From: Micromonospora sp. MW-13
GTDB taxonomy: Bacteria > Actinomycetota > Actinomycetes > Mycobacteriales > Micromonosporaceae
Reading direction: 5' to 3'
Assembly: GCF_003434305.1 (NCBI RefSeq)
Contig: NZ_QKKX01000035.1
Span: 1 to 64,000, forward strand
DNA length: 64,000 bases
This document shows positions 1-64,000 of the stretch, in pieces. Both the position numbers and the translations under genes were made by a program. The notes under the pieces were generated by a model that did not search any database, was not told where the DNA came from, and saw only the letters and a program-made list of their open reading frames with translations. The number at the start of each line of letters is the position of its first letter. Position 1 is the first letter of the stretch.

Positions 1-2629
1 CGCCCTGCTCCTGGCGGCAGCGCATGATCGCGGCGACCACGTTCGCGCCGACGTTGCGGATCGCGGCGAGGCCGAACCGGATGTCCTTGCCGACCGGGGT
101 GAACGGCCCGGCCGAGGTGTTCACGTCGGGCGGCAGGACCTGGATGCCCATCCGCCGGCACTCCGACAGGTAGAGCGCCATCTTGTCCTTGTCGTCGCCG
201 ACGGAGGTGAGCAGCCCGGCCATGTACTCGGCGGGGTAGTGCGCCTTCAGGTACGCCGTCCAGTAGGAGACCAGGCCGTACGCGGCGGAGTGCGCCTTGT
301 TGAAGGCGTACCCGGCGAACGGGACCAGCACGTCCCACACGGCCTGGATGGCCTCGTCGGAGTAGCCGCGCTCGCGGCAGCCGTCCCGGAACGGCACGAA
401 CTCCTTGTCGAGGATCTCCTTCTTCTTCTTGCCCATCGCCCGGCGCAGCAGGTCGGCCTGACCGAGGGTGTAGCCGGCGAGGATCTGCGCGGCGCGCTGC
501 ACCTGCTCCTGGTAGACGATCAGGCCGTAGGTCGGCGCGAGGATCTCCCGCAGCGGCTCCTCCAGCTCCGGGTGGATCGGGGTGATCTCCTGGAGGCCGT
601 TCTTGCGCAGCGCGTAGTTGGTGTGCGAGTCCACGCCCATCGGTCCGGGCCGGTACAGCGCCAGGACGGCGGAGATGTCCTCGAAGTTGTCCGGCTTCAT
701 CAGCCGCAGCAGCGACCGCATCGGCCCGCCGTCGAGCTGGAACACCCCCAGCGTGTCGCCCCGGGCCAACAGCTCGTACGCGGCCTTGTCGTCCAGGTCC
801 AGGCCCAGCAGGTCCAGGTCCTTGCCGTGGTTGAGCTGGATGTTCTTGACCGCGTCGTCGATGATCGTCAGGTTGCGCAGGCCGAGGAAGTCCATCTTCA
901 ACAGCCCGAGTGACTCGCACGTCGGGTAGTCGAACTGGGTGATGATCACCCCGTCGGCGTCCCGGCGCATCAGCGGGATGTGCTCGATGATCGGCTCGGC
1001 GGACATGATCACGCCGGCCGCGTGCACACCGGTCTGCCGGATCAGCCCCTCGATGCCCTTCGCGGTGTCGATCACCTTGCGCACGTCCGGGTCCGACTCG
1101 TACAGGCCCCGGATCTCCCCGGCCTCGGCGTAGCGGGGGTGCTTCGGGTCGAAGATGCCCGACAGCGGGATGTCCTTGCCCATCACCGCCGGCGGCATCG
1201 CCTTGGTGATCCGGTCGCCGACCGCGTACGGGAAGCCGAGCACCCGGGCCGAGTCCTTGATCGCGGCCTTCGCCTTGATCGTGCCGAAGGTCGCGATCTG
1301 GGCGACCTTGTCCTCGCCCCACTTCTCGGTGACGTACTTGATCACCTCGCCGCGCCGGCGCTCGTCGAAGTCGATGTCGACATCCGGCATCGAGACGCGC
1401 TCGGGGTTGAGGAACCGCTCGAAGATCAGCCCGTGCGGGATCGGGTCCAGGTCGGTGATGCCCAGCGCGTACGCGACGAGCGAACCGGCGGCCGAACCAC
1501 GCCCCGGGCCCACCGCGATGCCCTGGTTCTTCGCCCACTGGATGAAGTCGGCGACCACGAGGAAGTACGACGGGAAGCCCATCTGGATGATGACGCCCAG
1601 CTCGTACTCCGCCTGCACGACGTGCCCCTCGGGGATGCCACCGGGGTAACGACGGGCCAGCCCGGCGAACGTCTCCTTACGGAACCACGACTCCTCGGTC
1701 TCCCCCTCCGGGATCGGGAACCGCGGCATCAGGTTGTGGAACTCGAACATCCCGGTCGGGTCGACCTTCTCGGCGACCAGCAGCGTGTTGCGGCAACCCT
1801 GGAGCCACAGCTCGGACGAGTCCACGGCGCGCATCTGGTCGGCGGACTTGATGAAGTAGCCGCCGCCCTCGAAGCGGAACCGGTTCGGGTCGGCGATGTT
1901 GCTGCCGGTCTGCACGCAGAGCAACACGTCGTGCGCCTCGGCCTGGGCCTCGTGGGTGTAGTGCGAGTCGTTGGTGACCACCGGCGGGATGCCGAGCTTC
2001 TTCCCGATCTCGGTGAGCCCCTCGCGGACCCGCTGCTCGATGCTCAGCCCGTGGTCCATCAGCTCCAGGAAGTAGTTCTCCTTGCCGAAGATGTCCTGGT
2101 ACGCGGAGGCGACCTTGAGCGCCTCGTCGAACTGGCCGAGCCGCAGCCGGGTCTGCACCGCGCCGGAGGGGCAGCCCGTGGTGGCCATGATCCCCTCGGC
2201 GTGCTCGGCGATCAGCTCCATGTCCATCCGGGGCCACTTGACGTAGTGGCCCTCCATCGAGGCGCGCGAGTTGAGCGTGAAGAGGTTGTGCAGGCCCGTC
2301 TTGTTGGCCGCCCACATCGTCATGTGGGTGATCGCGCCGTTACCGGAGATGTCGTCGCTCTTCTGCTCCGGCCGGCCCCACTTCACCCGCGCCTTGTGGT
2401 ACCGCGACTCGGGGGCGACGTACGCCTCGACGCCGAGGATCGGGGTGATCCCGGCGGCCATCGCCTGCTTGTAGAAGTCGTTCGCGCCGTGCATGTTGCC
2501 GTGGTCGGTCATCGCGACCGCGGGCATGCCGAGCCGACCCGCCTCGGCGAAGAGGTCCTTGAGCCGGGCCGCACCGTCGAGCATCGAGTACTCGGTGTGC
2601 ACGTGCAGATGCGCGAACGAATCGCCCAT
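1..2629 (-). CDS. dnaE: DNA polymerase III alpha subunit (3' end outside window)
   Basis: Catalytic subunit of the replicative DNA polymerase. About 876 codons are visible; actinobacterial DnaE1 is usually near 1,180 residues, so roughly the last quarter lies beyond position 1. The N-terminal PHP domain opens with HLHVHTEYS (residues 7-15). The palm carries [10 protein letters not shown] (about 372-381) and the acidic motif [11 protein letters not shown] (about 413-423), with a further Asp in KMDFLGLRN (about 578), matching the three metal-binding aspartates of the C-family. ATG 2629 was chosen because a G-rich Shine-Dalgarno lies just upstream and the protein then starts [15 protein letters not shown], as family members do; an in-frame ATG at 2656 is possible. 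Housekeeping gene, no sign of damage. Confidence 0.97.
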
Positions 2630-2788
2630 GCAGAGCGCCCCCCCGGGTCGGATCATGGGTCGGCCGGACTGGCCGGGCACCACCCTACCGACGTGATCGA
2701 GCCGGCTCCACCGTCCGCGCCGGGGGTGGTGGCCCGCGTCTCCACCGGCCGCCCCGACGAGCCTCGTCCCACAACAACGATGTGCCGG

Positions 2789-2818
2789 GTGACAATAGTG
2801 TGTGGCATACAGTATGGT
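2789..2818 (+). promoter_or_regulatory. Promoter of the PadR operon with palindrome over the -10
   Basis: A -35-like GTGACA (2789-2794) and a -10-like TATGGT (2813-2818) are separated by 18 nt. The palindrome CATACAGTATG (2806-2816) overlaps the -10. The -10 ends 7 nt before ATG 2826 and there is no Shine-Dalgarno, so the transcript is probably leaderless. The palindrome is a candidate PadR auto-operator; this is inference from position and symmetry. Confidence 0.5.
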
Positions 2819-2825
2819 GTGAGGC

Positions 2826-3167
2826 ATGGTGAGCGACGACATCCTGCGGACCCATCTCCAGGAGCTGCGCCGGGGCACGGTGGTGGTGGCGAGCCTGGTC
2901 GCGCTGCGCCAGCCGGGCTACGGCTACGCGCTGCTCCAGCGACTCACCGACCACGGCTTCCCGGTGGACGCCAACACGCTCTACCCCCTGCTGCGCCGAC
3001 TGGAGGAGCAGGGGCTGCTGACCAGCGAGTGGAATACCGAGGAACGCCGGCCGCGGAAGTTCTACCGGACCAGCGAGGACGGCGAGACGGTGCTGCGCCT
3101 ACTGCTGACCGACCTCGCCGCCGTGCAGAAATCCCTCACCGGCCTGATCGAAGGAGTGGACCGATGA
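2826..3167 (+). CDS. PadR family transcriptional regulator
   Basis: 113-residue winged-helix repressor of the short PadR class. The N-terminal helix-turn-helix contains the family signature [10 protein letters not shown] (about 35-44) and [19 protein letters not shown] (about 51-69), followed by the wing with a conserved [13 protein letters not shown]. Such proteins usually repress their own operon and a co-transcribed membrane protein or transporter in response to small molecules. The stop overlaps the next start (ATGA at 3164-3167), so the two genes are translationally coupled. Likely autoregulated through the palindrome in its promoter. The inducer cannot be read from sequence. Confidence 0.93.
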
Positions 3168-4111
3168 GTTCGCTGACCGACCGCTACCTCGCCGCGACCC
3201 TGCGCGCGGTGCCCACCCCACGGCGGGAGGAGATCGCCACCGAGCTGCGCGGCTCGATCGAGGACATGATCGAGGGCCGGACCGGCGCCGGGCAGGACGC
3301 CGCCACCGCCGAGCGCGAGGTGCTCAACGAGCTCGGCAACCCCGACCGGCTCGCCGCCCGGTACGCCGACCGCCGGTTGCAGCTCATCGGCCCCACCTAC
3401 TACCTGCACTGGCGGCGACTGCTGCGGCTGCTGCTCAGCTTCGTCCCGGCGCTGGTGGGAACGCTGGTCGGCCTGGCCCGGGCAGCCGCCGGAGACGGCC
3501 CGACCACCGCGATCACCTCCGGATTCACCACCGCCTTCGACGTCGCGATCCAGATCGCGTTCTGGGTGACCCTGGTCTTCGCCATCGTCGAGCGCGTCGA
3601 CCCGTCGCTGAAGCTGCCGGCGTGGACGGTCGACCAACTGCCCGAGGTGCCGGCGAAGAGGGACATGACCCTGACCGACATCGCCGCGTCGGTCGCCCTG
3701 CTGCTGTTCACCGCGGCCTTCCTGCCCTGGCAGCACTTCTGGTCGTGGGTGAAGGACACCGACGGCGAGCGCATCCCGCTGCTCGACCCGGTGCTGTGGC
3801 GGTCGTGGCTGCCGGTGCTGATCGCCGTGCTGCTGGCCGGGGTGGTCTTCGAGCTGGTCAGGTACCGCGTCGGGCGCTGGACCTGGCCGCTGGTCGCGGT
3901 GAAGGCCGCGCTGGACCTGGCGTTCTCGGTGCCCGTGGTCTGGCTGCTGGTGGACGACCGGCTGCTCAACCCGGCCCTGGTCGAGCGCTTCGCCTGGCTC
4001 CAGGACGAGGGCAACCGACAGTCGATCACCGTCATCGCGATCATCACGGCGGTGGTGGTCCTGGTCTGGGACCTGATCGACTCCGGCGTCAAGGCCCGGC
4101 GCGCCGGCTGA
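3164..4111 (+). CDS. Permease-prefix-type multi-pass membrane protein
   Basis: 315 residues. The N-terminal 70 residues are a soluble helical domain (RYLAATLRAVP then ELRGSIEDM and EREVLNELGNPDRLAARY) resembling the small 'permease prefix' domain often encoded beside PadR regulators. It is followed by about six hydrophobic segments, for example LLLSFVPALVGTLVGLA, ALLLFTAAFLPW, WLPVLIAVLLAGVVFEL and ITVIAIITAVVVLVWDLI. No catalytic motif is visible. Start ATG 3164 overlaps the padR stop. It is probably the regulated partner of the PadR protein, perhaps in envelope homeostasis; exact role unknown. Confidence 0.8.
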   Translation: MSSLTDRYLAATLRAVPTPRREEIATELRGSIEDMIEGRTGAGQDAATAEREVLNELGNPDRLAARYADRRLQLIGPTYYLHWRRLLRLLLSFVPALVGTLVGLARAAAGDGPTTAITSGFTTAFDVAIQIAFWVTLVFAIVERVDPSLKLPAWTVDQLPEVPAKRDMTLTDIAASVALLLFTAAFLPWQHFWSWVKDTDGERIPLLDPVLWRSWLPVLIAVLLAGVVFELVRYRVGRWTWPLVAVKAALDLAFSVPVVWLLVDDRLLNPALVERFAWLQDEGNRQSITVIAIITAVVVLVWDLIDSGVKARRAG

Positions 4112-4122
4112 CCGCCCCCGCT

Positions 4123-4164
4123 GCGGCGGCCCGGCACGTCGGCACCGGCGGGCCGGGCCGCCGC
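4123..4164. terminator. Bidirectional hairpin between convergent genes
   Basis: Perfect 13-bp arms, GCGGCGGCCCGGC (4123-4135) and its complement (4152-4164), with a 16-nt loop. It fills the 59-bp gap between two convergent genes and lacks a clear U-tract, as is common in actinobacteria. Confidence 0.6.
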
Positions 4165-4170
4165 GGCGGG

Positions 4171-5436
4171 TCAGAGCGGGTACGACGGGCGCGCCGTCGC
4201 CGCCGGGGCCGGCGACACCCGGTCGAACGGCATCGGGGTACCGCCGGTCCACCGGTGCAGGGTCGCCGTCGCGTCCTGGCGGCGCTGCCCGTCCACCACG
4301 ATCCACCCGCCGGTCACCAGGTAGAAGCTGCCGTCGCCGAGCGACTCCAGGCCCCGGCTGCCGGGCGACACCCAGCCCCGGACCCCGGTACGCCGGTCGG
4401 ACAGGCCGCCCCCGGCGAGGGTGGCGAGCCGGCCGGTCTCCCCCGCCGGCTGCCCGCGCACCACGCCCCGCCGCGGCGGGGTCGCCCCGTCGACGGCGTA
4501 CAGCGAGTAGTTCGGCCAGGCCCGCTTGCCGCCGGGGTACACGGCCATCAGCCACCGGCCGGTGTGCCGGTCGTACTCCAGGTTCTGCACCCCGAAGGCG
4601 GTGTTGCCGGTGCGGACGAAGACCTTGTCGTCGGCCGTCCGAGGGCCGCTGCGGTGCGGGTGGCGCTGGTCCAGTGGCCGGGCGAAGCGCTGCCACCCCC
4701 GCACGTCGAAGGCGAGCAGCACCTGGTGGTCGTTGTCGCGGCGCCGGGTGTCGGGGTACACGCCGTACGCCACCATCAGCACGTCCGGGCCGTCCGGGTC
4801 GCCGAGCGGGGGCCCGAACGAGATGCCGTCCACGCCGCTGGCGCCGTAGCGGTGCCGCCGCGGCACGACGCCGGCCGGCAGGCCCGCGGCGCCCGCCCCG
4901 GCGGCGAAGTCCTCGGCGACGTCGCGCAGGTGCACGGTGGTCAGCACCCCACCGGTCTGGGCGTCGATGCCGACCCGGTCGATCCGGGCGCCGTCGAAGA
5001 TCGCCACGTAGAACGCGCCGGCGTCGCGGTACTCCAGCGACCCGTACACCCGGCCGTCACGCCGGTCGAGGTCGAGGTCGCCCAGGTGCCCGGTGATCCC
5101 GGTGACCGTGCCGAGCACCCGGCCGGCGAGATCCGTCCTGACCAGCACCTCGGTGAAGGACCAGTAGACCGACCCGCGGCGCCGGTCGACCGCGATGCCC
5201 TGCACGTGCGAGGTCGGCCAGGCGCCGCCGTAGATCACCGCCGGCAGTTCCCCCGGCCCCCGGCGCGGGGAGGCGTCGGCCCGGGACGGCCGGCCCGGCA
5301 GGGTGTCGGCCAGCACGCCCACGCCCAGCGGGGCGAGGGCGTCCCGGGCCGACTGGGCCAGGGCGTTGACCGGGGCGAGCGCTGCCACCAGGGGCAGCAC
5401 GGCCGCGACGACGACGGCGGCGGCGTTCCTACGCAC
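4171..5436 (-). CDS. Secreted beta-propeller-like protein
   Basis: 421 residues from GTG 5436, preceded by GGAG five nt upstream. The N-terminus (RRNAAAVVVAAVLPLVAALAPVNALA) is a Sec signal peptide with a likely cleavage after NALA-Q. The mature part has repeated beta-rich segments of the form GIAVDRRRGSVYWSF, LDLDRRDGRVYGSLEYRD and NLEYDRHTGRWLMAVY, spaced like blades of an NHL/WD-type propeller. No enzyme motif recognised. A longer reading from 5517 would place a non-secretory extension before the signal sequence and is rejected. Probably an exported sugar- or ligand-binding protein; function unknown. Confidence 0.75.
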   Translation of the reverse strand: MRRNAAAVVVAAVLPLVAALAPVNALAQSARDALAPLGVGVLADTLPGRPSRADASPRRGPGELPAVIYGGAWPTSHVQGIAVDRRRGSVYWSFTEVLVRTDLAGRVLGTVTGITGHLGDLDLDRRDGRVYGSLEYRDAGAFYVAIFDGARIDRVGIDAQTGGVLTTVHLRDVAEDFAAGAGAAGLPAGVVPRRHRYGASGVDGISFGPPLGDPDGPDVLMVAYGVYPDTRRRDNDHQVLLAFDVRGWQRFARPLDQRHPHRSGPRTADDKVFVRTGNTAFGVQNLEYDRHTGRWLMAVYPGGKRAWPNYSLYAVDGATPPRRGVVRGQPAGETGRLATLAGGGLSDRRTGVRGWVSPGSRGLESLGDGSFYLVTGGWIVVDGQRRQDATATLHRWTGGTPMPFDRVSPAPAATARPSYPL

Positions 5437-5563
5437 TGTTACTCCGAGGTACTCCGGTGACCGGGCGGTCACAGACACTATCCGGACAGTGGGCACGACA
5501 CACCACGAACAGGTCAACCGGGGATGAAGCGTACAGCGGGCCCGGCGGGCCGCGCAGCCGGGG

Positions 5564-6187
5564 TCAGCAGGGGATGGTGTCCCACCCGGCGGGCAGCGTC
5601 GGTACCGGCCAGGCCGGGTCGGGACGCCACCTCGCCCAGCCCGGGTCCCACCAGCGCTCCCCCGCGTCGAGCAGCGCCGCGATCCGGTCCCCCTCCGCGC
5701 GGATGGCCGCCGCCATCCCCGGGTAGCGCCCCTCGACCAGGCGCTGGGCGAACAACTCGGCGTCCTTGAAGACGTACCGGTCGGCGTCCGCCGCCCACCA
5801 CAGGTCCAGCTCGTGGTCGAGCGTGTCCACCCCGATCGGGGTACGCCGCAGCGGGTCCTGGAGGTTGAAGTACCAGCCGGCGAACGTCCGCCCCGGCCCG
5901 GACCAGAACACGTCGACGGAGTGCGCCTCGCCGGGGCGGTGCAGCATCAGCTTGCCGGGCCCGCGCCACGCCCGCTGCCCGGCCACCTGCCAGGGGTGCC
6001 GCCCGCAGGGGAAGCGCCCGCGCTCGGGGAAGCCGAACTCGGCCCCGGTGGGCAGGTAGAGGGCGAGCACGTCGGGCGCGTCCCGCACGCAGACGGTCGG
6101 GACGGCGAACCACACCTCGCCGCGCAGGATCTCGCGCCGGACGACCACATCGCCCGGCGCGAACCGCCGCTCCCGCCCGGCCGCCAC
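5564..6187 (-). CDS. DUF402 domain protein (putative nucleoside phosphatase fold)
   Basis: 207 residues. It carries the DUF402 core: GWYFNLQDP, then VDTLDHELDLWWAADADRYVFKDAELF with the acidic residues that bind metal in the characterised nucleoside di-/triphosphatase members, and a C-terminal helical region. Starts at GTG 6187, three nt after the yebC stop, so it is probably translated from the same transcript. Some actinobacterial relatives are annotated only as DUF402. Activity is inferred from the family, not shown. Confidence 0.85.
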   Translation of the reverse strand: MAAGRERRFAPGDVVVRREILRGEVWFAVPTVCVRDAPDVLALYLPTGAEFGFPERGRFPCGRHPWQVAGQRAWRGPGKLMLHRPGEAHSVDVFWSGPGRTFAGWYFNLQDPLRRTPIGVDTLDHELDLWWAADADRYVFKDAELFAQRLVEGRYPGMAAAIRAEGDRIAALLDAGERWWDPGWARWRPDPAWPVPTLPAGWDTIPC

Positions 6188-6190
6188 GGC

Positions 6191-6940
6191 TCAGCCGACC
6201 GCGGCCATCACCTCGTCGGAGACGTCGAAGTTGGCGTAGACGTTCTGCACGTCGTCGCAGTCCTCCAGGACGTCGATCAGCTTGAAGACCTTGCGGGCGC
6301 CCTCCTCGTCCAGCGGCACGTTCATGCTGGGGATCAGGGAGGACTCGGCCGACTCGTACTCGATGCCGGCGTCCTGCAGGGCGGTGCGCACCGCGATCAG
6401 GTCGGTCGGCTCGGAGACCACCTCGTACGCCTCGCCGAGGTCGTTGACCTCCTCCGCGCCGGCGTCGAGGACGGCCAGCATCACGTCGTCCTCGGTGGTG
6501 TCGGCCTTGGGGACGATCACCACGCCCTTGCGGGAGAACAGATAGGACACCGAGCCGGCGTCGGCGAGCGAGCCGCCGTTGCGGGTCAGCGCGGTGCGCA
6601 CCTCGGTGGCGGCCCGGTTACGGTTGTCGGTGAGGCACTCGATGAGCATGGCCACGCCGTTCGGACCGTAGCCCTCGTACATGATCGTCTGCCAGTCGGC
6701 GCCGCCGGCCTCCAGGCCGGAGCCGCGCTTGACCGCCCGGTCGATGTTGTCGTTGGGTACGGAGTTCTTCTTCGCCTTCTGGATGGCGTCGTAGAGCGTC
6801 GGGTTACCGGCCGGGTCGCCCCCGCCGGTGCGGGCCGCGACCTCGACGTTCTTGATCAGCTTGGCGAACATCTTGCCGCGCTTGGCGTCGATCACAGCCT
6901 TCTTGTGCTTGGTGGTCGCCCACTTTGAGTGGCCGGACAT
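6191..6940 (-). CDS. yebC: YebC/PmpR family regulator
   Basis: 249 residues, full length for the family. Starts [21 protein letters not shown], the diagnostic N-terminus, then DIQKAK-type helix [20 protein letters not shown] and [20 protein letters not shown]. YebC proteins bind DNA in some species and recent work links the family to ribosome rescue at polyproline. Strong Shine-Dalgarno GGAGG upstream of ATG 6940. Located downstream of the pdx genes exactly as in Mycobacterium, where ruvC follows; here DUF402 follows instead. Confidence 0.97.
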
Positions 6941-7503
6941 CTGCTACCTCCGTCTGTTGATCACGCCTGCGTCGACTGCCCGCGCCAACTTCACACCGCC
7001 ACCGGGCACCGCATGCCACCGGCCGGGGACCGGGCGGCTCCGCGTGGAGGGCGGCGGCGGGCGGCGGCCCTGCCGAACCGCCGGTAATCCTACCGAGGCC
7101 GCGCCTGGCGGCGTCACACCCGCCACCGCGGCCGGGCCGCCGCGTCCCGGCGGCCCGGCGCCGCGGTGACGGGCATCCGACACTCCCGCGAGCCTCCACC
7201 CGGAAGGACGCCCCGCGACGCGCGACCACATTCCCGCTGACCTGCCCCGATTCCCGCCTCCCGACCGGGTCGTCCGCCGAACGGCCAGCCGAACCGACAA
7301 CGGGTCGCGCCCCCGCTGCCCTCTCCACCCCGGCAACCGCGGTCCACCGATCGACAACCTGCGATCGCCGTATGCCCGGACCGGGAGGGCGGATCACCGG
7401 ATCGGCTGCAACGTCGGGGAACTGCTGCGACTCTCGCCGGAGGAGCAGGTGGTCGCCTTCAAGAGCGACCGGATGTCGCTCGCCGGCGTGGCCGGCCCCG
7501 GGG
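6941..7503. other. Intergenic region between pdxT and yebC, possible gene remnant
   Basis: 563 bp with no convincing full gene. The forward frame over 7359-7503 reads like protein (RADHRIGCNVGELLRLSPEE then VVAFKSDRMSLAGVAGPG), but it has no clear start and runs into pdxT antisense. It may be the residue of a decayed gene. Base composition is similar to coding DNA. Confidence 0.3.
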
Positions 7504-8109
7504 TCACGCCGCGGCGCGGACCAGGTCCACGAAGTAGCGGTGCAGCCGCAGGTCGCCGGTGAGTTCGGGGTGGAACGAGGTGGCCAGCAGGCTGCCCTGC
7601 CGGACGGCGACGATCCGGTCCGGGGCGGGACCGTCGGTGACCCGGCCCAGCACCTCGACGCCCGGGCCGACCCGCTCGACCCAGGGGGCCCGGATGAAGA
7701 CCGCGTGGAACGCCCCGTCCGCCACCCCGGCGATCTGAACCGGCGCCTCGAACGAGTCGACCTGACGGCCGAACGCGTTGCGCCGGACCGTCATCTCGAT
7801 GCCGGCGAAGCCGCGCTGGTCGGGGCGGCCGTCGAGCACCTCGGTGGCCAGCATGATCATGCCGGCGCAGGAGCCGTAGACCGGCATCCCGGCGGCGATC
7901 CGCTTGTCGATCGGCTCGCGCATCTCGAAGATGTCGGCGAGCTTGCTGATCGTGGTGGACTCGCCCCCGGGGATGACCAGCCCGTCGACCGAGTCCAGCT
8001 CGCCCGGGCGGCGGACCGGGCGGGCGTCCGCCCCGACCCCGGCCAGCGCGCCCAGGTGCTCGCGGACGTCACCCTGCAGGGCGAGCACACCGATGACCGG
8101 TGCCGTCAC
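7504..8109 (-). CDS. pdxT: Pyridoxal 5'-phosphate synthase glutaminase subunit
   Basis: 201 residues. Class I glutaminase that releases ammonia from glutamine and channels it to PdxS for PLP synthesis (DXP-independent route). [11 protein letters not shown] and VIPGGEST are family signatures; the catalytic triad is Cys81 (GSCAGM), His180 and Glu182 (FHPEL). GTG 8109 was chosen because AGAGGAG sits five nt upstream; the GTG at 8115 lies inside that ribosome site. Separated from pdxS by a strong hairpin. Confidence 0.96.
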
Positions 8110-8131
8110 GTTCACTCCTCTCGGGTGTCAG

Positions 8132-8177
8132 GAAAGGGCCCCTGCTCCTGCCAGAGGCGGGGAGCAGGGGCCCTTTC
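8132..8177 (-). terminator. Hairpin between pdxS and pdxT
   Basis: Two perfect 17-nt arms (8132-8148 and 8161-8177, GAAAGGGCCCCTGCTCC and complement) with a 12-nt loop, in the 73-bp gap. On the transcribed strand the stem ends in a short T-rich base, so it may terminate or attenuate pdxS messages before pdxT. The AAAGGGCCC core recurs elsewhere in the window. Confidence 0.65.
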
Positions 8178-8182
8178 GCACG

Positions 8183-9100
8183 TCACCAGCCGCGCTCGGC
8201 CAGGCGGTGCGGCTGCGGGATCTCGTCGACGTTGATGCCGACCATCGCCTCGCCGAGGCCCCGGGAGACCTTGGCCAGCACGTCCGGGTCGTCGTGGAAG
8301 GTGGTGGCCTTGACGATCGCGGCGGCCCGCTGGGCTGGGTTGCCGGACTTGAAGATGCCGGAGCCGACGAAGACGCCCTCGGCGCCGAGCTGCATCATCA
8401 TCGCGGCGTCGGCCGGGGTGGCGATGCCGCCGGCGGTGAACAGCACCACCGGGAGCTTGCCGGTCTCGGCGACCTCCCTGACCAGCTCGTACGGGGCCTG
8501 GAGTTCCTTGGCCGCGACGAACAGCTCGTCGGCCGGCAGCGAGCTGAGCCGGGCGATCTCCTGGCGGATCTTGCGCATGTGCATGGTGGCGTTGGAGACG
8601 TCGCCCGTGCCGGCCTCGCCCTTGGAGCGGATCATGGCCGCGCCCTCGGTGATCCGGCGCAGCGCCTCGCCCAGGTTGGTCGCCCCACACACGAAGGGGA
8701 CGGTGAACGCCCACTTGTCGATGTGGTTGGCGTAGTCGGCCGGGGTGAGCACCTCGGACTCGTCGACGTAGTCCACGCCGAGCGCCTGGAGGACCTGGGC
8801 CTCGACGAAGTGGCCGATCCGGGCCTTGGCCATCACGGGGATCGAGACGGCCTCGATGATGCCGTCGATCATGTCGGGGTCGCTCATCCGGGACACCCCG
8901 CCCTGGGCGCGGATGTCGGCGGGCACCCGCTCCAGGGCCATCACCGCGACGGCGCCGGCGTCCTCGGCGATCTTGGCCTGCTCGGGGGTGACCACGTCCA
9001 TGATCACGCCGCCCTTGAGCATCTCAGCCATGCCGCGCTTGACGCGGGCGGTCCCGACGACGGGGGTGGCGCTGGCGTTCGGGGAACTGGTTTCGGGCAC
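8183..9100 (-). CDS. pdxS: Pyridoxal 5'-phosphate synthase lyase subunit
   Basis: 305 residues. TIM-barrel subunit that condenses ribose 5-phosphate, glyceraldehyde 3-phosphate and ammonia into PLP. Recognised by [57 protein letters not shown] and [15 protein letters not shown], all near-invariant in PdxS/SNZ. Start is GTG 9100 with GAGGAG upstream. It partners with PdxT in a 12:12 complex. Same neighbourhood as Rv2606c. Confidence 0.98.
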
Positions 9101-9263
9101 GGGTAATCGCTCCTCGGCGTGCTCGGGGGGTGGCTCTGCTGAATGCTACGACGGGCTCAACGCCGCTCCGACAGCCAATCAGACCCCGGGTGGCCTGCTC
9201 TGTGGCCGTCATCACCCCGCCGCCGGGCGGCGGGTGACGAGCCGGGGCGGCGGCCGGCTCCGC

Positions 9264-9764
9264 TCAGGCGGGCACGTCGGCGGGGAGCGCGAGGGTCGGG
9301 TCGTCGATGTCGAAGTAGCGCGGCCACGGGTGCCGGTGGCCCATCCGCAACAGCCGCACCAGCCGCCGGCCGCGCGCCGCGCGGGCGTCCCGGACCAGGT
9401 CGGTGTGCACCTGGCGGGCCAGGGCGAGCCGCCGGCTCGCGGCGATCACCGCCTCGCAGTCCGGGTCGGCCGGGTCCAGCCGCACCGCCCGTAGCTGCCG
9501 GGTGAGGTCGTTCTCCGCGGCCTCCCGCTCCTCCGGCTCGGCGTCCAGGGCGATCCGGGCCGCCGCGTACAGCTCCACGCCGTAGCGCCGCTCGGCGAGC
9601 ACCGCGGCGGCGGCTGCCCGGCGCAGCAGGTGCGCGTCCAGGGCCCGGGCCGCCGACTCCGCGCGCACGCGCAGCCGCTCGACCCGGCCGACGGTCCAGG
9701 TCAGGTACGCCGCGAGCAGCCCCACGACGAGACTCGCGCCCACCCACCACCACATGCCCGGCAT
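9264..9764 (-). CDS. Conserved membrane-anchored protein after pimA
   Basis: 166 residues. One N-terminal membrane helix (WWWVGASLVVGLLAAYLTW) followed by a long Ala/Arg-rich helical domain with coiled-coil character (RVRAESAARALDAHLLRRAAAA, EREAAENDLTRQL). Short conserved tail RYFDIDDPTLALP. It looks like an N-terminally anchored cytoplasmic rod resembling LemA topology. ATG 9764 has GGAG nine nt upstream; ATG 9755 is an alternative. Lies 82 nt after pimA on the same strand, so probably part of the PIM operon; function unknown. Confidence 0.75.
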   Translation of the reverse strand: MPGMWWWVGASLVVGLLAAYLTWTVGRVERLRVRAESAARALDAHLLRRAAAAAVLAERRYGVELYAAARIALDAEPEEREAAENDLTRQLRAVRLDPADPDCEAVIAASRRLALARQVHTDLVRDARAARGRRLVRLLRMGHRHPWPRYFDIDDPTLALPADVPA

Positions 9765-9846
9765 CGTAGTGCTGCTCCGTTCGCCTCTGGCCGGGGCGCG
9801 ACCCGCCCCGACACCCGCGTCCCACCGGCACCCCCGGCCACGGCGG

Positions 9847-11007
9847 TCAGCCCAGCCCCGCCCATTCCTGGTCGATGACCCGCCCGTCGGTTGCCTCGAT
9901 CGCCGCCGCGTACACCTCCAGCACCCGGCGGGCGACCACCGGCCAGTCGAAGTGCGCCACCACCTGGTCCCCGCACGCGGTCAGCGCGGCCCGCCGCGCC
10001 GGGTCGTCCAGCAGCCCGACCAGGGCCGCCCGCAGCGCCACCGCGTCCCCGGTGGGGAAGAGCAGCCCGGCCCGGCCGCCGTCGAGCACCCGGCGGAACG
10101 CGTCCAGGTCGCTGGCCACCACCGTGGTGCCGGCGGCGAGGGCCTCGGTGAGGATCATCCCGAACGACTCCCCCCCGGTGTTCGGGGCCACGTAGAGGTG
10201 GACGCTGCGTAGCATGCGCGCCTTGTCCTCCTCGGAGACCAGGCCGAGGAAGGTGACCCGGTCGCGCAGCTCGGCGGGAAACCGGTCGAACAGGTCGTCC
10301 GGGTCGCCCGGCCCGGCCACCAGCAGCCGCAGGCCCGGGCGGGAGCGGGCCAGCTCGACGAAGGCGTCGCGCAGGATCGGGAAGCCCTTGCGGGCCTCGG
10401 TGAACCGGCCGAGGAAGCCGAGCGTGCCGCCCTCCCCGAGGTCGCACTCCCCCGGCCAGCCGGGCAGCGGCGTCGCGTGGCTGAACTTGGCCACGGTGAC
10501 GCCGTTGGGGATCTCCACCGCCCCACCGTCCATGTGCTCGACCTGCACCTTGCGGGCCAGGGCGCTGACCGCGATCCGGGCGGTGATCCGCTCCAGCACG
10601 ATCTGGAGCACGCCCTGCGCGGCGGCGAGCACCCGGGACCGGGTCATCGCGGTGTGGAAGGTGGCCACCACCGGGCCCCGGGCGGAGAGCACGGCCAGCA
10701 TCGACACGCTCATCGTCAGCGGCTCGTGCACGTGCAGCACGTCGAAGTCGCCCCGCGTGATCCACCGCCGGACCCGGGCGGTGGAGACCGGGCCGAACGC
10801 GATCCGGGCCACCGACCCGTTGTACGGCAGCGGCAGGGCCCGGCCCGCCGGCACCACGTACGGCGGGAGCGGGGAGTCCTCGTCGGCGGGCGCGAACACG
10901 CTCACCTCGTGCCCGAGCCCGATCAACGCCTCCGCCAGGTCCATCACGTGGTTCTGCACCCCGCCGGGCACGTCGAAGGAGTACGGGCACACGATGCCGA
11001 TCCGCAT
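9847..11007 (-). CDS. pimA: Phosphatidylinositol alpha-mannosyltransferase
   Basis: 386 residues, GT-B fold, GT4 family. Transfers the first mannose from GDP-mannose to phosphatidylinositol at the inner membrane. N-terminus MRIGIVCPYSFDVPGGVQNH with the glycine loop; C-terminal donor site GESFGMILTEALAAGT with the EX7E glutamates. GGAGGGG lies upstream of ATG 11007. Immediately follows pgsA and an acyltransferase as in Mycobacterium (Rv2612c-Rv2610c), which supports the PimA rather than a generic glycosyltransferase call. Confidence 0.95.
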   Translation of the reverse strand: MRIGIVCPYSFDVPGGVQNHVMDLAEALIGLGHEVSVFAPADEDSPLPPYVVPAGRALPLPYNGSVARIAFGPVSTARVRRWITRGDFDVLHVHEPLTMSVSMLAVLSARGPVVATFHTAMTRSRVLAAAQGVLQIVLERITARIAVSALARKVQVEHMDGGAVEIPNGVTVAKFSHATPLPGWPGECDLGEGGTLGFLGRFTEARKGFPILRDAFVELARSRPGLRLLVAGPGDPDDLFDRFPAELRDRVTFLGLVSEEDKARMLRSVHLYVAPNTGGESFGMILTEALAAGTTVVASDLDAFRRVLDGGRAGLLFPTGDAVALRAALVGLLDDPARRAALTACGDQVVAHFDWPVVARRVLEVYAAAIEATDGRVIDQEWAGLG

Positions 11008-11024
11008 GTGAGCGCCCCTCCGCC

Positions 11025-11975
11025 TCAGACCGTTCCGGTGGCGGCCGGCGGCGTGGAGACGGGTCCGGGCCCGCCGTCGCCGGTGCCGCGCTGGTCCAGC
11101 CACATCCGTTGCAACATGTGCCAGTCTTCCGGATGCCGGGCGATGCCCGCCGCCAGACCGTCGGCAATCCGCTGGGTCAGCTCCCGGACCCGCTGGTCCA
11201 GCGGCCCGCTGTCCTCCCCGGGCACGGGCAGCGGGCCCTCGATCGAGGCGCACGCCGCGTCCGGTTCGTACCACAACGAGGCGACGTAGAGCGGTGCCCC
11301 GGTGCGCAGCGCCAGCAGCGCCGGTCCGGCCGGCATCCGGGTCCGCGCGCCGAAGAAGTCGACCTCGATCCCCCGGGCGGAGAGGTCCCGGTCGGCCAGC
11401 AGCGGCACCACCGTGCCGGCGCGCAGCCGGTCCACCAGCACGTCGAACGCGGGCCGCTCGCCGCCGTGGGTGGGCAGGATCTCCATGCCCAGCCCCCGCC
11501 GGAAGGCAAGGAAACGCTGGTAGACCCCCTCGGGCTTGAGCCGCTCGGCGACCGTGGTGATCGGCCAGCCGGTGGCCGCCACCCAGGCCCCGGCGGCGTC
11601 CCAGTTGCCGGCGTGCGGCAGCGCCACCACCGCGCCCCGGCCGGCGGCGACGTCGGCGGCGAGCAGGTCGACCCCCTCGGGGGCGAGCCGGAACCCGGCC
11701 AGGAGCTGCCCCCGGCTCAGCGCCGGCAGCCGGAACGCCTCCATCCAGTACCGGGCGTAGGAGCGCAGGCCGCGCCGGAGCAGGTCGTCCAGCTCGGCCT
11801 CGGGCAGCTCCGGGCCGACCACCCGGCGCAGGTTGGCGCGCAGTCGGGCCGTACCCGCGCCGCCGGAGCGGTGGGCGCGGTCGGCGCCCGCCCGGAAGGC
11901 CGCGGCGACCAGGGGCCGGGGCAGTGCGCGGACCAGGCGCCAGCCGGCGACGTAGCCGAGCTCGGTGAGGTTCAC
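11025..11975 (-). CDS. Phosphatidylinositol mannoside acyltransferase (PatA-like)
   Basis: 316 residues of the LpxL/HtrB lysophospholipid acyltransferase fold. The catalytic HX4D motif is HAGNWD (His121, Asp126). Other conserved pieces are YARYWMEAFRLP and a C-terminal HPEDWHMLQRMW. It acylates the mannose of PIM1/PIM2 from acyl-CoA at the cytoplasmic face. Start GTG 11975 overlaps the pgsA stop by four nt (GTGA), and the stop lies 17 nt before pimA, so the three genes are coupled. Orthologue of Rv2611c by position. Confidence 0.93.
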   Translation of the reverse strand: MNLTELGYVAGWRLVRALPRPLVAAAFRAGADRAHRSGGAGTARLRANLRRVVGPELPEAELDDLLRRGLRSYARYWMEAFRLPALSRGQLLAGFRLAPEGVDLLAADVAAGRGAVVALPHAGNWDAAGAWVAATGWPITTVAERLKPEGVYQRFLAFRRGLGMEILPTHGGERPAFDVLVDRLRAGTVVPLLADRDLSARGIEVDFFGARTRMPAGPALLALRTGAPLYVASLWYEPDAACASIEGPLPVPGEDSGPLDQRVRELTQRIADGLAAGIARHPEDWHMLQRMWLDQRGTGDGGPGPVSTPPAATGTV

Positions 11976-12604
11976 CCCTGCGGCCCGTCCGGGGCGGCCT
12001 CGCGGGCCTGCCGGTACACGTGGGCGATCCGCTGGCCCACGGTGAAGATCGAGACGGCGGCCAGCAGCCAGAGCGCGATCTGCAGGGCGTACGGGACGCC
12101 GAAGCCGGTGAGCAGGCCGCCGACGCCGACGATGAGCAGCCGCTCGGTGCGCTCGGCGATGCCCACGTTGCAGGTCATCCCGAGCCCCTCGGCGCGGGCC
12201 TTGACGTAGGAGACCAGCCCGCCGGCGGCCAGGCAGAGCAGCGCGGCGGCGACCCCGCCGTGGTCGCCCTCGGTGGCCAGCCAGTACGCGACCGCGCCGA
12301 AGACGGCGCTGTCGGCGACCCGGTCCATGCTTGAGTCGAGGAACGCCCCGAATCTCGTCGAGCCGCCGCTCATCCGGGCCATCGTCCCGTCGAGCAGGTC
12401 GGTCAGCGCGAAGACCGTGACGATGAGGGCGCCGGCGACCAGATGGCCGCGGGCGCCGAAGCCGAGCGCCCCGACCAGCACCCCGAGGGTGCCGGCGACG
12501 GTGACGACGTTGGGGGACACGCCCGCGCGGAGCAGGCCGCGCGCGATCGGCTCGACGATGCGGGTCATCCCCGCCCGGACTGACACTTGGAAGATCTTCG
12601 CCAT
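11972..12604 (-). CDS. pgsA: Phosphatidylinositol phosphate synthase
   Basis: 210 residues, CDP-alcohol phosphatidyltransferase. Contains the full signature DX2DGX2ARX8GX3DX3D beginning at Asp69, with the active-site aspartates intact. About five to six membrane segments. In actinobacteria this enzyme joins inositol 3-phosphate to CDP-diacylglycerol, giving the phospholipid that PimA mannosylates. First gene of the pgsA-acyltransferase-pimA set here. A phosphatidylglycerophosphate synthase is the alternative, but the neighbours decide for the inositol enzyme. Confidence 0.94.
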   Translation of the reverse strand: MAKIFQVSVRAGMTRIVEPIARGLLRAGVSPNVVTVAGTLGVLVGALGFGARGHLVAGALIVTVFALTDLLDGTMARMSGGSTRFGAFLDSSMDRVADSAVFGAVAYWLATEGDHGGVAAALLCLAAGGLVSYVKARAEGLGMTCNVGIAERTERLLIVGVGGLLTGFGVPYALQIALWLLAAVSIFTVGQRIAHVYRQAREAAPDGPQG

Positions 12605-12711
12605 GGCGGTCCCACGATAACGGCCGGCCCCCGGCGACGGTACGCCCCGGTCGCCGACCCGCCCGGGGAAGTCTTGTGCCGGCTCCGCGAGGGGTGTGAG
12701 ATCGAACCTGA

Positions 12712-12729
12712 GGGTGAGCCAGCTCACCC
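12712..12729. promoter_or_regulatory. Perfect 18-bp palindrome upstream of the EF-G-like gene
   Basis: GGGTGAGCCAGCTCACCC, 8-bp arms with a 2-bp centre, lies in the 253-bp region between divergent pgsA and the EF-G-like GTPase. Size and symmetry fit a dimeric repressor site; the regulator is unknown. Confidence 0.45.
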
Positions 12730-12857
12730 GACCGACCGTCCCGTACCCGCCGCACGGCAGATCACCGGAGGATGGCGCCGCGGAACTTCCGTACCGGGCC
12801 GCTTCCCCGTCGCGCGCGGCGGTCGCCACCAACCACCGGCAGAGGGAGGTGCGCCCC

Positions 12858-15020
12858 ATGGCGCAGAGGAACCAGGACAAGGGAGTCACCGGCGGCGTGC
12901 CGGTGGTGACCGAGCCCGCCAGGGTTCGCAACGTGGTGCTCGTCGGGCACTCCGGGGCGGGCAAGACCACCCTGGTCGAGGCACTGCTCGCGGCGACCGG
13001 CACGATCGGGCGGGCCGGCGCGGTCACCGACGGCACCACGGTCTGCGACCACGACCCGGCCGCCGTGCGCCAGCAGCGCTCGGTGAGCCTGGCCTGCGCC
13101 CCGCTGGTGCACGACGGCGTCAAGGTCAACCTGCTGGACACCCCGGGCTACGCGGACTTCGTCGGCGAGCTGCGCGCCGGCCTGCGGGCCGCCGACGCCG
13201 CGTTGTTCGTGGTCTCCGCCGTCGACGGGATGGACGCCGCCACCGCCGCGCTCTGGGAGGAGTGCGCCGCGGTGGGCATGCCCCGGGCGGTCGCGGTGAC
13301 CCGGCTGGACCACCCCCGCGCCGACTTCGACGAGGCCGTGGCGCTGTGCCAACGGGTCTTCGGCGACAACGTGCTCCCGCTGCACCTGACGATGCTCGGC
13401 GACGACGGCGAGTCGGTGGTCGGGCTGCTCGGCCTGGTCACCCGCCGGGTCTTCGACTACACCGCCGGGCTGCCGGCGCAGGTGCGCGAGCCCGACCCGG
13501 AGCACCTGCCGGCGATCGCCGAGTCCCGCAACGAGCTGATCGAGGGGATCATCGCCGAGAGCGAGGACGAGTCCCTGATGGACCGCTACCTCGCCGGCGA
13601 GGAGATCGACGCGCAGGTGCTGGTCGCCGACCTGGAGAAGGCGGTCGCCCGGGGGCACTTCCACCCGGTGGTGCCGGTCTGCGCGGCGACCGGGGTGGGC
13701 CTGGACGTGCTGCTCGACGGCCTCGTATCGGCGTTCCCGTCCCCGCTGGAACACGAGTTGCCCGCCGTCACCGGCGTGGACGGCTCCCCCCGGCCGCCGC
13801 TGACCTGCGACCCGGACGGCCCGCTCGTGGCCGAGGTGGTGCGCACGACGGTGGACCGGCACGTCGGCCGGGTCTCCCTGGTCCGGGTCTTCTCCGGCAC
13901 CCTGCGACCCGACCGGACGATGCACGTCGCCGGCCACGGCCTGGCCGAGCGGGGGCACCCCGACCACGACGCGGACGAACGGGTCGGGCATCTCCACACC
14001 CCGCTGGGGGCGGCCCTGCGCGAGGTGCCGGTCTGCGTGGCCGGTGACATCTGCGCGATCACCAAGTCGGGCAGCGCGGAGACCGGCGACACGATCTCCG
14101 CCAAGGAGGACCCGCTGCTGGTGGCCCCGTGGGAGATGCCCGAGCCGCTGCTGCCGGTGGCGGTCACCGCGCGCAGCCGGGCCGACGAGGACACCCTGTC
14201 CCGTAACCTGGCCAGGCTGGTCGCCGGGGACCCGACGCTGCGGCTGGAACGCAACCCGGAGACCCACCAGCTCGTCCTGTGGTGCATGGGCGAGGCGCAC
14301 GCCGACGTGGTGCTCGACCGGCTGCGCGGTGGCGGCGTCGAGCTGGACACCGAGCCGGTCCGGGTGGCGCTGCGGGAGACCCTCGCCGCCCCGGCCACCG
14401 GGCACGGCCGGCACGTCAAGCAGTCCGGCGGCCACGGCCAGTACGCCGTCTGCGACATCGAGGTGGAGCCGCTGCCCCGGGGGGCCGGGTTCGAGTTCGT
14501 CGACCGGGTGGTCGGCGGCGCGGTGCCGCACAACTACGTCCCGTCGGTGGAGAAGGGCGTGCGGGCCCAACTGGAGCGCGGTCTGGTCGCCGGGTACCCG
14601 GTGGTGGACCTGCGGGTGACCCTCGTCGACGGCAAGGCGCACAGCGTCGACTCGTCCGACGCGGCCTTCCAGACCGCCGGGGCGCTGGCGCTGCGCCACG
14701 CCGCCGAGCGGGGCCAGCCGACCCTGCTGGAACCGGTGGACGAGGTGGTCGTCCGGGTGCCGGACCACACCGTCGGGGCGGTGCTGGGCGACCTCTCCGG
14801 CCGGCGCGGCCGGGTGCTCGGCACCGAGCCGGACCCGGAGGCCGACGGCCGAACCCTCGTCCGGGCGGAGGTCCCGGCCACCGAGCTGCTCCGGTACGCG
14901 ATCGAGCTGCGCGCGTTGACCTCCGGCACTGGCACCTTCCGCCGCCGGTTCGTCCGCCACGACCCGATGCCCACCCACCTGTCCGACCAGCCCCGCAGGC
15001 AACACCCCCCCACCCCCTGA
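12858..15020 (+). CDS. Elongation factor G-like GTPase
   Basis: 720 residues, with the EF-G domain order: GTPase domain (1 to about 290), domain II, then domains III-V with the EF-G-type stretch HVKQSGGHGQYAVCDIEVEP. G1 is GHSGAGKT (30-37). G3 is DTPGYADF at Asp94, where canonical EF-G has DTPGH, so the catalytic His is replaced by Tyr. G4 is TRLD (148-151) instead of NKXD. These features mark the actinobacterial EF-G-like paralogue group, whose role is not established. ATG 12858 has AGGGAGG upstream. It sits inside the pgsA-HIT interval on the opposite strand to its neighbours, as an insertion relative to Mycobacterium. Confidence 0.9.
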   Translation: MAQRNQDKGVTGGVPVVTEPARVRNVVLVGHSGAGKTTLVEALLAATGTIGRAGAVTDGTTVCDHDPAAVRQQRSVSLACAPLVHDGVKVNLLDTPGYADFVGELRAGLRAADAALFVVSAVDGMDAATAALWEECAAVGMPRAVAVTRLDHPRADFDEAVALCQRVFGDNVLPLHLTMLGDDGESVVGLLGLVTRRVFDYTAGLPAQVREPDPEHLPAIAESRNELIEGIIAESEDESLMDRYLAGEEIDAQVLVADLEKAVARGHFHPVVPVCAATGVGLDVLLDGLVSAFPSPLEHELPAVTGVDGSPRPPLTCDPDGPLVAEVVRTTVDRHVGRVSLVRVFSGTLRPDRTMHVAGHGLAERGHPDHDADERVGHLHTPLGAALREVPVCVAGDICAITKSGSAETGDTISAKEDPLLVAPWEMPEPLLPVAVTARSRADEDTLSRNLARLVAGDPTLRLERNPETHQLVLWCMGEAHADVVLDRLRGGGVELDTEPVRVALRETLAAPATGHGRHVKQSGGHGQYAVCDIEVEPLPRGAGFEFVDRVVGGAVPHNYVPSVEKGVRAQLERGLVAGYPVVDLRVTLVDGKAHSVDSSDAAFQTAGALALRHAAERGQPTLLEPVDEVVVRVPDHTVGAVLGDLSGRRGRVLGTEPDPEADGRTLVRAEVPATELLRYAIELRALTSGTGTFRRRFVRHDPMPTHLSDQPRRQHPPTP

Positions 15021-15048
15021 CCCACCCGTCGATCATGGGCCCGCGCGG

Positions 15049-16107
15049 TCAGGGGCGGGCGGGTCCGGTGGGGGGCATCGGCCAGTGGGGGCGGTCGGCG
15101 GAGCGCAGAGCCGCCGAGCGGAGCGCCGCGAGCTGGCGTTCCACCTCGGCGAATTGGTCGGCGGCGAGCGGGCCGAGGGCCAGGGCGGCGGCGTTCTCCT
15201 CGACCTGGGCGACGGTGCGGCAGCCGGGGATCGGGACCGTGCGGTCGCTGCGCGCCCAGATCCAGCCGAGCGCCCCCTGGGCCGCGGTGCGCCCGTCGGC
15301 GGTCAGCGCCGCCCGGACCGCCCCGACCCGGCGCAGCCACTCCGGGGCGGGCCGGCCGCTGCGGAACCACTCCACCCTGCTCACCGCGGCCCCCCGCACG
15401 TCGTCGCGGGGCAGCGTCGAGCCGGCGCCGTACTTGCCGGTGAGCAGCCCCATCCCCAACGGGCTGCGGTTGACGCTGGCCAGGTCGTACTTGTCGCAGA
15501 CGGCGAGCAGCTCGGGGGCGTCGCGCAGCACCGACAGGGTGTGCTGCACGGCGGTGGCGTGCCGGCCGCCCTGCCCGAAGCAGGTGGCCCGGTCGGCCCG
15601 GTCGGTGCTCCAGCCGTACGCCCGGACCAGGCCGTCGGCGACGAGGTCCTCGCAGGCGCCGATCAGCGCCTCGGCCCTCGGCACCGGCAGGTCGCCCAGG
15701 TGTAGCTGGTAGAGGTCGATGCGGTCGGTGCCCAGCCGGCGCAGCGAGTCGGTGACCGCCTGGCGCAGGTACTCCGGCGAGGCGTCCTCCCCGGTGGCCT
15801 GGCGGGTGGCCTCGTCGAACGTGTAGCCCCACTTGGTGGCGATCACGGCCTCGTCGCGGTGGCCGGCGAGGGCCCGGCCGAGGACCCGCTCGCCGTGCCC
15901 GGCCCCGTACGTGTCGGCGGTGTCGAAGAGGGTGACCCCGAGATCGAGCGCGTGGCGCACCGCGCGGACGGACTCGTCGTCGTCGACCGCGCCCCAGCCC
16001 AGCGGCTGGACGCCCGCGGCCCAGGGGCCACCGATCGCCCAGCACCCCATGCCGAGGGCGCTGACCTCGATGCCGCTGCGACCCAATGTCCGTGTCGTCA
16101 CTGCCAT
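15049..16107 (-). CDS. Aldo/keto reductase
   Basis: 352 residues, (beta/alpha)8 NADPH-dependent oxidoreductase. Catalytic tetrad visible: Asp in LFDTADTYG, the Tyr of the same motif, Lys in ATKWGY and His in LYQLHLGD. C-terminal cofactor region VPIPGCRTVAQVEENAAAL. The usual length is about 320, and the extra residues form a Pro/Arg-rich tail. Converges on the EF-G-like gene with only 28 bp between stops and no hairpin there. Substrate not predictable. Confidence 0.93.
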   Translation of the reverse strand: MAVTTRTLGRSGIEVSALGMGCWAIGGPWAAGVQPLGWGAVDDDESVRAVRHALDLGVTLFDTADTYGAGHGERVLGRALAGHRDEAVIATKWGYTFDEATRQATGEDASPEYLRQAVTDSLRRLGTDRIDLYQLHLGDLPVPRAEALIGACEDLVADGLVRAYGWSTDRADRATCFGQGGRHATAVQHTLSVLRDAPELLAVCDKYDLASVNRSPLGMGLLTGKYGAGSTLPRDDVRGAAVSRVEWFRSGRPAPEWLRRVGAVRAALTADGRTAAQGALGWIWARSDRTVPIPGCRTVAQVEENAAALALGPLAADQFAEVERQLAALRSAALRSADRPHWPMPPTGPARP

Positions 16108-16202
16108 CGCCAGATCGTGTCACCTCCGGCCCCGCTGGGGGCACCGGCTTCACCGGAAGGACACAGTCGACCACGCAGGGTCAGCTCCGGCCGGCTCCGG
16201 GG

Positions 16203-16748
16203 TCAGACCGGCCAGGCGCGGGTGAACAGCTCGCGGGTGTCGGTGAGCACCTGCGGCAGGACCTTGGTCCGCCCGATCACCGGCATGAAGTTGGCGTCGC
16301 CGCCCCAGCGGGGCACCACGTGCTGGTGCAGGTGCGCGGCGATCCCGGCGCCGGCCACCCCGCCCTGGTTCATGCCCAGGTTGAACCCGTGCGCGTTGCT
16401 GACGCTGCGCACCACCCGCATCGCGGTCTGGGTGAACGCCGCCAGCTCGGTGGTCTCCGGCAGGTCCAGGTCGGTGTAGTCGGCCACGTGCCGGTAGGGG
16501 CAGACGAGCAGGTGGCCCGGGTTGTAGGGGTAGAGGTTCAGCACGGCGAACACGTGCGCGCCCCGGGCCACCACCAGGCTCTCCTCCGGCGGCAACCCGG
16601 GCGCCCGGCAGAACGGGCAGCCGGCAGGCTTCTCGTACCCGCCCTCGGGTCGGTCCTCGCCCGAGATGTAGGTCATCCGGTGCGGAGTCCAGAGCCGCTC
16701 CAGCCCGTCGGCCATGCCGCTGTCCGTGTGCCGTTCCGCCCCTGTCAC
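16203..16748 (-). CDS. HIT family hydrolase/phosphorylase (Rv2613c-like)
   Basis: 181 residues. Histidine-triad motif HLHQHVVPRW near the C-terminus supplies the nucleophilic His; NLYPYNPGHLLVCPYRHVADY is the conserved body. A CPFC pair after the N-terminal extension may bind zinc. The extension with LERLWTPHRMTYI matches the mycobacterial Ap4A phosphorylase-type HIT protein Rv2613c, which lies between thrS and pgsA just as here. GTG 16748 gives the family length; ATG 16715 is an internal alternative. Confidence 0.9.
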   Translation of the reverse strand: MTGAERHTDSGMADGLERLWTPHRMTYISGEDRPEGGYEKPAGCPFCRAPGLPPEESLVVARGAHVFAVLNLYPYNPGHLLVCPYRHVADYTDLDLPETTELAAFTQTAMRVVRSVSNAHGFNLGMNQGGVAGAGIAAHLHQHVVPRWGGDANFMPVIGRTKVLPQVLTDTRELFTRAWPV

Positions 16749-16864
16749 GCCACCGATCCTACGTTCCCGGCCGGCATCGCCCCAGTGCCCCACGGGCCGC
16801 GCCCCGGGGGCGTCCGGCGGTGTGTCGCGGGGCCGCGCCGGGGGCGGATAGGGGGTGAAAAAAC

Positions 16865-16902
16865 TTGACGTACTGATGCTCGTGAATGAAAACTTCCATA
16901 CT
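16865..16902 (+). promoter_or_regulatory. Candidate control region of the M15 peptidase gene
   Basis: An AT-rich island in GC-rich surroundings holds TTGACG (16865-16870) and, about 26 nt on, GAAAACTTCC followed by CATACT (16897-16902). The GAAAACTTCC core resembles the GAAAGTTTCC-type boxes seen before secreted hydrolases in actinobacteria. Assignment is tentative. Confidence 0.35.
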
Positions 16903-16936
16903 GATCGATCCTGACGACCGTCGATGGGAGACCCCC

Positions 16937-17674
16937 GTGAAGACCGCATTCCGCCGGCTCGGCAGAACGCTGGCCGCCTGCGCGCTCGCCGCCGCCGCCA
17001 CCCTGGTGGGCCTGACCGTGACCACCGGCGCGGCACACGCCGACGGCTGTTACACCTGGGGCCGTACGCTCGCCTCCGGCGCCTCCGGCGAGGACGTCCG
17101 CCAGCTCCAGATCCGGGTCGCCGGCTACCCGGGTTACAACTCGTCCATCGCCATCGACGGCGTGTTCGGCCCGGCCACCCGCTCGGCGGTGATCCGCTTC
17201 CAGCAGGCGTACGGCCTGTCCGCCGACGGCATCGCCGGCCCGCTGACGTTCAACAAGCTGTACGCCCTGCAGGACGACGACTGCACCCCGGTCAACTTCA
17301 CCTACGCCGAGCTGAACAACTGCAACTCGACCTGGTCCGGCGGGGCGGTCGCGGCGAGCACCGCCAAGTTCAACGCGCTCGTCTCGATGTGGAAGCTCCA
17401 GGCCCTGCGGCACGCCCTCGGCGACGTCTCCATCTACATCAGCAGCGGCTTCCGCAGCTACGCCTGCAACAGCGCGGTCGGCGGGGCGTCGAACAGCCGG
17501 CACCTGTACGGCGACGGGGTTGACCTGGTCGGGTCCCCGTCGTTCTGCCGGCTGGCCCAGCAGGCCCGCTACCACGGCTTCGGGAACATCCTCGGCCCCG
17601 GCTACCCGGGCCACAACGACCACACGCACGTCGGAGCGGTCGGGGGCTGGTCGGCGCCGTCCTGCGGCATCTGA
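16937..17674 (+). CDS. Secreted D,D-carboxypeptidase-like M15 peptidase with peptidoglycan-binding domain
   Basis: 245 residues from GTG 16937 (GGGAGA upstream). Signal peptide 1-36 ending in GAAHA-D. A PG_binding_1 domain follows (about 42-105: ASGEDVRQLQ, IDGVFGPATRSAVIRFQQ). The C-terminal zinc peptidase M15A domain has SRHLYGDGVDL, which supplies the His and Asp ligands, and the final DHTHV histidines. Resembles Streptomyces zinc D-Ala-D-Ala carboxypeptidase; acts on cell-wall peptides outside the cell. An upstream ATG at 16886 would precede the signal peptide with a polar stretch and is less likely. It interrupts the thrS-HIT synteny. Confidence 0.88.
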   Translation: MKTAFRRLGRTLAACALAAAATLVGLTVTTGAAHADGCYTWGRTLASGASGEDVRQLQIRVAGYPGYNSSIAIDGVFGPATRSAVIRFQQAYGLSADGIAGPLTFNKLYALQDDDCTPVNFTYAELNNCNSTWSGGAVAASTAKFNALVSMWKLQALRHALGDVSIYISSGFRSYACNSAVGGASNSRHLYGDGVDLVGSPSFCRLAQQARYHGFGNILGPGYPGHNDHTHVGAVGGWSAPSCGI

Positions 17675-17712
17675 TCGACCGACACCGGCACCAGCACGAC
17701 GGCCCGACACGG

Positions 17713-17754
17713 GTGGGGCTCCTCCCGTCGCCCAGGCGACGAGGGGAGCCCCAC
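17713..17754. terminator. Bidirectional terminator between M15 peptidase and thrS
   Basis: 20-nt arms starting GTGGGGCTCC with two mismatches and a short loop, lying between two convergent stops. Confidence 0.75.
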
Positions 17755-17762
17755 CTCGCGGG

Positions 17763-19775
17763 TCAGGCCGGGTCGGAGGCGGTCGGTCCGGTGTTCGACC
17801 GGGAGGTGACCACGTCGAGCACGTGGGCCACCGCGTCGGCGACCGGCACGCCGTTGCGCTGCGAGCCGTCCCGGTACCGGAACGACACGGTCCCGGCGGC
17901 CACGTCGTCGTCGCCGGCGATCACCATGAACGGGATCTTCTGCTGCTGGGCGGTGCGGATCTTCTTCTGCATCCGGTCGTCGCCCGCGTCCACCTGGGCC
18001 CGGATGCCCTCGGCGCGCAGCGCCGCGACGAACCCGTGCAGGTAGTCGGCGTGGTCCTCGCGGATCGGGATGCCCACCACCTGCACCGGGGCCAGCCAGG
18101 CCGGGAACGCCCCGGCGTAGTGCTCGGTGAGCACCCCGAAGAACCGCTCGATCGAGCCGAACAGCGCCCGGTGGATCATCACCGGCTGCTTGCGGGTGCC
18201 GTCGGCGGCCTGGTACTCCAGCCCGAACCGGGCCGGCTGGTTGAAGTCGACCTGGATCGTCGACATCTGCCAGGTCCGGCCGATCGCGTCCCGGGCCTGC
18301 ACCGAGATCTTCGGGCCGTAGAAGGCCGCGCCGCCCGGGTCGGGCACCAGGTCCAGCCCCGACGCCTCGGCGGCGGTGCGCAGCGCCTCCGTCGCCTCCG
18401 CCCAGTCGGCGTCGTCGCCGATGAACTTCGGCGAGTCGTCCCGGGTGGACAGCTCCAGGTAGAAGTCGTCCAGGCCGTAGTCGCGCAGCAGGTCCAGGAC
18501 GAAGGTGAGCAGGGCGGACAGCTCGCCGGGCATCTGCTCCCGGGTGCAGTAGATGTGCGAGTCGTCCTGGGTCAGCCCGCGTACCCGGGTCAGGCCGTGC
18601 ACCACGCCGGACTTCTCGTACCGGTAGACCGTGCCGAACTCGAACAGCCGCAGCGGCAGCTCCCGGTAGGACCGCCCGCGCGCCCTGAAGATCAGGTTGT
18701 GCATCGGGCAGTTCATCGCCTTGAGGTAGTAGTCCGCCCCCTCGAACTGCATGGGCGGGAACATGGTGTCGGCGTAGTAGGGCAGGTGGCCGGAGGTCTC
18801 GAAGAGCTGCGCCTTGGTGATGTGCGGGGTGTTGACGAACTCGTACCCCGCCGCCTCGTGCCGGCGGCGCGAGTAGTTCTCCATCTCCCGGCGGATGATG
18901 CCGCCCTTGGGGTGGAACACCGCCAGGCCGGAGCCGATCTCGTCGGGGAAGCTGAACAGGTCCAGGTCCGCGCCGAGCTTGCGGTGGTCGCGCCGGGCGG
19001 CCTCCTCCAGCAGCTTCAGGTACGCCTTCAGCTCGTCCCGGGTCGGCCACGCGGTGCCGTACACCCGCTGGAGCTGCGGGTTCTTCTCGCTCCCCCGCCA
19101 GTACGCGGCGGCCGAACGCATCAGCTTGAACGCCCCGATCAGCCGGGTGTTCGGCAGGTGCGGGCCCCGGCACAGGTCCGACCAGCAGACCTTGTCCTCC
19201 TTGGCCGCGAGGTTGTCGTAGATGGTCAGCTCGCCGCCGCCCACCTCCATCACCTCGGAAGAGTCCAGCCCCTCGCCCTTGACGTCGATCAGCTCCAGCT
19301 TGAACGGCTCGGCGGCCAGCTCGGCCTTCGCCTCGTCCAGGCTGCCGAACCGCCGCCGCCGGAACCGCTGCCCCGACTTGACGATCTCCTGCATCCGCTT
19401 CTCGAGCTTGGCCAGGTCGTCGGGCTGGAACGGCTTGTCCACGGCGAAGTCGTAGTAGAAGCCGTTCTCGATCGGCGGGCCGATGCCGAGCTTCGCCTCG
19501 GGGAACACGTCCTGCACGGCCTGGGCGAGCACGTGCGCGGTCGAGTGGCGCAGCACGTTCAGCCCGTCCGGGGTGTCCAGGCCGACCGGCTCGACGGTGA
19601 CGTCCTCGGCCGGCGTCCAGTCCAGGTCGCGGAGCTGGCCCTGCGGGTCGCGGACCACGACGACCGCCTTGGGGCCGCTGGCCGGCAGGCCGGCCGCGAC
19701 CACCGCGTCGGCCGCCGTCGTCCCGGCGGCGACGACGACGGGGTCGGCCACGACGGGGGTACGGGGTGCGGACAC
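17763..19775 (-). CDS. thrS: Threonyl-tRNA synthetase
   Basis: 670 residues, class II aminoacyl-tRNA synthetase charging tRNA-Thr. Order: a short TGS-like N-terminal domain, editing domain with [12 protein letters not shown] and the zinc/editing CRGPH region, catalytic core with motif 2 ([26 protein letters not shown]) and motif 3 ([15 protein letters not shown]), and anticodon-binding C-terminus. The conserved zinc Cys is in KAMNCPMH. Start GTG 19775 with GGAGGAG. No T-box is evident upstream. First gene of the block shared with Mycobacterium. Confidence 0.98.
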
Positions 19776-19847
19776 GGTGACTCCTCCAGCTGACGACGGA
19801 CGCGACCGGGCGGTCGCCCCCGCTGATGCTAGCGGGCCAGGAAGTAC

Positions 19848-19877
19848 CCCTTCTTATCGCATTCGGTGGTGGAAGGG
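19848..19877 (-). terminator. Weak hairpin downstream of ADP-ribosylglycohydrolase gene
   Basis: CCCTTC and GAAGGG arms (19848-19853, 19872-19877) near an AT-rich flank. It could end transcription of the ADP-ribosylglycohydrolase gene before thrS. Stem is short. Confidence 0.35.
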
Positions 19878-19954
19878 CTCCTTTTGACACCGGCCCCGGG
19901 TGGGCCGGTCGGCACGGCCGCGCGGAGACCGAGGGGTGCGACGATGCCTGGAGG

Positions 19955-20875
19955 TCAGGGCGCCCAGTCGGGCAGCGGCTCACGGGCCGCGAGCCAGTCG
20001 GTGGGCACCCCGCCCGGCGCGCCGACACCGGTGTGGGCGGCCACCACCGCCCCGGCGATCGCCGCCGTGGTGTCCACGTCCCCGCCCGCCTCGACGCACG
20101 CCCGGATCGCGGCCGGGTAGTCGTCGAGGCCCGTGGCGGCGACCCAGAGCGCGAAGGGGACGGTGTCCTGCGCCGTCACCCGCGAGCCGTTGCCGAGCGC
20201 CTCGGCGGCGACCGCCACGGGGCGGCCCAGCAGGGCGGCGGCCCGGCGTACCCCCTGGTGCACCTCGCCGCCGGGGTCGAGGGCGGTGGCCACCGCGGCG
20301 AGCAGCCGCGACGGCGGCGGGCGATCCCCGTCGAGGCGGGCCCGGGCGGCCAGGGCGGCGGCCACCGCCACCGCCACCGCGCCGGCGATCCCCTCCGGGT
20401 GGGCGTGGGTGACCTCGGCGGACGCCCGGGCCTGGGCCGCCGCCCGCCGGGTCGAGTCGGCGAACCACGCCCCGAGCGGGCCGACCCGCATCGCCGCGCC
20501 GTTGCCGCACGAGCCCTGCCCGTCGAACGCGGAGGCCGCGGCGACGGGCCACGGCGTGCCGGTACGGATCAGCCGCAGGGTGGTCACCGCCCCGGGGCCG
20601 TAGCCGCGGTACGGCTCGCACCGGTGCGCGAAGGCCAGCGCCAGCCGGTCCCGGTCGACCTCGCCGGCGCCGGCCAACTCGGTCAGCACGGAGCACGCCA
20701 TCTCGGTGTCGTCGGTCCACTGCCAGGGCGGCGCGGGGAGCCGGCCGGCGGCGAGGTCGGCCGGCCGCTGCCCCGGTACGAAGAACTGGGAGCCGAGGGC
20801 GTCGCCCACGGAGAGGCCGGCGAGACTGTCCCGGGCGAGGGCCAGGCGGGTGTCCGGGAAGAGCGTGAAGGACAT
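19955..20875 (-). CDS. ADP-ribosylglycohydrolase family protein
   Basis: 306 residues. All-helical fold that removes ADP-ribose from proteins or small molecules using two magnesium ions. Seen: AGLSVGDALG near the N-terminus, QWTDDTEMA (the TDD-type metal site) and AGGDVDTTAAIAGAVVAAHTG (GDxDT metal site) near the end. Both metal sites are intact. Start ATG 20875 lacks a clear Shine-Dalgarno. Divergent from the response regulator; no partner ADP-ribosyltransferase is adjacent, so substrate is open. Confidence 0.9.
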   Translation of the reverse strand: MSFTLFPDTRLALARDSLAGLSVGDALGSQFFVPGQRPADLAAGRLPAPPWQWTDDTEMACSVLTELAGAGEVDRDRLALAFAHRCEPYRGYGPGAVTTLRLIRTGTPWPVAAASAFDGQGSCGNGAAMRVGPLGAWFADSTRRAAAQARASAEVTHAHPEGIAGAVAVAVAAALAARARLDGDRPPPSRLLAAVATALDPGGEVHQGVRRAAALLGRPVAVAAEALGNGSRVTAQDTVPFALWVAATGLDDYPAAIRACVEAGGDVDTTAAIAGAVVAAHTGVGAPGGVPTDWLAAREPLPDWAP

Positions 20876-20948
20876 GGTCGTATCAGCTTGCCCGGTTCGC
20901 GGGTGCGCCGCAACGCGATCGGCTTGCCCCGCCGAGTACGGTGCTGAC

Positions 20949-21638
20949 GTGGCCACGGTGCTCCTGGTCGAAGACGACCACGTCGTACGCGGCGCGATGC
21001 TGCGGTCCCTCGCCGACCGGGGGCACGCCGTACACGCCGTCGGCACGGCGCTGGACGCGCTGCGCCGGGTGGCCGCGGAGACCCCTGACCTGGTGGTGCT
21101 CGACCTCGGCCTGCCGGACCTGGACGGCTCGGACGCGCTGCGGATGCTGCGCGGCATCACCGACGTGCCGATCATCATCGCCACCGCCCGCGACGACGAG
21201 CAGTCGGTGGTGCGCCTGCTGCGGGCGGGCGCGGACGACTACATGGTCAAGCCGTTCACCGGCGCGCACCTGGACGCCCGGATCACCACGGTGCTGCGGC
21301 GGGCCGGTCGGGCCAGCCGGAGCGTGCAGCCGGCCGTGCACACCGTCGGCGGCCTGCGGGTGGACGTCGGCGAACGCAGCGCCCAGCTCGACGGGATGCC
21401 GCTCGCGCTGACCCGCAAGGAGTTCGACCTGTTGGCGTATCTCGCCGCCCGACCAGGGCGGGTGGTGTCCCGCCGGGAACTCTTGGAGGAGGTATGGCGC
21501 CAGCCGTCGGTCGGCGAGGACCAGACCATCGACGTTCACCTGTACTGGCTGCGCCGCAAAATGGGCGAGTCCGCGGCGAAGCCGCGCTACCTGCGCACCG
21601 TGCGGGGGGTGGGCTTCCGGTTGGTGGCCCCGGACTGA
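20949..21638 (+). CDS. OmpR-family response regulator
   Basis: 229 residues. Receiver domain with acidic pair VEDD, phospho-acceptor Asp52 (VVLDLGLPD) and Lys101 (MVKPF); C-terminal winged helix with LTRKEFDLLAYLAARPGRVV and the typical HLYWLRRKM and YLRTVRGVGFRL. Start GTG 20949 has no Shine-Dalgarno, but TACGGT lies 6 nt upstream, suggesting a leaderless message. Its stop overlaps the presumed start of the cognate kinase. Confidence 0.96.
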   Translation: MATVLLVEDDHVVRGAMLRSLADRGHAVHAVGTALDALRRVAAETPDLVVLDLGLPDLDGSDALRMLRGITDVPIIIATARDDEQSVVRLLRAGADDYMVKPFTGAHLDARITTVLRRAGRASRSVQPAVHTVGGLRVDVGERSAQLDGMPLALTRKEFDLLAYLAARPGRVVSRRELLEEVWRQPSVGEDQTIDVHLYWLRRKMGESAAKPRYLRTVRGVGFRLVAPD

Positions 21639-23071
21639 GGGTCGCGCTGGCCTGGCTCACGGCGGGCATGTGCGCGCTCGTCGCGTTGGCGTTCCTGGTC
21701 CCCCTCGGCACCAGCCTGGGTGAGCAGACCCGCCAGGAGGCCCTCGCCGACGCCGCCCGGCGCGGCGCGCTGGTCACCGGCGCGCTCGCGGTCAGCACCG
21801 AGCCGGCGGCGGTGCGGCGCGCGGTGGAGGCCAGCGGCGAGGACCCGGCGACCCGGCCGGTGGTACACGGGCTGGGCGGCGTCGGCCCGGCCGGCCGGGC
21901 CGACCCGGCGGAGCTGGCCAGGGCCACCGGGGAGCGGCGCTCGGTGGTCGTCGACGTGCCCGGCGGGGCGCTCCGGCTGGACCCGGTGGTGCTCGGCGAC
22001 ACGGTGGCCGTGGTCGAGGTGTTCGTGCCGGACTCCGGGCTCGAGGAGGGTTCCGGGGGCCGGTGGCTGCTGCTGGCCGCGGTGGCGGTGGCCCTGGTCG
22101 GGGCGGCCGTGCTGGTGGTGGACCGGGTCGCCGCCCGCGCGGCCGACTCGACCCGGGGGCTGGTGAAGGCCGCCCTCGCGGTCGGCGACGGCGACCTCGG
22201 GGTACGCGTCGAGCCGAGCGGCCCGCGTGAGCTGGCCGAGGCCGGCTACGCGTTCAACCGGATGGCGGACCGGCTGGTGGCGGCGCGCACCGACGAGCGG
22301 GAGCTGGTGGCGGACCTGTCGCACCGGCTGCGCACCCCGTTGACCGTGTTGCGGCTGGACGCCGAGGGGCTGGACTCCGACGACACCGGCGTGGGCTCGT
22401 TCACCGAGGCGGAGTTGGACCGGCGACGCGCGATCCGGCGGATCCGGCAGGCCATCGTGACCCTTGAGGGCGAGATCGACGTACTGATCAAGACGACCCG
22501 CAAGGCGATCACCCATGAGGTCGGCCCGGCGATGTGCGACGTCAGTGAGGTGGTCCGGGACCGGATGGTCTTCTGGTCGGCCCTCGCGGGGGACCAGAAC
22601 CGGCCGCACCGGGTCAGCGGGGCGCAGCTTCGCATCCCGGCGCCCGTGCCCCGGGCCGAGCTGGCCGCCGCCCTCGACGCGGTGATCGGCAACGTGTTCC
22701 GCTACACCCCGCAGGGCACCGCGTTCGAGGTCGCGGTCTCCCGCCGCGACGGATACGTGGCGATCCGCGTCGACGACGCCGGCCCGGGCATCGCCAACCC
22801 GGACCGGGCGCTGCGCCGGGGCACCAGCGACCAGGGCTCCACCGGGTTGGGCCTGGACATCGCCAAGCGGGTGTCGTTGCAGGCCAACGGATCGGTGAGC
22901 ATCGACCGGGCCCGGCTCGGCGGGGCCAGCGTGGTGATGCTGCTGGCCGACCCGGAGGCCACCCCTCGGCAGGTCAACCGGTTCGGACTGGTCGGCCGGA
23001 TGGCCCGGGAGGCCCGGGAGCAGAAGAGCGGGGGCCGCCGCTGGCCCCGGCAGCGCCCCACGGACGGCTGA
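21635..23071 (+). CDS. Sensor histidine kinase
   Basis: 478 residues if begun at CTG 21635. Two membrane helices (LAWLTAGMCALVALAFLVPL and WLLLAAVAVALVGAAVLVV) flank an extracytoplasmic segment of about 110 residues, followed by HAMP, the dimerisation box DLSHRLRTPL with His230, N box IGNVFRYTP (Asn353), and G boxes DDAGPGI and STGLGLDIAK. No ATG, GTG or TTG exists in frame before the first membrane helix; CTG 21635 overlaps the regulator stop (CTGA) and GGTGG lies about 10 nt upstream. ATG 21668 would truncate the helix. Forms a two-component pair with the upstream regulator; the signal is unknown. Confidence 0.9.
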   Translation: MRVALAWLTAGMCALVALAFLVPLGTSLGEQTRQEALADAARRGALVTGALAVSTEPAAVRRAVEASGEDPATRPVVHGLGGVGPAGRADPAELARATGERRSVVVDVPGGALRLDPVVLGDTVAVVEVFVPDSGLEEGSGGRWLLLAAVAVALVGAAVLVVDRVAARAADSTRGLVKAALAVGDGDLGVRVEPSGPRELAEAGYAFNRMADRLVAARTDERELVADLSHRLRTPLTVLRLDAEGLDSDDTGVGSFTEAELDRRRAIRRIRQAIVTLEGEIDVLIKTTRKAITHEVGPAMCDVSEVVRDRMVFWSALAGDQNRPHRVSGAQLRIPAPVPRAELAAALDAVIGNVFRYTPQGTAFEVAVSRRDGYVAIRVDDAGPGIANPDRALRRGTSDQGSTGLGLDIAKRVSLQANGSVSIDRARLGGASVVMLLADPEATPRQVNRFGLVGRMAREAREQKSGGRRWPRQRPTDG

Positions 23072-23175
23072 CCGCCCGCCCGTCTGTGGGCAGACGCAAG
23101 TCTTTCTTAGATCCGGATTAACGGCACCGGCGCGCCGGGCGCGGCCTGACAGGATCGAAGGGCGAACCCATCAGT

Positions 23176-23215
23176 TCCACCGGCCACTCCCGGATCCACC
23201 CCCCTGGCCGGTGGA
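23176..23215. terminator. First of three stem-loops after the histidine kinase gene
   Basis: Perfect 11-bp arms (TCCACCGGCCA and complement) with an 18-nt loop. Confidence 0.6.
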
Positions 23216-23219
23216 GCCC

Positions 23220-23271
23220 GTGCGCGCGGCGGGAGTCCGGTCCCCCCACAACCAACTCCCGCCGCGCGCAC
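23220..23271. terminator. Second stem-loop, 17-bp perfect arms
   Basis: GTGCGCGCGGCGGGAGT (23220-23236) pairs perfectly with 23255-23271; 18-nt loop. Four nt after the first stem-loop. Confidence 0.65.
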
Positions 23272-23288
23272 CAGCCCCCACGACCTGC

Positions 23289-23339
23289 GCGCCGACCGGC
23301 CGGACGGCCTGCGGCGGGCCGGTCGGCGCCGTCGGGTCA
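23289..23339. terminator. Third stem-loop, reaching into the deaminase stop codon
   Basis: 13-bp arms (23289-23301 and 23327-23339). The right arm covers the stop codon of the reverse-strand deaminase gene, so this element could serve both convergent transcripts. Confidence 0.55.
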
Positions 23340-24362
23340 GCGGGTCGCCGTGGCCAGGTAACCGTCGATCTCGGCGGTGAGCCGCGCCTTCTCCCCCGGC
23401 TCCAGGAACGCGGCGGTCACCGCGTCGGTGGCCAGCGCGGCCAGCCCCTCGGCGCCGCGCCCGAGCAACCGGGCGGCCACCGCGTACTCGTCGTTGAGGG
23501 TGGTGCCGAACATCGGCGGGTCGTCGGAGTTGATGGTGACCAGCACGCCCGCCTCGACGAGCCGGGGCAGCGGGTGGTCGTCGAGGGAGGCAACCGCCCG
23601 GGTACGCACGTTGGAGGTCGGGCAGACCTCCAGGGCGATCCGCCGCTCCGCGAGGTGGGCGAGCAGCTCCGGGTCCCCGGCGGCGGAGATGCCGTGGCCG
23701 ATCCGCTCCGCGCCGAGGTCGCGCAGCGCGTCCCAGACGGTCTGCGGGCCGGTGGTCTCCCCGGCGTGCGGCACCGAGCGCAGCCCGGCGGCCCGGGCCT
23801 GGTCGAAGTACGGCTTGAACTGCGGGCGGGGCACCCCGATCTCGGGGCCGCCCAGGCCGAAGCTGATCAGCCCGGCGGGCCGCTCCTCCAGGCAGATCCG
23901 CAGGGTCTCCTCGGCCGCCGGCAGCCCCGCCTCGCCCGGGATGTCGAAGCACCAGCGCAGGGCGATGCCGAAGTCGGCCTCGGCGCGCTTGCGGGCGTCC
24001 TCGATCGCCTCGCAGAACGCGGGCGCGGGGATGCCCCGGGACACGTGCGAGTACGGGGTGACGGTCAGCTCGGCGTACCGGACCTGCTGGCGGGCCAGCT
24101 CGCGGGCGACCTCGTGGGTGAGGATCCAGACGTCCTCGGGGTCGCGGATCAGGTCCACCACGCTGAGGTAGACATCGATGAAGTGAGCGAAGTCCCGGAA
24201 GGCGAAGTAGTCGGCGAGGGCTTCCGGATCCGCCGGCACCGGGCTGCGCCCCTCGTGCCGGGCGGCCAGCTCGGCCACGATCCGCGGCGACGCGGAGCCG
24301 ACGTGGTGCACGTGCAGCTCCACCTTGGGCAGTCCGGCGATGAAGGTGGACAGGTCGGTCAC
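23337..24362 (-). CDS. Adenosine deaminase family protein
   Basis: 341 residues, amidohydrolase TIM barrel that deaminates the 6-amino group of adenosine-type substrates. Zinc and catalytic residues present: HVHH (His17, His19), HAGE (His199, Glu202), GHGISA and NSDD (Asp280, Asp281). The canonical HXHLEG is replaced by HVHHVGSASP, a variant subgroup; such enzymes can be aminodeoxyfutalosine or other purine nucleoside deaminases, and no menaquinone gene is adjacent to decide. GTG 24362 overlaps the methyltransferase stop (GTGA). Confidence 0.88.
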   Translation of the reverse strand: MTDLSTFIAGLPKVELHVHHVGSASPRIVAELAARHEGRSPVPADPEALADYFAFRDFAHFIDVYLSVVDLIRDPEDVWILTHEVARELARQQVRYAELTVTPYSHVSRGIPAPAFCEAIEDARKRAEADFGIALRWCFDIPGEAGLPAAEETLRICLEERPAGLISFGLGGPEIGVPRPQFKPYFDQARAAGLRSVPHAGETTGPQTVWDALRDLGAERIGHGISAAGDPELLAHLAERRIALEVCPTSNVRTRAVASLDDHPLPRLVEAGVLVTINSDDPPMFGTTLNDEYAVAARLLGRGAEGLAALATDAVTAAFLEPGEKARLTAEIDGYLATATR

Positions 24363-25153
24363 AGGTTCTCCTCTATGCGGGCGCCGGTTCGGGCGACGAC
24401 GAAGACCCGGCGGAACGGGAAGGACACCTGCCCCCGCCGGACCGGGTACGCCGCCGCGAGGCGTGCTCCCAGCGCGGTGCGGAAGTCGGCCCACCGCGCG
24501 GCGTCCAGCGCCGCCCGGACCGGGCGTAGCGCGGTGCCCTCCATCCAGGTCAGCACCGGATGATCGGCCTCGGCGGGGGCCGGCAGCAGGTGCACATAGA
24601 CAGTCTCCCAGGCGTCGACCGCGCAGCCGGCACCGGTCAACAGCGTGGCGAAGCCGACCGCGTCGTCGACCGGGGCCCCGCGCACCAACGGGTTCAGCTC
24701 GGCCGCCCACGGCCCCTCCCCGGCCACCGCGCGCAGCGCCCGGTGCGACGGCGCGTCGAAGTTCCCCGGCACTCCGACGGCGAGCCACGCCCCGGCGGGC
24801 AGCCCGGCGGCCCACCGGGTCAACAGTTCCCGGTGCTCCGGCACCCACTGGAGCACCGCGTTGCTGACCAGCACGTCGACATCGGCGGCGGGACGCCAGT
24901 CACGCACGTCGCCGACCGCGAAGTCCACCGGCGCGCCCAGGGCGGCGGCCCGGTCGATCATCTCCGCCGACGAGTCGAGGCCGGTGACCCGGGCGCCCGG
25001 CCAGCGGGCGGCCAGGGTGGCGGTGAGCGTGCCGGGGCCGCAGCCGAGGTCGACGACGGCCCGGGGCCGCCGGGCCCGGACCCGGGCGACCAGGTCGTGG
25101 AAGGCCCGCCCCCGCTCGTCGTCGTAGCGCAGGTACGCCGCCGGGTCCCACAT
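24359..25153 (-). CDS. tam: Trans-aconitate 2-methyltransferase-like SAM methyltransferase
   Basis: 264 residues. Rossmann methyltransferase with motif I VDLGCGPGTLT, acidic loop GLDSSAEMI and VLVSNAVLQWVPEH, which together with the N-terminal MWDPAAYLRYDDERGRAF match Tam, which methylates trans-aconitate. GGGAGG precedes ATG 25153. Forms a two-gene operon with the downstream deaminase. Confidence 0.88.
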   Translation of the reverse strand: MWDPAAYLRYDDERGRAFHDLVARVRARRPRAVVDLGCGPGTLTATLAARWPGARVTGLDSSAEMIDRAAALGAPVDFAVGDVRDWRPAADVDVLVSNAVLQWVPEHRELLTRWAAGLPAGAWLAVGVPGNFDAPSHRALRAVAGEGPWAAELNPLVRGAPVDDAVGFATLLTGAGCAVDAWETVYVHLLPAPAEADHPVLTWMEGTALRPVRAALDAARWADFRTALGARLAAAYPVRRGQVSFPFRRVFVVARTGARIEENL

Positions 25154-25167
25154 CGCCGCCTCCCAAA

Positions 25168-25196
25168 CCGTACGTTCGTCTTGTTGTACGGTACGG
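25168..25196. promoter_or_regulatory. CGTAC-repeat operator candidate upstream of tam
   Basis: CCGTAC (25168-25173) and two overlapping GTACGG copies (25186-25191, 25191-25196) form an inverted arrangement immediately before the Shine-Dalgarno. TetR-type regulators often bind such sites; no regulator gene is adjacent. Confidence 0.35.
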
Positions 25197-25500
25197 CCCG
25201 CCGCACGGCCGGGCAAGCCGATCACTAGGCTCGGGTCGTGCAGCAGCGGACCCGCACCCGGCTCGGGCGGCGCGTCGGCCTCGGCGCCGGCGACGCCGAC
25301 CAGGCCCGGCGTGCCGCCGCCGCCGGCCCGCCACCGCCCGTCCACCAAGGAACTGGCCGTCGGCCGAGCCGCCCACGACGAGCTGGTCCGGCCGCGGGCG
25401 CACGACCGGTGACGACCCGCCCGGGGGCGACGGTGCCCGCCCAACCCGGCGACGGCATGCATGCTGGACGGGCCCGGCCGGCCGGCGAAGGAGGAACGCG
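25197..25500. other. Intergenic stretch without a recognisable gene
   Basis: About 300 bp. A forward frame ends in protein-like STKELAVGRAAHDELVRPRA before a stop near 25411, but has no start or recognisable family. The last 15 bp hold the GAAGGAGG ribosome site of the next gene. Confidence 0.3.
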
Positions 25501-25695
25501 ATGAAGGGGTGGCTCCCGCTCACCCTCGGACTGCTCGCCATGGTCGTGGGCGCCGTCTGGACGGTGCAGGGCCTCGGCTACGTCGACGGCAGCGTCATGA
25601 CCGACCAACGGATCTGGGCACTGCTCGGCCTGCCGCTGGCCCTGATCGGACTCGTGACGATCTGGCGCGGCCTGCGCAGCCGCCGCCGGCCCTGA
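25501..25695 (+). CDS. Small two-helix membrane protein
   Basis: 64 residues with two hydrophobic segments (LPLTLGLLAMVVGAVWTVQGLGYV and IWALLGLPLALIGLVTIWRGL) and a basic tail RSRRRP. An excellent GGAGG Shine-Dalgarno lies 7 nt before ATG 25501. Resembles small conserved actinobacterial membrane proteins of unknown role. Confidence 0.75.
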   Translation: MKGWLPLTLGLLAMVVGAVWTVQGLGYVDGSVMTDQRIWALLGLPLALIGLVTIWRGLRSRRRP

Positions 25696-25746
25696 CCGCT
25701 CCCCGGCGGATCGGGCACCCGACCGGCCGGGCCCGACGCGCGGGCC

Positions 25747-25788
25747 GGTCGAAGCGAGGTAGGTCGAAGCGATGCCCGGTCGAAGCGA
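25747..25788 (+). repeat. Three copies of GGTCGAAGCGA
   Basis: Copies at 25747, 25762 and 25778 (period 15-16), followed by two GGGCAAC(C)GGGTGCG units. Located between the small membrane gene and the csp terminator. Confidence 0.7.
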
Positions 25789-25833
25789 GGCCGGGCAACG
25801 GGTGCGGGGCAACCGGGTGCGGGGGGCAACGGA

Positions 25834-25865
25834 AAACCCCGCATCCCGGACGGGACGCGGGGTTT
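25834..25865 (-). terminator. Terminator of the cold-shock gene
   Basis: 15-nt arms (AAACCCCGC...) with one mismatch and a 2-nt loop; on the reverse strand the stem runs into TTTTCC, giving an intrinsic terminator 54 nt after the cold-shock stop. Confidence 0.75.
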
Positions 25866-25918
25866 CACTGTGATCCGGGTCGGATCATCCCCTCGGCCGG
25901 CGCGCCGGCCACGGCTGC

Positions 25919-26122
25919 TCAGATCGGGCGGACCTGCTCAGCCTGCGGGCCCTTCTGACCCTGGGCGATCTCGAACTCCACCCGCTGGTTCTCCTCCAGC
26001 GAGCGGTAGCCGCTGGTCTGGATGGCCGAGAAGTGGACGAACACGTCAGCACCCCCGCCGTCGACGGTGATGAAGCCGAAGCCCTTGTCTGCGTTGAACC
26101 ACTTCACGGTTCCCTGCGCCAT
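25919..26122 (-). CDS. Cold-shock protein, CspA family
   Basis: 67 residues, single OB-fold nucleic-acid chaperone that melts RNA structure. RNP1 KGFGFIT (13-19) and RNP2 VFVHF (27-31) are intact, start [19 protein letters not shown] lies 6 nt before ATG 26122. The upstream 100 bp contains short self-complementary stretches (GGCCAATCGGCC), compatible with a structured leader. Confidence 0.97.
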
Positions 26123-26362
26123 GTGTATCTCCTTCTAAAACTGGCGGCCGAGCACGCCGTGCGGCCGATTGGCCGTTTTCGATCAGCGGCGCCTGAGGCG
26201 GCCCCCTGTGCAGGAGACTTCTCTCAACCCACGCCATCTCGCAACAGCGTGGAACAGCAAACCACGTAGCGAAAACTCTGCACAGCCTACCCGACGAAAT
26301 TCTCCGGCAGGTGACCCGAAGGACGCCCGAATTCCGGCTTGGTGGGCCGGCGTCGCCAGCAG

Positions 26363-26400
26363 AAAGGGCCCCTCCCCGGCGTACCGGAAAAGGGCCCTCC
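26363..26400 (-). terminator. Paired AAAGGGCCC elements after the DUF4235 gene
   Basis: AAAGGGCCCCTCC (26363-26375) and AAAAGGGCCCTCC (26388-26400) are direct copies, each with a self-complementary GGGCCC core, 17 nt past the operon end. Same core as the pdxS-pdxT hairpin. Confidence 0.45.
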
Positions 26401-26416
26401 GCCTGGTAACGACAGG

Positions 26417-26689
26417 TCAGTCGGGCCAGCGGCCGGTCAGCCGACGTACGCCGACCGCCCCGCCCCGGTCCACGGCCGCCCGGACCACCGCGAAGATCGC
26501 GCCCTGGAGGGCGGCGGCGGCCAGGATCTCGCCCCAGCCACGCTCCTCGTCGGTCGCGCTCGGGGCCTCGCCGTCGCCAGCGGTCACCTTCCAGACCTGC
26601 CGGAAGATCACGCCCGCGACGGTGCCGGCGGCCAGGCCGAGCAGCACCCCGACCGGCTTGTACGCGGCCTTGCCGATGCCCCTGCTCAC
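26417..26689 (-). CDS. DUF4235 small membrane protein
   Basis: 90 residues with two hydrophobic segments (VGVLLGLAAGTVAGVIFRQVW and EILAAAALQGAIFAVVRAAVDRGG), the pattern of DUF4235. Start GTG 26689 has GGGGGAGG upstream and overlaps the preceding stop (GTGA). Last gene of a three-gene operon of envelope-associated proteins common in actinobacteria. Function unknown. Confidence 0.85.
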   Translation of the reverse strand: MSRGIGKAAYKPVGVLLGLAAGTVAGVIFRQVWKVTAGDGEAPSATDEERGWGEILAAAALQGAIFAVVRAAVDRGGAVGVRRLTGRWPD

Positions 26690-27021
26690 CTGCGCCTCCC
26701 CCGAACGATCAACAGCACGATCATGGTAGCCACCGCGCCGGCCGCGACGGCCGCCCACGGTACCGGGCCGCGCAGCCCCGCGCCGGCGGAGGACGCCTCC
26801 CGCGCCGCCCCGGCGCTCTGCGTCGCCTGCTCCCGCACCCGGGCCACCGTCTGCGCGGCCTGCTTCCGCATCCGGCCCTTCGCCTGCTCGGCGGAGGATC
26901 TCAGGCGGGCCTTGACGTCGGCCTTGGCGGCCAGCGCCTCCATCGTCTCGCCCAACTCCACCCTGGTCCGCCGGATCTCCTCGCGGAGCGCCTCGGTGTC
27001 GCCGGTCCCGTTGCCCGTCAT
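26686..27021 (-). CDS. DUF3618 domain protein
   Basis: 111 residues. N-terminal amphipathic helix EALREEIRRTRVELGETMEAL with the DUF3618 signature ADVKARL, a Lys/Arg-rich coiled-coil centre, and one C-terminal membrane helix (PWAAVAAGAVATMIVLLIV) ending RGRRR. Overlaps both neighbours by four nt. Probably works with the DUF1469 and DUF4235 membrane proteins. Confidence 0.88.
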   Translation of the reverse strand: MTGNGTGDTEALREEIRRTRVELGETMEALAAKADVKARLRSSAEQAKGRMRKQAAQTVARVREQATQSAGAAREASSAGAGLRGPVPWAAVAAGAVATMIVLLIVRGRRR

Positions 27022-27452
27022 GCCCGTCCCCTGTCCTTCACCGCGGCGGTTACGGTGTCCACGTCCGCCCGGACGCTGCGTACCGTCGCCGCCGGAAGCG
27101 GCGGGACCGCCTGGCTGACCTGCTTCTTGCCGACCAGGGCGAGGATCCCGGCCATCAGGAAGAGCGCCACCGCCACAATCAGCGCCGCCAGCCACGCGGG
27201 CATGACCAGCGCCAGCAACAGGATCACGGCGGCGACCAGCGCGCCGAGCCCGTAGAGCGCCAGGGCCCCGCCGCCGCCGAACAGGCCGATCCCGATGCCG
27301 GCGTGCTTACCCTTCTGGGTCAGCTCCGCCCGGGCCAGCGCGAGCTCGTCCCGGACGAGGCGAGAGACCTGCTCCGTGGCCCGCTGCACCAGTTCGGCGG
27401 TGGACGGCTCGCTCCCGTTCTGAGACGTGCGGTGGTTCGCGACGTCAGCCAT
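27018..27452 (-). CDS. Phage-holin-superfamily (DUF1469) membrane protein
   Basis: 144 residues. N-terminal amphipathic helix QRATEQVSRLVRDELALARAEL, then two membrane helices and a basic tail. This is the 'actinobacterial holin-like/DUF1469' family, a chromosomal envelope protein and not evidence of a prophage. Strong GGAGG site before ATG 27452. First gene of the operon with DUF3618 and DUF4235. Confidence 0.88.
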   Translation of the reverse strand: MADVANHRTSQNGSEPSTAELVQRATEQVSRLVRDELALARAELTQKGKHAGIGIGLFGGGGALALYGLGALVAAVILLLALVMPAWLAALIVAVALFLMAGILALVGKKQVSQAVPPLPAATVRSVRADVDTVTAAVKDRGRA

Positions 27453-27618
27453 GCTGTCCTCCTTTCATCATCACCGCGCTGTATGCCCGGAGTAGCCGCC
27501 CGTCAATCCTGCGCGCTGCGGCCAGTCGCCTGACCACCGCGCACCAGTCCCCCACAATCAGCCGCTCAAACCCCCACCCCACCCACCACCCCCACCCACG
27601 CCCACCCCGCCGGCCCAC

Positions 27619-27679
27619 GGTGATCAAGAGGTTTGCGTCGGGATCCCGCGGCCGGGGCGACGCAAACCTCTTGATCACC
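27619..27679. repeat. 22-bp perfect inverted repeat with TGATCA ends
   Basis: Arms 27619-27640 and 27658-27679 are perfectly complementary (core TGATCAAGAGGTTTGCGTC), loop 17 nt. Lower GC than surroundings and flanked by C/A- and G/T-rich tracts. It lies 20 nt past the mechanosensitive-channel stop and resembles a dispersed REP-type hairpin or strong terminator. Confidence 0.75.
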
Positions 27680-27698
27680 GCTTCGAGCGGGGGTGGGG

Positions 27699-28898
27699 TC
27701 AGCGGGGGGTGGGGGTGGGGGTGTCTTCTGGGCCGACGAAGGCCTCGCTGCGGGCCGCGCCGTCGTCGCTGCCGCCGAAGACCCGGGCGTCGTCGGGGAC
27801 GTCGGTGTCGGCCGGCCGGCGCACCGGGCGCCGGGGCTGCACCGACTGCCAGGGCAGGGCGCCGGAGGAGTCGCCGATCTCGGCGCGCATCCGGGGCAGG
27901 GCGGTCGGGCGGTGGTCGCGGACCCAGCCGACCAGGTGCTCGCGCACCAGGCAGCGCAGGTCCCACAGGCTGCCGGCGTCCGCGGCGCTGACCAGGGCGC
28001 GGACCTTGACCAGGCCGCCGGTCGCGTCGGTCACCTGGAGTACGCAGACCCGGCCGTCCCACAGGTCGCTGCCCTCCACCAGCCGGCGCAACTCCTCGCG
28101 CATCGCCTGCACGTTGACCGACCAGTCGACGTCGAACTCGGCGGTCCCGAGCACCGCCGCCTCTGTGCGGGTCCAGTTCTGGAAGGGCTTGCTGGTGAAG
28201 TACGAGGTGGGCAGGATCAACCGGCGGTCGTCCCAGATCTGCACCACCACGTAGCTGAGGGTCAGCTCCTCGATCCGGCCCCACTCCCCCTCGACGACCA
28301 CCACGTCGTCCAGGCGTACCGCGTCGCTGAACGCGAGCTGGAGGCCGGCGAAGACGTTGCCGAGCAGGCTCTGCGCGGCCAGCGCGGCGACCACACCGGC
28401 CACGCCGGCGGAGGTCAGCACGCCGGCCCCGACGCCCCGGACGCTGGGGAAGGTCATCAGCATCACGCCGACGGCCAGGATCACGATCACCGCGATGGTC
28501 AGCCGGCGCAGCATCACCACCTGGGTACGCACCCGGCGGGCGTGCCGGTTGTTCGGCACGTCCACCCGGAACCGGGCCAGCGCCACGTCCTCGACCACCA
28601 CCAGCAGCGAGGCGACCAGCCAGGCCGCGGTGACGATGACGGTGAGCACCAGCACGTGCAGCACCACCTGCCGCCACTGGGTGCCGACGGCGTAGCCGGT
28701 GGAGAACCGGACGGCGAACTGCACGGCGAGGACGGTCGCGGCGACCTGGAACGAGCGGTGCGCGTGGTCGGTCAGCTCGGTCATCAGCAGCGAGCGCCGG
28801 CCGAGCCGCCGGGTCGCGCGGTGCACCACCTCGACCAGGAAAACGGCGATCGCCGCCGCGGCGAGCGCGGCGACGACCGTCGTGAGGTAGCTCTGCAC
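27699..28898 (-). CDS. MscS-type mechanosensitive channel
   Basis: 399 residues from GTG 28898 with GGAGGGAG upstream. About five membrane helices; the pore-lining helix and MscS beta domain are seen in AGVAGVVAALAAQSLLGNVFAGLQLAFSDAVRLDDVVVVEGEWGRIEELTL (split by the membrane exit). The C-terminus is a charged tail rich in Pro/Thr. Such channels release solutes on osmotic down-shock. A start at 28940 would cross the upstream hairpin and is not preferred. Confidence 0.92.
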   Translation of the reverse strand: MQSYLTTVVAALAAAAIAVFLVEVVHRATRRLGRRSLLMTELTDHAHRSFQVAATVLAVQFAVRFSTGYAVGTQWRQVVLHVLVLTVIVTAAWLVASLLVVVEDVALARFRVDVPNNRHARRVRTQVVMLRRLTIAVIVILAVGVMLMTFPSVRGVGAGVLTSAGVAGVVAALAAQSLLGNVFAGLQLAFSDAVRLDDVVVVEGEWGRIEELTLSYVVVQIWDDRRLILPTSYFTSKPFQNWTRTEAAVLGTAEFDVDWSVNVQAMREELRRLVEGSDLWDGRVCVLQVTDATGGLVKVRALVSAADAGSLWDLRCLVREHLVGWVRDHRPTALPRMRAEIGDSSGALPWQSVQPRRPVRRPADTDVPDDARVFGGSDDGAARSEAFVGPEDTPTPTPR

Positions 28899-28915
28899 GG
28901 GTGTCTCTCTCCCTC

Positions 28916-28960
28916 CAACGGGCACCCTGGGTCCGGGCAAAGGCCCAATGGTGCCCGTTG
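28916..28960 (-). terminator. Hairpin between DUF1206 gene and MscS gene
   Basis: 11-bp arms CAACGGGCACC / GGTGCCCGTTG (28916-28926, 28950-28960) with an inner TGGG/CCCA pair. It ends the upstream DUF1206 transcript or attenuates the channel gene. Confidence 0.6.
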
Positions 28961-28978
28961 TTGCCCGATCCGGCCAGA

Positions 28979-29803
28979 TCAGACCTTGCGGTACCGGGAC
29001 TGGAGGAAGCAGTAGGCGCCGAAGCAGGCGATGCCGAGGGCGACCAGGGCCAGCAGGAACGGGCCGTAGGACTGGTCGCGCAGGGCGCGCAGGGCGGCGT
29101 CGAGGCCGCGGGCCTTCTCCGGGTCGTAGTTGACGGCGGCCACCACGACCAGCAGGCCCGCGATGCCGTACGCGACGCCCTTGGCGATGTAGCCGGCCAT
29201 GCCGAGCCGGCGGGCCAGGGTGCGGGTGTGGGGGCTCATCTCACCGGTCTTCAGGTGCTTCTCGAACTTCTTCCTCCACCCGTAGACCACCAGGCCGATG
29301 CCGATGGCGGCGAGCACCAGGCCGGCCAGGCCGACCAGCCAGCGTCCGCCGGCGGAGGTCATCAGCTTGCCGGTCAGGGCCTCCTGCTGCTCGGCGCTGC
29401 TGGAGCCGGCGTTGGAGAAGACCTTCCAGGCGGTCCAGGCGAAGTAGAGGTAGACCAGGGTGCGGGCGGCCGAGGCGATCCGCTCGACGAGCCGCTCCTT
29501 GTCGCGCTCGGCGCGGTGGCCGACGGCCGCCTCCAGGGCCTGCCAGATCGCCATGGCAAGCATGCCGACGGCGATGGCGACGCAGAGGAACTTGCCCAGC
29601 GGCTGCTCGGCCAGGGTGCCCAGCGCACCGGACTGGTCGCCGCTCTTGCCACCCGAGCCGCCGAAGGCGATCTGTAGGGCCAGCCAGGCGAACAGCAGGT
29701 GCACGACGCCGTAGCCGATGAAGCCGGCCCGGGCGAGTAGTTCGAGCCACCGGCTGTTCGCGGCCTGCGAGGCGGTGGCTTCGGCGTTCCGGGTGAGTGA
29801 CAT
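28979..29803 (-). CDS. DUF1206 multi-pass membrane protein
   Basis: 274 residues, six membrane helices arranged as three pairs: RAGFIGYGVVHLLFAWLALQIAF, ASAARTLVYLYFAWTAWK and LGMAGYIAKGVAYGIAGLLVVVAAV show the repeated GfigyGvVh-type motif of DUF1206. No catalytic residues. Common beside stress and envelope genes; function unknown. ATG 29803 chosen. Confidence 0.9.
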   Translation of the reverse strand: MSLTRNAEATASQAANSRWLELLARAGFIGYGVVHLLFAWLALQIAFGGSGGKSGDQSGALGTLAEQPLGKFLCVAIAVGMLAMAIWQALEAAVGHRAERDKERLVERIASAARTLVYLYFAWTAWKVFSNAGSSSAEQQEALTGKLMTSAGGRWLVGLAGLVLAAIGIGLVVYGWRKKFEKHLKTGEMSPHTRTLARRLGMAGYIAKGVAYGIAGLLVVVAAVNYDPEKARGLDAALRALRDQSYGPFLLALVALGIACFGAYCFLQSRYRKV

Positions 29804-29863
29804 GGCGCCACAATCTCCGATCGCGGAGATCCCCAAACGTCGGCCACCGCCGCCGCGGCGCCG

Positions 29864-30229
29864 TCAGCCGGAGGGGTTGCGCGAGACGCGGATCTTGACC
29901 TCCTGGTCGGTGACGCTGTCCAGGGTCACGGCGAAGCCGCCGACCTCGGTAGCCTGCTGGCCGACGGTCAGCGACAACTGCTCGCCGGCGACCTCGACGG
30001 TCACCTGGTCGCCCTGGGCGCCGACGAGCTTGGCCTCGACGCCGAGGATGGTGGCGCTGGCCTCGACACCACGGTCGAAGGTGACCGTGCAGGCGTCCAG
30101 GCCGCAGTCGGTGGAGGCGCCCTCGCTGCTGCAACCGGCGAGCAGGGCGACGCCGAGCGCCATGCCGGCCAGCAGGCCGGCGGCCCGGCGGGTGGGGGTG
30201 GACGGAGAGGTACCGGGTCGGTTCGTCAC
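29864..30229 (-). CDS. Small lipoprotein
   Basis: 121 residues from GTG 30229. Signal peptide with lipobox LLAGC (Cys about 33), then SSEGASTDCGLDACTVTF with two further cysteines and a beta-rich domain with alternating VTVEVAGEQLSLTVG and GGFAVTLDSVTDQEVKIRVSRNP. Membrane-anchored outside the cell. Family not recognised; may pair with the DUF1206 protein 60 nt downstream. Confidence 0.8.
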   Translation of the reverse strand: MTNRPGTSPSTPTRRAAGLLAGMALGVALLAGCSSEGASTDCGLDACTVTFDRGVEASATILGVEAKLVGAQGDQVTVEVAGEQLSLTVGQQATEVGGFAVTLDSVTDQEVKIRVSRNPSG

Positions 30230-30285
30230 CCGATCAAGGGTACGAGGCCCGCGCGAGCGCCCGAGGGGCCCACGATCGCCCCTGC

Positions 30286-30507
30286 TTGCCCTGGGCGGAC
30301 GTGCCGGCGGTCGCCAAGGCGGCGCACGCGGCCGGCGCGCTGGTCTGCGTGGACGGGGTGCACTCGGTGCCGCACGGCCCCACCGGCGTCGCCTCGCTGG
30401 GCGCGGATTTCCTGGTGACCAGCGCGTACAGGTGGTCCGGGCCAGCCGACCAGGTGGACCGGTTGCTGGCGAACTGGACGAGCTGGCCGGAACCCGGGGC
30501 AGAATGA
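30286..30507 (+). pseudogene. Remnant of a class V aminotransferase / cysteine desulfurase-like gene
   Basis: 73 codons that read as the active-site region of a PLP-dependent class V aminotransferase: AHAAGALVCVDGVHSVPHG then GVASLGADFLVTSAYRWSGP. In working enzymes the sequence is SAYKXXGP and the Lys carries PLP; here it is Arg. No N-terminal half or C-terminal domain is present. Ends five nt before the GNAT gene. A functional short protein cannot be excluded, but a decayed gene fits best. Confidence 0.6.
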
Positions 30508-30511
30508 CCGG

Positions 30512-30796
30512 GTGAGCTTCCTGGTCGAGGACAACCCCGCCCGCCGCCGCTTCGAGATCCTGGTCGACGACGCGCTGGCCGGGTTCACCGCGTACCTGCC
30601 CCGCGGCGAGGTGCTGGTCTTCACGCACACCGAGGTCGACCCCGGGTTCCAGAACATGGGGGTCGGGTCCGCGCTGATGCGGGCCACCCTGGACCAGGTC
30701 CGCGAGCGCGGCGGCCGGGTGGTGCCCAGGTGCCCGTTCATGGCCGCGTTCATCGAGCGCCACCCGGAGTACGCGGACCTGGTCACCACCGGCTGA
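30512..30796 (+). CDS. Short GNAT-type N-acetyltransferase (YjdJ-like)
   Basis: 94 residues, the compact GNAT variant (acetyltransf_14-like). FTHTEVDPGFQNMGVGSALM contains the acetyl-CoA loop (Q/R-x-x-G-x-G/A equivalent QNMGVGSALM), and VVPRCPFMAAFIERHPEYADL is the conserved tail of this subfamily. GTG 30512 has no Shine-Dalgarno but CAGAAT lies 6 nt upstream, suggesting a leaderless start. Substrate unknown. Confidence 0.9.
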   Translation: MSFLVEDNPARRRFEILVDDALAGFTAYLPRGEVLVFTHTEVDPGFQNMGVGSALMRATLDQVRERGGRVVPRCPFMAAFIERHPEYADLVTTG

Positions 30797-30834
30797 TCCG
30801 GCGGGCGCGCCGAGGCGGGCGGCCCGACCAGCGT

Positions 30835-30874
30835 CGGCGGGCCGGGGCCCGGCCGGCCGGGCCCCGGCCCGCCG
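30835..30874. terminator. Perfect 40-bp palindrome between convergent genes
   Basis: Arms of 20 bp (30835-30854 and 30855-30874), all G/C, no loop. It sits between convergent stops at 30796 and 30887, so it likely acts as a bidirectional terminator. Confidence 0.65.
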
Positions 30875-30886
30875 GGCGTCGAGGCG

Positions 30887-32425
30887 TCAGCCGAGGACGT
30901 CCAGCCGAGGCTGGCCGGCGGTCGGCCGGGTGCCGGCGAGCAACTCGGCCGCGGCGCGGGCGCCGGCCCGGGTGGCGCCGTGCGTGGCCACGTGCACCGC
31001 GCCGGCGACCAGCACGGGCACGCCCAGCTCGACCACCACCGCGTCGGGGCGCACGGCGATGGCCCGCCGCACGGCGGCGCGCATCCAGTCGTGCCGGTGC
31101 AGGTCGCGGACGACCAGCACCAGCGGCCGGCCGGCCGCCCCGGCGGTCGGGTCGGCGGGCAGGTCGGCCTCGCCGAGGCGTACCGAGGTGGTGCCGGTGA
31201 GCAGGCCGGCGAGGGGGGCGGCGATCCCCCACGGGGTCTCCGGACCGATCGCGATGTTGCGCGGCGGCTCGAACTCGACCACGTGCGGGGCGGCGGCCAG
31301 CGGCAGCGCCGACTCGGCGCCGGTGCCCGCGGTCACCCGCAGCGCCCGGCGGGCGGCGGCCAGCCCGACCGGGGAGCCGTCGACCCCGACGCCGGGGCGG
31401 GCCGGGATCCCGGCCCGGGCCGCCGTCGTCCAGCTCGCCAGCCGGCCGACCCGCTGAGCCGCCTCGGCCAGCCGCTCCTCGGGCAGCTCGCCGGCCACCA
31501 CGGCGGCGACGATGGCGTCGCGCAGCTCGCGGGCGGACTCCTCGTCGGCCCGTTCCCCGCCGATGCAGATCGCGTCCGCGCCGGCGGCCAGGGCGCGCAC
31601 GGCCGCCCCGGCGAAGCCGTACCGGTCGGCGACCGCGCGCATCTCCACCGCGTCGGTGACCACCACGCCGGCGAAGCCGAGCTCGTCGCGCAGCAGGCCG
31701 CCGAGGATGCGCGGGCTGAGCGTGGCCGGCAGCTCCGGGTCCAGCGCCGGGACGAGCAGGTGGCCGGTCATCACCGCCCGCACCCCGGCCGCCACGGCGG
31801 CCCGGAACGGGACCAGTTCGGCGGCGTCGAGCTGTTGCCGGGTGCCACCGATGCGGGGCAGGTCGTGGTGCGAGTCGACCCGGGTGTCGCCGTGGCCGGG
31901 AAAGTGCTTGGCGCAGGCGGCCACCCCGCCGGACTGCAACCCCCGGACCCAGGCGGCGGTGTGCCGGGCGACCAGGGCCGGGTCGGCACCGAAGGCACGG
32001 ACCCCGATGACCGGGTTGGCCGGGTTGGAGTTGACGTCCGCGTCCGGGGCGAAGTTGAGGGTGACGCCGACCGAGGCCAGTTCGCGGCCGAGGTCGCGGG
32101 CCACCTCGTGGGTCAGCTCCGGGTCGTCGACCGCGCCGAGGGCGAAGTTGCCGGGGCGGGAGCTGCCTCGTCCGGACTCGATCCGGGTGACGTCGCCGGC
32201 CTCCTCGTCGATGCCGACCACCACGTCGGGCCGCTCCGCGCGCAGGGCCGCGGTGAGCGCGGCGACCTGGTCGAGGTCGACGATGTTGCGGGCGAAGAGG
32301 ACCACCGAGCCGAGCCCTTCGCCTAGCCACCGGCAGACCCAGGGCGGTGGGGTGGTGCCGACGAATCCCGGTTGCAGGACGGCGGCCGCCAGGCTCGCCA
32401 GCTTCCCCGTCGGTGCGCTGCTCAT
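30887..32425 (-). CDS. Glycoside hydrolase family 3 (beta-N-acetylhexosaminidase-like)
   Basis: 512 residues, longer than NagZ (about 340) because of a C-terminal Rossmann-like GH3 C domain (from about 370). The barrel carries VGIDEEAGDVTR, the diagnostic KHFPGHGDTRVDSHHDLP (about 172-189, with the His/Asp general acid-base of NagZ-type enzymes) and nucleophile Asp258 in VVVTDAVEMRA. No signal peptide, so probably cytoplasmic recycling of GlcNAc from wall fragments or chitin. Upstream lies an AT-rich promoter with a repeat (32515-32529). Confidence 0.92.
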   Translation of the reverse strand: MSSAPTGKLASLAAAVLQPGFVGTTPPPWVCRWLGEGLGSVVLFARNIVDLDQVAALTAALRAERPDVVVGIDEEAGDVTRIESGRGSSRPGNFALGAVDDPELTHEVARDLGRELASVGVTLNFAPDADVNSNPANPVIGVRAFGADPALVARHTAAWVRGLQSGGVAACAKHFPGHGDTRVDSHHDLPRIGGTRQQLDAAELVPFRAAVAAGVRAVMTGHLLVPALDPELPATLSPRILGGLLRDELGFAGVVVTDAVEMRAVADRYGFAGAAVRALAAGADAICIGGERADEESARELRDAIVAAVVAGELPEERLAEAAQRVGRLASWTTAARAGIPARPGVGVDGSPVGLAAARRALRVTAGTGAESALPLAAAPHVVEFEPPRNIAIGPETPWGIAAPLAGLLTGTTSVRLGEADLPADPTAGAAGRPLVLVVRDLHRHDWMRAAVRRAIAVRPDAVVVELGVPVLVAGAVHVATHGATRAGARAAAELLAGTRPTAGQPRLDVLG

Positions 32426-32514
32426 GCGGCTGCCGTACCCCCGTCTTTCCCGTTTCGGACCCGGCCGCGGGACGCGGCGGTGCTTGCCATGGTCACACCG
32501 GGCCCAGTAATAGT

Positions 32515-32529
32515 CAATAAACCTTACTG
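32515..32529. promoter_or_regulatory. Operator-like site at the GH3 promoter
   Basis: CAATAAACCTTACTG in an unusually AT-rich island; its complement CAGTAAGGTTTATTG resembles AGTAAAGTTTACT-type boxes bound by ROK-family regulators of sugar genes. On the reverse strand TTGACT (32517-32512) overlaps it and GACCAT lies 17 nt beyond. Confidence 0.4.
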
Positions 32530-32572
32530 TTAACGGATGGCGCGGGCCGGCCCGGCGTGGGAGAGTTCCCAC

Positions 32573-32698
32573 ATGCCACTGCCGCCCCTCGCCGACGCGA
32601 CCAGCGCGGCCGACGTGCCCGGTGTACGGCTGCTCGGACTGGTCGTCGGCGGCCTGCTCCTGCTCGCCGCCATCCGGGCGATGTTCCGCCGGCGCTGA
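32573..32698 (+). CDS. 41-residue single-helix membrane peptide
   Basis: Begins MPLPPLADATSAADVPG, then one hydrophobic helix VRLLGLVVGGLLLLAAI and a basic end RAMFRRR. GGGAG is about 10 nt upstream of ATG 32573. Divergent from the GH3 gene and sharing its AT-rich promoter region. Too short for family assignment; coding status is inferred from topology and ribosome site. Confidence 0.5.
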   Translation: MPLPPLADATSAADVPGVRLLGLVVGGLLLLAAIRAMFRRR

Positions 32699-32836
32699 CC
32701 CCCGCGGATCCCGGTCGGCGCCGCGCGGGCCGGCCGGGCACCCCGCCGTTCCCCGGGTACGGCCCGGCAGGTCCGGCGCTGCGCCCTCCTGGCGCGGGGT
32801 TTCGCCGCTGATCGCGGCGGGTACCTCCGGCCCTCG

Positions 32837-34468
32837 ATGAGACTGTCCACGCACTCGATGACGTTGCGCCGCGCGGCGCGCAGCCTGTTCGGCTGGACCG
32901 CCCTGCGACCCAACCAGCTCGCCGCCATGCGCGCGGTGATGAAGCGACGCGACGCCCTGGTGGTGCTGCCCACCGGCGCCGGCAAGTCGGCGATCTACCA
33001 GATCCCGGCCAGCCTGATCCCCGGCCCGACCGTGGTGATCTCCCCGCTGCTCGCCCTCCAGCAGGACCAGATCGCGGCGCTCAACGAGCGCCGACGCCCG
33101 GAGCTGCGGGCGGTGCGGATCAGCTCGGACGAGACCGCCGCCCAGCAGGCGGAGGCGATCGCCGAGATCCGCGAGGGCCGGGCGGAGTTCCTCTTCATCA
33201 CCCCGGAGCAGCTCGCCAACCCGGACCGGATGGCGGAGGTGAAGTCGCTGCGGCCGGCCCTCGTGGCGATCGACGAGGCGCACTGCATCTCGGCGTGGGG
33301 GCACGACTTCCGCCCCGACTACCTGGCGCTGGGCCACCTCATCGACGGCATCGGCCGGCCGCCGGTGGTCGCGCTGACCGCCACGGCCTCGCCACCGGTC
33401 CGCGACGACATCGTCGCCCGGCTGCGGCTGCGCGACGCCGAGGTGGTGGTCTCCGGGCTGGACCGGCCGAACCTCTTCCTGGAGGTGGCGCACTGCCCCA
33501 CGGAGGACTACCGGTGGCGGCGGCTGATCGCGCTGCTGCGCGAGGACCGGCGGCCCGGGATCATCTACGTGCCGACCCGGCGCGCCGCCGAGGAGCTGGC
33601 CGGCCGGCTCACCGACGCCGGCCTCCCGTCGCAGTGCTACCACGGCGGCATGCCCGCCGGGGCGCGCGGGGAGCTGCACGAGGCGTTCCTCGCCGACCAG
33701 GTGCCGATCATGGTGGCCACCTCGGCGTTCGGCATGGGCATCGACAAGCCCGACATCGCCTGGGTGGTGCACCTGGCGCTGCCCGACTCGCCGGACAGCT
33801 ACTTCCAGGAGATCGGCCGGGCCGGGCGCGACGGGAAGCCGGCCCGGGTGCTGCTGCTCTGGCAGGCCGAGGACGTCGGCCTGCAACGCTTCTTCTCCGG
33901 CGGCCTGCCGGCCGCCACCGAGCTGCGCGACCTGGCCGCCCTGCTGCGCAGGAAGCCGGCCACGAAGAAGGAGCTGCGGGAGCTGACCGGCCTGGGGCCG
34001 CGCAAGCTCGGGCAGTACCTCGCCCTGTTGGAGCAGGTCGGCGCCGCCGAGCCGCGGCCGAAGCAGCGGATCGGCGCGCCCCGGTACTCCCTCACGCCGG
34101 CCGAGGCCGGCGAGGCCGCGCGGGCCGAGGCGGAACGCCAGCAGACCGTGACCCGGTCAAGGACCGACATGATGCGGGCCTTCGCCGAGACCACCGGCTG
34201 CCGGGGGCAGGCGCTGCTGGCGTACTTCGGCGAGCAGATGACCGAGGTGTGCGGGCACTGCGACAACTGCCTGGCCGGCACGAGCGTCGCCGACGACGGC
34301 GCGGGCGGGCCGTTCCCGGTGCACAGCCAGGTGCGGCACCCGGAGTGGGGGCCCGGCATGGTGCTCAGTTACGAGGACGACCGGATGACGGTGCTCTTCG
34401 ACGAGGTCGGCTACAAGACGCTGTCGGTGCGCGTGGTGTCCGGACAGGGGCTGTTGACCCTCGACTAG
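32837..34468 (+). CDS. recQ: RecQ-type ATP-dependent DNA helicase
   Basis: 543 residues. Superfamily 2 helicase: Walker A LPTGAGKS (44-51), DEAH box at 146-149, motif VI EIGRAGRDG, and the RecQ-Ct zinc site with TTGCRGQALLAYFGEQ and CGHCDNC. No HRDC domain; instead the C-terminus is a beta-rich module VRHPEWGPGMVLSYEDD resembling DUF3553. It unwinds 3'-tailed DNA in repair. ATG 32837 is used; Met8 is an alternative. Confidence 0.95.
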   Translation: MRLSTHSMTLRRAARSLFGWTALRPNQLAAMRAVMKRRDALVVLPTGAGKSAIYQIPASLIPGPTVVISPLLALQQDQIAALNERRRPELRAVRISSDETAAQQAEAIAEIREGRAEFLFITPEQLANPDRMAEVKSLRPALVAIDEAHCISAWGHDFRPDYLALGHLIDGIGRPPVVALTATASPPVRDDIVARLRLRDAEVVVSGLDRPNLFLEVAHCPTEDYRWRRLIALLREDRRPGIIYVPTRRAAEELAGRLTDAGLPSQCYHGGMPAGARGELHEAFLADQVPIMVATSAFGMGIDKPDIAWVVHLALPDSPDSYFQEIGRAGRDGKPARVLLLWQAEDVGLQRFFSGGLPAATELRDLAALLRRKPATKKELRELTGLGPRKLGQYLALLEQVGAAEPRPKQRIGAPRYSLTPAEAGEAARAEAERQQTVTRSRTDMMRAFAETTGCRGQALLAYFGEQMTEVCGHCDNCLAGTSVADDGAGGPFPVHSQVRHPEWGPGMVLSYEDDRMTVLFDEVGYKTLSVRVVSGQGLLTLD

Positions 34469-34500
34469 CCTGAGCCGGGCCCCGGCGACCGGGGCGGCGG

Positions 34501-34536
34501 CAGTCGAGCCGAGTGAGACAGTCGAGCCGAGTGAGA
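34501..34536. repeat. Exact 18-bp tandem duplication
   Basis: CAGTCGAGCCGAGTGAGA occurs twice with no gap (34501-34518, 34519-34536), 23 nt before the next gene. Confidence 0.9.
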
Positions 34537-34558
34537 CCAGGATGAGAGGAGCGGGGAC

Positions 34559-35062
34559 GTGATCGAGCAGCCGGCGTACACCGGGTTCGGTTTCTCCGAC
34601 GAGGAGTGGGGGCTGCTGGTCGGCCTGCCGCAGTCGGTGCTCACCGCGGCGAGCGCCGCCGAGCACGACAGCGCCCGCCGCACCATGGCCGAGAACGCCG
34701 CGGGCCTGGAGACCATCGCCACCGGGCGGGAGTCGGCCAGCCCCCTGGTCGCGGCCGTGTCGGGCGAGATCGTGTCCCGGGTGGGCGACCCGGAGGCCGG
34801 CGAGGAGCTGCCCGTGATCGCGCCGGCCGACCCGCGGGCGATGATCGAGGACGTGCTGAACCGGGCCGCCTCGGCGGCCCGGCTGCTGGCCGCCAAGGTC
34901 GACGAGGGCGAGGCCGGCGCCTACAAGCACTGGCTGGTCGAGATCGCCGAGCACGTGGTGGGCGCGGCGTCCAGCGGCGGCATCCTCGGCCTCGGCGGCG
35001 ACCAGGTGAGCGACTCCGAGCGGCGGTTCCGCGACCGGCTCTCCCAGGTCCTCAACGACTGA
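34559..35062 (+). CDS. Conserved hypothetical helical protein
   Basis: 167 residues from GTG 34559 (AGAGGAG upstream). Mostly alpha-helical, acidic, no membrane segment. N-terminus has FGFSDEEWGLLVGLPQSVLTAA; centre has PRAMIEDVLNRAASAARLLA; C-terminus has AYKHWLVEIAEHVVGAASSGGILGLGGDQVSDSERRF. Widespread in actinobacteria by appearance, but no named domain recognised. Possible stress- or TerB-like helical bundle; function unknown. Confidence 0.75.
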   Translation: MIEQPAYTGFGFSDEEWGLLVGLPQSVLTAASAAEHDSARRTMAENAAGLETIATGRESASPLVAAVSGEIVSRVGDPEAGEELPVIAPADPRAMIEDVLNRAASAARLLAAKVDEGEAGAYKHWLVEIAEHVVGAASSGGILGLGGDQVSDSERRFRDRLSQVLND

Positions 35063-35448
35063 CCCCGGGCAGCGCGCCGGCCGTGCCCGCACCGGGCGTG
35101 GCCGGCGTCGCCGTCTGCTCGCCCGGCGCGGCCGGTCCCGTCCCCGGGCCGGGGGGTCGGCGGCACCGGCCCCGGTCGGCTCCGGCGCGCTCGACCGGGT
35201 GCTCGACGGCTTCGCGGCCCTGGTCGCCGCCCACACGCCCTGACCGGGTGCCCGCGCCGGCACCCGTACTGTCGGCCACCCGACCGTCCCGAGGGCCGCC
35301 GGGGGCTCCGGCGGCGGCCCTCGGGCGCTCCCCGCGTCGACAATGGAGCGACGGCGGGGACGGGGAGGGGACGGTGGACCGCCGACCGGCGACGGATGCC
35401 GGCCGGCCTCGTCGTCGACACCGCACGGCGCGACACGGGAGGTCGGTG
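35063..35448. other. Intergenic region with possible 3' gene remnant
   Basis: 386 bp. A forward frame ending at 35243 reads GSGALDRVLDGFAALVAAHTP then stop, which looks like an authentic C-terminus, preceded in another frame by a Pro/Gly/Ala-rich stretch. No start or intact gene. GGGAGGT (35438-35443) belongs to the next gene. Confidence 0.35.
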
Positions 35449-36432
35449 ATGGGCACACTGCGGGCCGAGACGGTGGACACGACGGCGCTGCCGCCGGCGG
35501 AGCGGTGGCCCTTCTGGGTCGACATGGCGGCCCGGGTCTCCGCGCCGATCGCGTTCACCAGCGACCACACGGCCGACTTCCGGGGCCGCGCCCGGCTGGT
35601 CGACCTGGGCGGCGGGATCCAGCTCACCCGGTTCCGCTACCAGTCCCTGGTGGGGCGGCGGACCCCCCGGCTGATCCGCCAGGGCGACCCGGAGGTCTAC
35701 CAGATCCCGCTGACCGTCGCCGGCACCAGCGCGATCAGCGCCCGGCGCCGGGACACTGCGATGGGCAGCGGTGACTTCGCGCTCATCGACTGGGGCCGGC
35801 CGCACGACATCATGCACGCCAGCCGGCAACACGGCCGGGAGGACGCCGCCTCGGCCACCGTGCTCATCCCCCGGGCGCTGCTGCCGCTGGACACCGACAA
35901 GGTCGACCGGCTCTCGGCGGTGCGGATGTCGGGCGCCCAGGGGCACGGCGCGCTGCTCGCCCAGCATCTGCACCAGATCACCCGGCACCCCGAGCAGTTC
36001 CGCGCCACCGATGCCCCCCACCTCGCCGACGTCACCCTCACCCTGGTCTCCCTGCTGCTCGCCCGCCACCTCGACGCGGAGGCCGCCCTCCCCACCGAGC
36101 TGCGCCAACAGGCCCTGCTCACCCAGGTACGCGACTTCATCGAGCGCCACCTCGGCGACCCCGACCTGTCCCCCCAGTCCGTCGCCGACGCCCACCACGT
36201 CGCCCTGCGCACCCTGCACCGCCTCTTCGCCGACCAGGACGAGACCGTCGGCGGCGTCATCCGCCGACGCCGCCTCGAACGCTGCCGCCGCGACCTCGCC
36301 GACCCGCTCCTGCGCGACCAGACCGTCCAGGCCATCGGCGCGCGCTGGGGCTTTCGCGACAAGACCCACTTCAGCCGCGCCTTCCGCGCCGCGTACGGCA
36401 CCAGCCCGCGCGCCTTCCGGGAGAGCCGGTAG
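35449..36432 (+). CDS. AraC family transcriptional regulator
   Basis: 327 residues. N-terminal cupin-like AraC-binding domain (about 20-190, PF14525-like) and C-terminal double helix-turn-helix (about 220-325) with VADAHHVALRTLHRLFADQ and the signature GFRDKTHFSRAFRAAYGTSPRAFRES. GGGAGGT upstream of ATG 35449. Not next to an obvious target; inducer unknown. Confidence 0.95.
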   Translation: MGTLRAETVDTTALPPAERWPFWVDMAARVSAPIAFTSDHTADFRGRARLVDLGGGIQLTRFRYQSLVGRRTPRLIRQGDPEVYQIPLTVAGTSAISARRRDTAMGSGDFALIDWGRPHDIMHASRQHGREDAASATVLIPRALLPLDTDKVDRLSAVRMSGAQGHGALLAQHLHQITRHPEQFRATDAPHLADVTLTLVSLLLARHLDAEAALPTELRQQALLTQVRDFIERHLGDPDLSPQSVADAHHVALRTLHRLFADQDETVGGVIRRRRLERCRRDLADPLLRDQTVQAIGARWGFRDKTHFSRAFRAAYGTSPRAFRESR

Positions 36433-36813
36433 CCGGCGGCGGTCCCGACCCGACCGGCCCACGGCGCTCGGCCCGCACCGTCCCGCAGGGGTGACCCGTA
36501 CCACCCGCCGGGGCGCTGGCGGGCGCACCGCCCTCGACGGCACGGATCGTCAACCGCCCGGCGTCCACTGTCAACTCCGTCCCGCCGCCGCCCACCGATA
36601 CTGGGGGCGGGCCGGCGAACGGGACGACCGGCGCGGCGGCCCACACGTATCGGGGGGCCGTGGCGAGGCGCCCGCGACCGACCGTCGCGGGCGGTCGCCC
36701 GGTGCCGTCCGGCCGCGTCCCCAGCCGCGCGACGCGACGATCCCGTGCGTCGGTCGCCGCCGGCCCCGGCCCCGGCCCCGTCGCTCTCCCCCCAGGACCG
36801 TCGGCGGGGCCGG
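36433..36813. other. Intergenic region between AraC regulator and topoisomerase IB
   Basis: 381 bp. The reverse strand over about 36480-36650 reads protein-like (WAAAPVVPFAGPPPVSVGGG, ELTVDAGRLTIRAVEGGAP) but has no credible start or stop and may be a decayed gene. Also holds a hairpin (36669-36693) and a GGCCCC microrepeat near 36760. Confidence 0.35.
36669..36693. terminator. Hairpin downstream of topoisomerase IB
   Basis: 10-bp perfect arms CGCCCGCGAC/GTCGCGGGCG with a 5-nt loop, 120 nt past the end of the heptose operon on the reverse strand. Confidence 0.5.
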
Positions 36814-37797
36814 TCAGGCTTCCTCCAGCAGTTCCAGCACCCGCCGCTCCGCCTCCGCCCGGGGCGCGCCCGGCTCCACCGGGGCGACCACCCCGTCGTG
36901 GAACAGGTCGACCACGCGCGGGTCCACGTAGGAGGTCCGGGCCACGGTGGCGGTGTTGCCGAGCAGCTCGGCGACCTCGCGCATCACCGCCGCCACCGCC
37001 CGCCTGCGGGCCGTCGCGGACCGGGCCGGCCCGTGGGTGGCCAGCTCGGTGGCCGCCAGCACGGTGGCGTGCCAGGTGCGGAAGTCCTTCGCGGTCATCT
37101 CGCCGCCGCTGGCGGCGCGCAGGTACTCGTTGACCTCGTCGGCGCGCACGTCCCGCCAGTCCCGGCCGTCCCAGTAGCCGAACAACCGCTCGGCCCGGCG
37201 GCGCTGGCGGCGCAGGTTGGTCAGCACCCGGCACAGCTCCGGGTCCTCGATCCGCCGCACCTGGTCGATGCCGCCCTTGGCGGGGAACTCGAACACCACG
37301 CAGCCCTGCCGGCTGCGGGCGTGCTCGGGGCGCAGCGTGGCGACCCCGAAGGTGGCGTCGTCGCCGACCGCGTACTGGTCGCTACCGACCCGGAACATTC
37401 CCATGTCGAGCAGGCAGGCGACCGTGGCGAGCACCCGGTCCCGGTTCAGCCCCCGGCCGGACAGGTCACATCGCACCCGCTCGCGCAGCACCGGGAGCCG
37501 GTGGGCGACCTCCAGCACGTGGTCGAACTTCGCCTCGTCCCGGTTGCGCCGCCACTGCGGGTGGTAGAGGTACTGCTTGCGGCCGGCCGCGTCGATCCCG
37601 GTGGCCTGGATGTGCCCGTTGTGGTGCGGCGAGATCCAGACGTCCCGCCAGGCCGGCGGGATCACCAGGTCCCGCAGCCGGGGCAGCTCGCCGGAGTCGC
37701 GGACCGGCTCGCCCCTCGGGTCGAGGAACGTCCAACCTCTGCCGCTTCGCCGGCGGCCGTACCCCGGCCCAGCCGGATCGCTACGCCGTAACCGCAC
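36814..37797 (-). CDS. DNA topoisomerase IB
   Basis: 327 residues, poxvirus-type bacterial topoisomerase IB that relaxes supercoils through a 3'-phosphotyrosine. N-terminal GRGWTFLDPRG and LRDLVIPPAWRDVWISPHHNGHIQATGIDAAGRKQYLYHPQW (split across sheets) are typical. Catalytic residues: Arg in RVGSDQYA-type region, the Lys/Arg in TAKDFRTWHATV, and Tyr290 (TSYVDPRV). Start GTG 37797 overlaps the preceding glycosyltransferase by 17 nt, so it is the distal cistron of the heptose operon, an odd location for this enzyme. Confidence 0.93.
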   Translation of the reverse strand: MRLRRSDPAGPGYGRRRSGRGWTFLDPRGEPVRDSGELPRLRDLVIPPAWRDVWISPHHNGHIQATGIDAAGRKQYLYHPQWRRNRDEAKFDHVLEVAHRLPVLRERVRCDLSGRGLNRDRVLATVACLLDMGMFRVGSDQYAVGDDATFGVATLRPEHARSRQGCVVFEFPAKGGIDQVRRIEDPELCRVLTNLRRQRRRAERLFGYWDGRDWRDVRADEVNEYLRAASGGEMTAKDFRTWHATVLAATELATHGPARSATARRRAVAAVMREVAELLGNTATVARTSYVDPRVVDLFHDGVVAPVEPGAPRAEAERRVLELLEEA

Positions 37798-38788
37798 CGG
37801 AGACCCGCACCGCCCGTTCCGCGTCGTCCACGGCCGCCAGCACCTCGTCGAGGCCGACGGCCGACAGTGTCGAATCGGTTGTTACCCCGTCGTACCCGGG
37901 CCAATCGCCCCGCGCTCCGGGTGGCCGGGCGGCGGGCCGGTGGGGCCGGTGGGGCCGGGCACCGTCGCCGTGCCAGAGCACCCGGTGCCACGGGCGGTCC
38001 GGCGGCGGCCCCCACCGCGCCGGCGGGACGGGACCGAAGAGCACCACCGACGCGGTGCCGTACCCGGTGGCGAGGTGCGCGACGCCGGTGTCCCCGCTGA
38101 CCACCAGGCGGGCACTGGCGACGAGGGCGGCGAGGTCGCCGAGGTCCGTCCGGCCGGCGAGCACGGCGTCCGGCGCCAGCCCACCGTGGTACGCCACCCA
38201 CCCGGCCAGTTCCCGCTCGCCCGCCGATCCGGTGACCACCACCCGGTGCCCCCGGCCGGTCAGCTCCCGGGCCAGTGCCGCGAACCGCCGGGCCGGCCAG
38301 CGCTTGGCCGGGACCTTGCTGCCGGGGTGCACCACCGTCACCCCGGTCGGGATGCCGCCGGGGGCGGGACGGCGCAGGGCGAGGTCGGTGCGGTCGGCGG
38401 GGACGCCGTACCAGCCGAGCAGTCGGCACCACCGGTCGATCTCGTGCTCGTCGGCCCGCCAGTCGGGGCCGTCGGCGTGGCCGGCGTCGGGACTGGCGAA
38501 GGCGAGCAGCCGGCCGGGGCGGGTGGCGGCCAGCACGCGGTGCGACCGGGGGCCGCATCCGTGCAGGTTGACCGCCAGCCCGGGCGGCGGGCCGGGCCAC
38601 CCCAGGTTCCCCAGGCCGTCCGCCGGCACCAGGCGGTCGACGCCGCCGACCAGGTCGACCAGGGGGGCCAGCCAGCGCGGCGCGGCCAGCGCCAGCTCCC
38701 GGTCGGGGTACGCGGCGCGCAGGGCGCGCAGCGCCGGCACCCCGGTGGCGAGGTCGCCGACGCCGAGCGCCCGGAGCACGAGGATCAC
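37781..38788 (-). CDS. GT9 family glycosyltransferase (heptosyltransferase-like)
   Basis: 335 residues. GT-B fold. N-terminal VLRALGVGDLATGVPALRALRAA is the ADP-heptose:LPS heptosyltransferase motif; the C-terminal half has VTVVHPGSKVPAKRWP, VVVTGSAGERELA and SGDTGVAHLATGYGTASVVLFGP, the nucleotide-sugar binding region of GT9. GTG 38788 overlaps the SDR stop (GTGA). Presumably transfers heptose from ADP-heptose made by the same operon to an unknown acceptor. Confidence 0.92.
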   Translation of the reverse strand: MILVLRALGVGDLATGVPALRALRAAYPDRELALAAPRWLAPLVDLVGGVDRLVPADGLGNLGWPGPPPGLAVNLHGCGPRSHRVLAATRPGRLLAFASPDAGHADGPDWRADEHEIDRWCRLLGWYGVPADRTDLALRRPAPGGIPTGVTVVHPGSKVPAKRWPARRFAALARELTGRGHRVVVTGSAGERELAGWVAYHGGLAPDAVLAGRTDLGDLAALVASARLVVSGDTGVAHLATGYGTASVVLFGPVPPARWGPPPDRPWHRVLWHGDGARPHRPHRPAARPPGARGDWPGYDGVTTDSTLSAVGLDEVLAAVDDAERAVRVSGAVTA

Positions 38789-39486
38789 GGGTACGACGAC
38801 TCCTGCTCGGCGCAGACGACCAGCTCGCGGACGGTGCTGCCGGGCGGCTGGGACAGGGCGAACATGACCGCGGCGGCGGTGTCGGCGGGGTCGTTGAGGT
38901 TGGCGTCGGGGCCGGGCCGGTACTGCGCGTCCCGGTCGTCGAAGAAGGCGGTGCGCATCCCGCCGGGGACGAGCAGGGTGACGCCGACCGCGCCGGCCAG
39001 CTCGGCGGCGAGGGCGCGGGTGAAGCCGACCACGCCGAACTTCGCGGCGCAGTACGCGGTGGCGTCGCTGACGGCCTTGACGCCGAGGGTGGAGGCGACC
39101 GTGACGACGTTGCCCCGGGACTCCTCCAGCCAGGGCAGGGCGGCCCGGATCACCGCCGCGGTGGCGAGCAGGTCGACGGCGACGATCCGGTCCCAGGTCT
39201 GCCCGGGCACGTCGGCGAGCCGGCCGGGCACGTCGATGCCGGCGGCGGTGACCACGGCGTCGAGGCCCCCGGAGCGTTCGGCGAGCCGCCGGGTGGCCGC
39301 CTCGGCGGCCCGGGTGTCGGCCAGGTCGCACTCGACCCACGGCACCCCGTCGGCCGGGGCGTCGCGGTCCAGCACCAGCGGCCGGCCGCCGGCCCGGGCC
39401 ACGGCCGTCACCACGGCCGCCCCCAACCCGCTCGACCCGCCCGTGACCAGGACGGTCGGCCCCGTCCCCACAGTGTTGCCGGTCAT
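38785..39486 (-). CDS. Classical short-chain dehydrogenase
   Basis: 233 residues. NAD(P) loop TGGSSGLG (about 15-22), VTAAGIDVPG, active Ser in VTVASTLG and YCAAK. It is a classical SDR, shorter than and unlike HldD, the extended SDR that epimerises ADP-heptose. C-terminal VRELVVCAEQESSYP. Couples to both neighbours by four-nt overlaps. Likely modifies the sugar or glycan, but the substrate cannot be assigned. Confidence 0.92.
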   Translation of the reverse strand: MTGNTVGTGPTVLVTGGSSGLGAAVVTAVARAGGRPLVLDRDAPADGVPWVECDLADTRAAEAATRRLAERSGGLDAVVTAAGIDVPGRLADVPGQTWDRIVAVDLLATAAVIRAALPWLEESRGNVVTVASTLGVKAVSDATAYCAAKFGVVGFTRALAAELAGAVGVTLLVPGGMRTAFFDDRDAQYRPGPDANLNDPADTAAAVMFALSQPPGSTVRELVVCAEQESSYP

Positions 39487-40982
39487 CGTGCCCCCTTCGC
39501 CGTCGCGCCATCCACGCCCACCGCGACGCCTGGCGGCGGCCCGGGCACCCGGTCGCCGGACCCGGTCGTCCCGCCGCCGGCGCGGGCGGCGGCGATCATG
39601 TCGGTGGTGGAGCGCCCGTCGAGGTACGGCACGACCACCGTGTGCCCGCCCCAGCGGCCCAGCAGCTCCGCCTCGGGCAGCCCCGGCTCGCCGCCGGTGG
39701 CGTAGTCGCCGCCCTTCACCCAGATGTCGGGACGCAGCCAGGTCAGGGCCGCCTGCGGGGTGGGCTCGTCGAAGACCAGCACCGCGTCGACGCAGCCCAG
39801 TGCCGCCAGCAGCCGACCGCGGTCGCCCTGCGGCACCACCGGCCGGTCCGGCCCCTTCAGCCCCGCCACGCTGGCGTCGGAGTTGAGGCAGACGACCAGG
39901 CAGTCACCGAGCTGGCGGGCCGCCTCCAGGGTGGCCACGTGCCCGGCGTGCAGCAGGTCGAAGCACCCGCCGGTGGCGACGACCGTGCCGCCGGCCGCGC
40001 GGACCGCGGCGACCACCCCGGCGGCGGCGCCCACCCCGACCCGGTCGCCCCCGCCGCGGCGGGACCCGGTCAGCGAAGCCGTCCGGGCCGGCGGCGGCAG
40101 GGCCGCGGCCACTCCCCCGGCCGCGACGTACGCCGACGCCTCGGTGACCGCCGCCTGCACCGCCTCGGAGACCAGCGCGCCCCGGGACAGGGCGATGCTG
40201 GCGGTCGCGGCGAACCGGTCGCCCGCGCCGCAGGTGTCCCCCTCGGCGCTGGCCGGGGCGGGCACCACCAGCGGCGTCGACCCCGCGTGGCAGAGCAGCG
40301 CGCCGTCGCCGCCCAGGGTGACGGTGACCGCGCCGGCCCGCCAGCGCCGGCGCAGTTCCTGCGCGCCCCTCGACGCGGTGGCCAGCCGGGACGCGCCCGG
40401 CCCGGTCTTCACCAGATCGCGCACCTCCGACTCGTTCGGGGTGGCCAGATGCACCCCCGGCACCGCCGCCGGCCCTCGGGGGTGCGGGTCCCACACCACG
40501 GGCGCGCGGGTCGCCGCGAGCGCGCAGCGCAGGGCCGGCTGTCGGGCCACCCCCCGGCCGTAGTCGCTGACCAGCACGGCGGACGCGGAGGCGAGCAACC
40601 GCAGGGCGGCGTCGCTCGGCTCGCCGGGCTCCCCGGCCGACCCGCCCCGGTCGTGCCGCAGCAGCACCCGGCCCCGGGCGTGCAGCCGGATCTTCTCCGG
40701 GGTGGCGCCGCGCAGCGGCAGCGCGTACACCTGCACCCCGGCCGCGGCGAGCAGCGTGCTCAGCCGGGCCCCGCCCTCGTCGTCGGCGAGCGCGGTCACC
40801 AGGGCCACCTCGGCGCCCAGCGCGGCGGCGAAGACCGCCGCCAGGCCGGCGCCGCCGGGCCGGTCCACGGCCGTCGACTCGTCGAGCACCGGCACCGGGG
40901 AGTCCGGACAGAGCCGGTTCACCACCCCCTCGACGTCCCGGTCGAGCAGGATGTCACCGACCACCACCACGGGTCCCGCCAT
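39483..40982 (-). CDS. hldE: Bifunctional heptose 7-phosphate kinase / heptose 1-phosphate adenylyltransferase
   Basis: 499 residues with two domains. N-terminal ribokinase fold (1 to about 300): VVGDILLDRDVEGVVNRLCPDSPVPVLDE, GGAGLAAVFAA and catalytic DTCGAGDRF (about 244-252). C-terminal nucleotidyltransferase (about 335-470): GCFDLLHAGHVATLEAARQLGD, GDRGRLLAALGCVDAVLVFDEPTP and WVKGGDYA. Makes ADP-D-glycero-beta-D-manno-heptose with GmhA and GmhB. Starts 12 nt after gmhA. Matches HldE domain order, unlike the GDP-heptose HddA/HddC route known from mycobacteria. Confidence 0.95.
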   Translation of the reverse strand: MAGPVVVVGDILLDRDVEGVVNRLCPDSPVPVLDESTAVDRPGGAGLAAVFAAALGAEVALVTALADDEGGARLSTLLAAAGVQVYALPLRGATPEKIRLHARGRVLLRHDRGGSAGEPGEPSDAALRLLASASAVLVSDYGRGVARQPALRCALAATRAPVVWDPHPRGPAAVPGVHLATPNESEVRDLVKTGPGASRLATASRGAQELRRRWRAGAVTVTLGGDGALLCHAGSTPLVVPAPASAEGDTCGAGDRFAATASIALSRGALVSEAVQAAVTEASAYVAAGGVAAALPPPARTASLTGSRRGGGDRVGVGAAAGVVAAVRAAGGTVVATGGCFDLLHAGHVATLEAARQLGDCLVVCLNSDASVAGLKGPDRPVVPQGDRGRLLAALGCVDAVLVFDEPTPQAALTWLRPDIWVKGGDYATGGEPGLPEAELLGRWGGHTVVVPYLDGRSTTDMIAAARAGGGTTGSGDRVPGPPPGVAVGVDGATAKGAR

Positions 40983-40994
40983 CAGCTCGCCTCC

Positions 40995-41735
40995 TCAGCC
41001 CGTCTCGACCTGCCGGTCGGCCTCGCCGTCCAGCACCACCTCGACCCCGGCCCGCACCGGCCGGTCCGGCCCACCGGACGGAGCCGCCGCCGGTTCCGCG
41101 CCGCCCGGGCCGCGCGCGCCGGCCACCGCGAGGGCGGCGGGCAGCACCCGGTCGACGTACTCGCAGAGCACGTGGACGGAGACCAGGTGCAGCTCCTGGA
41201 CCACCTGGCTGTCGGGGGAGTCGATGGCGAGGACGTCGTGGCAGGCGTCGGCGAGGGGGTTGGGGGTGGGGCCGGTGAGGGCCCAGCAGAGCAGGCCGGT
41301 CTCGCGGGCGGTGTGGGCGGCGGTCAGGAGATTGGTGCTGGTGCCGCTGGTGGACATGAGCAGGAGGATGTCGTCCCGCCGGCCGTGGGCGCGGACCTGG
41401 CGGGCGAAGGTGTGGTCGTAGCCGTAGTCGTTGGCGATGGCGGTGAGGGCGGAGGTCTCGGCGTGCAGGGCGATGGCGGAGAGGGGCTGGCGGTCGTCGC
41501 GGAGCTTGCCGACGAGTTCGGCGGTGAGGTGCTGGGCCTCGGCGGCGCTGCCGCCGTTGCCGGCCACCAGCAACCGGCCGCCCGCGGCGAGCCGGTGCGC
41601 CAACTCCCCGCCCCACCGGGCCAGCAGCTCCTCCGACCGGCGGTACGGCAGCAGGGCCGCGGCCAGGCTGGCCAGGTGCCCGTCGAGCACCGACGGGGCG
41701 GCCGGGCCGGCGGGACCGGGCGGCGCGGCGGCCAT
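40995..41735 (-). CDS. gmhA: Sedoheptulose 7-phosphate isomerase
   Basis: 246 residues. SIS-domain enzyme forming D-glycero-D-manno-heptose 7-phosphate. Motifs: GNGGSAAEAQHLTAELVGK (59-77), TSALTAIANDYGYDHTFARQV, STSGTSTNLLTAA and VQELHLVSVHVLCEYVD, which carries the active-site Glu/His residues. The last 35 residues are a Gly/Pro-rich tail not seen in most GmhA. ATG 41735 overlaps the preceding TGA by one nt (TGATG). Confidence 0.95.
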   Translation of the reverse strand: MAAAPPGPAGPAAPSVLDGHLASLAAALLPYRRSEELLARWGGELAHRLAAGGRLLVAGNGGSAAEAQHLTAELVGKLRDDRQPLSAIALHAETSALTAIANDYGYDHTFARQVRAHGRRDDILLLMSTSGTSTNLLTAAHTARETGLLCWALTGPTPNPLADACHDVLAIDSPDSQVVQELHLVSVHVLCEYVDRVLPAALAVAGARGPGGAEPAAAPSGGPDRPVRAGVEVVLDGEADRQVETG

Positions 41736-42949
41736 CAGGCGACCACCCGGGTGGGCCGGCGCACCGCCGCCACCTGGCCGTACACGTCGGCCAGCCGCTC
41801 GGCCGTGGCGGCCCAGGAGTAGCTGCGCCGGGCCCGGTCGCGGGCCGCCCCGGCGTAGGAGAACCGCCGGATCCGGTCGTCGAGCAGGCGGCGGATCGCG
41901 GCGCCCAGCGCGCGCGGGTCCCGGGCCGGCACCAGGTCGCCGGTCACCCCGTCGAGCACGGTGTCGGTCAGCCCGCCGACGGCCGTGCCGACCACGGGCA
42001 CGCCGCACGCCATCGCCTCCAGCGGGGTCAGCCCGAACGGCTCGTACCAGGGGGCGGCGACCAGCACGTCGGCGGAGCGGTACCAGCGGCCCATCTCCTC
42101 GCGGGGCACCGCCCCGACCAGCGTCACCCGGTCGTCCACCCCGCAGGACTGGGCGAGGGCCCGCAGCCGGCGGGCGTGCGGGTCGGTCTCCAGCAGCCCC
42201 TCCGGCGGGCCGCCCACCACCACGCACTCGGCGTCCGGCACCAGCGGCATCGCGCGGATCACGTCCTGGAAGCCCTTGCGCTCCACCAGGCGGCCCACGG
42301 TGAGGATGCGGCGCCCCGGGCCCCGCGCGGCGGCCGGGCCGAGCGGCGTGAACGTGCCGAGGTTGACCCCGGACGGGACGACGGTGATCCGCGACCGGGG
42401 CACCCCGAGCCGGACCAGCTCGCCGACCTCGTCCTGGCACTGGGCGACCACCCGGTCGACAGCCCGGCCCAGCTCCCGCTCGTGACCGATCCGGCGGGGC
42501 GGGCTGGTGTCCTGGACGCCCTGGTGGCGGCGCTTCACCGCGCCGAGGGCGTGGTACGTCTGCACCACCGGCACCCCGGTCTGCCGGCCGGCGGCCAGCG
42601 CGGCCAGGCCGCTCATCCAGAAGTGGGCATGGATCACCTCGGGCGTCCAGTCCCCGGCGCGCCACCGGTCGACCAGCCAGCGGCCGAACGCCCGCATGTG
42701 CGGCAGCAGCGCGTCCTTGGCGACCGGCTCGGCCGGCCCGGCCGGCACGTGCACCACGTCGTACCCGTCCGGGCTGCGGACCGTCACCGGCAGGTCCACC
42801 GCGTCCCGGCGGGTGTACACCCGCACGTCGTGACCGGCGGCGGCGAGCGCGGCGGAAAGCTCCGCGACATGCGTGTTCTGGCCGCCGGCGTCCTCGCCGC
42901 CGAGGACGGCGAGCGGGCTGGCGTGCTCCGAGATCATCGCGATGCGCAT
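41735..42949 (-). CDS. GT4 family glycosyltransferase
   Basis: 404 residues, GT-B. N-terminal MRIAMISEHASPLAVLGGEDAGGQNTHVAEL is the sucrose-synthase/MshA-like loop; donor-site WYEPFGLTPLEAMACGVPVVGT has the EX7E glutamates. Overlaps the upstream glycosyltransferase by 16 nt. Retaining transferase using an NDP-sugar. Sugar and acceptor unknown; context suggests a heptose-containing glycan. Confidence 0.93.
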   Translation of the reverse strand: MRIAMISEHASPLAVLGGEDAGGQNTHVAELSAALAAAGHDVRVYTRRDAVDLPVTVRSPDGYDVVHVPAGPAEPVAKDALLPHMRAFGRWLVDRWRAGDWTPEVIHAHFWMSGLAALAAGRQTGVPVVQTYHALGAVKRRHQGVQDTSPPRRIGHERELGRAVDRVVAQCQDEVGELVRLGVPRSRITVVPSGVNLGTFTPLGPAAARGPGRRILTVGRLVERKGFQDVIRAMPLVPDAECVVVGGPPEGLLETDPHARRLRALAQSCGVDDRVTLVGAVPREEMGRWYRSADVLVAAPWYEPFGLTPLEAMACGVPVVGTAVGGLTDTVLDGVTGDLVPARDPRALGAAIRRLLDDRIRRFSYAGAARDRARRSYSWAATAERLADVYGQVAAVRRPTRVVA

Positions 42950-43908
42950 ACTTCCTCCTCCAGCAGCCGGTCCCAGTCAGCGAGGAAACGGTCCAGGCCG
43001 TAACGGTCCCGGGCGGCCCGCCGGGCCGCCGTGCCCGCGCGGCGGGCGGCCGACGGGTCGTCGAGGAGCCGGCGGGTCGCCGCCAGCAGGTCGTCGACCC
43101 GGGTGGAGAGCGCGCCGGCCTCCGGCGGCACCGCCACCACCGCCTCGGTGGTGGCCAGCGTGACGACCGGCATGCCGATGGCCATCGCCTCGATCAGGCT
43201 GAGCCCGAGCGAGGTCCACCGGCACAGGTGCAGGTAGGCCCGCCGCCGGGCCAGTTCGGCGTGCATCCGGTCCTGCGGCACGTCGTCGTGGCTGGCGACC
43301 CGGTCGGCGGGCAGCCCCAGCCGGTCGGCGAGCCCGGCGACCCCCATGCCGAAGACGTCCAGCGGGGCGAGGGCGGCGAACCGGGGCAGCAGGTCGGTGC
43401 CGGTGACCCGCCAGCGGCGTACCGGCTCGTTGATGACGACGGCGAGCCGGTCGAGTTCGCCGGTCCACTCGACGTTCGGGGCGACGATGCCGTGCTCGAC
43501 GACGGTGCTGCGGGTGCCGCCGTTGTCCCAGAAGAGCTGGTTGAATCCGGTTACGTGGACGAGCAGCAGGTCGTCGCGGTCGGCCATCGGGTGACGGCTG
43601 TTGGGCACGTCCCCCTTGGGGGTGTTGTGCTCGACGTAGACCGCCGGCACGTCCCGGCCGACCCGGCGGCCGAGCCACTCGGAGGCCAGGTCGAACTCCT
43701 CGGGGCGCTGGAGGATCACCACGTCCACCTCGGCCCCGCGCAGCTCGGCCGGGGTGACCTCGACGGCCCCGTCGGGCCACGGGTAGGTGCGGGCCCGGCC
43801 GAGGCCGTAGGGGCCCCGGTCGGGGGTGACCGGCACCAGGTAGCGGTGCCTGCCGTGCACGAAGGACGTGGCCCAGGAGCCGTGCACGTGCCAGACCAGG
43901 ATGTTCAT
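42934..43908 (-). CDS. GT-B glycosyltransferase, divergent
   Basis: 324 residues. Start MNILVWHVHGSWATSFVHGRH then VVILQRPEEFDLASEWLGR and VYVEHNTPKGDVPNSRHPM are conserved in a poorly studied actinobacterial glycosyltransferase group. C-terminal LCRWTSLGLSLIEAMAIGMPVVTLATTE is a GT4-type donor motif. ATGA overlap (43905-43908) with the GmhB-GT9 stop. No membrane helix; works at the cytoplasmic face. Confidence 0.85.
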   Translation of the reverse strand: MNILVWHVHGSWATSFVHGRHRYLVPVTPDRGPYGLGRARTYPWPDGAVEVTPAELRGAEVDVVILQRPEEFDLASEWLGRRVGRDVPAVYVEHNTPKGDVPNSRHPMADRDDLLLVHVTGFNQLFWDNGGTRSTVVEHGIVAPNVEWTGELDRLAVVINEPVRRWRVTGTDLLPRFAALAPLDVFGMGVAGLADRLGLPADRVASHDDVPQDRMHAELARRRAYLHLCRWTSLGLSLIEAMAIGMPVVTLATTEAVVAVPPEAGALSTRVDDLLAATRRLLDDPSAARRAGTAARRAARDRYGLDRFLADWDRLLEEEVCASR

Positions 43909-45620
43909 CGGCCGCTCCCGCCACCGGCCGGCACGGCGACCGCCGGCGGCCCACCGGCGCCGGCCGCACCGCCGGCACCGGCCGTGACGTCCGCACCCGC
44001 CGTGGCGTCGGCGCGGGCGGCCCCCGTGGTGGGCACGCCGAGGAGCCGGACCGCGGCGAGGACCGCGGCGGGGTCGACCCCGGCGAGGCAGGGGTGCCCG
44101 GCGACCGGGCAGCCCGCCGAGCGGGTGTCGCGGCAGGGCGCGTCGGCGTCGCCGAGGCGGACGGTCGGCACCCGGTAGGGCCCCCACTGCCCGAACGGAA
44201 CGGTGGGGGCGAACAGGCTGACCACGGGGGTGCCGAGCGCGGCGGCGAGGTGGGCGGGGCCGGTGTTGCCGACGACGAGGGCGCCGGCGCCGGCGATGAT
44301 CCCGGCCAGCTCGGCGAGTCCGGTGCGTCCCCCGAGGTCGGTGCCGCCGGCGGCGGCGACCCGGGCGGTCAGTTCCCGTTCGCCGGGCCCGCCGGTGACC
44401 ACCACCCGGTGACCGGCGCCGGCGAGCACCCGGACGATCCGGGCGGCCAGCTCCGCCGGGCAGGCCCGGGCCGAGGCCGACGAGCCGGGGTGCACGACCA
44501 CGTACCCGGGCGGGCCGAGCCGCGACGGCGCGGCCGGCACCGCGTCCCGGCGCAGGCGCAGTCGGGGTTCGTCGTCGGCGGGCAGGGCGTGGCCGGCGGC
44601 GGCGGCCAACGACAGGGCCCGCTCCGGCTCCGGCGCTCCCACCGGGACGCGGTGGCGCACGTCCAGCAGGCTGCCCGGGTAGTCGTCGCTGATCGCGGCG
44701 ATCCGGGGCACCCCGGCCAGCCGCAGCAACAACGCCAGCGGCAGCGGCGACTGGTGGAAACTGGTGAAGATCACCGCCTCGTCGGCCCCCACCGCCGCCA
44801 GCCGCCGCACCAGCCGCCGGGTCCGCTCCGGATCCACCCCGGCCGGCTTCGGATCGATCCACTCCAGGGGCCACTCGACGATCTCGTCCACCCCCGGCAA
44901 CAACCCCGCCGCCGCCCGGCCCCGCGGCCCGCACAACAGCACCACCCGCTCCGCGTGCGCCGCCACCGCCCGGATCCCCGGCCCGGTCACCAGCACGTCC
45001 CCCGCCGAGTCCGAGCGCACCACCAACACCGTCCCCGCCGTGCGCGGCACGGCCGCGACGACGGCGGCCTGCCGGCGCAGGATCTCCTCCACCGCGGCCG
45101 GCAGCGTCGGGGCGGTGTGCGGGGCGGCGGCGACCTCCTCGGCCCGGGTCACCGGCGTCGGCACCAACACCCCGGACGCGCCCGCCGCGAGGGCGGCGGT
45201 CATGTCCCGGCCGATGTCCCCCACCACCACGCAGCGTCCCGGCGTCGTGCCCAGGTCGGCGGCGGCGGCGCGCACCAGCCCCGCCGCCGGCTTACGGCAC
45301 CCGCACCCCGCCCCGTCGTCGTGCGGGCACACCCGCCAGGTGTCGAAGGGGCCGAGCAGCTCCTCGATCCGCGCGTGCACCCGGCCCAGTTGTCCGGCGG
45401 TGAAGCAGCCCCGCGCCAGGCCCGACTGGTTCGTCACCACCCCCAGCCGCAGCCCCGCCGCCCGCAACCGGTCAAGGGCCTCCCGCGCCCCCGGCATCGG
45501 CCGCACCTTCTCCGGATCCCCGTTGTACGGCACGTCCTCGACCAGGGTCCCGTCCCGGTCGAGCAGCACCGCGTCGAACAGGACGCCGCCGGACCGGCCC
45601 CGGCCAGCACCCGGGTCCAC
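43905..45620 (-). CDS. Fused heptose 1,7-bisphosphate phosphatase and GT9 heptosyltransferase
   Basis: 571 residues if started at GTG 45620. N-terminal HAD-IIIA domain (about 15-185): DRDGT (Asp21, Asp23), VVTNQSGLARG, the zinc loop CPHDDGAGCGCRKP (Cys98, His100, Cys106, Cys108) and VVVGDIGRDMTAALAAG identify GmhB. C-terminal GT9 domain (about 194-530): VLVVRSDSAGDVLVTGPGI, VVVHPGSSASARACP, VVVTGGPGEREL and VVGNTGPAHLAAALGTPVVSLFAPT. The final 30 residues are Ala/Gly/Pro-rich. Domain separation is clear and the frame is uninterrupted, so the fusion looks genuine. The start is uncertain because the frame stays open to 45785. Confidence 0.9.
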   Translation of the reverse strand: MDPGAGRGRSGGVLFDAVLLDRDGTLVEDVPYNGDPEKVRPMPGAREALDRLRAAGLRLGVVTNQSGLARGCFTAGQLGRVHARIEELLGPFDTWRVCPHDDGAGCGCRKPAAGLVRAAAADLGTTPGRCVVVGDIGRDMTAALAAGASGVLVPTPVTRAEEVAAAPHTAPTLPAAVEEILRRQAAVVAAVPRTAGTVLVVRSDSAGDVLVTGPGIRAVAAHAERVVLLCGPRGRAAAGLLPGVDEIVEWPLEWIDPKPAGVDPERTRRLVRRLAAVGADEAVIFTSFHQSPLPLALLLRLAGVPRIAAISDDYPGSLLDVRHRVPVGAPEPERALSLAAAAGHALPADDEPRLRLRRDAVPAAPSRLGPPGYVVVHPGSSASARACPAELAARIVRVLAGAGHRVVVTGGPGERELTARVAAAGGTDLGGRTGLAELAGIIAGAGALVVGNTGPAHLAAALGTPVVSLFAPTVPFGQWGPYRVPTVRLGDADAPCRDTRSAGCPVAGHPCLAGVDPAAVLAAVRLLGVPTTGAARADATAGADVTAGAGGAAGAGGPPAVAVPAGGGSGR

Positions 45621-45823
45621 CCGGGCTGACCTGCGCCGATCCGGCTCCAACTGGTCCCGTCGCACGGGCGGCGGGTTCCCTGCGCCCTGAGGAGTAAACG
45701 TCGTCCCCGGGCGCGGTAGCGCCGCTCGTGCGACGGACCAGCCCTCGCGCCGCCCTCCGGGCCGGCGGCCGTCGCGGGCGCTCACCTTCGGCGGCGGGCC
45801 GGACGCGACGGGACGTCCGTCGG

Positions 45824-45854
45824 CTCCGGTGCGGCGATACCCGCCGCACCGGAG
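45824..45854. promoter_or_regulatory. 12-bp inverted repeat in the heptose/SRPBCC divergent region
   Basis: CTCCGGTGCGGC and complement (45824-45835, 45843-45854), 7-nt loop. Lies upstream of both the leftward operon and the rightward SRPBCC gene. Confidence 0.45.
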
Positions 45855-45856
45855 AA

Positions 45857-45879
45857 GCTAACCCGCTCGGGTCGTTAGC
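45857..45879. promoter_or_regulatory. GCTAAC/GTTAGC palindrome in the divergent region
   Basis: GCTAACCCG facing CGGGT-C-GTTAGC, two nt after the preceding repeat. Size fits a repressor operator; it lies 29 nt before GTG 45908. Confidence 0.45.
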
Positions 45880-45907
45880 CCACCTCGGACCCGGGTACGG
45901 CAGGGCG

Positions 45908-46354
45908 GTGGCGACTGTGGATGAAGTGATCGAGGCACCCCCGCAGCAGGTCTTCGACGTCCTCGCGGACGGCTGGACGTACAGCGACTGGGTGGTGGGC
46001 ACGGTGCACGTGCGCGACGTCGACGACGCCTGGCCCCGGGTCGGCGCCCGGCTGCACCACAAGGCCGGGCCCTGGCCGTTCTCCCTCCAGGACACCTCGA
46101 CCGTGCTGGCCTGCGAGCCGCCCCGCAGGCTGGTGCTCCGGGCCGGGCTGTGGCCGGCCGGCGAGGCGACCGTGGTGTTCACCCTCGAACCGGCCGGCGA
46201 GAACGCCACCCTGGTCCGCATCGGCGAGGACTTCGCCGCCGGCCCGCTGCGCTGGGTCCGGAACAAGCTCAACGACCTGGTGCTGCACCAGCGCAACCGG
46301 GAGACGCTGCGCCGGCTCGCCGACATCGCGACCCGGCAGAAGGCGGGCCGGTGA
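45908..46354 (+). CDS. SRPBCC (START/polyketide cyclase-like) protein
   Basis: 148 residues. Starts VATVDEVIEAPPQQVFDVLADGWTYSDWVVGT, the N-terminal strand-helix of SRPBCC proteins, and ends with the long C-terminal helix RWVRNKLNDLVLHQRNRETLRRLADIA. Binds a hydrophobic ligand in the family; ligand here unknown. GTG 45908 chosen; GTG 45917 possible. Often found near phytoene-desaturase-like oxidoreductases, as here. Confidence 0.85.
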   Translation: MATVDEVIEAPPQQVFDVLADGWTYSDWVVGTVHVRDVDDAWPRVGARLHHKAGPWPFSLQDTSTVLACEPPRRLVLRAGLWPAGEATVVFTLEPAGENATLVRIGEDFAAGPLRWVRNKLNDLVLHQRNRETLRRLADIATRQKAGR

Positions 46355-46567
46355 CGGGGCGGGGAGGCGGGCCGGTGACCTGCCGTGACGAGCGCCGGGG
46401 TCGGCCGGGCGTACGCCGAGCGGGGCGCCCGGCCGAGGGCTGATCGCCCGGGGACGTCACTGCCGGGCCGGCGAACACACCACGTCATTCGTACCGGACG
46501 GGGAGCCTTTACGACACGCGACGGGCAACTGGCTACCCTCTCTGGTGAACCTGTCGGCAAACCGAGG

Positions 46568-47344
46568 ATGTCCGTCATGATCGAACCCGTGCAGTTGCCC
46601 GAGCCGTGGCGGGACGCGCGCCTGACCGTCGTGGTCCCCACCTACAACGAGGCGGGCAACCTGCCGGTGCTGGTCGAGCGGCTCCTCGCGCTGCCGCTGC
46701 CGGGCCTGACGGTGCTGGTCGCCGACGACAACTCGCCGGACGGCACCGGCGAGGTGGCCGACAAGCTGGCCCTCGAACACCCCGACCGGGTGCGGGTGGT
46801 GCACCGGGCCGGCAAGGAAGGGCTCGGCCGGGCGTACGTCGACGGGATCACCCGGGCGCTCGACGGGGGCGCCGAGTACGTGGCGCAGATGGACGCCGAC
46901 CTGTCCCACCCGCCGGAGGCGCTGCCCGGCATGCTCGGGGCGCTGCTGTCCACCCGGGCGGGCGTGGTCATCGGCTCCCGCTACGTCCCCGGCGGCCAGC
47001 TCGACGAGGCGTGGCCGCTGTACCGCCGGGCGCTCAGCGGCTGGGCCAACCTCTACGTGCACACGCTGCTGCGGGTGCGCATCCGGGACCTCACGGCGGG
47101 TTTCAAGATCTGGCAGGCCGACGCGCTGCGGGACATCGGCCTGGACCGGGTGCAGTCGAACGGCTACAGCTTCCAGGTGGAGATGCACTACCTGGCCACG
47201 AAGCTCGGCCACACCATCCTGGAGGTGCCGATCCGCTTCGAGGAGCGCCGCGACGGCGACTCGAAGATGACCACCGCCACCAAGATCGAGAGCGCGCTGA
47301 TGCCGTTCAAGCTGCGCACCCGGCACCGCAACATCGAGCGCTGA
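46568..47344 (+). CDS. Polyprenol monophosphomannose synthase
   Basis: 258 residues, GT2 family, DPM1/Ppm1 catalytic type without an N-acyltransferase extension. TVVVPTYNEAGNLP, VADDNSPDGTGEVAD, QMDADLSHPPE (metal-binding DXD), IGSRYVPGG and RDLTAGFKIWQADALRDIGLDRVQSNGYSFQVEM (split) are typical. Makes polyprenyl-phosphate mannose from GDP-mannose, donor for extracellular mannosylation of lipoglycans and proteins. ATG 46568 or 46577. Confidence 0.93.
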   Translation: MSVMIEPVQLPEPWRDARLTVVVPTYNEAGNLPVLVERLLALPLPGLTVLVADDNSPDGTGEVADKLALEHPDRVRVVHRAGKEGLGRAYVDGITRALDGGAEYVAQMDADLSHPPEALPGMLGALLSTRAGVVIGSRYVPGGQLDEAWPLYRRALSGWANLYVHTLLRVRIRDLTAGFKIWQADALRDIGLDRVQSNGYSFQVEMHYLATKLGHTILEVPIRFEERRDGDSKMTTATKIESALMPFKLRTRHRNIER

Positions 47345-47352
47345 CCGCCCGC

Positions 47353-47379
47353 GGCCCGGGCGCCCGACGCGCCCGGGCC
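47353..47379. terminator. Hairpin between convergent genes
   Basis: 11-bp perfect arms GGCCCGGGCGC/GCGCCCGGGCC with a 5-nt loop, 8 nt after the mannosyltransferase stop. Confidence 0.65.
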
Positions 47380-47421
47380 CGCCCCGCCGCGTCGCCCGGT
47401 CGACCGCGCTCGACGACGGGC

Positions 47422-47477
47422 CGGCGGGCTCAGCGGCGGGTCGGCGGGCGGGACCGGCAGGTCGGCGGGCTCAGCGG
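47422..47477. repeat. 15-bp direct repeat spanning a stop codon
   Basis: CGGCGGGCTCAGCGG at 47422-47436 and 47463-47477. The second copy contains the stop codon of the oxidoreductase; the first lies downstream, as if the gene end had been partly duplicated. Confidence 0.8.
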
Positions 47478-49075
47478 TAGACCGCCCGGTGGGCCGCGCC
47501 GATCACCCCGGCGTAGAGCCCGCCGGTGACCGCCCGGTCGCGGGCCAGCGCCGCCCGGGCCGCGTTCGCGCCCGGCGCGCCGTGCACCCCGCCGCCCGGG
47601 TGGGCCGAGGAACTGGCCAGGTACAGCCGGTCGACCGGGGTGTCCGCGCGACCCAGGCCGGGGATCGGCCGCAGGAAGAGCTGCTGGTACGCCGCGGCGG
47701 TGCCGCCGCCCAGCGCCCCGCCGACCAGGCTCGAGTCGCCCCGCTCCAGGTCGGCCGGGCCGGCGACGTGCCGCCCGACGATCCGGGCCCGGAAGCCGGG
47801 GGCCGCCGCCTCCAGCACCTGCTCCATCCGGTCGACGTGCGCGGCGACGTCCTCGGCCCGCCAGTTCCGCCGGAACGGCAGGTGGGTGTACGACCAGAGC
47901 GACTCGGTCCCGGCCGGCGAGTGGCTCGGGTCGGCGACGCTCATCTGCCCGGTCAGCAGGAACGGGTCCCGGGGGAGCTCGCCCCGGGCCAGTTCGGCGG
48001 CGTAGCCGGTCAGACCGTCGAGGTCGGCGCCGAGGTGCACCGTGCCGGCGGCGGCCACCGCCGGGTTGGCCCACGGCACCGGCCCGGACAGCGCCCAGTC
48101 GACCTTCAGGGTGGAGCCGTCCCACCGGAAGTGCGCGAGGTCCGCCACCAGCCGGGGCGGCAGCGTCGCCGGCCCGACCAGGTCCAGGTAGAGCGCGGGG
48201 GCGGGGACGTCGGCCAGCACCGCGCGGCGGGCCCGCCAGGCGGTGCCGCCGACGGTGCGTACCCCCATCGCCCGGCCCCGGGCGGTGAGCACCCGGTCCA
48301 CCCGGGCGGCGTAGAGGATCCGCCCGCCCCGGGCGGTGAGCCGGTCCACCAGCGCGTCGGTGATCCGCTGCGACCCGCCGACCGGCACCGGCCAGCCGAC
48401 CTGCTGGCCGAGCATGGCCAGCAGCCAGCCGTACACGCCGGAGCCGGCCTCCTCCGGCGCCAGGTCGGTGTGCAGGGCACAGCCGGCCAGCAGCAGGGTG
48501 CCGCCCTCGCCGTCGAACAACTCCTCGCCCAGCCTGCGCACCGGCACGACGAGGCGGCGGGCCAGCCGCAGCGCCCCGCCCACCCTGAGCCGGCGCAGCA
48601 GGGCGAGCCCGCCGCGCACGGGCGGGAACGGGGTGGTGACGGACTCCAGCATCGGCCCGGCGACGTCCAGCCAGTCGGCGTACGCCCGGCGCCAGCGCTC
48701 GCCGTCGGCGGGGGCGAACGCAGCCAGCGAGGCCGCCGTGGCGTCGAGGTCCCGGTTCAGCACCGCCGCCCGGCCGTCGGGCAGCAGGTGGGCCAGCACG
48801 TCGGGGGCGTGGGTCCAGCTCAGGCCGTGCCGGTCCAGGTCCAGCCCGGCCAGCACCGGGGAGGCGTACCCGAGGGGGTAGAAGGCGCTGTACAGGTCGC
48901 TGAGATAGCCGGGCGCGGTCACCTCGGCCGAGCGCACCGCCCCGCCGGGCGCGCCGGTCGCCTCCAGCACCAGCACGTCCCAGCCCGCGTCGGCCAGCAG
49001 GTTGGCAGCCACCAGGCCGTTGTGGCCCGCGCCGACCACCACGGCGTCCGCCGTCTGCACCCCGGTCGAGATCAT
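47471..49075 (-). CDS. Phytoene-desaturase-like NAD(P)/FAD oxidoreductase
   Basis: 534 residues. FAD-binding AVVVGAGHNGLVAANLLADAGWDV (starting about residue 11) followed by VLEATGAPGGAVRSAE, the carotenoid desaturase/amine oxidase dinucleotide fold; C-terminal RLYLASSSAHPGGGVHGAPGANAARAAL closes the FAD site. Family includes phytoene desaturases and RETSAT-like enzymes; no crt synthase is adjacent, so substrate is open. ATG 49075. Confidence 0.92.
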   Translation of the reverse strand: MISTGVQTADAVVVGAGHNGLVAANLLADAGWDVLVLEATGAPGGAVRSAEVTAPGYLSDLYSAFYPLGYASPVLAGLDLDRHGLSWTHAPDVLAHLLPDGRAAVLNRDLDATAASLAAFAPADGERWRRAYADWLDVAGPMLESVTTPFPPVRGGLALLRRLRVGGALRLARRLVVPVRRLGEELFDGEGGTLLLAGCALHTDLAPEEAGSGVYGWLLAMLGQQVGWPVPVGGSQRITDALVDRLTARGGRILYAARVDRVLTARGRAMGVRTVGGTAWRARRAVLADVPAPALYLDLVGPATLPPRLVADLAHFRWDGSTLKVDWALSGPVPWANPAVAAAGTVHLGADLDGLTGYAAELARGELPRDPFLLTGQMSVADPSHSPAGTESLWSYTHLPFRRNWRAEDVAAHVDRMEQVLEAAAPGFRARIVGRHVAGPADLERGDSSLVGGALGGGTAAAYQQLFLRPIPGLGRADTPVDRLYLASSSAHPGGGVHGAPGANAARAALARDRAVTGGLYAGVIGAAHRAVYR

Positions 49076-49147
49076 CCGATCCGGCTACCCGGCCGGTTAC
49101 CGGGTAAAACGCGTTTGCGCCGGGGGGACCGGGGCATCCACCGCCGC

Positions 49148-50581
49148 ATGTACACGGTTTCGCAGCTCATAGGTGGAGTGTGGGGCGCGGGCGGCGCGGG
49201 CGGCGAGTTGGTCGTCCACGATCCGGCCGACGGCTCGCCGGTCAGCACCGTGCCGGTGGCGACGGCGGACGAGGTCGGCAAGGCGGTGGAGGCCGCGCGG
49301 GGCGTGGCGGCCGAGTGGGCGGCGACCGCTCCGGCCGAGCGGGCGGCGGCCCTGCACCGGGCCGCGGACGCGGTCGAGGCCGCGACGGACGAGCTGGCCG
49401 CGGCGGTCACCGCCGAGATGGGCAAGCCCCTGACGGACGCCCGGGGCGGCGTCGAGGCGGGTGTCGGCACCCTGCGCCAGTACGCGGAGCTGGGCCCGGT
49501 GCGCGGCGGGCGGACCCTGCTCGGCGGCGGGCAGGCGATCGACTTCATGACGCCGCAGCCGCGCGGGGTGGTCGCCGCGCTCACGCCGTGGAACGACCCC
49601 GTGGCAGTCTCCTGCGGGCTGCTCGGCGCGGCCCTGGTGACCGGCAACGTGGTGCTGCACAAGCCGAGCGAGCGGACCCCGGCGACCGGGTGGCTGCTGG
49701 CCCGGGCGCTGGACGGCGCACTGCCGCCCGGGGTGCTGTCGCTGCTCACCGGGGGTGGCGAGGTCGGTGCGGCGCTGGCCGCGAGCGACGTGGACGTGGT
49801 GGCGCACGTCGGGTCCAGCGTCACCGGCCGGTCGATCGCCGCGGCGGCGGCCCGGACCGGGGCGAAAGCGCTGCTGGAGAACGGCGGCAGCGACCCGCTG
49901 GTCGTCGACGCCGGCGTCGACCCGGTCTGGGCGGCGGAGCAGGCGGCGCTGGGTGCGTTCGCCAACGCCGGGCAGATCTGCGTCGCGGTGGAGCGGATCT
50001 ACGTGCACCGCGACGTCGCCGAGGACTTCGTCGACGCCCTGGTGCGGCGGGCCGAGGCGCTGCGGGCGGGTGCCGGCCGGGACCCGGGGACCGAACTCGG
50101 GCCGCTGGTCGACCGGCGGCACCGGGACCACGTGCACGGGCAGGTGACGGCGGCGGTGGCCGACGGGGCGCGGGTCCGCGCCGGCGGCACGCTGCCGGAC
50201 GGGCCGGGGGCGTTCTACCCGGCGACCGTGGTCACGGACTGCCGGCACGACATGACCCTGGTCCGCGAGGAGACGTTCGGCCCGGTCGCCCCGGTGGTCG
50301 TGGTGGACTCGTTCAGCGAGGCGCTGCGGTGCGCCGCCGACTCGCCGTACGGGCTGGCCGCCACGGTCCTCACCGGGTCGATGAGCCACGCCCAGCGGGC
50401 CTGGCGGGAACTCCCGGTCGGCACCGTCAAGGTCAACGCCGTCTTCGGCGGCGCTCCGGGCGGCGCCGCCCAGCCACGCCGCGCCAGCGGCCGGGGCTAC
50501 GGCTACGGCCCGGAACTCCTAGACGAGTTCACCGCCACCAAGGCGGTCCACATCCAGGCCCCCGGCAGCGGGCACTGGTGA
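49148..50581 (+). CDS. NAD-dependent aldehyde dehydrogenase
   Basis: 477 residues. Catalytic Cys278 (NAGQICVAVE) and general base Glu244 (LLENGG) are present; cofactor region ALTPWNDPVAVSCGLLGAALVTGN, with PWNDP for the usual PWNFP, and C-terminal EETFGPVAPVVVV. Belongs to the succinate-semialdehyde/aldehyde dehydrogenase superfamily. ATG 49148, 72 bp from the divergent oxidoreductase start. Substrate not predictable. Confidence 0.93.
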   Translation: MYTVSQLIGGVWGAGGAGGELVVHDPADGSPVSTVPVATADEVGKAVEAARGVAAEWAATAPAERAAALHRAADAVEAATDELAAAVTAEMGKPLTDARGGVEAGVGTLRQYAELGPVRGGRTLLGGGQAIDFMTPQPRGVVAALTPWNDPVAVSCGLLGAALVTGNVVLHKPSERTPATGWLLARALDGALPPGVLSLLTGGGEVGAALAASDVDVVAHVGSSVTGRSIAAAAARTGAKALLENGGSDPLVVDAGVDPVWAAEQAALGAFANAGQICVAVERIYVHRDVAEDFVDALVRRAEALRAGAGRDPGTELGPLVDRRHRDHVHGQVTAAVADGARVRAGGTLPDGPGAFYPATVVTDCRHDMTLVREETFGPVAPVVVVDSFSEALRCAADSPYGLAATVLTGSMSHAQRAWRELPVGTVKVNAVFGGAPGGAAQPRRASGRGYGYGPELLDEFTATKAVHIQAPGSGHW

Positions 50582-50590
50582 CCCCTCCCG

Positions 50591-50660
50591 CGATCATGGA
50601 GTCGTGCCGGGTGGTTCGGCCGCTTCGCGGCTTCCGTACCCCGGCACGACTCCATGATCG
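50591..50660. repeat. 21-bp perfect inverted repeat with GATCATGGAGTCGTG core
   Basis: Arms 50591-50611 and 50640-50660, loop 28 nt that itself holds GCCGC/GCGGC. Lies between convergent stops (50581, 50670). Begins CGATCA like the 27619 element begins TGATCA, suggesting a dispersed intergenic hairpin family. Confidence 0.75.
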
Positions 50661-50669
50661 ACGGATCGG

Positions 50670-51071
50670 TCAGTCGCCGCGGGCCCGGCGGGTCTGCCGG
50701 TCGTTGGCCTTCTCGATGGCCCTGACCAGTTCGGGCTTGGTCATTCGGGACCGGCCCGGGACGTCCAGTTTGCGGGCCACCGTCATCAGGTGGTCCTTGG
50801 TGGCGTTGGCGTCCACCCCGCCCGCCGTGGGGGCCCGTCGCTCCGGGCCGCCACCGGCCGCCTGGCGGTCGCTGGGCCCCTTGCGACCCTTGGGCTCCCA
50901 GTGGTCGCCCACCTTCTCGAACCTGTGTTTCACGGCGGCGAAGGCGGTACGGTGCGCCCGTTCCCCCTCGCCGTACGTCTCCACCGCCGAGTCGTGCGTC
51001 TTCTCCCAGGTGCGCTGCGCCTTGTCCGGGGAGCGCCGCAGCGTGCTGGGCAGTACCTCGCGCCCGGGCAT
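50670..51071 (-). CDS. ChaB family protein with Rho_N-like tail
   Basis: 133 residues. N-terminal ChaB domain (LPSTLRRSPDKAQRTWEKTHDSAVETYGEGERAHRTAFAAVKHRF, continuous helical repeat) and a C-terminal Rho_N/SAP-type segment LMTVARKLDVPGRSRMTKPELVRAIEKAN that may bind nucleic acid. GGAGGAGG precedes ATG 51071. ChaB is linked to cation transport regulation in E. coli; the fused tail suggests another role here. Confidence 0.88.
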   Translation of the reverse strand: MPGREVLPSTLRRSPDKAQRTWEKTHDSAVETYGEGERAHRTAFAAVKHRFEKVGDHWEPKGRKGPSDRQAAGGGPERRAPTAGGVDANATKDHLMTVARKLDVPGRSRMTKPELVRAIEKANDRQTRRARGD

Positions 51072-51235
51072 GTCGTCCTCCTCCGCGTCGACGGGATCGC
51101 TGACTCCCACCGTTCCCCCGGGCCGCACCGCCAAACCGGGCGCCGGGTTTGGCGATTTCCGGCTCCGGGTACCGGCTGGGCCAGGCGAGCGACGGGTGGG
51201 CGGATCACCCGGGCCGCCGGGCGCAGGGGGCGGTC

Positions 51236-52216
51236 ATGACAGCGACGACGCAACCGGGCACGGCTCCTCCCGGCGGGCCGCTGCGGCTGCCCCGGCGGGT
51301 ACGCCAGCTGAGCTGGCACACCTGGCGCGGGGTGCTGGTGCGCAGCGGCCGGAACTTCGTGCAGGACAACTGCGCGGACTGGGCCGCCGCGCTCACCTAC
51401 TACGGGGTGCTCGCGCTGTTCCCGTCCACCATCGTGGTGGTCGCCCTGGTCGGGCTGGTCTCCGACGGGGAGCGCACGGTGGACACCGTGATCGACCTGG
51501 CCCGGGAGGTGGGGGCCGGGTCGGTGGTCGGCAACGACGGTTTCGTCAGCGTGGTGCGGGGCGTGGTGGACCAGCAGAGCGGCGCCAAGGTGCTGCTCAG
51601 CTTCGGCCTGCTCGGTGCGCTCTGGTCGGCGTCCGGGTTCATCGGGGCGTTCACCCGGGCCTCCAACGCGATCTACGGGGTGCGGGAGGGGCGGCCGGTC
51701 TGGAAGCTACGCCCGCTACAGATCGGCCTGGCCGCCGTGACGCTGGTGCTGCTGGCCGTGGTGGCCACCGGTCTGATCGTCAGCGGCCCGGTCACCGACG
51801 CGGTAGGCGACCTGGTCAACGCCGGCGGGCTGACCCGGACGATGTGGAGCGTCGTGAAGTGGCCGGTGCTGGCCATGGTGATGATGGTGCTGCTGTCGCT
51901 GCTGTTCAGGATCGCCCCGAACGTGCGCCAGCCGCGGTTCCGCTGGCTCACCCCGGGCGGGGCGGTGGCCCTGGTGTCCTGGGCGCTGGCCTCCTTCGGC
52001 TTCGGCCTGTACGTGGCGAACTTCGGCTCGTACGACGTCACCTACGGCAGCCTCGGCGCGGTGATCGCGTTCCTGGTCTGGCTCTACCTGTCCAACTGCG
52101 CGCTGATGCTAGGCGTGCAGATCAACGCCGAACTGCAACGCGGCCGGCAGATCCAGGCCGGCGGTCCCGACCCGGGCGAGCCGGTGCTGCCGCCCCGGTC
52201 ACCGGCCGCCTCGTGA
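51236..52216 (+). CDS. YihY/BrkB family inner-membrane protein
   Basis: 326 residues, six membrane helices. Typical segments: DNCADWAAALTYYGVLALFPSTIVVVALVGL, SFGLLGALWSASGFIGAFTRASNAIYGV, RIAPNVRQPRFRWLTPGG and VIAFLVWLYLSNCALMLGVQINAEL. Formerly annotated as RNase BN. Function in the membrane unknown. GCAGGGGG before ATG 51236. First gene of a rightward series of stress-type genes. Confidence 0.93.
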   Translation: MTATTQPGTAPPGGPLRLPRRVRQLSWHTWRGVLVRSGRNFVQDNCADWAAALTYYGVLALFPSTIVVVALVGLVSDGERTVDTVIDLAREVGAGSVVGNDGFVSVVRGVVDQQSGAKVLLSFGLLGALWSASGFIGAFTRASNAIYGVREGRPVWKLRPLQIGLAAVTLVLLAVVATGLIVSGPVTDAVGDLVNAGGLTRTMWSVVKWPVLAMVMMVLLSLLFRIAPNVRQPRFRWLTPGGAVALVSWALASFGFGLYVANFGSYDVTYGSLGAVIAFLVWLYLSNCALMLGVQINAELQRGRQIQAGGPDPGEPVLPPRSPAAS

Positions 52217-52288
52217 CGAGTCGCCGCATTCCGCCCGTCCGGCGTCCCCTTCGGTTTACCGGCGGCCCCCTCGGGTAGCGCACAAGGC

Positions 52289-52714
52289 ATGGACCGTTTG
52301 GAACGTGGCAGCAGCAAGCACAGCCCGAGGGTCGACGAGCAGATGAGCCAGGAGGTCAACGGCCTGGTTCAGGGCCCGGGGACCGGTGGCTCGCGGGTTG
52401 ACGAGTTCCGGCAGCCCGAGCCCGCAGGCGAGGACCAGCCGGAGCCGACCACGGCGCCGGCCGGCGAGCTGCGCACCGGCTCCCCGCAGGGGATGAGTTC
52501 CTCCGACGTGGAGGCGCGCAGCCGGCTCGGGCGGTTCATCACGATGACCGCCCTGCCCGGCGAACGGGACGCGTTGGTCGCGAACGCGCGCGACAACGAC
52601 GCCCCCGACGACATCGTCGCCGCCCTGGAGGGCCTGCCGCCGGACACCCGTTACCAGACGGTCTCCGAGGTGTGGGCCGCGCTCGGGCACAAGAACGAGA
52701 CGACGCGCTGGTGA
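52289..52714 (+). CDS. DUF2795 domain protein
   Basis: 141 residues. First half is polar and low-complexity (Pro/Glu/Gly-rich, disordered); second half has the DUF2795 helical core ARSRLGRFITMTALPGERDALVANARDNDAPDDIVAALEGLPPDTRYQTVSEVWAALG (continuous, shown here only as end points ARSRLGRF and SEVWAALG being decisive). Small soluble protein common in actinobacteria, role unknown. Confidence 0.85.
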   Translation: MDRLERGSSKHSPRVDEQMSQEVNGLVQGPGTGGSRVDEFRQPEPAGEDQPEPTTAPAGELRTGSPQGMSSSDVEARSRLGRFITMTALPGERDALVANARDNDAPDDIVAALEGLPPDTRYQTVSEVWAALGHKNETTRW

Positions 52715-52767
52715 CCGGACCGGCCCACGATCCGGACCAAGCACCGGCGCACTGAGGAGGATTGTCG

Positions 52768-53229
52768 ATGAGTGGCGTCACCGAACACGTTGACGTGTCC
52801 GTGCCGATCCGGACCGCGTACGACCAGTGGACCCAGTTCGAGGAGTTCCCGCACTTCATGGAGGGGGTGCAGGAGGTCCGGCAGATCTCCGACACGAAGA
52901 CCCACTGGACGGTGGAGATCGCCGGGGTCAAGCGCGAGTTCGACGCCGAGATCACCGAGCAGTTGCCCGACGAGCGGGTCGCCTGGCGGTCCACCGGCGG
53001 CACCCAGCAGGCTGGCGTGGTGACCTTCCACCGCCTGGACGGGGGCAACACCCGGGTCACCCTCCAGCTCGAGTTCGAGCCGCACGGGGTGGTGGAGCAG
53101 GCCGGCGACAAGCTCGGCGTCGTCGACCGCCGCGCCAAGGGCGACCTGGAGCGGTTCAAGCAGTTCATCGAGCGGCGCGGTCAGGAGACCGGCGCCTGGC
53201 GGGGTGCCATCGACCGTCCCCAGCCCTGA
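52768..53229 (+). CDS. SRPBCC family protein (cyclase/dehydrase type)
   Basis: 153 residues. MSGVTEHVDVSVPIRTAYDQWTQFEEFPHFMEGVQEV is the N-terminal SRPBCC strand with the YDQWTQFEEFPXFM motif, and GDLERFKQFIERRG closes it. GAGGAGG lies upstream of ATG 52768. Forms a tight rightward group with the DUF2795 gene. Ligand unknown; possible stress-protective role is inferred from frequent neighbourhood with stress genes. Confidence 0.9.
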   Translation: MSGVTEHVDVSVPIRTAYDQWTQFEEFPHFMEGVQEVRQISDTKTHWTVEIAGVKREFDAEITEQLPDERVAWRSTGGTQQAGVVTFHRLDGGNTRVTLQLEFEPHGVVEQAGDKLGVVDRRAKGDLERFKQFIERRGQETGAWRGAIDRPQP

Positions 53230-53341
53230 TCCCCCGCGCACGCCCTGACGATGGCCGCCGGCCCCCGGCGGCCATCGTCGTGTCCGGGGTACGGCGGCGG
53301 CGCGGCCGTTTGCGATCACCGACCCCGGGTACCGCGACAGC

Positions 53342-53605
53342 ATGACCGACAACGACAGCCATGTGTGGCGCGACGAGGAGCGGCTCCCCCTGGAGGAACT
53401 GGACCGGGCGGTGGCCCGGTCGACGCTCGACGGGCAGTCCGACGACGTGACCGGCAACGACGCCGGTGAGGAGGCCGCGTTCGGGCACGGCCCGGAGGCG
53501 GTGGACCGCGGCGCGGCGCCGGCCGAACGGGAGCGCGAGCGCACGGACGCCGACCGGGCGTACCGGGCGTCGACCACGGGTCGGACCGGCCCGGACACCA
53601 TGTGA
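53342..53605 (+). CDS. Small acidic hydrophilic protein
   Basis: 87 residues, rich in Asp, Glu, Arg and Gly, no hydrophobic core, so probably disordered. WRDEERLPLEELDRAVARSTLDGQSDDVTGNDAGEEAAFG contains no recognised motif. Codon use matches neighbours. Same orientation and spacing as the upstream stress-type genes; function unknown. Confidence 0.6.
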   Translation: MTDNDSHVWRDEERLPLEELDRAVARSTLDGQSDDVTGNDAGEEAAFGHGPEAVDRGAAPAERERERTDADRAYRASTTGRTGPDTM

Positions 53606-53786
53606 CACCCGCCCCGCCCGGCCCCGCCCGCCCCGCTTCCGACGGCGGGCGGGGCCGGTTCGGGGGTCGGCCGCTACCCCCGAACCGACAAAAAGCACCG
53701 TACGGATGGCCGAAAAAGCGGACAGGTCATCCAGAATCGGCCAATCGGGTGACGGCGACCGGCGGGGGCCGCGTAAGACTTTCGGG

Positions 53787-53999
53787 ATGCAACAGGGCTC
53801 CGGCTTCCTCACCGTTCGTCAGCGCCGCCTCGCCTGGCTCGGCTTCCTCCTCGCCGCCGTCCAGGCGCCGGTGGCCGCCAGGTTCGCCACCGACGACTCC
53901 TGGCTGTTCAGCCTGTGCGTCGCCCTGATGGTGGCCACCGTGATCATCGCGGACGACGCCTCGCGGCGGCGCCCCGCCGGCGCGACCTCCTCCGACTAG
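53787..53999 (+). CDS. Small two-helix membrane protein
   Basis: 70 residues from ATG 53787: RQRRLAWLGFLLAAVQAPVAARFA and SWLFSLCVALMVATVIIADDA are two membrane segments, followed by a basic/polar tail. ATG 53706 would add 27 polar residues. Function unknown. Confidence 0.55.
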   Translation: MQQGSGFLTVRQRRLAWLGFLLAAVQAPVAARFATDDSWLFSLCVALMVATVIIADDASRRRPAGATSSD

Positions 54000-54023
54000 T
54001 CCCCGACGCCCGGGCGCGCGGGG

Positions 54024-54470
54024 TCAGCCCCCGCAGCCCGGGCGCGCCTCGTGCCCGGGCCGACCCCGGGTGCGCCGCCGCTCCTTCATCTCCGCCTCGT
54101 ACAGGTGCCGCCGGCCGCCGACCAGTTCCTCGCGGGCCTGGCGGTCGAGGTCCCGGAACAGCGCGTGGTACCCGTCGTCGAAGTCCTCGACGACCTGGAA
54201 GGTCCACCGTCCGGCGATCACGTTGCGGCCGAGCAGGTCGGTGGCGATCCGGTCGGCGATCACGTCGTGCCCGGCCGCGCGGAACTTCGCCACGGCGTCG
54301 TCGAGCATCAGGTCGGCGTGGCCGATGAGCTGGTGCATCGAGTAGAGGTGCCCACGGGCCCGCTCCACGGTCTCCAGCGCCTCGCTGAGCCTGCCCAGCG
54401 CCTCCACGGTGGCGTCGCTCACCCCCGGCGGGCGACGGTGCTGCTCGTCGGGTCCGTCCCGGTGTCCCAT
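54024..54470 (-). CDS. Conserved hypothetical helical protein
   Basis: 148 residues from ATG 54470 (GGAGGGAC upstream). Alpha-helical: ALGRLSEALETVERARGHLYSMHQLIGHADLMLDDAVAKFRAAGHDVIADRIATDLLGRNVIAGRWTFQVVEDFDDGYHALF spans most of it (core HQLIGHADLMLDDAV). Ends in a basic Arg/Gly tail. A conserved actinobacterial family of unknown function; no enzyme motif seen. Confidence 0.8.
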   Translation of the reverse strand: MGHRDGPDEQHRRPPGVSDATVEALGRLSEALETVERARGHLYSMHQLIGHADLMLDDAVAKFRAAGHDVIADRIATDLLGRNVIAGRWTFQVVEDFDDGYHALFRDLDRQAREELVGGRRHLYEAEMKERRRTRGRPGHEARPGCGG

Positions 54471-54636
54471 CCGTCCCTCCACCGTGTCGACCGCGCGGCG
54501 ATACGCGCGTCCTCCCTTCTGCCCCGTCGGGACCGGGTCAATCCTCACGGCCGGGTACGGGCCGTCGGGCGGAGGATCCGGTACCGGCCGAGCGGCCGAC
54601 TCCGCCCCGGTTACCAGCCGGTTAGCCTCGTTGCTC

Positions 54637-55011
54637 ATGCGTGTGCCGTCGAACCAGGTGGTCAGCCGTTCCGCCGCGGACTCCGCCAACACCGTCCTCG
54701 CCCGGTTGACCGTCGCGATCGGCACCGCCGGGCTCGCGGCGGCGGCGGCCCGGCCCGGGCTGCTCGCCGAGATCGACCAGCACGCCGCGGCCGTCCGGGA
54801 CAGCCTCGGCGGCGACCGCCGGCCGCTGAGCCCGGCCGCGCTCGCCGGGTACGCCGAGGGCGTCCGGGACGCGGCGCGGGCGCACGGCTGGCAGCCGCCC
54901 ACCCGTTCGACGGACTGGTCGGAGCCCGACTGGCCGCTGGCCCGGCTGCTGGCGGTCTGCGCTCTGGCCCGCGCGCTGGAGAACGGCCCGGCGGCGCGGC
55001 CCACCCCCTGA
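54637..55011 (+). CDS. DUF6401-like small protein
   Basis: 124 residues. AGLAAAAARPGLLAEIDQHAAAVRDSLGG is reminiscent of DUF6401 proteins, whose role is unestablished; C-terminal WPLARLLAVCALARALENG. ATG 54637 has no Shine-Dalgarno; TAGCCT (54623-54628) is 8 nt upstream, so it is probably leaderless. Family call is from memory and weak. Confidence 0.6.
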   Translation: MRVPSNQVVSRSAADSANTVLARLTVAIGTAGLAAAAARPGLLAEIDQHAAAVRDSLGGDRRPLSPAALAGYAEGVRDAARAHGWQPPTRSTDWSEPDWPLARLLAVCALARALENGPAARPTP

Positions 55012-55022
55012 CGTACGCGAGC

Positions 55023-55052
55023 GGGGAGGGGGCCCGCGCGGACCCCCTCCCC
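55023..55052. terminator. Bidirectional hairpin
   Basis: GGGGAGGGGG/CCCCCTCCCC, 10-bp perfect arms, 10-nt loop, between convergent stops 55011 and 55067. Confidence 0.7.
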
Positions 55053-55066
55053 CCGTGCTCCTCCCG

Positions 55067-55951
55067 TCAGCTACCCGGGCGGCCGAACTGCTGGGTCTCG
55101 TCGCCCGGCATACCGCCGGAGCGGTACGTGCCCTGCCCGCCGCGGGCGCCGGTCATCGATCCCTCGGGCTGGGGCATGGCCTGGGTGCGCTCGGCGCCCG
55201 ACCGGTCGGCCATCCGCCGCTCGACGTCGCCCTTGCCGGCGGCCTGGGCCTGGCGGTGCTCCCGCAGCGCCCGGGACTCCTCGGCGGCCCGGTCGAGCCA
55301 GCCCTCCCAGCGGTTCTGCATCGGCCGCACCAGACCGCCGCCGACACCGATGATCAGGATGCCGGCCACCGTGGCGAGCACCGCGATCAGCACCGGCGTG
55401 GTGACGGTGGTGGCGATGCCCACCTGGTTCAGCGCGGCGATCACGCCCAGCGCCAGGATGAAGATCGCCGTCAGGTCGGCCAGCACCCGGCCGTACGACA
55501 GCCCGCCCAGGAAGCCGGTGACCAGGTCGCGCACCGCGTTGGCGATCGCGGCGGCCACCACCACGATGATGATCGCGATGAACGCCCGCGGCAGCCAGGC
55601 GACCACCCCCCGGATCAGGTCGCTGATCGCGTTCGGCCCCCACACCCCGAAGGCGAACTGCAGGGTGAACAGCAGGACCGCGTAGTACGCCAGTCTCGCC
55701 AGGATGTCGCTGGCGTCGTACTTGGTGCGTTCCAGTGCGCGCTTCACGCCGCCCCGTTCGACCGCGCGGTCGAACCCCACCCGTTCCAGTACCGTGTCCA
55801 CGATCTTCAGCACTGCTCTGGCGATGAGCCACCCCACCACGAGGATCACGATGAACGCGATCGCCCTCGGGATGAAGAGCAACACCGACCTCCACAAATC
55901 AGTCAGGGCGGCCCCGATGTCTACCTGCCCGACCGCGAGGGTTTTCTGCAT
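55067..55951 (-). CDS. TM-helix repeat membrane protein (small-conductance mechanosensitive type)
   Basis: 294 residues. Several membrane helices with the TM_helix (PF05552) repeat: LLFIPRAIAFIVILVVGWLIARAVLKIV, then WLPRAFIAIIIVVVAAAIANAVRDLV and LADLTAIFILALGVIAALNQVGIA. The C-terminus is a soluble Gln/Gly/Arg-rich tail. Related to CmpX-like proteins that affect membrane tension responses. AGGAGGG before ATG 55951. Confidence 0.88.
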   Translation of the reverse strand: MQKTLAVGQVDIGAALTDLWRSVLLFIPRAIAFIVILVVGWLIARAVLKIVDTVLERVGFDRAVERGGVKRALERTKYDASDILARLAYYAVLLFTLQFAFGVWGPNAISDLIRGVVAWLPRAFIAIIIVVVAAAIANAVRDLVTGFLGGLSYGRVLADLTAIFILALGVIAALNQVGIATTVTTPVLIAVLATVAGILIIGVGGGLVRPMQNRWEGWLDRAAEESRALREHRQAQAAGKGDVERRMADRSGAERTQAMPQPEGSMTGARGGQGTYRSGGMPGDETQQFGRPGS

Positions 55952-56162
55952 GGTGTCCCTCCTGTCGCATGGACTTCGGCGCGGGCATACCCGTCCCGCC
56001 GGGCAGCACGCCGCCAGACCGGCAGAGAATTTCCCGACATCTCCGTCCAGAACGGCCCTGACCTGCATTGATGACCACCAGGGCCGGGCGGCGGCGGGGC
56101 GCGCGCCGCCACCCGGGCACGCGATCCGGCCTCCGGCCGGGCGCTCCGGCTAGGCTGCGGAC

Positions 56163-58289
56163 ATGCCAGGCACGGTCGGGCGAGTGCCCACGCCAGCAAC
56201 GCGCGCCGCGGCGGAGACGGGTGTCTCCGGAGCGGTGGGTGTCGTTCTCGGCCATCCCTGGGCCGACACGGCGCTCGGCCCGCCCCAGGGCTGGGATCCG
56301 GGGGTGCGCGGGGTGGTGGATCTGATCCTCGCCTCGCCGGTGCCGATGGCGCTCGCGTACGGCGACGACCTCCTGCTGCTCTACAACGACGGGTACGCGG
56401 CGCTGATCGGCGACCGCCACCCCGGCGCGGTCGGCCGGCCGGCGGCCGAGGTGTTCGCCGACGTGTGGGCCGAGCCGGGCGTCGGCGACGTGATCGACCG
56501 CGCCTACCGGCACGGCGAGTCGTTCCTGGAGAAGGAGGCGGTGCTCCCCTTCGACCGGCTCCGCCCCGGCGCCCGCGAGCGGGCCGTGTTCACCCGGGGC
56601 TGCTCCCCGGTGCGGGACAGCGCGGGGCGGATCGTCGGGGCGCTGACCGTCGCCGCCGAGACCAGCCAGGTCACCGAGCAGTTGCAGAGCCTCAGCGACG
56701 TGGCCGCCGCGCTGGCCGGCACCCTCACCCTGGACGACGTCGCCCGGGTCGCCCTGCGCTACCTGCTGACCGCGTTCGACGCCGACCGGGTCACCTTCGG
56801 CGTGGACGACGGCGCGGGGTGGCGCACGGTCCGGCGGGTGCGCGGTGAACTGCTGGACGAGGCCGACGAGCGGCTGCCCCCGCTGTGGCGGCGTTCACCC
56901 GCCGACTCCCCCGGGCCGCTGGTCGTCGCCGCCCGCAGCGGCGTGCCCCAGTTCGTCGGCGACGGCCAGCCGCTGCGGGACATCGCGGTGGACCGACACG
57001 ACCAGAAGGTGCGGGCGCTGGCCGCCCAGCCGCTGCGGACGTCGGTCCTGCGCGGCGGCCTGACCGTCGGCTACCACGCGGCCCACCTGTGGCCGGCCGC
57101 CGAACGGGCCCTGCTGGCCGCCTCGGCCGAGCTGGTCGGCCAGGCCGCCGAGCGCGCCCGCCGGTTCGAGACCCAGCACGGCACCGCCCAGCTCCTGCAA
57201 CGCAGCATGCTGCCCGAGCGCCTGCCGGACCTGCCCCGGCTGCGGATCGCCGCCCGGTACGACCCCGGCGTCGACGGCAACGCCGCCGGTGGGGACTTCT
57301 ACGACGCGTTCCTGCTGCCCACCGGCGAGCTGGGCATCGTGCTCGGCGACGTGGCCGGGCACGACGTGCAGGCGGCGGCGCGGATGGGCCAGGTCCGGGC
57401 GGCGCTGCGCGCGCTGGCCCTGGCCGACTCCCGGCCGGACGCCGTGCTCGCCGGGCTGGACCGCCTGGTGGGCAGCCTCGGCACCGAGACCGGCACGCAC
57501 GAGTTGTTCGTGACCGTGGTGTTCGGGGTGGTCGACGCGCAGCGGGAGCGGCTCACCCTGGCCAGCGCCGGGCACCCCGCGCCGCTGGTGCGCCGCGCCG
57601 CACCCGACGGCGAGCCGGTGGCCCGGTACCTGGACGTGCCGCCCGGGGCCCCGCTCGGGCTGGGCTGCGCTCCGCGCACCACCACGGTCCCGTTCGCCCC
57701 GGGGGACACCCTGCTGCTGTTCAGCGACGGGGTCGTGGAGCGGCGGTGGCAGAGCCTCACCGCCGGGCTGGACGACCTGGCCAGCGCCGTGGCCGGCGCG
57801 GCCAGCGGCGACCCACGGGCGCTGTGCGCGGTCGCCACCGCCGCCGTCGGCGGCGCCACCGAGGACGACGTCGCCGTGCTGGCGGTCGAACACGCGCTGA
57901 TCCCGAGCCGCTCGGCGAGCATGGAGGTGCCGGCGGAGCCGACCGCGCCGAGCCGGGTGCGGCACTGGATGACCGCCCAGCTCACCGACTGGCAGGTGCC
58001 CGAGGCGGTGGTCGGTGCGGCGGTGCTGTGCACCAGCGAGCTGACCACCAACGCGCTGCTGCACGCCGGCACCGCCGCCCGGGTCGAGATCGACCTCAGC
58101 CCGGAGCGGCTGCTGGTGTCGGTGGCCGACTCCGGCACCCGGGGGACGGTGACCCGGGCCCGCACCGACACGTTGAGCAGCCGGGGCCGCGGGCTCGGCC
58201 TGATCGAGCAGCTCAGCGACGCCTGGGGCACCGACCCGACGGTGCGCGGCTCGACGGTCTGGTTCGAGATCCTCATCCCGTCCGGTTAG
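56163..58289 (+). CDS. PAS-GAF-PP2C phosphatase with C-terminal anti-sigma-type ATPase
   Basis: 708 residues in four modules. PAS (about 40-165: ILASPVPMALAYGDDLLLLYNDGYAALIG); GAF (about 170-345); SpoIIE/PP2C phosphatase (about 350-575: GNAAGGDFYDAF, VLGDVAGHDVQAA, LLLFSDGVVERR, GGATEDDVAVLA, giving the metal aspartates); HATPase_c (about 590-705: TSELTTNALLHAG, SRGRGLGLIEQL). Phosphatase and kinase for an anti-sigma antagonist would be in one chain. ATG 56163 lacks a Shine-Dalgarno, and TAGGCT (56151-56156) is 6 nt upstream, so probably leaderless. Confidence 0.93.
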   Translation: MPGTVGRVPTPATRAAAETGVSGAVGVVLGHPWADTALGPPQGWDPGVRGVVDLILASPVPMALAYGDDLLLLYNDGYAALIGDRHPGAVGRPAAEVFADVWAEPGVGDVIDRAYRHGESFLEKEAVLPFDRLRPGARERAVFTRGCSPVRDSAGRIVGALTVAAETSQVTEQLQSLSDVAAALAGTLTLDDVARVALRYLLTAFDADRVTFGVDDGAGWRTVRRVRGELLDEADERLPPLWRRSPADSPGPLVVAARSGVPQFVGDGQPLRDIAVDRHDQKVRALAAQPLRTSVLRGGLTVGYHAAHLWPAAERALLAASAELVGQAAERARRFETQHGTAQLLQRSMLPERLPDLPRLRIAARYDPGVDGNAAGGDFYDAFLLPTGELGIVLGDVAGHDVQAAARMGQVRAALRALALADSRPDAVLAGLDRLVGSLGTETGTHELFVTVVFGVVDAQRERLTLASAGHPAPLVRRAAPDGEPVARYLDVPPGAPLGLGCAPRTTTVPFAPGDTLLLFSDGVVERRWQSLTAGLDDLASAVAGAASGDPRALCAVATAAVGGATEDDVAVLAVEHALIPSRSASMEVPAEPTAPSRVRHWMTAQLTDWQVPEAVVGAAVLCTSELTTNALLHAGTAARVEIDLSPERLLVSVADSGTRGTVTRARTDTLSSRGRGLGLIEQLSDAWGTDPTVRGSTVWFEILIPSG

Positions 58290-58771
58290 CCGGACGCCGA
58301 CGACACGATCGACTCCAGGTCACGCACATCGCGCTGTCCGAAGCACGGGAGCCCCCGGGTCAGTGACCTGGAGTGGACCAGGTCGACGCCGCGCCGGGGC
58401 CGGCAGCTCCCTGGGCTGCGAGACTTGCCGACGCCCTCGGATCAGTGCCGTCTGGTGAACTCCCCGAGTGCCTGCCACGATCCCGGGTCGCACCGCCATC
58501 GGGCCTCGGTCACGTCCATGCCTGCGCCGCCTCCCTGATCAGGTCGAGTGACGGCCGCCCGGGAGCGCCTCGCCCCGGACGACCTCGCACGTGCGCTGGA
58601 GCGTAACAAGATCGTCGGTGTGGGGTCACCACCTGCGCACGGGGCTGACCGCCGCGAAGTCCGCGGGCAGGCGGCGGATCGGTTGCGGGCGGCACGCATA
58701 CCGCGAACGTCGACGGGGCAAGGTCCGTCACCACCTGCCCGCGGCCGTGGGCGAGGTCGAGGGGTGGTGCG
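58290..58771. other. Intergenic region with inverted repeats and a very small reverse frame
   Basis: 482 bp without a convincing gene. Inverted repeat ACTCCAGGTCAC/complement (58312-58323, 58363-58374) and GACCTGG-N6-CCAGGTC (58365-58384). A 25-codon reverse frame (58442-58519, MDVTEARWRC... ) has GGGAGG upstream, but no family is recognised. Probably a decayed locus. Confidence 0.35.
58312..58384. promoter_or_regulatory. MerR-type operator-like dyads
   Basis: GACCTGGAGTGGACCAGGTC (58365-58384) is close to the ACCTGGAGTGCACTCCAGGT dyad typical of MerR-family promoters but lacks its full symmetry; a second half-site pair begins at 58312. No MerR gene is nearby. Confidence 0.35.
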
Positions 58772-63848
<5,077 letters not shown>

Positions 63849-63884
63849 GCCCGAGCCGTCGACGTGGTCCTGCCGCGCCGACGA

Positions 63885-63918
63885 GCCGGCCGCCGCGCGG
63901 TTGCGCGTGGCGGCCGGC
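63885..63918. terminator. Hairpin after the cellulase gene
   Basis: GCCGGCCGCC (63885-63894) pairs with GGCGGCCGGC (63909-63918); 14-nt loop with an internal GCGC pair. Confidence 0.6.
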
Positions 63919-63949
63919 GGGGCCGGGCCGGCCGACCGGGGACCCGCGC

Positions 63950-64000
63950 TCAGGCGCCCTGGCCCTGGTTCTGCATCAGCCCGCCGTCCATGAAGTACGT
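63950..64000 (-). CDS. 3' end of a probable short-chain dehydrogenase
   Basis: Only 16 C-terminal residues are visible, TYFMDGGLMQNQGQGA then stop. The YFMDGGL ending is typical of SDRs such as glucose 1-dehydrogenases, where the cofactor domain ends TXXXVDGG. The rest lies beyond the window; identity is tentative. Confidence 0.4.
   Translation of the reverse strand, partial: TYFMDGGLMQNQGQGA

Follow-up and report, generated by a model that had tools for sequence, protein, structure and literature searches.

The window analysed here, 64,000 nucleotides of contig NZ_QKKX01000035.1 from the soil bacterium Micromonospora sp. MW-13, carries a minus-strand set, spanning 45665 to 37781, of seven genes that lie head-to-tail with touching or overlapping ends. 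The set and its neighbors are as follows.

43905..45665, minus strand: gmhB-GT9 fusion, predicted heptose 1,7-bisphosphate 7-phosphatase joined to a GT9 transferase (GT9a); profile matches and a conserved in-frame GTG.
42934..43908, minus strand: GT4b, counterpart of cwgF and marker of the operon; C-terminal GT4 domain.
41735..42949, minus strand: GT4a, GT4 glycosyltransferase, counterpart of cwgG; Glycos_transf_1.
40995..41735, minus strand: gmhA, predicted sedoheptulose-7-phosphate isomerase, counterpart of cwgH; TIGR00441 and SIS_2.
39483..40982, minus strand: hldE, predicted bifunctional heptose-7-phosphate kinase and heptose-1-phosphate nucleotidyltransferase, counterpart of cwgI; PRK11316.
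38785..39486, minus strand: classical SDR; adh_short.
37781..38788, minus strand: GT9b, second GT9 heptosyltransferase-type enzyme, counterpart of cwgJ; PF01075.
36814..37797, minus strand: neighboring topoisomerase IB gene; Topoisom_I and Top1B_N_bact.
45926-46354: SRPBCC gene, between the operon and the GT2 gene.
46568-47344: polyprenol-phosphate-mannose-synthase-like GT2 gene, beyond the SRPBCC gene.

All the functions that an earlier note on this DNA had assigned to the operon (GmhA, GmhB-GT9, HldE, two GT9 enzymes, two other GT-B transferases, which are the GT4 enzymes, and the SDR) were found, in one orientation and with touching or overlapping ends. The span it had given, 36814..45620, requires correction at both ends. 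The segment 36814-37797 encodes a topoisomerase IB (Topoisom_I, 3.9e-30, and Top1B_N_bact, 7.6e-23, in the profile search), whose gene overlaps the end of GT9b, adjoins 42 of the 44 class A loci defined below, and probably stands outside the heptose pathway. At the other end, the sequence places the start of the fusion probably at the GTG at 45665, with 45620 and 45569 as alternatives. A polyprenol-phosphate-mannose synthase had also been placed just across the divergent region; the SRPBCC gene intervenes, and the link is not a conserved one, since this synthase-like gene adjoins 42/44 class A loci but 0/11 operon loci of the Actinoplanes group.

The predicted set of enzymes for ADP-D,D-heptose (GmhA, HldE, and GmhB) is complete, and each enzyme carries its motifs. 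The GmhB half of the fusion matched PRK08942 (2.7e-32) in the profile search and solved GmhB relatives in the structure search; GmhA matched TIGR00441 (3.4e-44), SIS_2, and solved phosphoheptose isomerases (down to 1.7e-39); and HldE matched PRK11316 (8e-80), rfaE_dom_I, and rfaE_dom_II, with the motifs CGAGD, CFDLLHAGH, and YLDGRSTT. The zinc pattern is kept in 68/68 cases. These are strong matches, yet all three lie under the strict NCBIfam equivalog cut-offs, at 268.7 of 521 bits for HldE (PRK11316), 111.8 of 178 for GmhB, and 150.6 of 209.45 for GmhA. The Arg before STT, found in 77 of the 80 fetched loci (His in the other 3), is common to the window enzyme and the Arg-motif, NTP-promiscuous heptose nucleotidyltransferases of Tang et al. 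2024, for which the signature is given as (F/L)XXGXSTT, the fifth residue being Arg (PMC11461863); the first residue of the motif is F or L in those enzymes and Tyr in the window. The likely product, judged from these matches, is NDP-D-glycero-D-manno-heptose, the activated form of an unusual seven-carbon sugar, which would serve as donor for the transferases of the operon. Among these, the GT9a half of the fusion and GT9b matched PF01075 (1.8e-22, and 2.9e-25 in frame 37781-39511, respectively), and GT9b also matched the WaaF structure 1psw (1.3e-16). GT4a matched Glycos_transf_1 (2.8e-36) and the MshA model (244 bits, cut-off 462.5), has 6kih and 3c4q as its best solved relatives, and by sequence is related to MshA and sucrose-phosphate synthase. 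In GT4b, a C-terminal GT4 domain was found in a longer frame, GT4 structures were matched weakly, and identity to the Streptomyces locus L084 is 62% (alignment A1). The SDR matched adh_short (8.2e-35), and no specific NCBIfam model exceeded its cut-off among the 25 matches listed.

The operon had been put forward in the earlier note as an undescribed system, a claim that has to be given up, as the cwg operon was reportedly described by Hong et al. in 2002. The cwg operon of Streptomyces coelicolor (SCO6179-6190) and the window have in common the order GmhB, GT9, GT4, GT4, GmhA, HldE, GT9, which also occurs in Streptomyces loci L080 and L084, and the window genes are 51-62% identical to those of L084; the window therefore holds the core of the cwg operon. 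The differences are that (i) cwg has an epimerase, a carbamoyltransferase, and a GT2 gene (cwgA-C) before gmhB, none of which was found upstream of the operon in the window, (ii) GmhB and GT9 are fused in the window, (iii) an SDR sits there between hldE and GT9b, and (iv) a topoisomerase IB gene lies behind the operon and the promoter motifs differ. On sequence comparison, the gene set is thus a known one, a stripped-down relative of a named operon. The cwg operon, whose gene labels are used here, has been given a tentative role in cell wall glycan synthesis (PMC5839063), and in S. coelicolor it is described as induced by vancomycin and partly dependent on sigma-E (PMC6767563). In the literature found, the cwg product continues to be a prediction, over 20 years after the report.

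The search for the same gene order in relatives, which the earlier note had proposed, drew on 80 loci fetched with HldE and showed all eight domains in order in 65, so that the arrangement is not due to chance. The other 15 lie mostly on cut contigs, but L068 lacks a match to GT4b, L072 one to GmhA, and both Streptomyces loci the SDR. The GT4b marker was found in 120/121 Micromonospora genomes and 31/296 genomes of Actinomycetota. Genes for a carbamoyltransferase and a GT2 enzyme precede gmhB in 22/80 fetched loci. The window operon belongs to class A, a Micromonospora variant of the actinobacterial cwg operon, and is apparently a derived paralogue. In the class B copies of Micromonospora and the copies of the Actinoplanes group, all eight domains follow one another as in the window, with the SDR present and GmhB-GT9 mostly fused, but 8 Micromonospora and 11 Actinoplanes-group loci keep the carbamoyltransferase and GT2 genes in front, whereas class A of the window lacks them. 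Three loci on cut contigs (L069, L070, and L075) are all placed in class B by the tree. Of the 121 Micromonospora genomes, 30 gave a match at 88% or more to the carbamoyltransferase seen in class B, and the same search found none in the genome of MW-13. What appears to be new here is the class A paralogue without these two genes and with a sharply conserved start region of its own. Three motifs lie upstream of, or at, the start of the operon.

45663..45699, minus strand: start region with the conserved pattern GTTTAC-N13-GGGAAC-N9-GTG, putative leaderless promoter with its start codon.
45838..45862, minus strand: distal motif GTTAG-N15-GGGTA, directed towards the operon, proposed second promoter.
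45874..45897, plus strand: divergent motif GTTAG-N14-GGGTA, directed towards the SRPBCC gene, proposed promoter.

The start region is exact in 43/45 class A sequences, the window included, and its core pattern occurs once in the genome (control, 0). Because the frame to the GTG is fixed, and given its geometry, a leaderless promoter is favored. The distal motif was found in 42/44 class A loci (four occurrences in the genome, compared with two for the reversed control) and the divergent motif in 30/44, while a form with N13, GTTAG-N13-GGGTA, is present in 8/8 Micromonospora carbamoyltransferase loci and 1/11 loci of the Actinoplanes group. The start region was also considered as a described RNA and rejected as such, since Rfam gave nothing at gathering scores: zero matches in the whole window, and 10 matches in the upstream region that all fell below them, the best by E-value being mir-2071 (0.0018; 26 of 100 bits), which corresponds to a hairpin at 45826-45856. 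A sigma-E-like motif, AAC-N15-18-CGTC, was not found in the upstream region of the window; seven class A loci have it some 249-268 bases upstream, within sequence alignable to the SRPBCC gene, as does one Actinoplanes-group locus (L064), for which no distance is implied. This is a weak test of sigma-E control, because the published cwg promoter was also missing from both Streptomyces loci, L084 and L080 (up to 3 mismatches allowed; S. coelicolor is outside the fetched loci).

The first enzymes and the GT9 transferases of the operon are shared with the inner-core pathway of Gram-negative lipopolysaccharide (GmhA, HldE, GmhB, HldD, WaaC, and WaaF), from which Micromonospora differs in having extra GT4 enzymes and an SDR and in lacking lpxC and an HldD above the cut-off. 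The organism had been assumed to have no lipopolysaccharide, in agreement with which its genome gave no match to lpxC (the control was positive in 4/14 genomes). HldD, suggested as possibly encoded elsewhere, was not found in the genome: SDR proteins gave 16 matches to TIGR02197, none above the cut-off, with a best score of 126 of 274.6 bits. The proposal that heptose feeds a glycan other than lipopolysaccharide is thus upheld as regards an NDP-heptose pathway with transferases and no lipopolysaccharide, with a surface glycan as the best guess, since in S. coelicolor the ortholog of the operon, cwg, is vancomycin-induced and partly sigma-E-dependent and has been tentatively linked to cell wall glycan synthesis. 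A second locus with HldE, GT9, and GT2 lies elsewhere in the same genome, on C26, so heptose need not depend on the window operon alone.

We consider it likely that the class A form of cwg makes a D,D-heptose donor and that its transferases build a glycan destined for export to the envelope. In this scheme, the HldE kinase half would form the 1,7-bisphosphate, the fused GmhB would remove the 7-phosphate, and the second half of HldE would attach the nucleotide, AMP and possibly CMP or UMP too; as no HldD was found, the donor should remain in the D,D form. The fusion may couple donor synthesis with transfer, heptose would be added by GT9a and GT9b and other sugars by the two GT4 enzymes, and the glycan would be assembled intracellularly before its export to the envelope, a destination suggested by analogy with the regulation in S. 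coelicolor. The ancestral carbamoyltransferase and GT2 genes would have been lost in the class A paralogue, whose glycan should consequently be devoid of the carbamoyl group and of one sugar. No exporter or priming enzyme is encoded among the seven genes; the literature searched yielded no measurement of heptose in actinomycete walls and, by titles and abstracts, nothing of relevance to Micromonospora heptose or to heptose among whole-cell sugars and no structure of a Gram-positive ADP-heptose glycan.

Other destinations of the heptose can be envisaged: (i) a glycolipid that carries heptose on an inositol or diacylglycerol lipid anchor, as a relative of the phosphatidylinositol mannosides, is brought to mind by the resemblance of GT4a to MshA, whose substrate is an inositol-phosphate, and by phosphatidylinositol mannoside genes in the same window, but is unlikely, as the MshA match is far below the cut-off, the best solved relative of GT4a is a protein named Tll1590, and the mannoside genes are 27 kb away; (ii) a heptosylated small molecule, for which septacidin of Streptomyces fimbriatus, fed by ADP-heptose (PMC11461863), and the absence of export and priming genes would speak, is improbable to a slightly greater degree, given that the operon is present in nearly every Micromonospora genome and in many families, unlike a typical natural-product cluster, that cwg is under envelope-stress control in S. 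coelicolor, and that no scaffold gene was seen among the scanned proteins, which cover part of the window genes; (iii) heptosylation of cytoplasmic proteins, akin to that by the autotransporter heptosyltransferase of E. coli, which uses ADP-heptose for protein glycosylation (PMC11461863), would fit the lack of export genes and is the least probable, as the operon has no target protein gene and four transferases, often joined in relatives by GT2 and carbamoyltransferase, point to an oligosaccharide.

To conclude, an exported heptose glycan remains the preferred product, and a more speculative extension, somewhat doubtful as a whole, is that a duplication within the Micromonospora lineage gave rise to two heptose-glycan operons acting in parallel, class B keeping the carbamoyltransferase and GT2 genes and class A, which almost all species retain and which has a leaderless promoter of its own, having lost both; the class A product may then be a D,D-heptose glycan without carbamoyl groups, equivalent in a Gram-positive organism to the lipopolysaccharide inner core and possibly made from CDP- or UDP-heptose besides ADP-heptose. 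The conserved core, which combines NDP-heptose synthesis with a pair each of GT9 and GT4 enzymes and often a carbamoyltransferase, indicates that D,D-heptose, often carbamoylated, should be sought, and within Micromonospora, operons that have the carbamoyl and GT2 steps can be compared with natural counterparts that lack them. NDP-heptoses have been reported to act as agonists of ALPK1, an immune receptor (PMC11461863), so the interest of Gram-positive producers extends past wall chemistry.

The operon comprises seven genes running head to tail on the minus strand, with adjacent ends overlapping or nearly touching, in a Micromonospora genome of 7.09 Mb (152 contigs); its HldE and that of M. 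rubida share 96% identity. The genes, assigned by domain matches, are as follows.

43905-45665, minus strand, gmhB-GT9 fusion
42934-43908, minus strand, GT4b
41735-42949, minus strand, GT4a
40995-41735, minus strand, gmhA
39483-40982, minus strand, hldE
38785-39486, minus strand, SDR
37781-38788, minus strand, GT9b (the second GT9)

The domain scores of these enzymes are strong, yet they lie under the strict equivalog cut-offs of NCBI, which calls for caution. The earlier note had placed an ADP-heptose operon at 36814 to 45620; the operon genes are present, but that span also takes in, unnamed, a topoisomerase IB gene (36814-37797) overlapping GT9b, the last gene. Elsewhere in the window, at 9847-12604, phosphatidylinositol mannoside genes stand adjacent: a phosphatidylinositol phosphate synthase and a PIM acyltransferase, both over cut-off, and a GT4 that, by position, is presumably PimA.

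A genome scan with HldE yielded at least 307 confirmed relatives, the best 80 of which were retained for locus comparison. HldE carries CGAGD in its kinase half and CFDLLHAGH in its transferase half; the DRDGT and zinc (CxH..CxC) motifs of GmhB each occur in all 68 loci with a gmhB match among the best 80 of at least 307; solved phosphoheptose isomerases align with GmhA; and WaaF aligns with GT9b, GD motif included, the GT9 half of the fusion giving weaker matches to the 3tov, WaaC and WaaF structures. These HldE, GmhB and GT9 motifs are catalytic ones. GmhB and GT9 form a single frame of at least 520 aa in 64 of the 66 non-Streptomyces loci with gmhB (best 80 of at least 307), the exceptions being L010 (437 aa) and L058 (353 aa), and are separate in two Streptomyces loci (191-192 aa).

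The earlier view that the organism lacks LPS was supported, a search of its genome for lpxC giving no match and the control matching in 4 of 14 genomes. HldD, which might have lain elsewhere, was not recovered: TIGR02197 gave 16 matches in the genome, none over cut-off, so the predicted product is an NDP-D-glycero-D-manno-heptose. The window HldE signature reads YLDGRSTT, with Arg at a position linked to NTP promiscuity (Tang et al. 2024, as cited in an excerpt of PMC11461863); since this Arg is present (77 of the best 80 of at least 307 loci; His in 3), ADP-heptose may not be the sole donor. Besides this operon, the genome has another heptose locus. Contig C26 encodes a 603-aa HldE with its nucleotidyltransferase domain over cut-off, adjoined by GT9 and GT2; this second heptose-type locus (C26:33420-37257, equal to L098:6421-10258) has an insert between the kinase parts of HldE and a divergent GT9. 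Contig C74 holds two further GmhA-like matches, both below cut-off.

Two Streptomyces loci (L080 and L084) share the order epimerase, carbamoyltransferase, GT2, GmhB, GT9, GT4, GT4, GmhA, HldE, GT9. The putative cell-wall glycan operon cwg of S. coelicolor was reportedly first described by Hong et al. 2002. Its gene labels in excerpts of PMC5839063, and that of cwgE in PMC5882110, agree with this order. In the portions of PMC6767563, PMC13011467 and PMC3902916 consulted, cwg is a 12-gene operon of predicted cell-wall glycan synthesis, induced by vancomycin and partly sigma-E-dependent. Because of this known relative, the earlier term "undescribed system" is too strong: as a gene set the operon is of a known kind, and its glycan is still undescribed within the literature searched, the cwg excerpts themselves giving no glycan structure.

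The carbamoyltransferase occurs in 22 of the best 80 of at least 307 loci (8 Micromonospora, 11 Actinoplanes-group, 1 Virgisporangium, 2 Streptomyces) and before gmhB in none of the 44 class A loci (Micromonospora and Salinispora) among them, nor in the window, itself of this type. Within the same 80, an aldehyde dehydrogenase flanks 42 of 44 class A loci and all 11 Actinoplanes-group loci with carbamoyltransferase and GT2, and topoisomerase IB flanks 42 of 44 and 6 of 11, respectively; these common flanks indicate that class A occupies the same chromosomal place with the two genes gone. In a Streptomyces-rooted FastTree tree of HldE, GT4a and GT9b, built from the window and 67 of the best 80 loci, class A (45 tips, support 0.958) is sister to class B, the Micromonospora type keeping both genes (12 tips, 1.0; pair 0.997), and the Actinoplanes group (9 tips, 1.0) branches next outside. 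The simplest account would be a duplication in the Micromonospora lineage, followed by the two-gene loss in class A. Across 121 Micromonospora genomes, 30 have a carbamoyltransferase at 88% identity or more, and the best match in 24 others is at 47% or less; at the former level it is absent from the window's own genome. As an excerpt of PMC8005017 assigns a carbamoyltransferase of Pseudomonas LPS cores to heptose, the ancestral glycan would by analogy have carried carbamoyl-heptose, and the class A glycan none.

Of the 121 Micromonospora genomes, 120 contain GT4b (E up to 1e-30), and the exception (G101) has a class B carbamoyltransferase (89%). At E up to 1e-20, GT4b is found in 31 of 296 genomes of Actinomycetota. 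Stretches from 18 of these 31, at most 16 kb each so that absence may reflect a cut, hold gmhB (16/18), gmhA and hldE (15/18 each), the carbamoyltransferase (14/18) and an SDR directly after hldE (10/18).

Class A loci carry the block GTTTAC-N13-GGGAAC-N9-GTG upstream of gmhB. It is matched exactly in 43 of the 45 sequences, that of the window among them (best 80 of at least 307), the other two (L022 and L037) having 1-base length changes that leave GTG in frame; its core pattern occurs once in the own genome (control, 0). Among the same 80, a motif of similar geometry, GTTAG-N13-GGGTA, starts at -34 or -35 of the carbamoyltransferase gene in 8 of 8 class B Micromonospora loci; all 11 Actinoplanes-group loci have GGGTA at this position, which neither the 2 Streptomyces loci nor the 1 Virgisporangium locus has. 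Of the 44 class A loci, 42 have a distal GTTAG-N13-17-GGGTA and 30 a divergent copy. With only 4 strict-pattern sites in the genome (2 for the reversed control), the motif marks the operon region and no large regulon. These motifs resemble SigB/SigF-type sites; two sigma factors of the genome exceed the SigBFG cut-off, and no sigma-E-like motif was found upstream of the window operon. Between the divergent genes, a perfect 13-base hairpin (CTCCGGTGCGGCG, 5-base loop; 45826-45856), not preserved in most aligned relatives, overlaps the distal GGGTA motif. A conserved block like GAAGTCGATGATC, perhaps an activator site, lies farther upstream than the proposed promoter in L049 and further loci of class B and of the Actinoplanes group, some 40-60 bases ahead of the start of the carbamoyltransferase gene.

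To conclude, what distinguishes this operon is that it is a gene-depleted paralogue, nearly universal and sharply conserved in its start region; the chemistry of its product is directly testable.
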